In this document: one piece after another, positions 1 to 37,538 of the stretch | Layout: each line of letters opens with the position of its first letter | How positions within the stretch are numbered: the stretch's first letter is position 1 | NCBI GenBank assembly: GCA_028873795.1 | Contig: JAPPNP010000042.1 | Location: 25,292 to 62,829 of the forward strand | Reading direction: 5' to 3' | DNA length: 37,538 nt | Source: Chloroflexota bacterium | GTDB taxonomy: Bacteria > Chloroflexota > UBA11872 | Notes under the pieces: generated by a model | What the model saw: only the letters and a program-made list of their open reading frames with translations | What the model was told of the DNA's origin: nothing | The model's database searches: none | Made by a program: the position numbers and the translations under genes

Positions 1-166
1 CCCGCGCCGGCCGTTGCCCTCCCCGGCCGCCGCGGGGGGGCGGCCGTTGGGGCCGCCCCCTGTGCGGGGGGGGGCGGTATGGCCCCCGCGGGGTCGGGGC
101 GGTCCGCCACCCCCCCGACACCACGCCGAATTCGTGGCATGCGGTTTCGACCGCGGCTCCAGCCGC
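1..166. other. Very GC-rich left edge, no gene seen
   Basis: The first 125 bases are almost entirely G and C, with runs of seven and nine G and several self-complementary stretches. No frame here looks like protein. It lies just downstream of the capsid gene stop, so it could hold that transcript's terminator. It could equally be low-quality sequence at a contig edge. Confidence 0.4.
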
Positions 167-1021
167 CTAGCCGGTGGGCGCCGCGGCGTCGAAGTACATC
201 TCCACGCCCCAGGCGTCCTGGTACTCGGCATAGCCGTAGTCGGCCACGACGTTGAGCTCCCAGGCGCGCAGCGAGGCGTCGCGCTGACGCTCCACCGCCC
301 AGTCCTTGAAGATCACCAGGACCAGCGCCTCGCGGGAGAACACCCCGCCCTTGGCGTCGTCGGCGTTGTCCAGCGGCAGGTTGCCGGCCTGGAACAGATC
401 GATCCCGAAGGCCCGCCCGACCCAGTGGTTCTCGAGCACCGTCTGCGAGATGCCGCTGGGCACCGGGTAGGTGCCGATGGGGGAGATATCCGCCGCCAGG
501 TCATGCGCCTGGTAGGGATGCAGCACGCCGTAGTAGGGCATGGGCGCCGGCTCGTCGGCCGCGTGCAGCCGCGACACCGCCGCGCGCAGATACCCCATGG
601 TGATGGACTCGCCGGCTCCGCCCAGTGAGGCGCCAAAGCCGTCGAGCAGGCCGAGCAGGTCCGCGTCCAGCTTCTTGGCCACCGCGTCGCCGAGCACGCG
701 GCCGGCGGCCCGCGCCATGTCCTCACGCGCCGTGCGCAGCGCCCGATCCGTGATCACGATCTGCGCGCCAACCTCGGCGGGCGTGATCGTGACCTTGGTG
801 GTCGCCAGCGTCTGCGGGTTGGTCATGTCCACGCCCTCGGTGAGGGCGCCGGCCGTGACCGTGCCGAACTTTGGAATCTCCAGCGTGTCGCCGGCCCCGC
901 GGCTCACGCGGTAGGTGCGCACCAGCGGCTCCATCACCGTGCGATGCATCTGCGTCCGGCGCGCTTCGGCGATCACCGTGTCGACGACGTCCCCAATCGA
1001 GGCGCCCGTCGTAATCGCCAT
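167..1021 (-). CDS. Phage major capsid-like protein
   Basis: This 284-residue protein resembles phage major capsid (coat) proteins that form the head shell. The N-terminal part has the usual layout: a helical start, a segment around TLEIPKFGTV, and the VGAQIVITDRALR region leading into a helix. The C-terminal half carries the DWAVERQRDA segment common near the end of coat proteins. I chose the ATG at 1021 because AAAGGAGAG sits about five bases upstream; the frame stays open further upstream but that part is arginine-rich and unlike protein. Its strand matches the portal and terminase genes 4 kb away, from which plus-strand genes separate it. Tail genes, if any, would lie left of the window. 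Assignment is by recognition of the sequence, without a database search. Confidence 0.78.
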   Translation of the reverse strand: MAITTGASIGDVVDTVIAEARRTQMHRTVMEPLVRTYRVSRGAGDTLEIPKFGTVTAGALTEGVDMTNPQTLATTKVTITPAEVGAQIVITDRALRTAREDMARAAGRVLGDAVAKKLDADLLGLLDGFGASLGGAGESITMGYLRAAVSRLHAADEPAPMPYYGVLHPYQAHDLAADISPIGTYPVPSGISQTVLENHWVGRAFGIDLFQAGNLPLDNADDAKGGVFSREALVLVIFKDWAVERQRDASLRAWELNVVADYGYAEYQDAWGVEMYFDAAAPTG

Positions 1022-1392
1022 GGACTCTCCTTTCACGCCCCAAGCGGGCGTCATGGGAGTGATGAAGGCTCGCCGCGCGGATGCGGGAGACGGCCCCATG
1101 GGTGAGGGGCGTCCCGAAGACGACGGCCGGGGCACCGAACCGGACTCCTGCCGGTGATGCCGCCGGTCCGCCGCCTTCCAGCCGCGCGGAAGCGCATGGC
1201 GCCTGTCGATCGGGACGCGGGCGCGTCCGCGCCGGTCCGCACGGGCGTCCATCCGCCTTGAGAGGCGCGTCCGCCGCCTGCGAGCCGGCCCGGCGACGCC
1301 GAGCGCCGACCGTGGCGCACACCCACGGGACCCACCTCCGCAGCTCCGGGTCCGGAGCGCCGGGCGCATCCTCGTGGGCGCTTACATAGAGA
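1022..1392 (-). other. Long leader of the capsid gene, no gene supported
   Basis: About 370 bases separate the capsid start from the promoter-like dyad at 1393-1421. Several frames are open here on both strands, but all give arginine-, glycine- and proline-rich translations typical of chance open frames in GC-rich DNA. A decayed scaffold or protease gene would be expected at this place in a head module, but I cannot recognise one. Confidence 0.4.
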
Positions 1393-1421
1393 ACTCTACG
1401 TTACTCAAGTAACGTATGCAA
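1393..1421 (-). promoter_or_regulatory. Promoter-like site with 20-bp dyad in the spacer
   Basis: On the minus strand TTGCAT and TAGAGT are 17 bases apart, a sigma70-like arrangement with four matches per hexamer. The spacer is filled by the perfect dyad TACGTTACTCAAGTAACGTA (1397-1416). The core GTTAC-N4-GTAAC recurs in the same position before the portal gene. It would drive the capsid gene with a leader of about 360 bases. A protein bound to the dyad would be expected to block the polymerase. The promoter reading is inference; the dyad is directly visible. Confidence 0.5.
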
Positions 1422-1470
1422 ATGGAGTACAGAGCGGCCAAGACTTTGCGCGGCGGCACCAGACGGAGTT

Positions 1471-1497
1471 CGGTGGCCCGCGCTGCGTGCAGCGTGG
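1471..1497. repeat. 27-bp palindromic intergenic repeat, copy 1
   Basis: This is the first of three copies (others at 13125-13151 and 14115-14141) of a 27-base sequence. It begins CGGTGGC and ends in the hairpin CGCTGCGTGCAGCG plus TGG. All three copies lie in the same orientation and outside genes. This copy has one mismatch in the outer stem. Confidence 0.75.
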
Positions 1498-1514
1498 GGA
1501 TTCTCGTGGGAATC

Positions 1515-1566
1515 TTGGCAAGGAATTCGTGGATGTTGGTATGCTATCGTCTTGATATCACTATCG
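1515..1566 (+). promoter_or_regulatory. Candidate promoter and operator of the toxin-antitoxin pair
   Basis: TTGGCA (1515-1520) and TATGCT (1540-1545) form a weak promoter with a 19-base spacer. Just downstream the palindrome TGATATCA (1553-1560) is flanked by direct repeats CTATCG (1544-1549 and 1561-1566). Paired short repeats of this kind ahead of a ribbon-helix-helix antitoxin gene are typical autoregulatory operators. The antitoxin ribosome-binding site GGAGAG follows directly. Confidence 0.4.
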
Positions 1567-1576
1567 GAGAGACTCC

Positions 1577-1819
1577 ATGCGGCAGATTGCGCTGCGGGGA
1601 ATTCCGGACGACCTGCACCGCGAGCTGAAGGCGGCGGCAGCCCGTAACCATCGCAGCCTGAACGGCGAGATCCTGGCGCGCCTCACGGATTCCGTACACC
1701 CCGGCACCGCGGACATAACAGCGCTGCTGGCGCGGATTCGACAGCGGCACGAGACGCTGGGCCCAATCGACCTCAGCGAGGCGGCACTGCGAGAGTTGCG
1801 AAACGCCGGTCGCCCGTGA
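1577..1819 (+). CDS. Ribbon-helix-helix antitoxin, FitA/VapB-like
   Basis: This 80-residue protein has an N-terminal ribbon-helix-helix of the FitA/Arc type: a short strand (RQIALRGIP), then helix DDLHRELKAAAARN, a turn, and helix SLNGEILARL. Such proteins bind operator DNA as dimers and neutralise the adjacent PIN-domain toxin through their C-terminal tail. The start is supported by GGAGAG six bases upstream of ATG. Its stop codon overlaps the toxin's GTG start by four bases (GTGA), the usual coupling in vapBC operons. Autoregulation through the repeats at 1544-1566 is likely. Confidence 0.85.
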   Translation: MRQIALRGIPDDLHRELKAAAARNHRSLNGEILARLTDSVHPGTADITALLARIRQRHETLGPIDLSEAALRELRNAGRP

Positions 1820-2214
1820 TCGTGGTCGACACGAACACCATGGTCTACCTGCTGGTCGGCGGCCCGAGCGGGCCTGACGCAGTGCGACTCCTGGAGCGAG
1901 ACCCCCTGTGGGCGGCACCCGGAATCCTGCTCAGCGAGCTGCGCAACGTGCTGGTGGGTTTCGTGCGACGGGACGCGCTGTCGCCGGAGCATGCTGAGGT
2001 GATCTGCGCGGACGCGGCGGAAGTGCTCGGGGATCGTCTGTTCACGGTTCCGAGCAGTAACGTTTTGGACACAGCGCTGGCCTGTGGACTGAGTGCCTAC
2101 GACGCTGAGTTTGTAGTTTTGGCACGGCAATTCGATGTCCCGCTGGTAACCGCCGACCGAGAGATCCTTGGCTCCGCCACAGACGTTGCCGTCTCGCTGG
2201 TCGACCTGTCGTAG
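1816..2214 (+). CDS. PIN-domain ribonuclease toxin, VapC-like
   Basis: This 132-residue protein fits the size and layout of VapC toxins, which cleave RNA using Mg2+ held by acidic residues. The expected residues are present: Asp5 in VVDTNT, Glu41 in LLSELRNVL, Asp96 in AYDAEFVVLA and Asp114 in VTADREI. It starts with GTG inside the antitoxin stop codon, so the two are translationally coupled. The pair sits between the capsid gene and the other head genes, in opposite orientation, consistent with a cargo or stabilisation module. The RNA target cannot be told from the sequence. Confidence 0.87.
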   Translation: MIVVDTNTMVYLLVGGPSGPDAVRLLERDPLWAAPGILLSELRNVLVGFVRRDALSPEHAEVICADAAEVLGDRLFTVPSSNVLDTALACGLSAYDAEFVVLARQFDVPLVTADREILGSATDVAVSLVDLS

Positions 2215-2237
2215 CGATCCTGCGCCGAGGAGCACCA

Positions 2238-3692
2238 ATGCCACCCCAGAACCTCCTCGTCATCATGTCCGACGAGCACAACGCGCGCGTGCTCGGCTGC
2301 GCCGGGCATCCACTGGTCCAGACGCCGCATCTCGACGCGCTGGCGGCCCGCGGCACGCGCTTCGCCAACGCCTCGTGCAACTTCCCCATCTGCGTGCCCT
2401 CGCGGGCGAGCTTTCTCACCGGGCGCTACGGCCACCAGATCGGCGCCTGGGACAACGCCATGCCCTACACCGGCGACGCGGCGCCGAGCTGGGGCCACCG
2501 CCTGGCGGCCCATGGCCGTCAGGTCACCACCATCGGCAAGCTGCACTACCGCAACACCCGCGACGACATCGGCTTGCCGGACCAGCGCCTGCCCATGCAC
2601 GTGATGCACGAGCGCGGCGACGCGTTCGGCTCGATCCGCTGGAACATCCCACGCGCGCGCCGCCAGCTCGAGAACGTTCACGCCGCGGGCCCGGGCGATT
2701 CGGAGTATCTGCGTTACGACGCCGCCGTCGCCGACGAAGCCTGCGCCTGGCTGCGAGACGAAGCCGGGCGGCACGAGCAGCCGTGGTGCCTGTTCGTCTC
2801 CTTCACGCTGCCGCACTTTCCGTTGATCGCGCCGCCGGCCGATTTCGCGCGCTACCCGCTGGACGAGGTGCCGCTGCCGATCCAGTGGCATCCCGACGAG
2901 TGGCCCGACCATGCGCACGTGTCGGCCTTCCGCGAGGCGCGGATCTTCACACCCGAGGAGTTCCCCGGCGAGGAACCCACGCGCCGCGCGATTGCCGCCT
3001 ACCTGGGCATGTGCACCTATCTCGATCGTCAGATCGGGCGTGTGCTGGACGCACTTGACGCGTGCGGCCTAGACGACCGCACCCGCGTGATCTACACCAG
3101 CGACCACGGCGAGACGCTAGGCGATTACGGACTCTGGGGCAAGAGCGTGATGTATGACAGCGCCGTGGCCGTGCCGCTGATCCTGGCCGGGCCCGACGTG
3201 CCGGCAGGCGCGGTGCGCGACGTGAGCGTCTCGCTGGTGGACGCCTTTCCCACCATTTGCGAAGGCGTCGGGGCGCCGCTCGAAGCCGCCGACGCGGATC
3301 TGCCCGGCATGTCGCTGTGGCCGCTGGCGCGCGGCGACGGCCCCACGTCGCGCACGACGTTCGCCGAATACCACGCCAGCGGCTCGGTGTCGGGGGCGTT
3401 CATGCTCCGCGACGAGCGGTGGAAATATGTGCACTACCACGGCTTCGCGCCGCAGCTCTTCGATCTGGCGAACGACCCGGAAGAGCGCCAAGACCTGGCG
3501 GGCGATCCGGCGCACGCCGCCGACCTGCGGCGATTCGAGGCTCAGCTGCGCGCGATGGTCGACCCCGAGGCCGTGGAAGCCGAGGCCAAGGCCGCCCAGC
3601 GCCGTCTGGTCGAACGCAACGGCGGCGAGTCCGCCGTCCGCGCCGCCGGCCCGCAGATCAACTTCACCCGCGCGCCGAATCAATTCCGATAG
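2238..3692 (+). CDS. Sulfatase (type I, formylglycine-dependent)
   Basis: This 484-residue enzyme belongs to the alkaline-phosphatase-like sulfatase family that removes sulfate esters from small molecules or polysaccharides. The metal-binding start VIMSDEHN (Asp12) and the signature CVPSRASFLTG are present; Cys52 in C-x-P-S-R would be oxidised to formylglycine by a maturase, not seen here. SDHGETLGDYGLWGK near residue 290-305 supplies further metal and substrate contacts. GAGGAG precedes the ATG. No signal peptide is visible, so it is probably cytoplasmic. It lies 23 bases after the vapC-like gene but probably has an unrelated role. The substrate (choline sulfate, sulfated sugar or other) is not decidable from sequence alone. 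Confidence 0.9.
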   Translation: MPPQNLLVIMSDEHNARVLGCAGHPLVQTPHLDALAARGTRFANASCNFPICVPSRASFLTGRYGHQIGAWDNAMPYTGDAAPSWGHRLAAHGRQVTTIGKLHYRNTRDDIGLPDQRLPMHVMHERGDAFGSIRWNIPRARRQLENVHAAGPGDSEYLRYDAAVADEACAWLRDEAGRHEQPWCLFVSFTLPHFPLIAPPADFARYPLDEVPLPIQWHPDEWPDHAHVSAFREARIFTPEEFPGEEPTRRAIAAYLGMCTYLDRQIGRVLDALDACGLDDRTRVIYTSDHGETLGDYGLWGKSVMYDSAVAVPLILAGPDVPAGAVRDVSVSLVDAFPTICEGVGAPLEAADADLPGMSLWPLARGDGPTSRTTFAEYHASGSVSGAFMLRDERWKYVHYHGFAPQLFDLANDPEERQDLAGDPAHAADLRRFEAQLRAMVDPEAVEAEAKAAQRRLVERNGGESAVRAAGPQINFTRAPNQFR

Positions 3693-3746
3693 GCCTCCGG
3701 CTGACGCGGACCTGCGACCGGATGGCTTGATCCGAGGGCAAATCAG

Positions 3747-3810
3747 ATTCGCCCAAGGGAATACTCCCTTGACCAATTGGAATAATCGAATTATTCTCTG
3801 CTGACAAGAG
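3747..3810 (+). promoter_or_regulatory. AT-rich element upstream of the first Fic gene
   Basis: This AT-rich stretch holds GGGA-N4-TCCC and the dyad AATAATCGAATTATT. About 53 of its bases align without gaps to the minus strand at 29059-29111, upstream of a LiaF-like gene. By eye 36 of 53 positions match, with the core TAAT(C/T)GAATTATTCTC nearly invariant. It ends about 20 bases before the Fic start, so it probably includes that gene's promoter or operator. Confidence 0.45.
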
Positions 3811-3831
3811 ACCAATCCACAGGCGGAGCGC

Positions 3832-4992
3832 ATGGAATTCTCGCTGACGGCGGATATCAGCGACATCGACACGGATTCGCTCTTCCGGCGACTCTACGAG
3901 GTCCGCACGCTGATCCCGGGCGGCTACGAGCCCTATTTCCGCGAGCGCGCGCGCTATCTGAGCACGCTCGCCTCGGCGAAGGTGGAGGGCAACCCCCTCG
4001 GCTATGAAGAGGCCCGGGTCCTGTTTGCGGGCGAGGGCGATCCGGTCCGACCCGAGGAGCGCGAGCTGACGAACCTGCACGACGCCTATGGGCTGATGGA
4101 GCAACTGGCGGCGGACGCGACCGTGCGGATCGACCAGGGACTGCTGCGCGCCATGAACTCGCTGATCCTCGAGGGCTTGCCGGACGAGATGTCACGGCGC
4201 CGCGGGCAGTACCGCGCGGGACCTAGCCTGATCGAGGACGCGGAGTCGCGCGAGATTCGCTACCGGCCGCCGCCGCCGGCTTGGGTCCCGGACCTGATGG
4301 ACCGGCTGGTCGCCCACATCCAGCAATGGACGGCCGAAGAAAGCTTTCCCCCGCCGATCATCGCGGCGCTGGCGCACGCTGGCCTGGTCGCGATCCACCC
4401 GTTCGAGGAGGGGACCGGTCGCACGGCCCGTCTCCTGGCCGACATGATTCTGCACCAGGCGGGATGGTCGGAGGAGGGCATGCTGGTGCTGAACGTGGTG
4501 ATCTGGCGCAACCGCGACAGCTACTACCAGGCACTCCGCGACACGCACGGTCTGGACTTCCGGTCGGATGTCGATGGGACGCCGTTCGCCGCGTTCCACA
4601 CCGACGCCTTGCGCACGGCCGCCGCGATGCTCGAACACTTCGTCGTGTCGTTCAAGGGGCGTCAGGACGCCTGGCGGGAGGAGTTCGGTACACGCTTGAA
4701 CGAGCGGCAGACGCTGGGCCTGACCTACATCATCGACACGGGCTCCGTGTCCAGCTCCATGTACGCGCGGCTGATCGGCGCGTCCCCATCCACCGCCTAC
4801 GCGGACCTGACGCACCTGGTGTCCTGTGGCGCCGCCGTGCGATCGGGCAAGGGTCGGAATACGCGCTACGCGGCTAATCCAGACCTCTTGGCCCAGCTGA
4901 TCGCCGCGGTCGAGCGGTCGGGTTGGGCGGAGACGTATGTGAGAAAAGGCCGCCGGCGCGACTCAGACGGCGGCGACGGCTCGGAGCGGTAG
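3832..4992 (+). CDS. Fic-domain protein with winged-helix C-terminus
   Basis: This 386-residue Fic protein would transfer a nucleotide monophosphate, usually AMP, to a target protein. The Fic motif is HPFEEGTGRTAR at residues 189-200. It differs from the usual HPFxDGNGRxxR by Glu for Asp and Thr for Asn, so activity could be altered. An N-terminal inhibitory motif, S48-A-K-V-E52-G53, fits a class II Fic protein that blocks its own ATP site until relieved. Residues about 290-355 look like a winged-helix domain, suggesting DNA binding and possibly autoregulation. The start has a weak upstream AGGCGGAGCG sequence. It closes the plus-strand block inside the viral module. Confidence 0.88.
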   Translation: MEFSLTADISDIDTDSLFRRLYEVRTLIPGGYEPYFRERARYLSTLASAKVEGNPLGYEEARVLFAGEGDPVRPEERELTNLHDAYGLMEQLAADATVRIDQGLLRAMNSLILEGLPDEMSRRRGQYRAGPSLIEDAESREIRYRPPPPAWVPDLMDRLVAHIQQWTAEESFPPPIIAALAHAGLVAIHPFEEGTGRTARLLADMILHQAGWSEEGMLVLNVVIWRNRDSYYQALRDTHGLDFRSDVDGTPFAAFHTDALRTAAAMLEHFVVSFKGRQDAWREEFGTRLNERQTLGLTYIIDTGSVSSSMYARLIGASPSTAYADLTHLVSCGAAVRSGKGRNTRYAANPDLLAQLIAAVERSGWAETYVRKGRRRDSDGGDGSER

Positions 4993-5003
4993 CCCGACGA
5001 GGC

Positions 5004-5354
5004 TCACTCGGTGGCGTCGGCCTGCCGCCGCGCCCGAGTCTCCTGATAGTTGCGGTAGTTCGTCTGCAACGCTCGGATCAATTCGAGCACCCGCTCCGGG
5101 GTCAGAGCCAGGCGGGCCACGGGATGCACGGGAATCGTCCCGCGCTCCTGCAGCTTGGCGGCGGCCGCCATGACATCCGCGTCGGACCCCATGAGCAGCG
5201 GCGGCGACACGGCGCCCACGTTGAGATAGAACTCGTTGGTCTGCGCGTCGTGCTGGACGGCAAATCGGTTCGAGAAGTGGACTGGCAGGTCCTCAAAGCC
5301 CGACCAGTCGAGCTTGAGCGAGAGCTCGCTCGTCTCACGTGGGTTCTTGGCCAT
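5004..5354 (-). CDS. DUF3467-like small protein
   Basis: This 116-residue protein resembles the DUF3467 family of short bacterial proteins without a settled function. The typical features are the early FSNRFAVQHD segment, a strand EFYLNVGAVSPP, and the end RLALTPERVLELIRALQTNYRNYQ. ATG at 5354 is chosen because GAGGAG lies five bases upstream; an upstream in-frame ATG would add a proline-rich tail without a ribosome-binding site. It begins 79 bases after the large-terminase stop on the same strand, so it may be co-transcribed with the head genes. A viral role is inference from that position only. Confidence 0.65.
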   Translation of the reverse strand: MAKNPRETSELSLKLDWSGFEDLPVHFSNRFAVQHDAQTNEFYLNVGAVSPPLLMGSDADVMAAAAKLQERGTIPVHPVARLALTPERVLELIRALQTNYRNYQETRARRQADATE

Positions 5355-5432
5355 GCCGACTCCTCGCCGCGGCGCGCTGGGGCCAAATGGTAGCAACGGG
5401 CAGCGTGACGGACTCCCCGTGGACCGGCGCCG

Positions 5433-6704
5433 CTAGCCCACCAGCGCGAACGGCCGATACGCCCGCGCGGGCCGCGCCACGGGGCCGAAGCGGTCGTAGA
5501 GCCAGTAGACCAGCGCCTTGATGGCGTGGTTGTCGCGGTCGATGGGCAGCTCCGAGATCGGGCGGTCGTCGCGCGCCTCGTGATAGCGGTAGCTGCCAAA
5601 CTCCTGCATGAGCGCGCGGCAGGCCGGCGCCAGGGTGAATCGCGGCTCGCCGCTGGCGGGGTCGCGCAGAAACGTCCGCAAGCGGTCGATGCCGTCCTGG
5701 ATCCGCACGGGACGCGACCGCAGGCGCAGCCCGGCCAGGGCCTGCCAGATCTCAACCTGGCTGGCGCTGGCGTGGTGCTGGCGTCCGGCGACGTCGATGA
5801 CGCCGCCGCTCACCCGCGGCCACCACCAGCGACGGCGGCACTCGGCGATGATTTCGGCGGCGACCATGCGGCGGTGGTAGACCTCGTCGACCACCCGCAC
5901 CACGCCGGCGGCCTCGGTTACCGCGAGCACGGCGTAGGCCCCGGCGTAGCCCGGATCGATCGCGAGCTCGATGGATTGGACGCTCGCCGGGTCGACGGCG
6001 GCGACGTGCCGCGCTGGCTCGAACTCGGGAAACACCAGCGTCGCGGGCGGGCAGGGCACGCCGCCGAAGCGCTCCCGAAACACCGCCGCCGGATAGGTGG
6101 CTTCGAGCGCCTCGATCTCGGCGTCGGCGCGTCCGCCCGGGAACAGCGCCCGGTTGGACCAGGTGGGGATGGAGAACGACGCCGCCCCGTCGGCGTTCAC
6201 CACCTGCCAGGCGCTGAAATGGTCGGCGTACCAGCCGCGCGAGCCCTCGAACGTGCCGCTCAGCCAGAGCCAGCCGCGGCGCTCCGCCACGCGCCCGCGC
6301 AGCCGCAGAAAGACCTCGAAAGGCAGCTGGGCCGCCTCGCAGCCCAGAATTCCGTCGGGCGCCTCGCCGGCCAGCCGCGCCGGATCGCGGGCCGACTTGG
6401 TCACGATCCGCGCTCCCGTGCGGAGCGTCAGGCGGCACTGCTCCGAGCTGGGAAAGCTCAGGCTGTCGGTCGCGCCGATGGCCCCGAACGCCTCGGCCAG
6501 GTAGCGGAACTCGGGCCGGCAGAGCTCGTAGTCCGGGCCCACCAGCCAGTAGAGCCGGCCTTCCAGGCAGCGGCCGAACAGCTCCATGGCAGCGCTGCGG
6601 CTCTTGCCGGCGCGCTCACCGCCGGCGATCAGCCGAATGCGCGCGGGCGAGTCGTGCGCCCGCCGCTGCTCGGGACTCGGCGCGTAGCCGACGCGCCGCC
6701 ACAG
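5433..6704 (-). CDS. terL: Phage terminase large subunit
   Basis: This is the ATPase-nuclease that packages DNA into phage heads. Counting from a CTG at 6704, the Walker A motif GGERAGKS is at residues 28-35, a Walker B-like ILGCEAAQL follows near residue 130, and LWLSGTFEG fits the coupling motif. The nuclease part shows IELAIDPGYAG, VIDVAGRQHH and DRDNHAIKALVYW. The first ATG of the frame (6587) lies after Walker A, so it cannot be the start. Between the in-frame stop at 6753-6755 and Walker A there is no ATG, GTG or TTG. CTG at 6704, five bases past the preceding gene's stop, or a frameshift from that gene, are the options. About 423 residues is normal to short for the family. Confidence 0.85.
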   Translation of the reverse strand: MWRRVGYAPSPEQRRAHDSPARIRLIAGGERAGKSRSAAMELFGRCLEGRLYWLVGPDYELCRPEFRYLAEAFGAIGATDSLSFPSSEQCRLTLRTGARIVTKSARDPARLAGEAPDGILGCEAAQLPFEVFLRLRGRVAERRGWLWLSGTFEGSRGWYADHFSAWQVVNADGAASFSIPTWSNRALFPGGRADAEIEALEATYPAAVFRERFGGVPCPPATLVFPEFEPARHVAAVDPASVQSIELAIDPGYAGAYAVLAVTEAAGVVRVVDEVYHRRMVAAEIIAECRRRWWWPRVSGGVIDVAGRQHHASASQVEIWQALAGLRLRSRPVRIQDGIDRLRTFLRDPASGEPRFTLAPACRALMQEFGSYRYHEARDDRPISELPIDRDNHAIKALVYWLYDRFGPVARPARAYRPFALVG

Positions 6705-6708
6705 CGCC

Positions 6709-6945
6709 TCACGCGCTGTGCGCGAGGCGGGCGCGAATCTCCTCCAACAGGTTCACCAGCGCGTCCTCCGACGCCTCGGCCGAGCGGTCGAAGGCGTACT
6801 GCATCACCAGTTCGGTGGCCCAGCGCTCGCCCTTGCGCGCCTTCGCGATGACGGCGACGCAGATTTCGTCCGTGTGCTTCTCGGCCAGTTCGCGAAACCG
6901 CGCCGGGAAATCGTGCGGCGACGGCCGCCGTCTCGCCGCCGCCAC
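6709..6945 (-). CDS. Small-terminase-like protein (putative)
   Basis: A frame of about 78 residues from a GTG at 6945 overlaps the portal reading frame and ends five bases before the proposed large-terminase start. The part ARFRELAEKHTDEICVAVI and the following ARKGERWATELVMQYAFD reads like the helical small-terminase or DUF5681-type proteins, which have a comparable 'A..Gd..A...l..y' segment. Its amino acid composition looks protein-like, while the overlapping portal frame becomes arginine-rich. Position between portal and large terminase fits a DNA-recognition subunit. The start is uncertain because the frame is open further upstream and no clear ribosome-binding site is visible. Confidence 0.5.
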   Translation of the reverse strand: MAAARRRPSPHDFPARFRELAEKHTDEICVAVIAKARKGERWATELVMQYAFDRSAEASEDALVNLLEEIRARLAHSA

Positions 6946-8627
6946 GAGGCGGCCGCCTGAGCCACGCGCTCCGCGTCCTCCGTGTCCGCGCCGCCCTCGC
7001 GGCGCCACAGCTCGCGCCGCACCTCCGGATCGTCCATCATCTCCTCCCGCAGGATCTCCGCCTGCATCTCCGCGGCGTTGGCGATGCCCAGCTTCTCCTG
7101 CATCGCCCAGCGCCGGGACGCCAGCTTGGCCGCCACCAGGTTCGCGGCGTAGGCCCCCTGGGCAATCTCATCCGCCGGGGCCAGCGCCTCCAGCCTGGCG
7201 CGCACCGCGTAGTAGCCGTTGATGTCACGCGGCGACAGGCCGAGCCACGCGGCATCGTCGTCGCCGTAGACGTACACCGTCTCCCGCACCCGGTGCTCGA
7301 CGAGGCGCCAGGCCAACTGGACGATGCGCTCCAGCGCCTGCTCGGCGTGCCGCGTGATCTGGTTGAACGACAGTCGCGCCGCGTTGATCAGCTGGTTCAG
7401 GTAGTAGCCACTCGTGTTGCCGTCCGGCGCGATGCCGAAGAGCACCGTGGGCACGCCGGCCTGGTCGATCATCGAGCGCGTCAGGGCGATCAACTCGTCG
7501 AGATCGGGCGGCGTGCCCGACCATTGCAGCAAGCTCAGGTCTTCGCCGGGGAACAGCGGCAGAATCTCGCCCGGCCGGAACTCGATCGGCGGCGGGCGGC
7601 CGTCGTCCCCAAGGGCGCCGTCGCTGCCCGCGAAGCCGGTGAGCTTGGGCGTGGGATAGGCGTAGAGATGCACCGCGTTCTGTTTCATGGTGAGCAGCCG
7701 GTCGAGCAGCGGCACCAGGTATTCCACCGACGCCAGCATCGACTCGCCGGCCTTGGCCGGATCGCGGCTGGGCGATTGGTTGCCGTGCGCCATCACGTAG
7801 GGCACCGCGCCGTAGGCGTGTCGCCCGCGCCGCACCAGGTGACCGTCCACCAGGTAGGCAAAGTGCTCGCGGTCCCAGTATTCGACCACGCGCACGCTGC
7901 CCCCCGCGGCCGCCGGCCCCTCGCTCGACGATGCGCGGCCCGCCGGCGTCAGCCGGCCCGATCGACGGTCTTCGATCAGGCCGTAGCGCCGCATCATGAG
8001 CCACTTGGGGCGCTCGGCGATCTCCAGGCACGCCTCGACTCCGTCGTCGCCGATCAGCGGATAGAAGGTCAGCACGTCCACGTCGCGCCAGGCCAGCGGG
8101 AACGGCGCGGAACGCTTGAACCGCGTCGACCGCTCGTTGAAGGCCGCGTCGGTCTCCGGCCCGGCGTCGCCGCGACGCGGATAGCCCGTCCAGCGCTCGG
8201 GCATGTAGACCAGCTTCATCACGCCGGTGCCGTCGGCCACCAGCGCGTCCACGAACATGCCGAAGATGTCGCGCCCGGCGTCGTTCTTCATGCGTCGCAA
8301 GGCCGCGGCCGTCCAACGCTCGCGGCGCGAGGCATTCGCTCGGCTCTCCGACGTCTGGTCGGCCGGCGGCACGCTGACCGTCGGGTGGTTGGCCGTCAGG
8401 CTGCCCACGACGCGCTTGAGCTGCTCGCGGGCCAGCGGGGTTCGTACCTCGCGCGTCGTGGCCCGGTAGGCCGCCGGAATGTCTACCGGCTCCTCCATGA
8501 ATCGCAGCCGCCGCAAGCGCTCGATGCGGGCGTTGCGCCCGCCAAACTCGGTGAGCAGGTGCTGCTCCAGCTCGTGAACGTAAGACTCGGACGGTGGGGG
8601 CAACGCATCGGGGCGAAGCTCGGACAA
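6804..8627 (-). CDS. Phage portal-like protein
   Basis: This 607-residue frame resembles portal proteins, the ring at the head vertex through which DNA enters. It has an N-terminal helical region, FGMFVDALVADGTGVMKLVY, the stretch PYVMAHGNQSPSRDPAKAGE followed by ESMLASVEYLVPLLDRLLTM, and a long C-terminal helical part with QLINAARLSFNQITRHAEQ. The start is TTG at 8627, supported by GGGAGG about five bases upstream. The last 45 or so residues (after about residue 560) are arginine-rich and overlap the better-looking small-terminase frame, so the natural end may be earlier or a frameshift may have occurred. A promoter-like dyad lies 62-91 bases upstream. Confidence 0.8.
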   Translation of the reverse strand: MSELRPDALPPPSESYVHELEQHLLTEFGGRNARIERLRRLRFMEEPVDIPAAYRATTREVRTPLAREQLKRVVGSLTANHPTVSVPPADQTSESRANASRRERWTAAALRRMKNDAGRDIFGMFVDALVADGTGVMKLVYMPERWTGYPRRGDAGPETDAAFNERSTRFKRSAPFPLAWRDVDVLTFYPLIGDDGVEACLEIAERPKWLMMRRYGLIEDRRSGRLTPAGRASSSEGPAAAGGSVRVVEYWDREHFAYLVDGHLVRRGRHAYGAVPYVMAHGNQSPSRDPAKAGESMLASVEYLVPLLDRLLTMKQNAVHLYAYPTPKLTGFAGSDGALGDDGRPPPIEFRPGEILPLFPGEDLSLLQWSGTPPDLDELIALTRSMIDQAGVPTVLFGIAPDGNTSGYYLNQLINAARLSFNQITRHAEQALERIVQLAWRLVEHRVRETVYVYGDDDAAWLGLSPRDINGYYAVRARLEALAPADEIAQGAYAANLVAAKLASRRWAMQEKLGIANAAEMQAEILREEMMDDPEVRRELWRREGGADTEDAERVAQAAASWRRRDGGRRRTISRRGFANWPRSTRTKSASPSSRRRARASAGPPNW

Positions 8628-8688
8628 GAGGGCCTCCCGGTGTCAGTGGCGCGGCACGCGTGGCGCGCGCCGTCGTGCTACAGCCCCC

Positions 8689-8718
8689 ATCCTAGATCGT
8701 TACAATTGTAACTTCCAA
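8689..8718 (-). promoter_or_regulatory. Promoter-like site with GTTAC-N4-GTAAC dyad
   Basis: On the minus strand TTGGAA and TAGGAT are separated by 18 bases. The spacer contains the perfect 14-bp palindrome GTTACAATTGTAAC (8699-8712). The arrangement matches that before the capsid gene (1393-1421). It lies 62-91 bases upstream of the portal TTG start. I read it as the promoter-operator of the portal-terminase operon, with the regulator unknown and not in the window. Confidence 0.5.
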
Positions 8719-8791
8719 AGCCGTCTGGTAATCCAACGCGTCCCCGCAACGTGCGCTTACCCTGCCGCGTGCTCGCTGCCGGACCCGTCGC

Positions 8792-9556
8792 TCACGCCCT
8801 TCGCGGGCGGACCAGGTCGACGAATCGCAGCTGCCAGATGACCAGCAGGCACTCCACGATGTCGCGCCAGCCCAGCTTGGTTCGACCACGGTCGCGCTCG
8901 CGGAAAAAGATCGGCTCCTCGACGACCTGTGCGCCGCTTCGGGTCAGGCGGTGCAGCAGCACCACCTGGAAGGCTTGTCCGCGCGCGCGGATGTCGTCGA
9001 TGCCGGCGGCCCGCAGCGCCGCGGCCCGAATGGCCCGAAAACCTGCCGTGCAGTCACGCACGTGCCGCAGGCCGGCCACCCAACGCGTCAGGTGGTTTCC
9101 CCATCCCGACAGCAGCCGGCGGCGCAGACTCCAACGATCGTCAATGCCGCCGCCGGCCACGTAGCGGCTCCCGATCGCCACGTCCACGCCGGCCCCAAGA
9201 CGGTCGATGAGCCGGCGGGCGTCGGCGGGATCGTGCGAGAAGTCGGCGTCCATCTGCACGATCGTCTCCGCCCCAAGGACATCGAGCGCGTGCCGCATGC
9301 CGCGCACATAGGCATGGCCCAAGCCGAGCTTGGGACCTTCCAGCAGGTGCACCCGCGGATCGGCCGCGGCGAAGTCCCGCACCAGCCGTCCGGTGCCGTC
9401 AGGGCTGTGGTCGTCGACGATGACGATCGCGGTGTCGCCGCCGGCATAGAGCGTGGTCAGCCGCTCGAGCAGCGGCGTGATGTTGGCCGCCTCGTCATAG
9501 GTGGGAATGACGAAGCAGACGCGCGTGGAAGTGGGCGGCGGCATTCGCCGCAGCAT
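8792..9556 (-). CDS. Family 2 glycosyltransferase, polyprenol-phosphate type
   Basis: This 254-residue GT-A glycosyltransferase resembles dolichol/polyprenol-phosphate mannosyl- or glucosyltransferases, which load a sugar from a nucleotide donor onto a membrane lipid phosphate. Visible motifs are VIPTYDEAANI at the start, VDDHSPDGTG, the DxD-like region QMDADFSHDP, GSRYVAGGGI, and an acceptor-side region DCTAGFRAIR. There are no membrane helices after the catalytic domain, so it is the soluble single-domain form that acts at the inner membrane surface. The start could be the ATG at 9556 or the one four codons later. It lies alone on its strand beside the viral module, whose genes it does not resemble in role. 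Confidence 0.85.
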   Translation of the reverse strand: MLRRMPPPTSTRVCFVIPTYDEAANITPLLERLTTLYAGGDTAIVIVDDHSPDGTGRLVRDFAAADPRVHLLEGPKLGLGHAYVRGMRHALDVLGAETIVQMDADFSHDPADARRLIDRLGAGVDVAIGSRYVAGGGIDDRWSLRRRLLSGWGNHLTRWVAGLRHVRDCTAGFRAIRAAALRAAGIDDIRARGQAFQVVLLHRLTRSGAQVVEEPIFFRERDRGRTKLGWRDIVECLLVIWQLRFVDLVRPRRA

Positions 9557-9613
9557 GCCACCGCCGGCTGGGCGCTGTCATAGCGCCCAATCGCCCCCGT
9601 GGTCCGGCGCGCG

Positions 9614-9657
9614 CCCAGATTCGACCGGACTGGATTCCGGCCTCCGCCGGAATGACG
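9614..9657. repeat. 44-bp palindromic intergenic repeat
   Basis: These 44 bases match 25681-25724 with one mismatch. The core is the hairpin TTCCGGC-N6-GCCGGAA followed by TGACG. Shorter versions occur at 17866-17888, and inverted at 23716-23742. It lies between two minus-strand genes and behaves like a REP-type element. Confidence 0.8.
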
Positions 9658-9721
9658 AAGCGGTTTCGCCAGGGTCTCTCCAGGGGAGCGGGAGCCGGAC
9701 CCGGCTCGGCACTTAGGGTCC

Positions 9722-11632
9722 TTAGCCCGAAACCGCCTCCTGCCGGCGCAGCCACACGTCCATGCTGCTCGGTCCCCGATTGGCCCAGGCGAAATAGGGA
9801 ATGGCGCGGATGGCGGCGCGATTCGTGGGCGCGTGCGCCGCCTGGCCATCGCCCGGCACCGGCTGATAAAGCGCGCCGCGCTCAGGCGTCCCCGGCAGCG
9901 GGACGGCGGTCGTGTCCAGCAGCGTCATTCCCGGCAGGCGCGAGTCGGCGGGACCCGGGGTGACCGGCGCGTCATCCGGCAACGCGAAGGCGTCTTGATC
10001 CAGTCCGGGCCGATCGTGGGACTCGACGCAGTAGATCAGCGGCCCGCGCGCCAGGGCCACGCGCCCCACGTTGGCCGTCACCCGCGGGTCGCTGACCACG
10101 CGGCGCGGCGGCATCGACAGGCGCAGCGTGACCCGGTCGCCCGGCGCCCAGGCGCGCCGCAGGACGGCGTAACCGCTGGCGGCGAGCCCACGATCGGGGT
10201 CTTCAGGGTCGGCCGGGACCACCTCGAGGCCGGCGCGGTCGCACCAGCCGGGCACACGCAATCGCAGAGCCAATGGATCCTCCGGCGCCTGGCGCACGGT
10301 GAACCGCACCTCGCCCGACCACGGATAGTCCGTGTCCACCGCCAGCGACAGGCGGCCGGCGCCGGGAATGTCCGCATCCACGTGGCCTCCCGCGAACTGG
10401 TGCACCCACAGCGCGCGCTCGGACTCGCCGTAGAGGTAGCCCGGCAGGCTGGCGAGCAGCCGCGCCAGGTTCGGCGGGCAGCAGGCGCAGTCGAACCAGT
10501 CCACCCGGGCGTGCCCCCCTGCCGCGCTGAGCGGGTTGGGGTAGAAGTAGTGCTCGCCGTCCAGCGACAGGCCCGCCAGCATGCCGTTGTAGAGCGTGGT
10601 CTCCATCCAGTCGGCGAAGCGCGGCTCGCCCGTGCCGGCCAGCAGCCGCCAGTTCCACATCACGCCGGCCACCGCCGCGCACGACTCCGCATAGGAGTGG
10701 CGGTTCGGGAGGTCGAAGGCGTCGCCGAACGACTCGCCGGCCCAATGCGCCCCCAGGCCGCCGGTGACGTAGGCCCTGGTCTCATAGGCGCTGCGCCACA
10801 GCCGCTCGGACGCCTCCCACAGCGCGCCGTCCTCAAGCTCCAGGCCGGCGTCGGCCAGGCCGCACGCCAGGTAGATCGCCCGCACCGCGTGTCCCGCGAT
10901 CTCCCGCTGCTCGGCCGCCGGCTCGTGGTCCTGGAGATAGCGGTAGCCGCCGAGCCGCGGCGGCTGCCGACCGCGCTGGTCCAGGAAGAACCGCGCCTGC
11001 TCGGCGTAGACGCGCTGATTGGTCTCACGGGCCAGCTCGACCAGCGCCAGCTCGATCTCCGGATGACCGTCCGCCGTTTCGCGGGCATCGGGGCCGAACT
11101 CGGCGCAGATGTGATCGGCCAGCCGCACCGCCACGTCCAGCAGCGCCTCCGTGCCCGTCGCGCGGCGGTGGGCGATGCCCGCCTGGATCAAATGTCCGGC
11201 GCAGTACAGCTCATGCTTGTTGATGAGGTCGGTATAGCGCTGATCCGCCCGCTCCAGCGCGAAGTAGGTATGGAGGTAGCCGTCCGGCTGCTGCGCGGCG
11301 GCGATGTCGTCGACCAGCGCGTCCACCAGCGCCCGCAGCCGCCGATCCTCGCGCCCCGCCAGCGCCCAGCTGGCAGCCTCCAGCCACTTGTAAACGTCGG
11401 ACTCGTCGTAGTAGCGCCCCCGAAACGGCGCGTCCACGCGGCCTGAGACGCGCCGGATGTTGTCGAGGCGGCCCGTGGCCTCGCACTGGGCGTGCTGCGT
11501 GGGCAGCGTGACGTCGTACAGCCGGTCGAGCCATCCGCGCCAGAACCCGTCCCCAATCCGCACCGCCTCGATCGGCACCGGCTGGACGGTGACCCCCGGC
11601 GCGCGGCGGGTGTCGGTGACGACGGCGTTCAT
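9722..11632 (-). CDS. GH127 beta-L-arabinofuranosidase-like enzyme (DUF1680)
   Basis: This 636-residue protein belongs to glycoside hydrolase family 127 (DUF1680), which removes beta-L-arabinofuranose or related sugars from plant or algal glycans. In the studied enzyme HypBA1 a zinc site is built by Glu338, Cys340, Cys417 and Cys418, with Glu322 as acid/base. Here Glu300, Glu316, Cys318, Cys384 and Cys385 fall in the same order, with identical spacing for the first three; the segments are AHWAGESFGD, YAESCAAV and DCACCPPN. So the active site appears intact. No signal peptide is seen, which suggests cytoplasmic breakdown of imported oligosaccharides. GAGGA precedes the ATG. No transporter or other glycan gene adjoins it. 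Confidence 0.9.
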   Translation of the reverse strand: MNAVVTDTRRAPGVTVQPVPIEAVRIGDGFWRGWLDRLYDVTLPTQHAQCEATGRLDNIRRVSGRVDAPFRGRYYDESDVYKWLEAASWALAGREDRRLRALVDALVDDIAAAQQPDGYLHTYFALERADQRYTDLINKHELYCAGHLIQAGIAHRRATGTEALLDVAVRLADHICAEFGPDARETADGHPEIELALVELARETNQRVYAEQARFFLDQRGRQPPRLGGYRYLQDHEPAAEQREIAGHAVRAIYLACGLADAGLELEDGALWEASERLWRSAYETRAYVTGGLGAHWAGESFGDAFDLPNRHSYAESCAAVAGVMWNWRLLAGTGEPRFADWMETTLYNGMLAGLSLDGEHYFYPNPLSAAGGHARVDWFDCACCPPNLARLLASLPGYLYGESERALWVHQFAGGHVDADIPGAGRLSLAVDTDYPWSGEVRFTVRQAPEDPLALRLRVPGWCDRAGLEVVPADPEDPDRGLAASGYAVLRRAWAPGDRVTLRLSMPPRRVVSDPRVTANVGRVALARGPLIYCVESHDRPGLDQDAFALPDDAPVTPGPADSRLPGMTLLDTTAVPLPGTPERGALYQPVPGDGQAAHAPTNRAAIRAIPYFAWANRGPSSMDVWLRRQEAVSG

Positions 11633-11699
11633 GGTGCGTCCTCGGAATCGGTTCTGTTAGTCAGTCCAAGCATGAAATCCTGCTTGCCAACGCCGAAAG

Positions 11700-12329
11700 T
11701 CACCACCCCGCCGGCTTGGTGATGATTCCTACCTCATCCCTCAGTGTGTCGGAATACTGGCTCCGTCGCAGATGGCTCCTCCAGAGGCGCCTGACGTAGG
11801 TGGCGGCGTCGGCCAGCTCCCTTGGACTGCTGTTCTTGGGATCAGGATTGACGAGCGTGACTCGAAGGCCCAGGTCATCCCGCACGTACCGCATGGCCCC
11901 GGCGAAGTCCGCGTCGTTCGACATCACCACCGCCTGCTCGTACTCCCCTTTGAACCCGTCCACCAGGAGGCGGGTAGCGAGATTCACGTCAGACCCCTTC
12001 TCCTCCGAGTCCCTGACCAGGACATGAGACGGTAGCCCCACCACCGGCTCCACCAGTGGGCGACGTTTGACGCCGGACCGAAAGACTCCGTAGTGGGCAT
12101 CGAAGCCCGGCAGCGTCGCCAGAGCTCTCAGGTAGATGAGCTGGCGCTGGGCTTGTCCGGGATTGCTGGGGCGCACGTCCAGACGGGCCGTGAAGTAGCA
12201 GACTCGGTTGATCGAATCCCGTGGGAAGAGCGTCTCAGCCAGCTTCCGCAAGTCGAGCCACCTGAACGGCGTGTCCTTCAGGGCGCGGTAGTACAGATTG
12301 AAGCCGTCGATGTAAACGTTGGTGATCAA
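11700..12329 (-). CDS. NYN-domain (PIN-like) putative RNase
   Basis: This 209-residue protein matches the NYN/LabA (DUF88) fold, a PIN-like nuclease family acting on RNA. The acidic positions are visible: Asp8 in NVYIDGFNLYY, a central EEKGSDVNLATRLLVD, and VVMSNDADFAGAMRYV, followed by GLRVTLVNP. It starts with TTG at 12329, backed by GGGAG six bases upstream. Its leader carries two tandem double stem-loops (12343-12503); the nearer strong hairpin ends about 23 bases from the start codon. That could be a site for self-regulation. A weak inverted repeat at 11667-11686 (CAAGCA...TGCTTG) lies after its stop. Its RNA target is unknown. Confidence 0.85.
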   Translation of the reverse strand: MITNVYIDGFNLYYRALKDTPFRWLDLRKLAETLFPRDSINRVCYFTARLDVRPSNPGQAQRQLIYLRALATLPGFDAHYGVFRSGVKRRPLVEPVVGLPSHVLVRDSEEKGSDVNLATRLLVDGFKGEYEQAVVMSNDADFAGAMRYVRDDLGLRVTLVNPDPKNSSPRELADAATYVRRLWRSHLRRSQYSDTLRDEVGIITKPAGW

Positions 12330-12342
12330 TCTCTACTCCCAC

Positions 12343-12503
12343 ACAAAGACAGAGACCGCCCTTCCGGGCGGTCTCGACCCTACCGGCGAAGCGATAGGGG
12401 TGGTGACCAAAGCATACTACTCAAAGACAAAGACAGAGACCGCCCCGGAGGACGGTCTCGACCCTACCGTCGAATCGATAGGGGTGGTGACCAAGCATAC
12501 TAC
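12343..12503. repeat. Tandem 84-bp repeat with double stem-loops
   Basis: Two direct copies start at 12343 and 12427. Each contains a strong hairpin beginning GAGACCG and ending CGGTCTC (12352-12375, ten perfect pairs; 12436-12459, with one mismatch). A second imperfect hairpin follows, with CCCTA and TAGGG arms around a CGAA loop. The two copies differ symmetrically in the second hairpin (G/G against T/T). Each ends in GCATACTAC. On the minus strand, the first hairpin is followed by a T-rich run leading into the NYN gene leader. Confidence 0.75.
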
Positions 12504-12614
12504 GAACGGAAGGCGAGGCTTCACAGAACCCAAGCCCTGGGCGGTTTTGCATGGACCCTGCCGCCCCGCGCCCAGCGTCTTGAGTCGCCAGGGACTATCG
12601 CCCCGCTGGAGTAA
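12503..12614 (+). pseudogene. Relic of a DUF4160 gene
   Basis: The end of this stretch translates to LPPRAQ then RLESPGTIAPLE and a stop. In the intact DUF4160 gene at 16232-16492 the same two blocks read LPPRAQ and RLEAPGTIAPLD but are separated by about 25 codons. Upstream, in another frame, WAVLHG matches LAVLNG of the intact gene, so there is also a frameshift. The copy therefore has lost its 5' half, carries a frameshift and an internal deletion of about 75 bases. It begins directly at the end of the tandem stem-loop repeat. The relationship was judged by eye from both nucleotide and protein sequence. Confidence 0.65.
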
Positions 12615-12662
12615 ACCCTTGCACGGGGGACTCAGCGAAACGTGTACCACGAGAGGGAAGTC

Positions 12663-13106
12663 ATGGCCTGGAAACACCCCAGCACGTTAACCAGCACCGC
12701 CGAGCTCGAAGAAGGCACTGACATCGCCCTCGACTTCGAGCGGTTCTTCTCCGCCAGCGGCCAGGGGGTGCTGCCGGTCGTGGCCCAGGACGTCGACTCC
12801 CACGACGTGCTGGTGCTGGCGCACGCGAACAAGGCCGCCCTCGAGTACACGCTGCGTGAAGGCGTGGCGGCGTTCTGGAGCCTGACGCGAGACAACCTGT
12901 GGGTGAAAGGGGAGACGTCGGGCAATGTGTTGGATGTCGTCGACGTGCGCGTGAATTGCGAGCAGAACTCGCTGCTGTACCTCGTCCGCCTGCGTCAGGG
13001 CGGCGTGTGCCACACCATGGAGGACGGAAGGGCGCGGCATAGCTGCTACTACCGCCGGATCGTTGGTAATCGGCTGGAGCCCCTGGCGCGCGGACGCCAA
13101 CAATAG
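12663..13106 (+). CDS. HisI-like protein with altered metal ligands
   Basis: This 147-residue protein resembles phosphoribosyl-AMP cyclohydrolase (HisI), the histidine-pathway enzyme that opens the purine ring of PR-AMP. LVLAHANKAALEYT and WVKGETSGN (80-88) are typical. In HisI a D-C-D-x-D motif holds three Mg2+ aspartates and one zinc cysteine; here it is N98-C99-E100-Q101-N102. The zinc cysteines 99, 116 (VCHT) and 128 (SCYY) all remain, but the last two are 12 apart instead of the usual 7. So zinc binding is plausible and Mg2+ binding doubtful. The start at 12663 has AGAGGG upstream. No other histidine genes are nearby. It may be a repurposed paralogue. Confidence 0.75.
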   Translation: MAWKHPSTLTSTAELEEGTDIALDFERFFSASGQGVLPVVAQDVDSHDVLVLAHANKAALEYTLREGVAAFWSLTRDNLWVKGETSGNVLDVVDVRVNCEQNSLLYLVRLRQGGVCHTMEDGRARHSCYYRRIVGNRLEPLARGRQQ

Positions 13107-13124
13107 AGCGGCCGACGTGTGCTT

Positions 13125-13151
13125 CGGTGGCCCACGCTGCGTGCAGCGTGG
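13125..13151. repeat. 27-bp palindromic intergenic repeat, copy 2
   Basis: This copy has the perfect 20-bp hairpin CCACGCTGCGTGCAGCGTGG (nine pairs around GT). It lies 18 bases after the HisI-like stop. With copy 3 it flanks the alpha/beta hydrolase gene as direct repeats 990 bases apart. Confidence 0.75.
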
Positions 13152-13175
13152 ATCCGGCCGTCCCCCTCTCCCTGG

Positions 13176-13199
13176 CCCTCTCCCACAGTGGGGAGAGGG
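13176..13199. repeat. CCCTCTCC hairpin repeat
   Basis: CCCTCTCCC and GGGGAGAGGG face each other around a short CACAGT loop. This is a common REP-like intergenic palindrome in GC-rich bacteria. Read in frame it adds a proline-rich false N-terminus to the following hydrolase gene. Confidence 0.65.
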
Positions 13200-13232
13200 G
13201 ACCGGCTGGGCCGCCGGGCAGGTCGCCGCCGC

Positions 13233-14108
13233 GTGAGGCAGGAGCAGCATCGGCGGCCCAGCGAGCGGCACATCACCGCCAACGGCGTTTCCCTCTGGAC
13301 CGCCACCCAGGGAACCGGACCTCCGGTAGTCCTTTGTCACGGCGGCCCGGGCCTCTACGACTACCTCGAACCCGTCGCATCCATGATCGACGACCTCGCC
13401 ACCGTTCATCGCTATGACCAGCGCGGGTGCGGGAGATCGCAGGACGCACCGCCCTACGACATCGCCACCTTCGTCGCCGACCTCGATGCCCTCCGCGCGC
13501 ATTGGGGCTACCACGCGTGGACGGTCGTGGGCCACTCGTGGGGCGCGGAGCTTGCCCTCATGTACGCCCTCCGCCACCCGGAACGCGTCGGTCGTCTCGT
13601 CTATCTTTCCGGGACCGGCATCGACCCGGCCTGGCACGCCGAGTACCGGCGGAATCGAGCGGCCAAGCTGACACCCGGCGACCGCCAGCGGCTCCGGCGC
13701 CTCGATGAGCGACGAGCCACCGCTTCCGAAACAGACCTTGCGCGCATCAACCACGAGCGCTCCGCCTTGCTGGCGAGGACCGAATACTTCGACGTGACCA
13801 AACTCAAACAGATGCCCCGATATGACCGGTTCCCCGTCAACGTCGCGCTCAACGCAACCCTGGGCGCCGAGGCGAATCGCCTCGAAGAATCAGGGGAACT
13901 GCCGGCGCAGGTCGCCGAACTCACGGTCCCCACGCTGGTCCTGGATGGAGAGGCCGACCCGCGGCCGCGATGGGCGCGGGCCCAGCTGGCCGAGCAGTTG
14001 CCCAACGGTCGCCACGTCACCATTCCCCGCGCCGGACACGAGCCGTGGATCGAGCAGCCGCAGGCGACGCGGCAAGCCCTCAGGGCGTTCCTAACCGCGA
14101 GCGACTAA
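13233..14108 (+). CDS. Alpha/beta hydrolase, proline-iminopeptidase-like
   Basis: This roughly 291-residue alpha/beta hydrolase shows the oxyanion segment CHGGPGLYDYLEP, the DQRGCGRS block, the nucleophile elbow GHSWGAEL, an acid region LDGEADPRPR and the histidine AGHEPWIEQP. The HGGPG motif and DQRGxGRS are typical of proline iminopeptidases and related amidases or esterases. The frame is open further upstream, but that part comes from palindromic repeats, so I use GTG at 13233. Its ribosome-binding site is weak, so the start could be a few codons off. Direct copies of a 27-bp palindrome flank the gene. The substrate cannot be named. Confidence 0.85.
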   Translation: MRQEQHRRPSERHITANGVSLWTATQGTGPPVVLCHGGPGLYDYLEPVASMIDDLATVHRYDQRGCGRSQDAPPYDIATFVADLDALRAHWGYHAWTVVGHSWGAELALMYALRHPERVGRLVYLSGTGIDPAWHAEYRRNRAAKLTPGDRQRLRRLDERRATASETDLARINHERSALLARTEYFDVTKLKQMPRYDRFPVNVALNATLGAEANRLEESGELPAQVAELTVPTLVLDGEADPRPRWARAQLAEQLPNGRHVTIPRAGHEPWIEQPQATRQALRAFLTASD

Positions 14109-14114
14109 CCCCTC

Positions 14115-14141
14115 CGGTGGCTCGCGCTGCGTGCAGCGTGG
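14115..14141. repeat. 27-bp palindromic intergenic repeat, copy 3
   Basis: Third copy of the 27-base palindromic repeat, seven bases after the hydrolase stop. It ends 16 bases before the point where the truncated aldo/keto reductase fragment begins to match the intact gene, so it may mark a recombination junction. Confidence 0.75.
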
Positions 14142-14157
14142 GTCGGGCTCCAATCCG

Positions 14158-14259
14158 GCGCCCGCGCGGCCCGCCGCGAAACTCCATGGCGCCGTAGCCC
14201 AGGCGCGTCACCTCCAGACCGGTTCGCTCCAGCGTCGCGGTCGCCGATTGCTCGGCCAT
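14158..14259 (-). pseudogene. Truncated 5' end of an aldo/keto reductase gene
   Basis: Reading from the ATG at 14259, MAEQSATATLERTGLEVTRL and then GYGAMEFRGGPRGR match the first 34 residues of the intact reductase at 16618-17523 with only a few changes. The similarity stops at 14158. It also covers the ribosome-binding site GGAGAAGTC and some 60 bases upstream, so the promoter region was copied too. No downstream catalytic residues remain. It is a duplication remnant. Confidence 0.85.
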
Positions 14260-14337
14260 GACTTCTCCCGTGATGCCGTGCGCCCGTCGCCGGACTCGCC
14301 TCACGCTACCCGGCGCACCTCGCCACCGGCGGGGCCT

Positions 14338-15294
14338 CTAGGCTCTCCGGCTTGCCAGCGCCGCCACCCGGATGCCGTCCAGCTCCTCGGCGGTGAAGAC
14401 GCCGGCGCGAAACAGGTTGAGGTATTCGTCCGAGACGCTTTGCCCAAACACCGTCAAGTCATCGGTGTTCACCGTCACCGCGACGCCGTGATCGTGGAGA
14501 CGGCGGATCGGATGACTCTCGATGTCGGACACAACGCCCAGCATCACGTTGCTGGTCGGGCAGACATTGAGCCGCACACCCTGTTCGGCGAGCCACCGCA
14601 TGACGTCGGTGCTGTCGGCGGCGGCGACGCCGTGCTGCACCTCATCGAGGTCCAACACCTCGACCGTCCGGCGAACGTCGTCAGCGCTGCTGAATTCGCC
14701 CACGTGCGCCTTGAGCATCATTCCCTGGGCACGCGCCTGCGCGTAGAGGGGCTGCGCGTCCTCGGGGGCGCACGCGTCCTCGACGTCATAGAGATCGATG
14801 GACGTGAAGATGTCGGAGGCGATCGCCGGTAGCGCCAGATCCATCAGATCGGCGGCGCAGATATAGCGTCGCGAGATTCCAAGTTCCGGCCGCAGCCGAA
14901 TGCGATCTCGGCATTGCTCGACGAGCGATCGAACGAATCCGAGCAACCCTTGCAGCCCGTCGGGATAGTGCCGGGGTGTCAAGGCATCGAAGCTCATCTC
15001 GAGAATCGACACGCCGTCGTCGATGGCGTCGGCTGCCGCCGCTGTTGCCGCGAACTCGGCACCCTCGGCGGTGTTGAAGTACGGGTTGATGGCCGGCGTC
15101 ACGAACTCGCTCATCCCGGTCAGTCCGTCCATTCGGCGCGGAGGTCTCGGCAGCGCCTGCCCAAGCTCGCGCTCGAGGCTCTCGATGCGGGCGCTCAGGT
15201 ATGAGTGCGCGTGAAAGTCGGTCTTCGGGAATCTTCTGACGGCCGCGACGTCGCCCGCGCGCAGCGCTTCGGCGAAGCCATCCCCGGTCCGCAT
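14338..15294 (-). CDS. Adenosine deaminase family hydrolase
   Basis: This 318-residue metal-dependent deaminase belongs to the adenosine/adenine/AMP deaminase family. Zinc ligands and catalytic residues are visible: KTDFHAH (His28, His30), KAHVGEF with the metal histidine and the catalytic glutamate, VQHGVAAADS, CPTSNVMLG, and VNTDDLTVFG with paired aspartates. The length fits the short bacterial form. It probably deaminates a purine nucleoside or base in salvage, but the exact substrate, or a different role among family members, is not visible. The start at 15294 has only a weak ribosome-binding site. Its 3' end meets the upstream region of the reductase relic. Confidence 0.87.
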   Translation of the reverse strand: MRTGDGFAEALRAGDVAAVRRFPKTDFHAHSYLSARIESLERELGQALPRPPRRMDGLTGMSEFVTPAINPYFNTAEGAEFAATAAAADAIDDGVSILEMSFDALTPRHYPDGLQGLLGFVRSLVEQCRDRIRLRPELGISRRYICAADLMDLALPAIASDIFTSIDLYDVEDACAPEDAQPLYAQARAQGMMLKAHVGEFSSADDVRRTVEVLDLDEVQHGVAAADSTDVMRWLAEQGVRLNVCPTSNVMLGVVSDIESHPIRRLHDHGVAVTVNTDDLTVFGQSVSDEYLNLFRAGVFTAEELDGIRVAALASRRA

Positions 15295-15942
15295 GTGTTC
15301 ACGACCCCATCTATCGGCTGCCCATTGACAACATGGCCCGAGGGCTCTCGCGATAGTCGAGTCTCCGAGAGATGTCCAGGCCGGAGGCCAGGCGTTCTAC
15401 ATTCCTCGCTTCGCGGGGACTGATGCTGGGAGATGCCCTCAGGCGTCGGCGGCCGCTCCCTGAGCCTCCCGCGCACCCAAACCCCGTCACCCCGGCGAAA
15501 GCCGGGGTCCAGGGTCGTGGCAAAAGGTGTGGGGCGGCGCGGCCGTGCTCCGGGGCACTGGATACCGGTCCCGGATCAAGTCCGGGACAGGCTCTCCACC
15601 GGATTGCCGGACGGGGCGCCGCCCTCGCCTCGCCCGCGCACCGCTCACACCCACACCCCGTCACCCCGGCGAAAGCCGGGGTCCAGGGTCGCGGCAATGG
15701 GCACGGGGAGGCGCGGCCGTGCTCGGAGGCACTGGATTCCGGCCGCCGCCGGAATGCCGGTCGGGGCGTGGCGACTACCGCGCCCGCGCCCCAAAGCGAG
15801 CATCCGAGATTCTTCGTTGGACTCAGCTTGGCGCCTGAGACTGCCCTCATCCGCGAATGGTTACCATCGGACGGACCAGAGCCGCCGCGTTGGCGGCGGT
15901 CACTCATACGATTCTGAAGCGACTTCGTCTCGAAGGACACCA
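15295..15942. other. Gene-free stretch dominated by repeats
   Basis: No frame here looks like a gene. The first 180 bases contain CCTGGCCTCCGGCCTGG on the minus strand (a palindrome) and a purine-rich leader. The rest is the paired repeat locus 15483-15790. The DUF2442 promoter should lie in the last 150 bases. Long open frames through the repeats give peptides such as PRRKPGSR, which are repeat translations only. Confidence 0.6.
15483..15790. repeat. Paired palindromic repeat locus 1
   Basis: Two units start near 15485 and 15658. Each opens with GTCACCCCGGCGAAAGCC and a GGGGTCCAGGGTCG tail, then a GCGCGGCCGTGCTC block and a hairpin ending GGAAT or similar. The pair is nearly the same as locus 2 (17590-17934), including the spacer. 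Its right end also matches the last bases of the rel gene and its downstream sequence. Confidence 0.85.
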
Positions 15943-16239
15943 ATGCCGAACACGCTGAACCGGCCAACTGACGTAGAAGCCCGAGCGGGGCATCGGCTAT
16001 GGCTGCGGTACATCGATGGCACCGACGGGGAGGTTGATCTGTCGCACTTGGCGGGGCGGGGCGTCTTCAAGCTGTGGGATTCCCCGGGATGCTTCGAAAC
16101 GGCGCGCATCGCACCGACCGGAGGGATCGCCTGGGGAGACGACGTCGAGCTCTGCCCGGATGCGCTCTTTCTCCGGCTCACCGGCAAGGCCCTCGCCGAC
16201 GTGATGCCGGCCGCCCAGCACTCTGCCGAGATTGCCTGA
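15943..16239 (+). CDS. DUF2442 protein
   Basis: This 98-residue protein matches the DUF2442 family: LWLRYIDGTDGEVDLSHL, GVFKLWDSPGCFETARI and IAWGDDVELCPDALFLRL are its usual blocks. DUF2442 genes commonly sit directly beside DUF4160 genes, as here, and the pair has been proposed as a toxin-antitoxin-like unit; the function is not established. ATG at 15943 is backed by AAGGAC. Its last eight bases overlap the TTG start of the DUF4160 gene, so translation is coupled. Confidence 0.85.
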   Translation: MPNTLNRPTDVEARAGHRLWLRYIDGTDGEVDLSHLAGRGVFKLWDSPGCFETARIAPTGGIAWGDDVELCPDALFLRLTGKALADVMPAAQHSAEIA

Positions 16240-16492
16240 GCTCTGCCGGTTCTACGGGATCGTCATCCGGATGTACTTCGACGATCACGGACCGCCACAC
16301 TTTCACGCGTTGTACGGCGGAGACGAGGCGCTGGTGGGCATTGAGAGCCTGGCGGTATTGAACGGACGCCTGCCGCCCCGCGCCCAAGGTCTCGTCGTCG
16401 AGTGGGCCTTGCTGCGCCAAGACGAGCTGCGGGAAGCCTGGAATCGCGCGAAGCGTCTCGAAGCGCCGGGCACGATCGCCCCGTTGGACTGA
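16232..16492 (+). CDS. DUF4160 protein
   Basis: This 86-residue protein is a clear DUF4160 member: LCRFYGIVIRMYFDDHGPPH, then FHALYGGDEAL, RLPPRAQGLVVEWALLRQDE and an end APGTIAPLD. It starts with TTG inside the DUF2442 gene. The conserved histidines in DDHGPPHFHA look like a metal or catalytic site, but no biochemical role is known to me. It may be the active partner of the pair. A decayed copy lies at 12503-12614. Confidence 0.87.
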   Translation: MPELCRFYGIVIRMYFDDHGPPHFHALYGGDEALVGIESLAVLNGRLPPRAQGLVVEWALLRQDELREAWNRAKRLEAPGTIAPLD

Positions 16493-16617
16493 GCCCAGCT
16501 CGCGGCAACGAGCATCGTCCAGATGTGCCCGGCTGAGCGCTTCGACTGGCGCCACAAGACTGCCGTCAGGCAAGGGAGCGGCTTCCCTACCAACGACTCC
16601 CGAAACCGCGCCTGACG

Positions 16618-17523
16618 TTAGCCACCCCTCGTTTCCGGAGTCTCCCCAATGGCATCCAGCCGGCGCTTGGCCTCGGCGTAGACATCGGGCGCCAACGGAC
16701 CGCGCCGCTCCGTCTCCAGGTTCTCCTGCAGGTGGGCCGGGTTCTTCGTTCCCACGATGATCGTGTGCACGTCCGGATGGCTCAGCGTGTAGCGCAGCAT
16801 GAAGGCCGTGCGGCTCTCGTCTTCGGCGCACAGCTCGTCCAGGTTGGCCTGCTCGAACTTGTCCCAGGCATCGGCGCGGCCGCCGCCTTCGCCCGGCTCG
16901 CCCTTCTGCACGCCTCCGCGGATAACGGTTCCGATGCCGGCCTGCGCCGACTCGCTGATCCACGCCTCGTGCTCGCGGTTCAGCGCCGAATAGGGGATCT
17001 GAAAGAGATCAAACGACCCCCACTCGATGAACGTCGGCAGGTTCGGCACCGAGGTCGACGTCGCGATGTGACGCACCTTGCCCTGCTCGCGCATGGCGTT
17101 CAGCGTGTCCACCACGCCTTCGCGCTCCGACTCCTCGACGGACGCGCCGTGCAGCTGCATCACGTCGACATAGTCGGTCCGCAGCAGCTCCAGGCTCTGC
17201 TCCAGCCCGCGCATCAGGTTCTCGCGCGTCCAGACGTGCTGACCGCCGGCGGGTCCCACGCAGCCGCACTTGGTGGCCAGAAAGTATTCCTCCCGCCGGT
17301 CCGAGATGAACCGGCCGATCAGCTCCTCGCTCCGCCCGTAGTCGTTGGACGTGTCGATATAGGTGATCCCGGCGTCGAGCACCGCCGTGAGAATGGCCTC
17401 CGCCTCCGCATCGGAGGTGGCGCGCCCGCGTGGCCCGCCGCGAATCTCCATGGCGCCATAACCCAGACGCGTCACTTCCAGACCCGTTCGCCCCAACGTC
17501 GCGGTCGCCAATTGCTCGGCCAT
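16618..17523 (-). CDS. Aldo/keto reductase
   Basis: This 301-residue NAD(P)H-dependent oxidoreductase has the aldo/keto reductase barrel. The catalytic tetrad is complete: Asp57 and Tyr62 in YIDTSNDYGRSEE, Lys85 in FLATKCG, and His125 in VMQLHG. Cofactor-side residues lie in HTIIVGTKNPAHLQENL. The chosen ATG at 17523 has GGAGAAG upstream; the longer open frame begins in repeat DNA. Reductases of this group act on varied sugars and aldehydes, so the substrate is unknown. Its 3' end faces the DUF4160 gene. A truncated copy of its 5' end lies at 14158-14259. Confidence 0.9.
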   Translation of the reverse strand: MAEQLATATLGRTGLEVTRLGYGAMEIRGGPRGRATSDAEAEAILTAVLDAGITYIDTSNDYGRSEELIGRFISDRREEYFLATKCGCVGPAGGQHVWTRENLMRGLEQSLELLRTDYVDVMQLHGASVEESEREGVVDTLNAMREQGKVRHIATSTSVPNLPTFIEWGSFDLFQIPYSALNREHEAWISESAQAGIGTVIRGGVQKGEPGEGGGRADAWDKFEQANLDELCAEDESRTAFMLRYTLSHPDVHTIIVGTKNPAHLQENLETERRGPLAPDVYAEAKRRLDAIGETPETRGG

Positions 17524-17589
17524 GACTTCTCCAATGGTGCGGTGCGTCGCTCCGCGGATTCGATTCAAGGTACCCCGCGCCAACTGACG

Positions 17590-17934
17590 CCCGCGCACCG
17601 CTCACACCCACACCCCGTCACCCCGGCGAAAGCCGGGGTCCAGGGTCGCGGCAATGAGCATGGGGTGGCGCGGCCGTGCTCCGTGGCTTTGGATTCCGGT
17701 CCCGGATAAAGTCCGGGACCGGCTCTCCGCCGGAATGACGGACGGGGCGCCGCCCTCGCCTCGCCCGCGCACCGCTCACACCCACACCCGGTCACCCCGG
17801 CGAAAGCCGGGGTCCAGGGTCGCGGCAACGAGCATCGGACGGCGCGGCCGTGCTCGGCGGCACTGGATTCCGGCATTCGCCGGAATGACGAATAGGGCAG
17901 GCTCCCCGCAGCAATCACGGTCGGGTCGTATCGA
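17590..17934. repeat. Paired palindromic repeat locus 2
   Basis: Two units start near 17613 and 17790 and repeat the order and spacer of locus 1. The unit core contains CCCCGGCGAAAGCCGGGG, a nearly perfect hairpin with a GAAA loop, and a TCCCGGA...TCCGGGA palindrome in the long unit. The locus ends directly at the rel stop codon, so it may help terminate that transcript and probably is the source of locus 1. Confidence 0.85.
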
Positions 17935-20328
17935 CTACCGCGCCCGCGCGCCCTCCCGCGAGACCGCGACCACGCCGCGGACGGTCTCGATGCGCCGCAG
18001 CAGCCGGGCCAGCTGGGCCACGCTGCGCAGCGCCACGGTCAGTCGGAACGTGGCCTCATGCCGCCGGTTCGTCCGCACCGACATGGTGGCGATGTTGAGT
18101 CCTTCTTCGCGGATGATCCCGGTGATGTCGTGCGTCAGCCCTTCGCGGTCGTGCGCCACCACGCGCACGCTGACCGGCAGGCTCTGCGTGTCGTCCTCGA
18201 TCCAGCGCACCCGCACGCGCGGGTCCGACGATTGGGCCAGATCGCGGCAACTCTGTCGGTGCACTTCCACCGCGCCGTTCGTGGCCACGCCGTCGATGCG
18301 TCCCCCGAGTCTGGGCGTGCAGCAGCCGGCCAGCCGGACGGGCAGGTCGGTATCCGCCTCGACCAGCCGGTCGGCCCAGGACACGGGCACCAGGCGCTCG
18401 GGCTCCGACACGTTGCGCACGTTGGCGCAGTTGCGGCGGTGGATGCTGACCCCGTGGCCGCGGGTGATGAAGCCCACGATGTCGTCCCCCGGCAGCGGAT
18501 GGCAGCAGGCCGCGACGCGCGTCAGCAGATTGCCGGCGCCCAGCACGTTGACCAGCGGCTGCACGTCGCGCCGCTCGTCCGGCTCCAGCGTTTCCGGCAC
18601 CTCGGGCTCGGCCACCTCCGGAGTGAGCCGCAGCCGCGTCACCACCTGGTGCACCGTGGTGGCGCCGTAGCCGACGCCCGCCAGCAGGCTCTCGATGTCG
18701 AGGTAGCCCAGCGAGGTGGCGATCGCCTTCAGGTCGGCGTCCGGCACGTTCGCCACGCCACCCTGGCCCACGCGCCGCAGCTCGCGGTCGAGCAACGCGC
18801 GGCCCGAGACGACGTTTTCCGCCTTCTCGTGCTGCTTGAACCAGCGGCGAATCTTGTCGCGGGCGTGCGCCGTTCGCACCTGCGACAGCCACGTTCGGCT
18901 CGGTCCCTTGCTGCTCGTGCTGGTCAGAATCTCCACCACGTCGCCGTTCTCCAGCTCGTGGTCCAGCGGCACCAGGCGGCGATTGACCTTGGCCCCGATG
19001 CAGGAGTGGCCCACGTCGCTGTGGATGCGGTAGGCGAAGTCCAGCGGCGTGCTGCCAATGGGAAAGTCCTTCACCTCACCCTTGGGCGTGAACACGAACA
19101 CCGTGTCGCTGAAGAAATCGGTCTTCACGGCATCCACGAAGGACCCCGCCGAGTCGCCGTCTTCCTGCCAGCTGAGGATCTGCCGAATCCACGCCAGCTT
19201 GTCCATGAACGCCTCGGGGCCCAGCGGCCCGCCTTCCTTGTAGCGCCAGTGCGCCGCCACGCCGTACTCCGCGTTCTGGTGCATCTCGCGGGTGCGGATT
19301 TGCACCTCCACCGGCTTGCCGTCGGGCCCGAGCACAGCAGTGTGCAGCGACTGGTAGCCGTTCTCCTTGGGCGCCGAGATGTAGTCGTCGAACTCGACCG
19401 GAATGTGCCGCCAGGCGCCGTGCACCACGCCCAGCGCGCCGTAGCAATCCTGCTGGGAATCCACGATCACGCGGATGGCCAGAATGTCGTAGATCGACTC
19501 GCGGTCGGCGTCCTTGCGGCGGATCTTTCGCTCAATGCTGTAGATGTGCTTGACCCGGCTCTGGATGTGCGCGTCGATGCCCGACTCGTCCAGGCCGCGG
19601 CGCAGCTGCTCTTGCACCTCGGCGATGGCGGCTTCGCGCGCGCGCCGCTCGGCCAGCAGCCAGCGGGCCAGGTCGCGATAGCGGTCGGGGTCGAGCAGCT
19701 TGAGGGCGTAGTCCTCGAGCTGCCAGCGCCATTCCTCGATGCCGAGCCGCCCGGCCAGCGGCGCGAAGATTTCGAGCGTTTCCTGCCCGTACCGGGTGCG
19801 CTTCTCAGCCGAAAACACCCACGCCGTGCGCACGTTGTGCAGCCGGTCGGCAAGCTTGATCAGCACCACCCGCACGTCCCGCGCCATGGCCAGCAGCACC
19901 TTGCGCAGGTTCTGGGCCTGCTGCTCGTCCAGGCTCGCCACGGTGACGCGCTCCAACTTGGTCACCCCGTCAACCAGCTCGGCCACCCCGCTCCCGAAGT
20001 GCCGCCGGATGCCGTCCAGGCTCAGGCTGGTGTCCTCGACCGCGTCGTGCAGCAGCCCGGCGGCCACCGTGTCGGCGTCGAGGTGCAGATCGGCCACCAA
20101 CATGGCCACCGCCAGTACGTGCTGGATGTAAGGCTCGCCCGACAGCCGCTTCTGCGGCGCGTGCGCCCGCTCGGCGGCGTCGTAGGCGCGGCGAATGAGC
20201 TCGCCGACCTCCGGTTGGTCGTCGGGCGGCGTATAGGAGAGGACGCGCTCCAACAGCTCGTCGATCGCCAGCGCGGGAGTCTCCGCGCTCACCATCGGCG
20301 CCAGCGTGGCCGTCACGGATACCGGCAT
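17935..20328 (-). CDS. rel: Bifunctional (p)ppGpp synthetase/hydrolase
   Basis: This 797-residue RelA/SpoT-type protein makes and degrades the stringent-response alarmone (p)ppGpp. Domains in order: HD hydrolase (His70, HDAVED 94-99) that looks intact; synthetase about 245-370 with RVKHIYSIERKIRRKD and KENGYQSLHT; TGS 407-468; a helical part; then two successive zinc-finger-like domains, CC608-609/His630/Cys634 and CC669-670/His690/Cys694; and a C-terminal ACT domain (about 718-795, with AHDREGLTHDI). Usual homologues have one such zinc-finger domain, so the extra about 60 residues explain the length. GGAGG precedes the ATG. It starts 12 bases after recJ stops, so both are likely one operon. 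Confidence 0.93.
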   Translation of the reverse strand: MPVSVTATLAPMVSAETPALAIDELLERVLSYTPPDDQPEVGELIRRAYDAAERAHAPQKRLSGEPYIQHVLAVAMLVADLHLDADTVAAGLLHDAVEDTSLSLDGIRRHFGSGVAELVDGVTKLERVTVASLDEQQAQNLRKVLLAMARDVRVVLIKLADRLHNVRTAWVFSAEKRTRYGQETLEIFAPLAGRLGIEEWRWQLEDYALKLLDPDRYRDLARWLLAERRAREAAIAEVQEQLRRGLDESGIDAHIQSRVKHIYSIERKIRRKDADRESIYDILAIRVIVDSQQDCYGALGVVHGAWRHIPVEFDDYISAPKENGYQSLHTAVLGPDGKPVEVQIRTREMHQNAEYGVAAHWRYKEGGPLGPEAFMDKLAWIRQILSWQEDGDSAGSFVDAVKTDFFSDTVFVFTPKGEVKDFPIGSTPLDFAYRIHSDVGHSCIGAKVNRRLVPLDHELENGDVVEILTSTSSKGPSRTWLSQVRTAHARDKIRRWFKQHEKAENVVSGRALLDRELRRVGQGGVANVPDADLKAIATSLGYLDIESLLAGVGYGATTVHQVVTRLRLTPEVAEPEVPETLEPDERRDVQPLVNVLGAGNLLTRVAACCHPLPGDDIVGFITRGHGVSIHRRNCANVRNVSEPERLVPVSWADRLVEADTDLPVRLAGCCTPRLGGRIDGVATNGAVEVHRQSCRDLAQSSDPRVRVRWIEDDTQSLPVSVRVVAHDREGLTHDITGIIREEGLNIATMSVRTNRRHEATFRLTVALRSVAQLARLLRRIETVRGVVAVSREGARAR

Positions 20329-20340
20329 GCCGCGCCTCCG

Positions 20341-22029
20341 CTAGCTCGCTGTGTGGCGGATGTCGTCGATGAGCATTTGCAATCGAGTCTCGCCGTTGAA
20401 CGTGCGCAGATTCAGACGAAACGCCGCGTCGCAGCGCCGGCCCGGCGGCAGCGCCTGCCGCATGTCCGCCTCCCCGAACCAGATGCCCTCCACATCGGCC
20501 CCCAGCTCCGCGAAGCGCAGGGCCAGATGTGTCGAGCCCACCACGCGGGTCTCGTCGATGGCCACATTTTCTACCACGAAGCACGGCTCGCCATGCGCCG
20601 CGCCGAACGGACCCAGCTGTTGGGTCAGCTCATAGGTCTCCCAGGTCACGGTGCGTGGATAGAGGCGGCAGTCGGCCTCCAGGCGCGGCGCGGCCGGCGC
20701 CTGCACGCCCGCGCGCGCCAACTCTCGCGCTAGGCCGTCGCGCAACGCATCCACGCGCTCGGGCCGCACGCTGAACCCCGCCGCCTGGGCGTGCCCGCCC
20801 CACGCATCGAGCAGGTCGGCCTGCGTGCCCAGCACGTCGGCCAGCATCACGCCCTGCGGCGCCCGCGCCGACCCGCGCACGACGCCGTTCACCGGCGCCC
20901 CCACGAACGCGGGCAGGCCCGTCTGCTCCGCCAGTCGTCCCGCCGCCAACCCGACCACGCCCAGCGGAAACTCGTCGCCGATGGCGAAGACCAACGGTTC
21001 CGACGGGTCGATCCGCGCCGCGGCCGCGTCCATCACCAATTGCGTCAGGCGGCGGCGCTCGATATTCAGGTTGTCGAGCTCGTGCGCCAGCGATTCGGCC
21101 TCGACGGACTGGCTGGCTCGCAGCAGTTGCAGCGCCAAATCCGCGCGCGCCAGCCGACCGGCGGCATTGAGCCGCGGCGCGTAGCCGAAGGAGATATCGG
21201 CGGCGCCAACATGCGAGACCGGGCGTCGCGCGATCTCACCCAGCGCGTGCAGGCCGCGGCGCCGGGTCTGGCGCAGCGCGTCGAGGCCCTCGGCCACGAA
21301 GGTGCGGTTTTCGTCGCGCAGCGGCGCCATGTCCGCCACGGTGCCGAGGGCGACAAGGTCGAGAAACTCCTCGGGATACGGCAGGCGCTCCGGCATCTCC
21401 TCCGCCAGCGCCTGGACCAGCTTGTAGGCCACGCCCACGCCGGATAGCCCGGGAAACGGATAGGCGCCGCCCGGCTGGTTGGGGTTCAGCACCGCCACCG
21501 CGCCGTTGTCGGCGCCGTCGCCGAGGTGGTGGTCGGTGACGATCGTGTCGATGCCGTGCGACCGCGCGCGCGCAATCTCGTCCGCGCCGCCGATCCCGCA
21601 GTCCACCGTCACCATGAGCCCCGGCCCCTGCGCCCCGATCGCGTCGATCGCGTCGCGGTTGAGGCCATAGCCCTCGGTCAGCCGCTCTGGAATGTAGGGC
21701 GTGGCCGCCGCGCCCAGCATTTCGAAGGTCTCCAGCAGCAGCGCCGTGCCGGTGACGCCGTCCACGTCGTAGTCGCCGTAGACGTAGACCCGCTCACCCT
21801 GCGCGAGCGCCTGCGCCACGCGCGCCACCGCCGCGTCCATGCCGTCGAGCAGATAGGGATCGTGCGGCGGCAGCGGACCGTCCAGGAACTCGCGGATTGC
21901 CGCCTCGTCGCCGTAGCCCCGGTTATGGAGCAGCTGTACGGCCAGCGGCGGAATGTCCTCCAGCCGCCCAAAGAGCTCCTTCGGCGCGCGGCGTCTGATG
22001 TCCCACACCTTGCCGGTGAGGCTGCTCAT
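20341..22029 (-). CDS. recJ: Single-strand-specific 5'-3' exonuclease RecJ
   Basis: This 562-residue protein is RecJ, which degrades single-stranded DNA 5' to 3' in recombination and mismatch repair. The DHH domain motifs are present: GDYDVDGVTGT (86-91 core), TVDCG around residue 143, and TDHH at 165-168. Further on come APRLNAAGR, and the DHHA1 motif GGHAQAAGF; a C-terminal OB-like part follows. Length is normal for the family. The start has no strong ribosome-binding site, so an alternative start cannot be excluded. It lies directly upstream of rel with 12 bases between them. Confidence 0.93.
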   Translation of the reverse strand: MSSLTGKVWDIRRRAPKELFGRLEDIPPLAVQLLHNRGYGDEAAIREFLDGPLPPHDPYLLDGMDAAVARVAQALAQGERVYVYGDYDVDGVTGTALLLETFEMLGAAATPYIPERLTEGYGLNRDAIDAIGAQGPGLMVTVDCGIGGADEIARARSHGIDTIVTDHHLGDGADNGAVAVLNPNQPGGAYPFPGLSGVGVAYKLVQALAEEMPERLPYPEEFLDLVALGTVADMAPLRDENRTFVAEGLDALRQTRRRGLHALGEIARRPVSHVGAADISFGYAPRLNAAGRLARADLALQLLRASQSVEAESLAHELDNLNIERRRLTQLVMDAAAARIDPSEPLVFAIGDEFPLGVVGLAAGRLAEQTGLPAFVGAPVNGVVRGSARAPQGVMLADVLGTQADLLDAWGGHAQAAGFSVRPERVDALRDGLARELARAGVQAPAAPRLEADCRLYPRTVTWETYELTQQLGPFGAAHGEPCFVVENVAIDETRVVGSTHLALRFAELGADVEGIWFGEADMRQALPPGRRCDAAFRLNLRTFNGETRLQMLIDDIRHTAS

Positions 22030-22075
22030 GCCGGGAATCGGAAGTGCGGCATGGCGCCTAGGGTACTCCCGACGT

Positions 22076-23578
22076 CTACGCCGCCGCCTCGCGCTCGCCG
22101 ATCACTCGATCGAACGTCCGCACCGTCGCCGCGGCGGGCGGCGGCGTGAGGAGCGAAACCGCAACGGCCGTGATCAGCCCCACCACGAATCCCGGGGTCG
22201 CCGGGTGAATGTCCATGACGCCGCCCGGTCCCCCGGAGGACGCCCACCAGATCGAGGACACCAGCGTGCCAGTCACGATCGCCGCGCCCGCGCCCCAGAG
22301 GTTGAATCGACGCCAGTACAGCGCCAGGATCGTCACCGGCCCAAAGGCGGCGCCCATGCCGCCCCAGGCATAGGTGACCAACTGCAACACCGACTCCTGG
22401 GCCACCAGCGCCAGCACCGCGGCCACGATGCCGATCACCACCAGCAGCCCGCGGCCGATCCACACGCGCGCGTAAGCCGCGCGGGAGTACGTCAGCCGCC
22501 GGATCACCGGCACGTCGTCCGCGGCGACGGCCGATGCCAGGAGCAACTGCGAGTCCGCCGTGCTCATGACCGCCGCGATCAACGTGGTCATCAGCAGGCC
22601 CGTGATGATGGGATGGAAAAACGCCACCGCCACCACGAGATAGATCCGCTCCGGATCGGCCACCGCTTCCAGCAGGTCAATCTCGGTCAGCGCGGGCAGC
22701 GCGATGACGCCCAACACCACCGCCGTCGTGTACATCAGCGCGATCCAAATCGTGCCGATGCTCCGCCCCGCGGGAATGCTCGACTCGCCTTCGATCGCCA
22801 TGAATCGCTGCAGTATTCGCTGCGAGCCAAAGAACCCCAGTCCCCATCCAACGGCCGACAGCAGCATGACCGGCGTGATGGGATTGTTGTCGGGATCGGT
22901 CAGCGGATTCCAGAACCCCGGCGTGTCGGACCCCGCGCGCAGCAGCGACTCGCCCGCGACGACGATCAGCGTCAGCGGCACGATCATGAAACCGACCAGC
23001 ATCAACACGGATTGAAAGACATCGGTGCGGGAGACGGCCAGGAATCCACCGATGAACGTGTAAGACGCCACGGCGATCAACGTGATCAGAATGCCGGGGG
23101 TGTATTCGACGCCGAACTCGGATTCCAGCAGCTTGGCGCCCGCGACCAATCCTGAGCTGACGTAGAAGATCACGAAGAGAATCGTGAGCAGCGCGGCCAA
23201 CGTGCGCAGGACCTGCGACGTGTCGCCAAACCGTTTTTCGAGAAACTCGGGCAGGGTCAGCGCGTCGTCGGCCGCGATGGTATAGCGCCGCAGCCGCTTC
23301 GCCACCACGGTCCAGCAGAGCCAGCTGCCCGCCACGAGGGCGACCACGGTCCACAGGTGGGTCACTCCCCCGGCAAAGGCCAGCGCCGGAAGCGCCAGGA
23401 TCGTCCAGGCGCTCGTCGTCGATGAGCTGGCGCTCAGGGCTGTCGTGAAGCTGCTGAGTCTCCGTCCGCCGAGCACGTAGTCCGACATCGCTCGCATGCG
23501 CCGGGCGCGAAACACGGCAATGCCAATGAGCACCGCGAAGTAGGCAATGAAGACCGCGAGTACCCAGGCATCCAACAT
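22076..23578 (-). CDS. Sodium:solute symporter (PutP-like)
   Basis: This 500-residue membrane protein belongs to the sodium:solute symporter family and is closest in feel to proline or related amino-acid carriers. The N-terminus WVLAVFIAYFAVLIGIAVF is the first membrane segment, followed by the family hallmarks DYVLGGRRLSSFTTALSASS and SAWTILALPALAFAGG. About 12-13 hydrophobic segments can be traced. I place the start at ATG 23578, which fits PutP alignment; an upstream in-frame ATG at 23644 has no ribosome-binding site and would add an unusual leader. The substrate is inferred from family resemblance only. It would bring in an osmolyte or nutrient at the expense of the sodium gradient. Confidence 0.88.
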   Translation of the reverse strand: MLDAWVLAVFIAYFAVLIGIAVFRARRMRAMSDYVLGGRRLSSFTTALSASSSTTSAWTILALPALAFAGGVTHLWTVVALVAGSWLCWTVVAKRLRRYTIAADDALTLPEFLEKRFGDTSQVLRTLAALLTILFVIFYVSSGLVAGAKLLESEFGVEYTPGILITLIAVASYTFIGGFLAVSRTDVFQSVLMLVGFMIVPLTLIVVAGESLLRAGSDTPGFWNPLTDPDNNPITPVMLLSAVGWGLGFFGSQRILQRFMAIEGESSIPAGRSIGTIWIALMYTTAVVLGVIALPALTEIDLLEAVADPERIYLVVAVAFFHPIITGLLMTTLIAAVMSTADSQLLLASAVAADDVPVIRRLTYSRAAYARVWIGRGLLVVIGIVAAVLALVAQESVLQLVTYAWGGMGAAFGPVTILALYWRRFNLWGAGAAIVTGTLVSSIWWASSGGPGGVMDIHPATPGFVVGLITAVAVSLLTPPPAAATVRTFDRVIGEREAAA

Positions 23579-23684
23579 CTGTGCCGACCAATCCCCCGGC
23601 GTGCAGACCGCCCCGCGCGGGCGGAACAGACTAGCCAACGCCATTCGCTACAGCAACGGTCCGGGTAGTGGGCGGTGGCGATTC

Positions 23685-23745
23685 CGTCATTCCGGCAGAA
23701 AGCCTGCCCCGTCCGTCATTCCGGCGGAGGCCGGAATCCAGTTTC
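23685..23745. repeat. Inverted copies of the CCGTCATTCCGG repeat
   Basis: GTCATTCCGGCAGAAAGCC and then GTCATTCCGGCGGAGGCC with GGAATCCAG follow each other. They are reverse-strand members of the family seen at 9614 and 25681. The repeat lies in the 281-base gap between the symporter and the 283-residue paralogue genes. Confidence 0.75.
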
Positions 23746-23859
23746 CCCGGAGTGGGGCCGCATGCCTGCCATGCTCACCCGCAGCGAACACCGACCTGAT
23801 GTGGTCCGCCGAGCCGGCGCCGGGATATCCTCGCCTCCCCCGGCATCGGCAATGCGGAC

Positions 23860-24711
23860 ATGATCGATTTCAACCGATCCTTCATCACCTGGACCATCGA
23901 GTGGGCCGAGCCCGACCCGGTCTATGCCTACGCCGGCGGATTCGTGGGAGAGCCGGGCGAGGCCACGACTAGCCGCCTACAGATCGACGCCGGCTGCGAG
24001 ATCGTCGATGACGCGCGAGGGACGGCCTGCACCATCTACCTCACCGCGCCGTGCCGCTCCGAGTTCATCATCGCCGCCGACAACCTGTTTCAGGTGCCCA
24101 ACGGCGAGTTCCGCGCCGCGGTCGGCGACGCGTGCATGGTCCCCATCGCCACCGAGCCAAGCTGGGAGAACGAGGACACGCGACGGCAGCCCATCGCGGC
24201 GCAATTCGCGGAGTTCGCCATCGACCTGCGTACCCATGACGCCGAAGCCCTGGCGTCGGACGACGCCGTCGTGGCGGCGTCGCTGGCGGGCGACCGCCTC
24301 AACGCCCGGTCCACCTACCGCGACGACACGCACGGCCTGACCGTCACCGTGGAATACCCGATCAAGCTCATCAATCTGCACGCCGGCGGCGGACGCTACC
24401 AGGTGTGCACCGGCGCCGTGGCGCTGCCCGACCTGACGACTTGGGACGGCGCGGGCGTCGACCGGGTCTTCGCCGCCCACGCGGCCTTCACCGCCGACGA
24501 CCACGTGGAGTTCATCCTGCGACGCGGCGTCGAGATCGCCGAGCGCGAGCTGGCCTGGGCGGCCGCCGTGCGCGGGCGCGACCGGTACCAGCGGCGCGAC
24601 TCCGGTGAGCCGGCCGACCGGCCGCGCCCCCGCGCCGCCGGCTACTTCGAGACCTGGGAGCTGCCGGCGGTCAACACCGTCCTGCGGGCCGCCAACGAGG
24701 CGCGCCGGTGA
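23860..24711 (+). CDS. Protein of unknown family, first of a tandem pair
   Basis: I do not recognise this 283-residue protein. The next gene is a paralogue of identical length. Segments shared by both include PDPxYxYxGGFVGEPGEA near residues 18-35, NLFQVPxxEFRxA at 75-86, GLTVTxEYPI near the middle, and ALPDLxTWDGAxVxRVF with AHAAF and EFILRR later. No signal peptide, membrane segment or nucleotide-binding motif is seen. The strands and aromatic/glycine turns suggest an all-beta, possibly sugar-binding, fold, but that is a guess. There is no clear ribosome-binding site. The stop overlaps the next gene's start by four bases (GTGA), so the products are likely made together and could form a heteromer. 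Confidence 0.8.
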   Translation: MIDFNRSFITWTIEWAEPDPVYAYAGGFVGEPGEATTSRLQIDAGCEIVDDARGTACTIYLTAPCRSEFIIAADNLFQVPNGEFRAAVGDACMVPIATEPSWENEDTRRQPIAAQFAEFAIDLRTHDAEALASDDAVVAASLAGDRLNARSTYRDDTHGLTVTVEYPIKLINLHAGGGRYQVCTGAVALPDLTTWDGAGVDRVFAAHAAFTADDHVEFILRRGVEIAERELAWAAAVRGRDRYQRRDSGEPADRPRPRAAGYFETWELPAVNTVLRAANEARR

Positions 24712-25559
24712 TCGACTTCGCCCGCTCGCACTTCACCTGGGACCACCGGCCCCACGAGCCGGACCCCGACTACAAGTACCCCGGCGGCTTCGTGGGCGAG
24801 CCCGGCGAGGCCTATCACGTGCGCATCGGCTACGACGCCGTCTGCACGATCAGCGGTGAGCGGGACGCGCCGCCGCTGGAGATCTTCCTGCTGCAGCCCT
24901 GTTTGGCCGAATACACCATCGCCGACCGCAACCTGTTCCAGGTGCCCAGCCAGGAGTTCCGCGTGGCGCTCAGCCGCACGCACGGCATCCCCATCGCCAG
25001 GCGCCCGTCAACCGAGCGCGAGCCGACCGCCGCCACGCCGCACGCCGGCCGCTACGCCGGCACGGATTTCACGACCCACGAGGTTCCCGACGCGCAGGCC
25101 ACGCGCGACGCCGGCGAGGTCATGCGCGCGGTCTTGGCCGGCCGGCGCTTGAATGCCCGCACCACGCACCACGAAGACGCCCTCGGGCTGACCGTCACGC
25201 TGGAATACCCCATTCGCACCATCAACATCGAGCGGACCAAGGGCGCCTTTCAGGTCGACACCGGGCCGATGGCGCTGCCCGATCTCGCAACGTGGGACGG
25301 GGCCGCCGTGTCGCGGGTGTTCCTGGCCCACGCGGCCTTCAGCGCCTGGGACCGCACCGAGTTCATCCTGCGGCGCGACGTGGAGCCATTGGAATCGGAG
25401 CAGTGGTGGTGGGAGGTGCGGGGCCGCGACCGCCGCGCCCTGCACTACCCCGCCCAAACGCCCACTGAGCCGCCGCTGCCGCGCCGCCCACCCACGCTCT
25501 ACAACGAAACGCTGGTCGTGACCGTCCGCAACGAGATCCTCATCGCGCCGGAGGGTTGA
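24708..25559 (+). CDS. Protein of unknown family, second of a tandem pair
   Basis: This 283-residue paralogue begins with GTG inside the previous stop codon. By eye it shares close to half its positions with the first copy; the middle (GLTVTLEYPIRTIN and ALPDLATWDGAAVSRVF) is strongest. The C-terminal end differs more: the first ends in PAVNTVLRAANEARR, this one in ETLVVTVRNEILIAPEG. That fits old tandem duplication followed by specialisation. Both are followed by a repeat-rich gap. Function unknown. Confidence 0.8.
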   Translation: MIDFARSHFTWDHRPHEPDPDYKYPGGFVGEPGEAYHVRIGYDAVCTISGERDAPPLEIFLLQPCLAEYTIADRNLFQVPSQEFRVALSRTHGIPIARRPSTEREPTAATPHAGRYAGTDFTTHEVPDAQATRDAGEVMRAVLAGRRLNARTTHHEDALGLTVTLEYPIRTINIERTKGAFQVDTGPMALPDLATWDGAAVSRVFLAHAAFSAWDRTEFILRRDVEPLESEQWWWEVRGRDRRALHYPAQTPTEPPLPRRPPTLYNETLVVTVRNEILIAPEG

Positions 25560-25875
25560 CGGGTTCGCATCTCAAACTCAAGCAGCCGCCGACCGGGTCC
25601 CCTCTCCGCAATGTGAGATCTCCGCAATGTCAGGTAGGGGCGGGTCTGCGACCCGCCCGACGCCAAGCGTCCGCCGCGCCCCCAGATTCAACCGGACTGG
25701 ATTCCGGCCTCCGCCGGAATGACGCAAGGGTCACGCAGAGGACTCCAATGTGAAAGAGGGTTAGAGCCTGCCCCATTCCGCGATACCGGGGTGAGGAGTC
25801 CGGCCGATCCCTCGCTGCCCGCAACGCGGGCCACCTGACGGAGCGCGGCGGGCCATATGGCGCGGCAGCCCGCCG
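25560..25875. other. Repeat-filled gap with strong hairpin
   Basis: No gene is visible. At 25638-25658 the hairpin GGGCGGGTCTGCGACCCGCCC has a nine-pair stem and three-base loop. At 25681-25724 the 44-bp repeat also found at 9614 occurs. The hairpin may end the transcript of the preceding pair. The minus-strand LiaF-like gene ends at the right border, so the gap lies between convergent genes. Confidence 0.65.
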
Positions 25876-26679
25876 TCAGGCGTGGCGAATTCGCACCCGG
25901 CCCAGGTGTGAAGATCCCTGGATTAGCAGGTTCACGAAACCCGCGTCCGGCTCCGGTTCGTCGCTTCCACTGACGCCGCGCCTGCGGCTGCCGATCGACC
26001 GCATCGGACCAATCCAGTTGCGGGGCACGGGGCTGCCGTGTTCCCCGGCGAGCCGCGCCTCGAGCACCAGGCGCGAAAGCGTGGTGTTCACGTTTTGGCC
26101 GATACGCCACCAGATCGGGACGACCAGGTCCAGCCGGCCCGCCACGCACGTCACGTCGAGGATCGCCGGCGGCCGTGTGATGTCGACGTAGCGCAGATCG
26201 ACGGTGACGTCGCACAGCCGACAGGTGATCTCGCCCCGCCGGACATCGCCCCTCGCGCGCAGCGTGCCCCCGGTATAGGTCAGGTCCACGTGGCTGTCTT
26301 TCCACCCCCGCAGGCGCACCGTGCGGCGCGTGCGGATGGCCCCGTTTTGCCACAGGGCGCCGAAGGCGACGATCGCGAAGGCCAACCAGATGCCCAATTG
26401 CACGCCGCCGCCGAAATCGCCCAGATGGCTCACTTGCACCAGGACCCCAGCGCCCATGACAAGCCAGGGGATCGGACTGAGGAAGCCGAGATCATTTGCC
26501 CAGCTGAGACCAAAGAGGACCAAAATCATCGTCAGGAGGTCCCAGTGATCGAGGACGCCGACCATGCGCAGGATGACCCAAAAGATGGCGACCAGCCCGA
26601 AAGCCGCTCGCATGAAGCGCGGCGAGTCCAGCAGCTGGCGCCAGTACGGCTTGGCCATCGTGAAGCGCCGGTCAGGCAT
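25876..26679 (-). CDS. LiaF-like membrane protein, copy 1
   Basis: This 267-residue protein has four N-terminal hydrophobic segments (about 28-42, 47-62, 70-84, 94-110) and a C-terminal beta-rich part. The C-terminal part (VTVDLRYVDITRPPAIL, then DVTCVAGRLDLVVP) resembles the LiaF-like 'cell-wall-active antibiotics response' domain, which regulates envelope-stress signalling. A C-x-x-C (CRLC, 153-156) is conserved in all three tandem copies. ATG at 26679 makes all three copies exactly 267 residues; an upstream in-frame start would add 51 residues found only in copies 1 and 2. No sensor kinase or LiaSR pair lies nearby, so the role is open. Confidence 0.65.
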   Translation of the reverse strand: MPDRRFTMAKPYWRQLLDSPRFMRAAFGLVAIFWVILRMVGVLDHWDLLTMILVLFGLSWANDLGFLSPIPWLVMGAGVLVQVSHLGDFGGGVQLGIWLAFAIVAFGALWQNGAIRTRRTVRLRGWKDSHVDLTYTGGTLRARGDVRRGEITCRLCDVTVDLRYVDITRPPAILDVTCVAGRLDLVVPIWWRIGQNVNTTLSRLVLEARLAGEHGSPVPRNWIGPMRSIGSRRRGVSGSDEPEPDAGFVNLLIQGSSHLGRVRIRHA

Positions 26680-26859
26680 GGGATCGACCACCGTGCCTGG
26701 TGCCAGTTCTGGACGAGTACCGCGCCGAGCAGGCCCAAAGGCCATGCTCGTCCCGTGGCACGAGCCCAGTCTGGTGCATGCAGCGCTCCTCAATTCGGAG
26801 CCTAGCAAAGCGCCGCTTTCGTCAGACCGCACGAGGAATCGAGCCTTAAGGCCTGGACA

Positions 26860-26970
26860 TCAACCCTCGACACCGCGGAAATCTGTCGCCGCCAGATTGG
26901 ACAGCGCGGCGGTCCGGCGCAGTCGCCCGATCAAGACGCACTCATGGCCAGAGTGGGCCGTGGCGGCGAG
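26860..26970 (-). pseudogene. Fragment of an M20 peptidase gene 3' end
   Basis: On the minus strand this stretch reads ATAHSGHECVLIGRLRRTAA, then LSNLAATDFRGVEG and a stop. It matches the end of the intact M20 peptidase (ATAHSDHERVSVERLHRTAG, then LYALAAMEFCGVDE and stop). The fragment begins just after the stop of LiaF-like copy 2 and ends about 180 bases before copy 1. It shows that the tandem duplication unit included the tail of the peptidase gene. Confidence 0.8.
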
Positions 26971-26979
26971 CGTCGGTCG

Positions 26980-27783
26980 TCAGGCGTGGAGAATGCGGAT
27001 GCGGCCGAAGTGCGACGACCCCTGGACCAGCAGGTTCACGAAGCCGGCGTCCGGCTCCGGATCGCCGCTCTTGCGGAAGCCGCGCCTCCGGCTGCCGACT
27101 GGCCGCATGCGCGCATACCACGATTGCGGCCTGGGGCTGCCGTGTTCCCCGGCGATGCGCGCCTCAAGCACCAGGCGCGAGAGCGTGGTGTTCACATTCT
27201 GGCCGATGCGCCACCAGATTGGGACGACCAGGTCCAGCCGGCCCGCAACGCAGGTCACGTCGAGGATCGTCGGCGGACGCGTGATGTCGACGTAACGCAA
27301 ATCCACCACGACGTCGCACAGCCTGCAGGTGATCTCGCCCCGCCGGACGTCGCCCCGAGCGCGCAGCGTGCCCCCGGTGTAGCTGAGGTCCACGTGGCTG
27401 TCCCTCCACCCCCGCAGGCGCACCGTCCGACGCGTGCGGATGGTTCCGCTTTGCCACAGGGCGCCGAAGGCAACGATCGCGAAGGCCATCCAAATTCCCA
27501 GCTGCACGCCGCCACTGAACTCGCCAAGATGACCCACCTGCACCAGGACTCCGGCGCCAACCGCAAGCCACCCGGACGGGTTGCGCGGGCCGTGTTCCAT
27601 CATCCAGTCGAGACCGGCGATAGCCAAGACGACTGTCAGCAGGTCCCATAAGTCGAGAATCCCCAACAAGTAAAGAATGATCCACAGGTAGAACGCCGCC
27701 CCGACGAGACTCCGCACGACACGCGGCGAGTCGAGCATCTGGCGCCAGAACGGCCTGGCCATCATGTAGCGCTGGTCAGGCAT
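26980..27783 (-). CDS. LiaF-like membrane protein, copy 2
   Basis: Second 267-residue copy with the same topology and the CRLC motif. Its soluble part is almost the same as copy 1 (for example RPPTILDVTCVAGRLDLVVP), while the membrane segments differ more (LVGAAFYLWIILYLLGILDL against FGLVAIFWVILRMVGVLDHW). Its stop is 1104 bases from that of copy 1. The start at 27783 was set by comparison with the other copies; the ribosome-binding site is weak. The upstream leader is about 97% the same as that of copy 1 over some 215 bases. Confidence 0.65.
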   Translation of the reverse strand: MPDQRYMMARPFWRQMLDSPRVVRSLVGAAFYLWIILYLLGILDLWDLLTVVLAIAGLDWMMEHGPRNPSGWLAVGAGVLVQVGHLGEFSGGVQLGIWMAFAIVAFGALWQSGTIRTRRTVRLRGWRDSHVDLSYTGGTLRARGDVRRGEITCRLCDVVVDLRYVDITRPPTILDVTCVAGRLDLVVPIWWRIGQNVNTTLSRLVLEARIAGEHGSPRPQSWYARMRPVGSRRRGFRKSGDPEPDAGFVNLLVQGSSHFGRIRILHA

Positions 27784-27963
27784 CGAATCGACCACCGTGC
27801 CTGCGGCCAGTTCTGGACGAATATCGCGCCGAGCAGGCCCAAAGGCCATGCTCGTCCCGTGGCACGAGCCCAGTCTGGGGCATGCAGCGCTCCTCGATTC
27901 GGAGCCTAGCAAAGCGCCGCTTTCGTCAGACCGCACGAGGAATCGAGCCTTCAGGCCTGGACA

Positions 27964-28075
27964 TCAACCCTCGACACCGCGGAAATCTGTCGCCGCCAGC
28001 GTGGACAGCGCGGCGGTCCGGCGCAGACGCCCGATCAAGACGCACTCATGGCCCAGTGGCCCGTCGCGGCGACCG
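27964..28075 (-). pseudogene. Second fragment of an M20 peptidase gene 3' end
   Basis: This fragment is nearly the same as that at 26860-26970 and likewise ends with a peptidase-like tail and stop (TGA at 27966-27964). It starts right after LiaF-like copy 3. The inner part near 28060 is less like the intact gene than the part near the stop. Confidence 0.8.
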
Positions 28076-28082
28076 CCGGTCG

Positions 28083-28886
28083 TCAGGCGTGGAGAATCCG
28101 GATGCGGCCCAGGTGCGACGACCCCTGCACCACCAGGTTCACAAAGCCCGGGTCAGTGTCGGGCGCGATGAGGTCGCGGAATCCCTTGGTGGGCTCCCCG
28201 ACCGGTTGCATCGGCGCAACCCAGGTTTCCGCCGGGATACCGACCTGCTCCCCAACCAGGCGCGCCTCGAGCACCCCGTGCGAGAACGTCGTGCGCACGT
28301 CGCGGCTGATGCGCCACGACAGTGGGACAACCAAGTCCAGCCGGCCCGCGACGCACGTCACGTCGAGAATCGCCGGCGGGCGGGTGATGTCGGCATATCG
28401 CAGATCGACGACAAGATTGCATAGCCGGCACGTGATCTCGCCCCGCCGGACATCGCCCCGGGCGCGCAGCGCGTTCCCGGTTGCGGTGAGATCCACATGG
28501 CTATCTTTCCACCCGCGCAAGCGCACCGTGCGACGCGTGCGGATGGTTCCGCTTCGCCACAGGATGCCCACGGTAACGATCGCGAAGGCCATCCAAATGC
28601 CCAGCTGCACGTTGCCGCCAAACCCGCCGATATGGCTCACCTGCACCAGCACTCCGGCGCCAGCCAAGAGCCATCCAATCGGGCTGCCCAGGCCGAGGTC
28701 ATATAGCCAGGCACAGCCAACGAGGACAAGCATGATCGTCAGCAGATGCCAGATGTCGGAAACCCCAACTATGCGCAGGATGATCCAAAAGAAGATCGTC
28801 ACTCCGAATACGCCGCGCACAAAGACTGGGGAATCCACCAGCCGTTCCCAGAGCGGCTTACTCATCTGATAGCGCGGCTCATGCAT
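28083..28886 (-). CDS. LiaF-like membrane protein, copy 3
   Basis: Third 267-residue copy, the most diverged and nearest to the intact M20 peptidase. It keeps the four membrane segments, the CRLC motif and the RPPAILDVTCVAGRLDLVVP block. GAGGG lies eight bases upstream of the ATG at 28886. It is 1103 bases from copy 2, stop to stop. Being next to the peptidase gene whose tail is copied, it may be the ancestral copy. Its leader holds the AT-rich element 29059-29122. Confidence 0.65.
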   Translation of the reverse strand: MHEPRYQMSKPLWERLVDSPVFVRGVFGVTIFFWIILRIVGVSDIWHLLTIMLVLVGCAWLYDLGLGSPIGWLLAGAGVLVQVSHIGGFGGNVQLGIWMAFAIVTVGILWRSGTIRTRRTVRLRGWKDSHVDLTATGNALRARGDVRRGEITCRLCNLVVDLRYADITRPPAILDVTCVAGRLDLVVPLSWRISRDVRTTFSHGVLEARLVGEQVGIPAETWVAPMQPVGEPTKGFRDLIAPDTDPGFVNLVVQGSSHLGRIRILHA

Positions 28887-29203
28887 CCGGGTGACCCTCG
28901 TCAGCGCGCTCGATCACGCGACCGGTCTGAGAGGCGTCGCTGACCGAGCCAGGGTTCAGCGTGCGGGACCCGCAACGGCGCCGGGAAAGAGAGTCGGCAT
29001 CAATTCCGCGCCCATCCACGGTGAAATGGAAATCCATGCGCCTCACCAATGGAATATTCCTTTGCCATAGGAGAATAATTCAATTACCACCATCGAGCAA
29101 GAGAATACTCCAATGGCCCAATGTCTTATTTCCTTGGATAGATCCGCCCGATCTCGAGCCGACGCCTACTGAACGCTCACCACGACGGCCTCGGCGCCGA
29201 GCG
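28887..29203. other. AT-rich gap before LiaF-like copy 3
   Basis: No gene is seen. The part 29040-29130 is much more AT-rich than its surroundings. It contains the perfect palindrome GGAATATTCC (29051-29060) and the element shared with the Fic leader. Both likely regulate the LiaF-like gene on the minus strand. Confidence 0.55.
29059..29122 (-). promoter_or_regulatory. AT-rich element shared with the first Fic leader
   Basis: On the minus strand this matches 3747-3810, strongest in TAATTGAATTATTCTC. Both copies point toward the next gene. Here the LiaF-like start lies about 170 bases downstream. The part TAATT-G-AATTA is a short dyad. It may be an operator or a small mobile or regulatory repeat. 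Confidence 0.4.
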
Positions 29204-30379
29204 TCACTCGTCGACGCCGCAAAACTCCATCGCCGCCAGGGCGTAGAGCCCGGCGGTCCGGTGCAGGCGCTCAACCGACACGCGCTCGTGGTCCGAGTGG
29301 GCCGTGGCGTACTCGGGGCCGCAGCAGACCACCGGCAGCGACGCGTCGTTTCCGTAGATGTTGGCGTCGGTCACCAGCGCCAGCCCGATCCGCGGCAGCG
29401 GGGCGCCGGTGGCGGTCGTCGCCGCAGCCTCCAGAGCACGCACTAGCGGATGGTCGCCGGGCGTCTCGAAGGGCTCGTGCGGCGCGTCCAGCGAGAATGT
29501 CGCCTCCAGCCCCGAGCGTTCCTCGATGCGTCGGCAAATGTCCCGCAGCTCCGCCTCGATGTCGTCCGCCGTCAACCCGTGCCGCCAGCGGCGCGTGCCC
29601 CGCAGCGTGAGGGGCGTCGGCAGACGGTTGGGATAGTCGCCGCCCGCCACCAGGCCGATGTCGACCCGCTGCCGGCCGCAGAGCGGATGCGCCGCCTCGG
29701 CCTCGAAGCGCGCTTCCCACTCCGCGAACTCCGCCAGGATCGCGCCCGCCCAGCGCGCCGGGTTGTCGGCGTAGGGCACGTGCAGCGTGTGCACGATGCC
29801 CCGCGCGCTGCTCAGCGTGATGCGGAACATCGCCGCGCCCAGCCCCGCCGTCCAGATCGCGTGCGGCCCCTCGGCGATGATTACCGCCGCCGCCGGAATG
29901 TCACCCGCGCGGATGCGCTCCACCAGCCGCTTCGGTCCTTCCTTCTTGCCCACCGGCGTTTCGTGACCCACGACCCCAGTCAGCCAGAGGTCGGAACTCA
30001 GCCGCACCCCGGCGCGCCGCAGCGCCGTCGCGGCGTGCACCATCGCCACCAGCCCGCCCTTCATGTCCTCCGCGCCGCGGCCCACCACCCAGCCGTCGCG
30101 CAACGCCGGCGGGTCGCTGTCGCCGCGCGGGATCGTGTCGACGTGACCGTTCAAGAGCAGCGGACGCCCCGGCTCGATTCCCGGAAGTCGCGCGTAGACG
30201 TTGGGCCGGTCGGCGATGAAGCGATCGACATCGACTTCGAGTCCGGCGCGCTCGCACAGGGCGGCGAAGTGCTCGCCGCCGGGACCCTCCGCGCCCGTCT
30301 CGCTGGGAACCTGAACGAAGGCCAGCGTGTCGCGCGCGATGGCGTCGGCATCGAGGAGGTCTAGAACCCGTTGGTGCAT
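29204..30379 (-). CDS. M20 family metallopeptidase
   Basis: This 391-residue enzyme belongs to the M20/ArgE/DapE/CPG2 peptidase family, which hydrolyses amide bonds in small peptides or acylated amino acids with a two-metal site. Visible parts are the first metal ligand in LLLNGHVDTIP (His79), the bridging aspartate in GRGAEDMKGGL (Asp105), the general-base glutamate region TGVVGHETPVG, and the late ATAHSDHERV histidine. The length fits the family. The start at 30379 gives a normal N-terminus (MHQRVLDLLD); upstream in-frame starts are weaker. The gene diverges from the Gfo/Idh gene. Its 3' end was copied between the LiaF-like genes. Confidence 0.88.
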   Translation of the reverse strand: MHQRVLDLLDADAIARDTLAFVQVPSETGAEGPGGEHFAALCERAGLEVDVDRFIADRPNVYARLPGIEPGRPLLLNGHVDTIPRGDSDPPALRDGWVVGRGAEDMKGGLVAMVHAATALRRAGVRLSSDLWLTGVVGHETPVGKKEGPKRLVERIRAGDIPAAAVIIAEGPHAIWTAGLGAAMFRITLSSARGIVHTLHVPYADNPARWAGAILAEFAEWEARFEAEAAHPLCGRQRVDIGLVAGGDYPNRLPTPLTLRGTRRWRHGLTADDIEAELRDICRRIEERSGLEATFSLDAPHEPFETPGDHPLVRALEAAATTATGAPLPRIGLALVTDANIYGNDASLPVVCCGPEYATAHSDHERVSVERLHRTAGLYALAAMEFCGVDE

Positions 30380-30453
30380 GGCGTGTGCGTTCCGTCGGCG
30401 CGGGCCGCTCATACTAGACTCTGCGCACAAACCAGAGAGTCCGGGAGAGAGCC

Positions 30454-31434
30454 ATGCTCAAGGCCGCCATGATCGGCGCCGGCGGGCGCGCGACGCGGGC
30501 GCACTATCCCGCCCTGGCCGACGCGGACGACGTGAGCCTCGAAGCGGTCTGCGACCTCGACTCCGAGCGGCTGGCGCACGCCGCGGACGCCTATGACATC
30601 CCGCGGCGCTACACCGACCACCGCCGCATGCTCGACGAGGTCGACTGCGACGTGGTCTACGCCATCATGCAGCCCTATCAGGTGTGCCCGGTGGCCGTGG
30701 ACGCGCTGGACGCGGGCAAGCACGTCATGGTCGAAAAGCCGCCCGGCGCCAACTCGACCGAGGCGGCCCGCATCGCCGCGGCCGCCGCCCGCAACGACCG
30801 GCTGGTTTGCGTGGCGCTGCAGCGCCGCTGGACGCCGCTGATCCGCGCCGCCAAGGAGCGCATCGAGGCCCGCGGCCCCATCCGCTTCGTGCTGGCGGGG
30901 ATGCACAAGCACCCGTCGCATCAGCCGCCGGAGTCCCTGCGCATCAACGTGATGTACGACCGCGATATTCACATGGTCGATTTCATCCGCTGGGTGTGCG
31001 GCGGCCAGTTGGACGAGGCCCACGCCCGCGTCGACAACGCCTACACCGAGTGGACGAACGCCACGCAATCCGTCATCGCGTTCACCTCGGGCGCGCTGGC
31101 GGTGCACACGGCCATTGGCCACGCGGGCAGCCGCTACTACCGGATCGAGCTGCACGGCAACGGCATCAGCGCCTACCTGCGCCCGCCGTCCTATGGCGAA
31201 ATCTTCGCCGACGGCGCCGATACGCCCGAGATTCTCGACGCCGCCAGCCTCACCGGCGACCCGCACGGGCAGCTGGACGATGGCGTGCCGGCGCTGCACC
31301 GAGACTTCCGCGACTGCATCCGCGAGGGCCGCGAGCCGCTCACCAGCATCCACGACGTGGTGCACAGCATGCGGCTGCTGGAGCAGGTCGCCCGGCTCGA
31401 TGCCCTCGGACAGCCGCTTAGGGACGGCGCTTAG
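30454..31434 (+). CDS. Gfo/Idh/MocA family oxidoreductase
   Basis: This 326-residue NAD(P)-dependent dehydrogenase has the Rossmann start KAAMIGAGGRATRAHYPAL, the VEKPPGANSTEA block with the EKP motif, and the catalytic region YDRDIHMVDFIRWV with aspartate and histidine. The family oxidises sugars, inositols and related polyols. GGGAGAG precedes the ATG. It diverges from the M20 peptidase gene with 74 bases between the two starts, which should hold both promoters. The substrate is unknown; neighbouring genes do not point to one pathway. Confidence 0.88.
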   Translation: MLKAAMIGAGGRATRAHYPALADADDVSLEAVCDLDSERLAHAADAYDIPRRYTDHRRMLDEVDCDVVYAIMQPYQVCPVAVDALDAGKHVMVEKPPGANSTEAARIAAAAARNDRLVCVALQRRWTPLIRAAKERIEARGPIRFVLAGMHKHPSHQPPESLRINVMYDRDIHMVDFIRWVCGGQLDEAHARVDNAYTEWTNATQSVIAFTSGALAVHTAIGHAGSRYYRIELHGNGISAYLRPPSYGEIFADGADTPEILDAASLTGDPHGQLDDGVPALHRDFRDCIREGREPLTSIHDVVHSMRLLEQVARLDALGQPLRDGA

Positions 31435-31489
31435 GATCGTCTCGTCCCCAGATGTAGCAGCCCAGACCCGGCGGCCTAGGACTTATGGC

Positions 31490-32476
31490 ATGAGAGGTGC
31501 GCTGAAGACGTTCGTGGCGGCGCTCACCGTGGCAGTGATCGCAATCGCGTGCGGCCCGGAAGCCCGGGACCAGCCGGCGGCACGCGACGACGCCCCGCCG
31601 CCAACCACGCGCATTGCGTCGACACCGACGCTGCCCGACAACGACACGCCGACAACCACGCGGGTGTGGCCGGCCAACTGGCCCGTCCCGCCGCTGCCGG
31701 TCATGTGGCTCGTGCACCCCAGCGGATCGGTGTGGGGTTCACCCCACCGCTTCTGCTGGCACCTTGGAGCCGATGCCAGTCGCGTCTGCGAGGAATACAA
31801 CATCTGGTCGGGGGTGAGGACGTACCCCGAGGCCATCCCGGGCAAGCGGATTCCCGTCACGATTGAGTCGGAGACTAGGCCGGACCGGGTGTTCGCAAAC
31901 GTCTACACCCGGCACGGAAACCTCATGGTCGAATCCCTGGAACTGGGACCGAACCATCCCGCGCTCGATCTCGACTTGGAGCCCGGCGACTACCACATCC
32001 GCGTGATCGGGCAATGGCCATACGCGGACCCCAGCGCTCCCCTCGGTCGGCGGTACAACGAGGTCTCCTACGAGTTCGGCCTGCACGTCCCAGGCGCGGT
32101 CGCGTTGATCGGCGGGTGCGGCATGACGGAAATCGGCGGCGACCTGCGCATCGTGTTGCGCTCGCTCGACGACCGGCTGCGCACGGCCGCCGACAGCGCC
32201 AACCGCGCCGGCTGCCGCTTCAACAAGCCGATCGCCCAATTCGTGCTGACCCTCGAGAATGACGCCCAGACATATACCGAGGTATTCCGCATCGACCCGC
32301 CGTTGGTCGAATTTGGCCTCCCGCTGCCGGAAGACCTGGCCTCGGAGACGAGCGGCGGGCCGCTGCCGCCCGGCGACTACTCCCGTCGCATGGTCGCGAT
32401 CGCCGAGGATGGGCAAGAGTTCGACATCACCGGCATCGACGGGGTCCTCGACACCATCACTCTGGCCGGACGGTGA
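31490..32476 (+). CDS. Secreted lipoprotein of unknown function
   Basis: The 328-residue product begins MRGALKTFVAALTVAVIAIA followed by Cys21, a signal peptide with a lipobox (AIAC), so it would be lipid-anchored outside the cytoplasmic membrane. A proline/threonine-rich linker follows to about residue 60. The rest is probably beta-rich and has several cysteines (in FCWHL, VCEEY, GGCGM and AGCRF) that could form disulfides. I do not recognise the family. TAGGAC upstream may be the ribosome-binding site. The frame is open far upstream, but that part overlaps the oxidoreductase gene and has no protein character. It starts 55 bases after that gene's stop. Confidence 0.75.
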   Translation: MRGALKTFVAALTVAVIAIACGPEARDQPAARDDAPPPTTRIASTPTLPDNDTPTTTRVWPANWPVPPLPVMWLVHPSGSVWGSPHRFCWHLGADASRVCEEYNIWSGVRTYPEAIPGKRIPVTIESETRPDRVFANVYTRHGNLMVESLELGPNHPALDLDLEPGDYHIRVIGQWPYADPSAPLGRRYNEVSYEFGLHVPGAVALIGGCGMTEIGGDLRIVLRSLDDRLRTAADSANRAGCRFNKPIAQFVLTLENDAQTYTEVFRIDPPLVEFGLPLPEDLASETSGGPLPPGDYSRRMVAIAEDGQEFDITGIDGVLDTITLAGR

Positions 32477-32558
32477 GCTGAGACTCATTCTCGAGGGCCA
32501 GAGATTGGGAACGCGCGCCGACAACTGAGCCGGCGCCAGCGGACGCTTCGAGGGCGGG

Positions 32559-33743
32559 TTACTCAACTGTCTCGACGCCCTCCAGAGCTTTCAGGTAAGG
32601 AGCGTAGCGGAACACGCGGTTACGCCGGTTGCCGGTGATTTCTTCGAGCACTCCAGCCTCGGCGAGTCGGGCCACTAGGCGGTTGGCGGCGGTATAGCTG
32701 GTTGACGTGACGTGCTGTGCGTGGGCGACAGAAACGAACGGCTGCCGGTACAGGTAGTCGAGCACGCGGTGGCCATTGGCAGCGGCGAGTCCGAGGCGCT
32801 CGGTGACCAGGGCCCGATGCTCCTCCCGTAGTGTGAGAATGCGACGCACAGTGTCCGCAGCTTGGGCACTGACCTCGGCCGCGCCGCGCAAGAAAAAGGC
32901 CAGCCAGCCTTCCCAATCGCCGCTGTCACGCACGGCCTGTAGCCGGTCGTAGTACTCGCCGCGGTGCTGCCGGAAGAAGTGCGAGAGGTAGAGCACCGGC
33001 TGCCCGAGAATGCCGCGCTGGCACAGCAAAAACGTGATGAGCAGCCGGCCCACGCGACCGTTTCCGTCCAGAAACGGATGGATCGTCTCGAATTGGGCAT
33101 GGACAAGCCCAACTTGAACCAGAACCGGCAGCTTGGTTGGGCCGTGGATAAAGTCCTCCAGCGCACCCAAGGCGTTGGGAACCTCGCGGTGCGGCGGCGG
33201 CACAAAGGTCGCGTCATTGAGCGTGCTTCCGGCGGGGCCGATCCAGTTCTGGCTGGTGCGCAGCTTGCCGGTCTGCATCTGTGACCCACGGACGTCTTCG
33301 AGCAGCCGGGCATGAATCTCCCGGATCAAGCGGACTGAAATCGGCAGCGTTTGCAGGCGCTCCAGTCCGTAGTTCATGGCCGTCACGTAATTGATCACCT
33401 CACCGACGTCTCGCGGCTGGTTCGGCGACCGCAGGCTCGCCTCGGCGGCCAGGACGTCCTGCAGGGAGCTTTGCGTGCCCTCGATTTGGCTGGAGAGCAC
33501 GGCCTCTTTGCGCACGTACATGAAGACGAACAGGTTCGGGTCGGGCAGCGTCTGGATCGAGCCGTCGAGGCGGCCCAGTGCCTGATCGGCCTGGGAGAGC
33601 AAGGCCTGAAGCTCCCCATCCAAACGCACCGGCGGCTCCGGTGGCAGCGGGGATGGCATGAACGCCCGGTATCCCTGCGGCTGGGTGACGTATTGCCCGG
33701 CGCGCTGACCGGTCGCTGCGTTGGTTGCTTCAACTGCGGACAT
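32559..33743 (-). CDS. Fic-domain protein, canonical, with winged helix
   Basis: This 394-residue Fic protein has the full motif HPFLDGNGRVGR (222-233) and an N-terminal inhibitory motif SSQIEG (84-89). The N-terminal YRAFMPSPLPPEPP block is typical of this large Fic group. The C-terminal 90 residues form a winged-helix region (SVAHAQHVTSTSYTAANRLV). It would transfer AMP to a target and be self-inhibited. The start at 33743 lacks a strong ribosome-binding site. The upstream region holds five dyads with about 40-bp period, the nearest only 25 bases from the start, so self-regulation by the winged helix is attractive but unproven. The lipoprotein gene converges on its 3' end. Confidence 0.9.
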   Translation of the reverse strand: MSAVEATNAATGQRAGQYVTQPQGYRAFMPSPLPPEPPVRLDGELQALLSQADQALGRLDGSIQTLPDPNLFVFMYVRKEAVLSSQIEGTQSSLQDVLAAEASLRSPNQPRDVGEVINYVTAMNYGLERLQTLPISVRLIREIHARLLEDVRGSQMQTGKLRTSQNWIGPAGSTLNDATFVPPPHREVPNALGALEDFIHGPTKLPVLVQVGLVHAQFETIHPFLDGNGRVGRLLITFLLCQRGILGQPVLYLSHFFRQHRGEYYDRLQAVRDSGDWEGWLAFFLRGAAEVSAQAADTVRRILTLREEHRALVTERLGLAAANGHRVLDYLYRQPFVSVAHAQHVTSTSYTAANRLVARLAEAGVLEEITGNRRNRVFRYAPYLKALEGVETVE

Positions 33744-33767
33744 GTCGGCCCGGTCCGCTGTAACGCT

Positions 33768-33954
33768 TCATATGTTCAGAACCAGCAATATGCAGGCGAA
33801 ACGGTTCCATATTATCGGCAGCCGCACATATGGAGGTCTACAGCCGCCATATTGTCGCCAGCCGCACATATGGAACGCTGGCGACAGCCATATTATCGTT
33901 TGGCGCACATATGGAAGCCTGCAGCCGCCATATTGTCGCCAGCCGACACTATGG
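33768..33954. repeat. Five phased 27-bp dyads upstream of the second Fic gene
   Basis: Units start at 33768 (degenerate), 33807, 33847, 33888 and 33928. The four clear units start CCATATT(A/G)TCG and end ATATGG or CTATGG, giving CCATAT...ATATGG arms. Spacers are 13-14 bases and differ. The period of 39-41 bases is about four DNA turns, so units would face one side of the helix. Confidence 0.8.
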
Positions 33955-34004
33955 CCAACGTCCGCCGGCGCTTGGCGGATACCGAGCGCGCGAAGCTGCG
34001 GCCC

Positions 34005-34514
34005 TTAGTCGCGAACCCCGCCGCGCGATCGCTCCGGCGGCGGCAGGGGCAGCACGAAGAACACGGCGCCATCCGTGGCCTTGGTGGGATGGACGCCAAA
34101 GCCGAGCGCGAGCTTGAGCGCGTGATTGGCCAGGCGATCGCCCGCGCTCCGCGAGCGCACCTGGTGACAGCCAAGGGTCGTGGCTTGCTCGATCAACTCG
34201 TTCTGCAGCGCAGCCCCCACGCCGCGGCGCCGGCAATCTTCGGCGACGCCAAACGCCAGCACGTACGCCTCGCGCATCGGCTCTCCGCGCAGGGTCAGGC
34301 TCGGTCGGTCGGCGTCGGGTCCGATTTGCTGGACGACGAAACGGAGAAACCCAACCAAGCGGCTATCCGTCACCGCGACCAACGTGTGCTTCTCCAGGTG
34401 CCACGCGGCCTCATAGGCGAAGTGCTCCGCTTGGCCCACGGCATCGGCCAGATCGCCGGCCGCCGGCTCGTATTCGCCGCCCGGCAAGCAGCGCTGGATC
34501 TCAATGTCGGTCAT
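34005..34514 (-). CDS. GNAT family N-acetyltransferase
   Basis: This 169-residue acetyltransferase has the GNAT core: a strand VLAFGVAEDCRRRGVGAALQ with the acetyl-CoA pyrophosphate loop R-R-x-G-x-G, then a helix NELIEQATTLG and a further strand. ATG at 34514 begins MTDIEIQRCL; an upstream in-frame start would give an unlikely leader. The substrate is unknown. It diverges from the GPP34 gene with about 120 bases between starts. The strand points away from that gene and toward the dyad array, which lies beyond its stop. Confidence 0.8.
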   Translation of the reverse strand: MTDIEIQRCLPGGEYEPAAGDLADAVGQAEHFAYEAAWHLEKHTLVAVTDSRLVGFLRFVVQQIGPDADRPSLTLRGEPMREAYVLAFGVAEDCRRRGVGAALQNELIEQATTLGCHQVRSRSAGDRLANHALKLALGFGVHPTKATDGAVFFVLPLPPPERSRGGVRD

Positions 34515-34633
34515 GTCGCGCGCCTGGTCGCCACAGTCCTTCCCGCCAACCCCATCACGGACACCGTCCGGGTGGAACGATATGCTAGCGGCAGGCTTGC
34601 GAGCTGTATAAAGCACGCAAAGGAGCGTGGCCG

Positions 34634-35284
34634 GTGCTGAGATTCGCCGAAGAGATCATGCTGCTCCTGCTCGACGACGAGGGCGGGGACTTCCTACACG
34701 TCTCCGACTGGTCGCTGCGCTGCGCCCTGGCGGGCGCGGTGCTCATGGACCTGGCCTTGGAAAACCGCATCGACACCGACCTCAAGCAGCTCGTCCTGGT
34801 CGACGCGACGCCCGTCGGCGACGACCTGCTCGATCCGACGCTGGCCCGAATCGCCGCTGCCGACGAGACGCACGATGCCGCCCACTGGGTCCACCAGACG
34901 GCGCGAAATAGCGACCAGATCCGCGACCGCGCACTCGCCCGGCTCATCGACCACGGCATTCTCGAGCGTCGGGACGAGAATTTCCTGTGGGTGTTCAAGT
35001 CGCGGCGCTACCCGGCCGTGGACGGCAAGGCCGACCGCGAGGTCAAGCTGCGGATCATGGGCGTGCTCTTCAGCGACGAGATCCCCGACCCGCGCGACAT
35101 CGTTATCGTCTGCCTCGCCGAGGCCTGCGGCATCTTCCAGGCGCTGCTGTCCGCGCGGGAGCTGGCGACCGCGTCCGCGCGCATCGAGCAGGTGCGCAAG
35201 CTCGACCTTATCGGGCAGGCCATTTCACAGGCCGTGTGGGACATCGAGACGTCCCTGGCCATGGCCATGCACCCGCCCATGTAG
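34634..35284 (+). CDS. GPP34 (GOLPH3-like) family protein
   Basis: This 216-residue protein resembles the GPP34 family, best known from eukaryotic Golgi phosphoprotein 3, and also found in bacteria, mostly Actinobacteria. The beginning FAEEIMLLLLDDEGGDFL, then LRCALAGAVLMDLALENRI and the late HGILERRDENFLWVFKSRRY match the order seen in the family. It is probably helical and peripheral to membranes; the eukaryotic protein binds phosphatidylinositol 4-phosphate, which is not expected here. The start is GTG at 34634 with AAGGAG upstream. The role in bacteria is unknown. Confidence 0.75.
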   Translation: MLRFAEEIMLLLLDDEGGDFLHVSDWSLRCALAGAVLMDLALENRIDTDLKQLVLVDATPVGDDLLDPTLARIAAADETHDAAHWVHQTARNSDQIRDRALARLIDHGILERRDENFLWVFKSRRYPAVDGKADREVKLRIMGVLFSDEIPDPRDIVIVCLAEACGIFQALLSARELATASARIEQVRKLDLIGQAISQAVWDIETSLAMAMHPPM

Positions 35285-35324
35285 CAGCCGCCGGGCGGTG
35301 GCAGTACGCGACTTTGAGTCCGTC

Positions 35325-35344
35325 ATTCCCGCGCAGGCGGGAAT
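35325..35344. repeat. ATTCCCGC hairpin repeat
   Basis: ATTCCCGCGCAGGCGGGAAT is an eight-pair hairpin with a four-base loop, preceded by GTC. It is the widespread GTCATTCCCGC intergenic repeat. The rest of the 255-base gap before ilvD has a related GGCGGGGATCCACCCC copy but no gene. Confidence 0.7.
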
Positions 35345-35539
35345 CCACCCCTCATTGAACCTGGGAGCAGATTGGATGCGCCCGGTCATCCCCAAGCATG
35401 GCTGAATTCTGCAAAGGTCTCCGAAGGCGGGGATCCACCCCGGCAAGTCAACCGACGAATCGAGGGCGGCTGCCGGAGCTGGGTCGCCGTTCGTCGCCCA
35501 AGGGTGAGTGTCGCCCACCACCCTCTCGGCGGCCCGGGC

Positions 35540-37228
35540 CTAGGGCGTGAAGACGCTCGTCACGGCTCCCGCGCTCGCCGACGAGACTTGCGCGGCGTAC
35601 TTGGCCATCACCCCGCCGGGATAGCGAGGCGCCGGCGGGGACCAGGCGGCCAGGCGCTCGGCGATCTCCTTGTCCGAAAGCGCCACGTCCAGCCGGCGGC
35701 CCACGGGATCGAGGGTGATGCGCTCGCCGTCACGCACGATCGCAATCGGCCCGCCGTGCGCGGCCTCGGGCGCCACGTGCCCCACCATGCGACCGTGAGA
35801 GGCGCCCGAGAAGCGTCCATCGGTCATCAAGGCCACCGAGTCGCCCAGCCCCGCGCCCTGCAGCGCGCCGGTCACCTGCAGCATCTCGCGCATGCCGGGT
35901 CCGCCCACCGGCCCCTCGTAGCGAATCACCACGAAGTCGCCGGGCGCGATCTCACCCGCCTCCAACGCCGCGTAGCACGCGGCCTCGCCGTCGAAGACCC
36001 GCGCCGGTCCGCTGAAAGGCGTCTGCTCCTGTCCCGAGACCTTCGCGACGCAGCCGTCCGGCGCCAGATTTCCGCGCAGAATGGCAATCCCGCCGCTGGC
36101 CTTCACCGGCGTGTCGATGCTCGTGATCACGTCGCCGGCGGCGTCCGACCGCTCCGCGGCGGCCGCGATCTCCGCCACCGACCGGCCGTCCACGTTTCGC
36201 GCGTCCGCATGCAGCAGGTCGCGCGACGCCAGCTCGGCGGCAATCACGGCCAGGCCGCCGGCCGCATGGACGTCCGACGCCACGAAGCGTCCGGTGGGCT
36301 TGAGGTCGGTAATGATCGGTGTGCGCTCGGCGATGCGGTCGAAGTCCTCGAGCTCGAGGGCGACGCCGGCCTCGTGCGCAATGGCCATGAGGTGCAAAAC
36401 CGCGTTCGTCGACCCGCCGGTAGCCGCCAGCGAGGCGATGGCGTTCTCCATCGACGCGCGGGTGATGACGTCCCTCGGACGCACGTCGCGCCGCAGCAGG
36501 TCCACAGCCAGCTCGCCGGCGTCAACCGCCGCCTGGGCCTTGGCCGCGTTGGTGGCCGGAACCGCGTTGGCCCCCGCCGGACTGATGCCCAGGAACTCCA
36601 GCGCCGTGGCCATGGTGTTGGCCGTGAACTGTCCCCCGCAGGCGCCCGCGCCGGGACACGCCGCGTCCTCGATGGCCAGCAGTTCGGCGTCGTCGATGCG
36701 TCCCGCCGCGTGCGTCCCCACGCCTTCGAACACGTCCTGGACCGTGATGTTGCGACCTCGGTGAACGCCGGGCGCGATGCTGCCGGTATAGAACGCCAAC
36801 CCCGGCAGGTTCAACCGCGCCAGCACCATGGCGCCGGCGGGAAGGGTCTTATCGCAGCCGACCAGCACCACCAGCGCGTCGACGCAGTGCCCCCGCGCCG
36901 CCAGCTCGATGGAGTCGGCGATCACCTCGCGGCTCACCAGCGAGGCGCGCATGCCCTCGGTGCCCATCGCCACGCCGTCGGAGACCGAGATCGTGTTGAT
37001 CTCCACCGGCGTGCCGCCCGCCGCCCGCACCCCGGCCTTGACGTGCTCGGCCATCTCCCGGTGGTTGAAGTTGCACGGCATGGTCTCGATCCACTGGTGC
37101 GCCACGCCGATGATGGGTCGCCGCAGGTCCTCGTCGCTGAAGCCGATGGCCTTGAGCATCGAGCGGGCGGGCGCGCGCGCCGGGCCTTCGGTCATGGCGG
37201 CGCTATTGGGTCGCGGCAGCGGAGGCAT
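35540..37228 (-). CDS. ilvD: Dihydroxy-acid dehydratase
   Basis: This 562-residue enzyme dehydrates dihydroxy-isovalerate and dihydroxy-methylvalerate in the branched-chain amino acid pathway. It needs an iron-sulfur cluster; the three cysteine regions are MPCNFNHRE (Cys52), [10 protein letters not shown] (Cys125) and [11 protein letters not shown] (Cys197). [15 protein letters not shown] and [11 protein letters not shown] are also conserved blocks. The motif pattern and length fit the IlvD group rather than sugar-acid dehydratases, although that is not decisive. AAGGAC lies six bases before the ATG. No other ilv genes are in the window. Confidence 0.93.
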
Positions 37229-37538
37229 GGCAAGTCCTTCGAAGAGTCAGGAAAAGGGCCGCGGGCAGAGCCCCGCGACCGGCGGCACGCTAAGTCGCAC
37301 CGTCACGAATGATATATCCCGCAGCACGACCGGGTAGGGGGACGCTCCAGCCCGGTCAATGCCGCGGAGGCCATCATTCCCGCGGAGGCTCCGTCATTTC
37401 CGCGGAGCCCGCCCCCGCGAAGGCGGGGAGTGGGAATTCTGGTCCTTGCGTTGCCCTCCTTGTCATTCGAGCCGCCCCTCTTTTGTCATTTGTATGTTGG
37501 CAGCGGCCTCACCACGTGGCCGGGTGGTGAGGCGGGCG
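37229..37538. other. Right-edge gap with short repeats
   Basis: No gene is visible. Around 37370-37440 there are degenerate copies of the CATTCCCGCGGAGGC repeat and the hairpin CCGCCCCCGCGAAGGCGGGG. The last 80 bases are more AT-rich and may hold the promoter of a gene beyond the edge. Confidence 0.45.

Follow-up and report, generated by a model that had tools for sequence, protein, structure and literature searches.

The locus considered here, a window of 37,538 nt from the genome of a Chloroflexota bacterium (contig JAPPNP010000042.1), raises the question of why the same short palindrome should lie inside the promoters of two separated groups of phage-like genes. It had been claimed, from the sequence alone, that the window contains GTTAC-N4-GTAAC at two places and no others, that each copy fills the spacer of a minus-strand pair of promoter-like hexamers, one before the portal operon and the other before the capsid gene, and that a shared repressor controls a split module of viral head genes. 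The positions, hexamers and placement were all borne out (Table 1). No further copy of GTTACNNNNGTAAC was detected in the window, at 0 or 1 mismatch, and shuffled windows carried two exact dyads in 0 of 100 cases and two at one mismatch in 4 of 100. We give a probability of roughly 0.6 to the reading that both dyads serve as operators of one dedicated regulator, which would switch the two operons of a domesticated, GTA-like phage module. The shared operator is suggested by the exclusive placement of the dyads, their conservation, and the single-copy inheritance and purifying selection of the genes behind them.

The hexamers are present as described, although both promoter blocks match the sigma-70 consensus weakly and a scan requiring 9 of 12 positions picks up neither. 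Support for them comes from conservation across the six genomes of the window's genus. Both the -35 and -10 hexamers of the capsid promoter are identical in 6/6 and, at the portal promoter, TAGGAT is retained in 6/6 and TTGGAA in 5/6, one genome (G001) being one base shorter there.

Table 1. Positions of the dyads, promoter-like blocks, genes and leader elements of the two operons (window coordinates)
Feature	Position	Strand	Remarks
Dyad 1, GTTACTCAAGTAAC	1400..1413	none	Inside spacer of capsid-operon promoter
Dyad 2, GTTACAATTGTAAC	8699..8712	none	Inside spacer of portal-operon promoter
Capsid-operon promoter-like block	1393..1421	minus	TTGCAT 1416-1421, 17 nt, TAGAGT 1393-1398
Portal-operon promoter-like block	8689..8718	minus	TTGGAA 8713-8718, 18 nt, TAGGAT 8689-8694
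Major capsid protein gene	167..1021	minus	Pfam PF25209 (Phage_capsid_4) 40.3 bits; PHROG 267
Capsid-gene leader, 371 nt, predicted structured RNA	1022..1392	minus	MFE z-score -5.0; covariation in 10 sister-genus leaders
Leader core hairpin	1114..1197	minus	Model R1, built from sister genus only, E 3.4e-7
Large terminase gene, start codon uncertain	5433..6707	minus	Walker A GGERAGKS; PHROG 2, E 2.1e-22
Small ORF (conserved part) between portal and terminase	6712..6930	minus	Small-terminase position; aligned in 9 genomes
Portal protein gene, TTG start	6804..8627	minus	Weak PHROG 156 match, E 0.0068; 18/19 family genomes

The assembly of the window's genome (G000) comprises 3,182,888 bases in 89 contigs, and a search of the whole 3.18 Mb, as advised in the original prediction, yielded the same two exact copies of GTTACN4GTAAC and no others; a first-order Markov model of the contig that carries the window predicts 0.14 copies per genome, and the reversed pattern, used as a control, occurs once. 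Our family sample consisted of 19 genomes, six from the window's genus (G000-G005) and thirteen from a sister genus (G006-G018). Many copies at unrelated genes, or inside genes, would speak against a dedicated operator, and within the window's genus all 11 exact dyads sit upstream of either the portal or the capsid gene, with the twelfth site, the capsid site of G004, departing by one mismatch. In G003, where about 39 kb separate the portal gene from the capsid gene and the two are on opposite strands, a dyad is retained at each. When portal, capsid and XRE sites (see below) are taken together, the arms are variable in 1 of 30 columns and the centres in 6 of 12 (p 0.001 by Fisher's test, a value that is descriptive only, because the genomes are related). 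The promoter block is kept in alignments of the genus and the flank upstream is poorly alignable.

A candidate regulator was found among the near-matches. With one mismatch allowed, the 15-mer GTTACN4GTAACG occurs at four further places in G000: two (C11:4237 and C75:14740) overlap open frames, one falls in the terminal part of the gene preceding lexA, and one is located 40 nt upstream of the ATG for a protein of 231 aa that carries two HTH_3 domains, hereafter the XRE protein. It had been proposed that a regulator gene might carry the dyad in its own promoter, and a near-copy one base off the dyad, GTTAC-N4-GTGAC, indeed occupies the same place in the XRE promoter of all six genomes of the genus; the one-mismatch scan demanded the flanking G and missed the sites of G003 and G004, which were found by a separate look at the XRE loci. 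The near-copy immediately precedes a possible TTGGCG, 17 nt, TACATT pair, recognised by eye, and the flank upstream has diverged.

The XRE protein matches PF01381 over two stretches at 92.4 bits, against a cut-off of 23, and thus belongs with the Cro/C1-type HTH proteins. Its structure model (mean pLDDT 75) contains two HTH units, with the second recognition helix at residues 149-156. No fold match was obtained at E <= 0.001; RstR, DdrO, SinR, P22 c2 and SaPI Stl gave weak sequence and fold matches, mostly with one HTH unit. These proteins share the HTH_3 fold with the candidate, which differs from them in carrying two HTH units per chain and, to our knowledge, GTTAC-N4-GTRAC is not a known operator of any of them. 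Orthologs are present in 19/19 family genomes, with identities of 96-97% in the window's genus and 66-70% in the sister genus, and in two pieces in G007. Judged from these data, the dedicated regulator is most likely this two-HTH XRE protein, with GTTACN4GTGAC as the putative site in its own promoter.

In the switch that we propose, one operon would consist of portal, small ORF and terminase genes and the other of capsid, tail-like and lysis genes, and the two would be switched jointly. A dimer of the XRE protein would bind the dyad between the -35 and -10 elements of both operons, excluding RNA polymerase, and would also bind beside the -35 element of its own gene, leading to autocontrol, such that all three promoters are repressed. 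Release of the protein would then allow both operons to be made in step, and the long structured leader of the capsid gene would probably add RNA-level control on the capsid operon.

This leader, which separates the capsid promoter from the capsid ATG, varies in length from 359 to 453 nt over 18 genomes. For ten leaders of the sister genus a consensus of 124 pairs was obtained, with 94.8% of cells paired, and changes on both sides were seen at 29 pairs, compared with 14.6 in shuffles (0/500 reach 29), where the alignment used for counting had also served to predict the structure, which favours it, and where G014 (453 nt) and G018 (359 nt) had been excluded beforehand for their differing lengths. 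Sliding the structure by 1-3 columns leaves 4-9 pairs with changes on both sides. An alignment of 18 leaders yielded 55 consensus pairs, 21 of them changed on both sides; a separate count of stems over 18 sequences relied on anchors set by hand. Taken by itself, the core hairpin shows next to no covariation among sister-genus leaders (a single pair has changes on both sides, a value reached by 343/500 shuffles). Support for the leader structure is drawn from the covariation of the whole ten leaders and from the reach of model R1 into the other genus. R1, a covariance model for the 85-nt core, was built from 12 sister-genus leaders. Genome-wide, among the candidates scored at E <= 0.001 (150 of several thousand first-look candidates per genome), it matched only the capsid leader, in 18/19 family genomes: 17 of them have a single match, G011 has one on each strand at a single place, and G006 has none.

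Comparison with 4227 Rfam models gave no match at the gathering threshold in the window and none at E <= 1 in the leader loci L039, L053 and L056. The capsid leader is a conserved, predicted structured RNA lying outside Rfam, and is new. Its place suggests, as the simplest reading, that it would act in cis as a control RNA of the capsid operon. A long frame (167-1369), running through the leader into the capsid gene, was considered as a coding region and discarded, since G001 has a one-base gap there.

The protein acting at the dyads might, instead of repressing, be a dedicated activator or a Q- or GafZ-like antiterminator that loads on RNA polymerase and reads through the capsid leader. Caulobacter GafZ, which brings about antitermination together with GafY, is described as binding a near-perfect palindrome between the -10 and -35 elements of a GTA promoter (PMC11150451). 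Such palindromes can thus also be activator or antiterminator sites, and of the original prediction the shared regulator, the split module, the restriction of exact dyads to these two operons (11 of 11 copies) and a regulator gene with a near-copy in its own promoter are supported, with repression as the likelier mode of control. The weak promoter hexamers would suit such a protein, as would a long structured leader behind one of the two promoters. However, no intrinsic terminator was found at 900-1700, the portal leader extends over just about 60 nt, and XRE proteins are more often repressors; we consider activation or antitermination a real alternative, though an unlikely one.

Turning to the genes themselves, the host chromosome carries tailed-phage genes for head, packaging and tail, as in a GTA, with the portal assigned by a weak match and otherwise from its size and place. 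Near its end the portal frame of the window's genome runs on past the point at which the other five members of the genus have their stop. For the small ORF a family search gave no match and its identity as small terminase is positional only; a small terminase lacking a detectable DNA-binding domain is described as a GTA feature (PMC11841831). The large terminase carries a Walker A motif and two nuclease-like motifs in 8/8 relatives examined. Beyond the window the capsid operon continues on the same strand with proteins of 75, 273 and 785 aa, a tail fibre-like protein, smaller ORFs and an M23 peptidase/transglycosylase (M23/SLT); the structure model of the 785-aa protein was poor (mean pLDDT 45.9) and was set aside. 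An N-run and long G/C runs lie directly beyond the left end of the window, so that in the window's genome the link from the capsid gene to these downstream genes spans a scaffold gap; the stretches fetched from eight relatives are free of N and of G/C runs reaching 12. On reading through stretches of unannotated genome, without a dedicated search, we noticed no integrase, replication or lysogeny genes.

Portal and capsid genes are each present in single copy in 18/19 family genomes, the exception being G006, which is 76% complete. The capsid profile matched 0/5 genomes of the sister family, 18/24 genomes of the order and 17/301 of the phylum, all of the latter belonging to this family with none in 283 others, and a scan of named genomes yielded 15 loci, all in Chloroflexi/Chloroflexota MAGs (the window's own record may be excluded from these). 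Median dN/dS values in the window's genus and the sister genus, respectively, were 0.086 and 0.089 for the capsid, 0.061 and 0.127 for the portal, and 0.075 and 0.061 for RelA. Portal and RelA have similar dS in the window's genus (0.288 and 0.293). The distance matrix of the portal agrees with that of RelA in the two genera (r 0.76 and 0.81), as does that of the capsid in the sister genus (r 0.94), with no clear correlation of capsid and RelA in the window's genus (r 0.35, p 0.10).

A close-range scan revealed no portal relatives in viral contigs. A profile scan of the viral contigs of IMG/VR gave 22 capsid relatives at 31-47% identity, whose loci yielded no match to the leader RNA at E <= 0.01. 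Among named phages, capsid relatives numbered 6, at 28-38%, and terminase relatives were present in 176 records. The nearest named capsids are those of small podoviruses, the Pelagibacter phages HTVC112P, HTVC111P, HTVC026P and HTVC202P, which we take to be podoviruses, together with Phage DSL-LC06, at 33.5-37.8% identity over 93-98% of the protein; unlike the module, these phages are free, with genomes of 29.8-32.5 kb.

The structural genes thus show both the purifying selection (capsid and portal) and the vertical, single-copy inheritance across a host clade that are looked for in a GTA. They were originally spoken of as viral genes, and they are not those of a current prophage, forming instead an inherited single-copy family module. 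Single-copy inheritance, selection and restriction to the family together suggest that the module was acquired by the family, kept and selected. The best reading is that it is domesticated and GTA-like, as known here from its genes alone. If, on the other hand, the dyad were the leftover operator of an ancestral phage repressor, now unbound in a decaying prophage, the location would be natural enough, since phage head promoters are the usual targets of phage regulators, and it would fit that no integrase or replication gene was noticed in the stretches read, without dedicated search. Decay is at odds, however, with arms that are kept while centres and flanks change, and with portal and capsid genes that remain open and under purifying selection in 18/19 genomes, and we regard it as very improbable.

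Two other host proteins were rejected as binding the dyad. A VapB (FitA-like) antitoxin, encoded at 1577-1819 adjoining the capsid promoter, might bind dyad 1, with dyad 2 accidental or a second target, given that ribbon-helix-helix antitoxins often bind inverted repeats and that some 160 bases separate dyad 1 from the start of the gene, but no relative was matched in the stretches of G003 read, yet G003 keeps the dyad, while the G002 relative reaches only 64% and the neighbouring VapC gene was matched only in G001, G004 and G005; we give the idea next to no credence. Equally implausible is LexA, which would bring the module under SOS control: prophage genes are often SOS-induced and the three genomes read have a site with one mismatch about 130 nt upstream of lexA, with matching 15-mers in 5/6 genomes of the genus, but that site falls within the coding end of the preceding gene, and exact dyads are absent from lexA and from the rest of the genome, where an SOS regulon should have several.

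Another one-mismatch site precedes a glycosyltransferase gene, with 15-mers in 3/6 genomes of the genus, one of which was read. As points against the proposed switch we counted the XRE site being one base off, the sister genus being without the dyad, the one-mismatch sites near lexA and the glycosyltransferase, and the lack of a clear capsid-RelA correlation in the window's genus.

Among known systems, the module resembles the CcGTA of Caulobacter crescentus (GafYZ, RogA) in its host-kept phage head genes and in a palindrome between -10 and -35, as in the GafZ element. RogA is described as a repressor of gafYZ, and the promoter that it binds carries inverted repeats GGAA-N4-TTCC (PMC9632790), which are N4-centred and located at a promoter, like the dyads. 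The module differs from CcGTA in belonging to another phylum, in having podoviral capsids as its nearest named relatives, two operons with one operator in common, a two-HTH XRE candidate as opposed to the LexA-like RogA, and a long structured capsid leader, and in being known from genes alone. The RcGTA of Rhodobacter capsulatus is a phage-derived cluster under a direct dedicated regulator, GafA (PMC6363796); the likeness, drawn by description, is to a phage-derived cluster with a dedicated regulator, here a candidate. According to the sections of PMC11150451 drawn on here, no nucleotide-resolution map of the GafA elements is available. Verified GTAs outside the alphaproteobacteria are few, and a 2024 review calls, in the part drawn on here, for features by which a GTA can be told from a phage, and for work on how distant GTAs are regulated (PMC11841831); the titles and abstract openings listed from the open-licence PMC literature included no report of a Chloroflexota GTA. 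The present module offers head genes inherited clade-wide, a pair of operators, a named regulator candidate and a leader RNA absent from Rfam.

In the sister genus the dyad is absent from the portal and capsid promoters, and GTTACN4GTRAC is absent from the XRE loci fetched. The genus has the XRE protein and the module, which implies that the circuit is either a trait of the window's genus or has been rewired. In an alignment of 6 sequences from the window's genus and 11 from the sister genus (G007 and G008 were left out), all 17 share the same first-HTH helix, and the second HTH region is generally less conserved. The second recognition helix reads PSQVSALE in 6/6 sequences of the window's genus; the 11 from the sister genus have VSVITDLE or something close to it, so that operator and recognition helix differ between the same two groups. 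This apparent co-variation, seen in sequences and a structure model, is a correlation only. A broader picture, which we offer as a tentative possibility, is of an independently domesticated, podovirus-derived GTA of a Chloroflexota family, with a two-HTH XRE switch acting at about three operators per genome, a new family of capsid-leader RNA that would control or join particle production, and an operator rewired between genera together with the recognition helix.

The portal and capsid promoters of the sister genus have a different motif in common, TTGC-N5-GTNNNC-N5-GNRTAYANT. It occurs 9-30 times per genome in 11/13 genomes of that genus (0 in G006 and G018) and is absent from the six genomes of the window's genus; the reversed control gave 0 in all 19. 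With so many copies it was ruled out as a second dedicated operator and looks like a general promoter type there, and we restrict the claim of a dedicated operator to the window's genus for this reason. Besides other copies there, an exact dyad does recur in the sister genus, within the coding region of a glycosyltransferase (DVTVVTY) in eight aligned loci, and was set aside as a coding coincidence.

Upstream of the dyad (GTTAC-N4-GTAAC) in the portal-operon promoter, the flanking sequence diverges among the six genomes of the genus except for the motif GATTACC, which lies about 20 nt from the dyad and is identical in all six; it may perhaps constitute a second, putative, contact. A near-match to the dyad, GTTACATTCGTCAC, was observed in locus L140 of another genome of the genus (contig C2 of G003), flanked by a BrkB-family gene and a glycosyltransferase gene, and 15-mers matching this site occur in three of the six genomes.

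In the sister genus, the promoter-like pattern TTGC-N5-GTNNNC-N5-GNRTAYANT is present genome-wide at 9–30 copies per genome in 11 genomes, and the reversed pattern, used as a control, yielded 0 copies genome-wide in the same genus. It appears to be a common predicted promoter type of the sister genus with a dyad-like spacer.

Coordinates of the features considered here
Feature	Location	Strand
FitA/VapB-VapC pair, sulfatase and Fic protein, between the two phage operons	window 1577-4992	opposite to phage operons
3' end of portal gene	window 6804-7008	
GATTACC flank of portal dyad	window 8718-8740	minus
Two neighbouring 283-aa paralogs	window 23860-25559	plus
Three similar tandem genes	window 25876-28886	minus
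REP-like palindrome, interspersed	window 9632, 17865, 23718, 25699, 35325	
GTTACATTCGTCAC	L140 979-993	
N and G/C runs	L004 12146-12291	

In the window, the portal frame continues beyond the position at which the other five genomes of the genus carry a TGA, in a different reading frame from the downstream conserved small ORF; either the change is particular to this species or the assembly is in error at this point. Just beyond the window's left end, and lying within the capsid operon, are 10 N and three runs of G or C, of 19–24 bases (positions 12146-12291 of locus L004, on contig C5 and reaching the window's first base), representing either a scaffold gap or low-quality sequence.

The sister-genus genome G018 likewise has a relative of the sulfatase between its two phage operons. 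The 283-aa paralogs share 53% identity across 245 residues and the first two tandem genes 77%, the similarity of the third being judged by eye; Pfam searches of both paralogs and of all three tandem genes gave no match. For the REP-like palindrome, shuffles predicted no copies, and the window carries four of the form ATTCCGGCG..NGCCGGAATCC and one of ATTCCCGCGCAGGCGGGAATCC.

Follow-up and report, generated by a model that had tools for sequence, protein, structure and literature searches.

An array of 27-bp dyads directly upstream of a class II Fic gene in a Chloroflexota genome very probably constitutes a multisite operator through which a SoFic-like AMPylase represses its own gene by means of its C-terminal winged helix-turn-helix (wHTH) domain, as suggested by sequence comparison, structural modeling, and analogy with characterized systems. 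The sharing of this type of array across phyla, combined with co-variation between the sites and the recognition helix of the encoded protein, indicates that the Fic enzyme most likely binds the sites and represses its own gene. The window analyzed here is a stretch of 37,538 nucleotides (contig JAPPNP010000042.1, positions 25,292 to 62,829), and its relevant features, in window coordinates, are the following:

32559..33743, minus strand: class II Fic protein P0001, 394 aa, SoFic-like, with the SSQIEG inhibitory motif and the Fic motif HPFLDGNGRVGR
32580..32792, minus strand: predicted C-terminal winged-helix domain, residues ~318-388 (AlphaFold; weak hits to Pfam MarR_2 and HTH_13)
32658..32696, minus strand: putative recognition helix, residues 350-362, YTAANRLVARLAE, with Arg355 (AlphaFold model; half-site co-variation)
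33767..33793, minus strand: dyad unit 1, nearest the Fic start and degenerate, GCATATTGCTGGTTCTGAACATATGAA in gene-strand reading; in the 40-bp register, weak matrix score
33807..33833, minus strand: dyad unit 2, CCATATGTGCGGCTGCCGATAATATGG, matrix score 20.6
33811..33840, minus strand: promoter-like TAGACC-N18-GATAAT with its -10 element inside unit 2; consensus match only
33847..33873, minus strand: dyad unit 3, CCATATGTGCGGCTGGCGACAATATGG, matrix score 16.1
33888..33914, minus strand: dyad unit 4, CCATATGTGCGCCAAACGATAATATGG, matrix score 14.9
33928..33954, minus strand: dyad unit 5, distal, CCATAGTGTCGGCTGGCGACAATATGG, matrix score 20.0
34005..34616, minus strand: GNAT acetyltransferase, the upstream neighbor, outside the system; its place beside the array is conserved no farther than the genus

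Organization of the array and of the Fic protein

The five units are centered at 33780, 33820, 33860, 33901, and 33941, with start-to-start distances of 40, 40, 41, and 40 bp and intervening spacers of 13, 13, 14, and 13 bp. The pattern CCATAT-N15-ATATGG is exact in three units and carries one mismatch in another; in 100 shuffled versions of the whole window, matches averaged 0.21 and never reached four. The gene-proximal unit (TTCATATG...CAATATGC) keeps the register and the CATATG-type ends but is otherwise degenerate, scoring -7.5 with a matrix derived from other phyla, compared with 15-21 for the remaining four. Thus, the five dyads with CCATAT...ATATGG ends described in the initial annotation are present, as four strong units and a degenerate gene-proximal one. 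Some details of that description need adjustment: the array ends 23 bp, rather than 25 bases, before the Fic ATG at 33743; the period of about four helical turns is approximate, with 40.2/10.5 amounting to 3.8 turns at 10.5 bp per turn; and the spacers are not wholly unlike each other, given that an 81-bp direct repeat (84% identity across 67 bp) is made of units and spacers together. One promoter-like site was found versus 0.2 expected, a consensus match that is not evidence of function, and no terminator was found.

P0001 contains the Fic_N and Fic domains and displays the two class II signatures, an N-terminal (S/T)xxxE(G/N) and HxFx(D/E)GNGRxxR, represented by SSQIEG and the Fic motif listed above, which are invariant or nearly so across 43 relatives. 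In the AlphaFold model (mean pLDDT 88.4, pTM 0.87), the C-terminus forms a winged helix, and the fold matches SoFic and CbFic2, both of which bear a wHTH. The best structural matches are SoFic 3zcn and 3eqx (TM 0.77/0.82; 3zcn over 369 columns), with the Fic_N, Fic, and wHTH components of the SoFic fold all present; a Mycobacterium marinum Fic protein is also among the nearest folds, and CbFic2 comes next, at lower similarity. The PADLOC SoFic model, which gives no cut-off, matches P0001 along almost the entire length (400.9 bits). With the NCBIfam SoFic equivalog, however, the score is 159.7 bits and misses the cut-off of 550, and we therefore refer to the protein as SoFic-like.

No repeat array is present in the leader of the window's other Fic gene (3832-4992), which encodes a degenerate Fic motif, HPFEEGTGRTAR; a short dyad, GGAATAATCGAATTATTC, is located upstream, at ~3780-3798.

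Conservation in close orthologs

Within the taxonomic family, we compared the leaders of 10 orthologs with 74-100% identity, the Fic gene of the window included, as the initial annotation had proposed. The dyad array stands in register before all 10. Its presence is constant between close relatives, against the free variation that would have refuted the initial reading, although the number of units ranges from 5 to at least 9. Within the genus, identity is 74-91% for the units and only 46-49% for the spacers that separate the later ones, with the spacer length constant at 13-14 bp. In one ortholog, L010 (G002:C47; 420 bp upstream of Fic), at least nine units follow each other at exactly 40 bp.

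In the orthologs of P0001, the gene-proximal unit is clearer and includes the start codon: the ATG of the last CATATG is the Fic start in 7/9 close orthologs (leaders L006-L013). In the window, a one-base difference throws this ATG out of frame, and the in-frame ATG is found farther downstream. The position of the start codon within the last CATATG half-site suggests that the Fic mRNA of orthologs of the L006-L013 type could be leaderless or nearly so. In L006, the start ATG lies 30 bp before the start of the match.

A 40-bp lattice shared by distant phyla

The same type of array precedes Fic homologs with 57-73% identity in about a dozen phyla, including Pseudomonadota, Planctomycetota, Chloroflexota, Verrucomicrobiota, Acidobacteriota, and Chlorobiota. 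A symmetric matrix trained on the leaders of these far relatives, with all sequences of the window clade left out, gave the pan-phylum consensus CYATATTAAAGGC-W-GCCTTTAATATRG and detected at least two sites in 26/28 leaders, compared with 0/272 control windows; in a two-fold hold-out, the respective numbers were 24/28 and 0/248. Scanned with the matrix from other genomes, the window exceeds 8 bits solely at four of the five units. An ATG of the Fic frame falls within the last dyad in 21 of the 35 far relatives.

Neighboring sites are spaced by 40 bp (37 times) or 41 bp (7 times) in 44 of 48 pairs, with distances of 30, 39, 81, and 143 bp seen once each. A scan that uses no motif and presupposes only two mutually similar dyads likewise ranked 40/41 bp first among the spacings in 58 of 112 leaders, the rest being flat, and the best-scoring control windows showed no spacing peak. 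Because spacings of 30/31 and 50/52 bp are practically absent, the period looks like that of a rigid 40-bp protein lattice rather than mere helical phase, which replaces the helical phasing of the initial annotation with a spacing fixed at 40/41 bp in the far relatives. Among more distant Fic genes (an independent set with ~45-50% identity), the strict 40-bp array is not dominant, and in several of them dyads run into the ATG. Three distant SoFic-like loci (L149, L156, and L157) have TATTAAA-type dyads that reach into the start codon but do not form the strict 27-bp/40-bp array.

Co-variation of half-sites and recognition helix

The suggestion that the Fic protein's own winged helix binds the array gains support from the modeled C-terminal wHTH, from the co-variation of half-sites with the recognition helix, and from the different half-site of a paralogous group. 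Where the protein has Arg at position 355 (AAN-R), half-site base 10 of its leader is C in 11/11 cases, versus 3/39 where Arg is lacking, and the mean fraction of C at this base is 0.93 versus 0.11 (11 and 39 leaders, respectively). When Gly replaces the first Ala of AAN (AGAN), base 11 is C in 8/8 leaders versus 3/42 of the others, although near relatives inflate such counts. In particular, the Fisher p value of the Arg/C pairing (1e-8) overstates the case because, within the window clade, the rows with Arg belong to one clade. In the Fic-core tree, neither Woeseia L072 nor the distant L138, both of them Arg rows, is sister to the window clade, for approximately three separate origins of Arg; the branch of L138 is long and its placement in this quick tree uncertain. 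C at base 10 without Arg occurs in L010 (Asp) and in the plasmid-borne L144 (Asn), which are exceptions to the rule. A partial Mantel test of operator versus recognition helix given the Fic core yielded r = 0.27 (p = 0.0005), and the reverse test r = 0.16 (p = 0.016). The paralogous Fic group of the same family (L015-L026) has a different recognition helix and half-sites of the TTATTCAG type, with a mean of 3.5 per leader and none in 98 control windows; despite this other half-site, the paralog leaders keep a 41-bp repeat (24 + 17).

Alternative explanations

Several other readings of the array were considered. The sites were identified by sequence alone and, hence, could in principle serve an unlinked regulator of Fic genes, either a host factor or a global one. 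Such a regulator appears quite improbable given that the array accompanies Fic across many phyla amid unrelated neighbors, that half-site bases and Fic recognition helix vary together, and that the array occurs only once in this genome, unlike the sites of global regulators. A linked trans-acting gene was rejected, the largest neighbor family being common to 11 of 50 array loci. In L056, the one locus checked with Pfam, the genes on either side of Fic and its array are hsdM and hsdS of a type I restriction system, a setting in keeping with a defense role. The neighbor group of L056 2950-4164 is also present in L035, L041, L052, L054, L055, L061, L067, L070, L072, and L074, these ten loci having been grouped by sequence similarity of the neighbors. 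A tandem repeat of selfish or structural nature (iteron, MITE, or REP-like) that is located here by chance is extremely unlikely: the 81-bp higher-order repeat and the expansion to at least nine units in one relative do indicate tandem duplication, but the 3.18-Mb genome contains no other copies, the place and register before Fic are always the same, and the units are conserved while the spacers drift. The worry that the array might recur at many unrelated loci was not borne out by a genome-wide search for the dyad pattern, in which the units of this one locus were the only matches with at most one mismatch. A CCATAT-N15-ATATGG site on contig 33 was dismissed as a further copy, being solitary and devoid of the inner bases, and a test for over-represented 7-mers was too weak to be of use. 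An iteron-, centromere-, or REP-like array was discounted on account of its single genomic copy and its annotated adjacent genes, GNAT and Fic, and an RNA structure or riboswitch because no Rfam family matches in the window.

Other alternatives retain the Fic protein as the binder and differ in the outcome. Activation of the gene by its own product, for which the distal units upstream of the promoter-like site would be suitably placed, is hard to reconcile with the occluding position of the last dyad, over the start codon in 21/35 far relatives, and with the nearest studied case, CccR, being a repressor (PMC9755527); we regard it as very unlikely. There is a small but appreciable chance that the array chiefly controls the enzyme and not just its transcription, such that DNA-bound dimers would form an inactive or deAMPylating store, freed when infection disturbs the complex. 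In line with such a store, CbFic2 has been proposed to turn from an AMPylating monomer into a deAMPylating dimer upon DNA binding (PMC10628234), the toxicity of EcSofic requires dimerization and the C-terminal domain (PMC12249575), and up to at least nine units exceed what is needed to occlude one promoter; however, the CbFic2 work used random DNA, and the regulatory and toxic activities of CccR are reported to be independent (PMC9755527).

Proposed mechanism of autorepression

Returning to autorepression as the preferred reading, we infer that the Fic protein binds the array, that binding is cooperative, and that it results in repression rather than activation. Dimers of the SoFic-like AMPylase would bind each 27-bp dyad via their C-terminal winged helices and occupy the 40-bp lattice side by side. 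The filled lattice would lie over the promoter, and over the start codon too in most relatives, and the Fic gene would be repressed by its own product, keeping a potentially toxic enzyme at a low, self-limited level. It is because sites overlie the start codon, where occupation should block expression, that cooperative autorepression by the Fic winged helix is proposed.

Comparison with known systems

Autorepression by a Fic-HTH protein is already known: CccR of Yersinia pseudotuberculosis binds inverted 10-mers in its own promoter as a dimer through its HTH and represses its own gene (PMC9755527). Like P0001, CccR is a class II Fic AMPylase with a C-terminal HTH and palindromic sites in its own leader. 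Compared by its published site, however, CccR recognizes one inverted 10-mer pair, AGATAATCAT-N26-ATGATAATCT, whereas the leaders described here contain 27-bp dyads, from 3 up to at least 9 in number, repeated every 40/41 bp and with another half-site, and the start codon is often within the last dyad; furthermore, CccR is a secreted effector. Relative to CccR autorepression, the conserved multidyad lattice that we describe from the leaders of SoFic-like genes of many phyla is new. The open-access literature searched yielded no conserved multidyad operator lattice across SoFic-like genes of many phyla with a fixed 40-bp period, helix-operator co-variation, and the start codon in the last dyad.

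P0001 shares the fold of the SoFic single-gene anti-phage family (SO_4266; E. coli Sofic) and matches its PADLOC model, although it stays below the NCBIfam SoFic cut-off and its identity to the solved SoFic of Shewanella oneidensis is only ~23%. The paper on E. coli Sofic, which makes no mention of an operator array, reports that the gene is so toxic if leaky that cloning took three lac operators, and calls Sofic activation elusive (PMC12249575). CbFic2 of Coxiella burnetii is also a Fic-wHTH protein in which DNA binding is linked to activity; for CbFic2, no specific site or operator is known and a host chromatin target has been proposed (PMC10628234). AbiEi is likewise a wHTH protein that represses its own toxin operon via several inverted repeats (PMC7319586). 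In AbiE, the binder is the antitoxin, whereas the present array, which is longer, is predicted to be bound by the toxic enzyme itself.

Implications for SoFic-type immunity

How SoFic-type AMPylases remain harmless in healthy cells, and how phage triggers them, has been described as an open question (PMC12249575). A more speculative possibility, which we consider doubtful, is that the lattice is operator, safety store, and infection sensor in one: cooperative filling would hold the toxic AMPylase in an inactive or deAMPylating state, and disturbance by infection would both free the enzyme and derepress the gene. If this is true, the operator array itself would be the infection sensor of SoFic-type immunity. 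Autorepression through the cross-phylum multidyad operator would, for its part, supply a concrete control element, together with a predicted binding site and, as a target for mutation, a recognition helix, and the leader array offers a way of recognizing such Fic genes. The array also presents a case in which DNA geometry, the 40-bp lattice, is preserved although the protein comes to read a different sequence.
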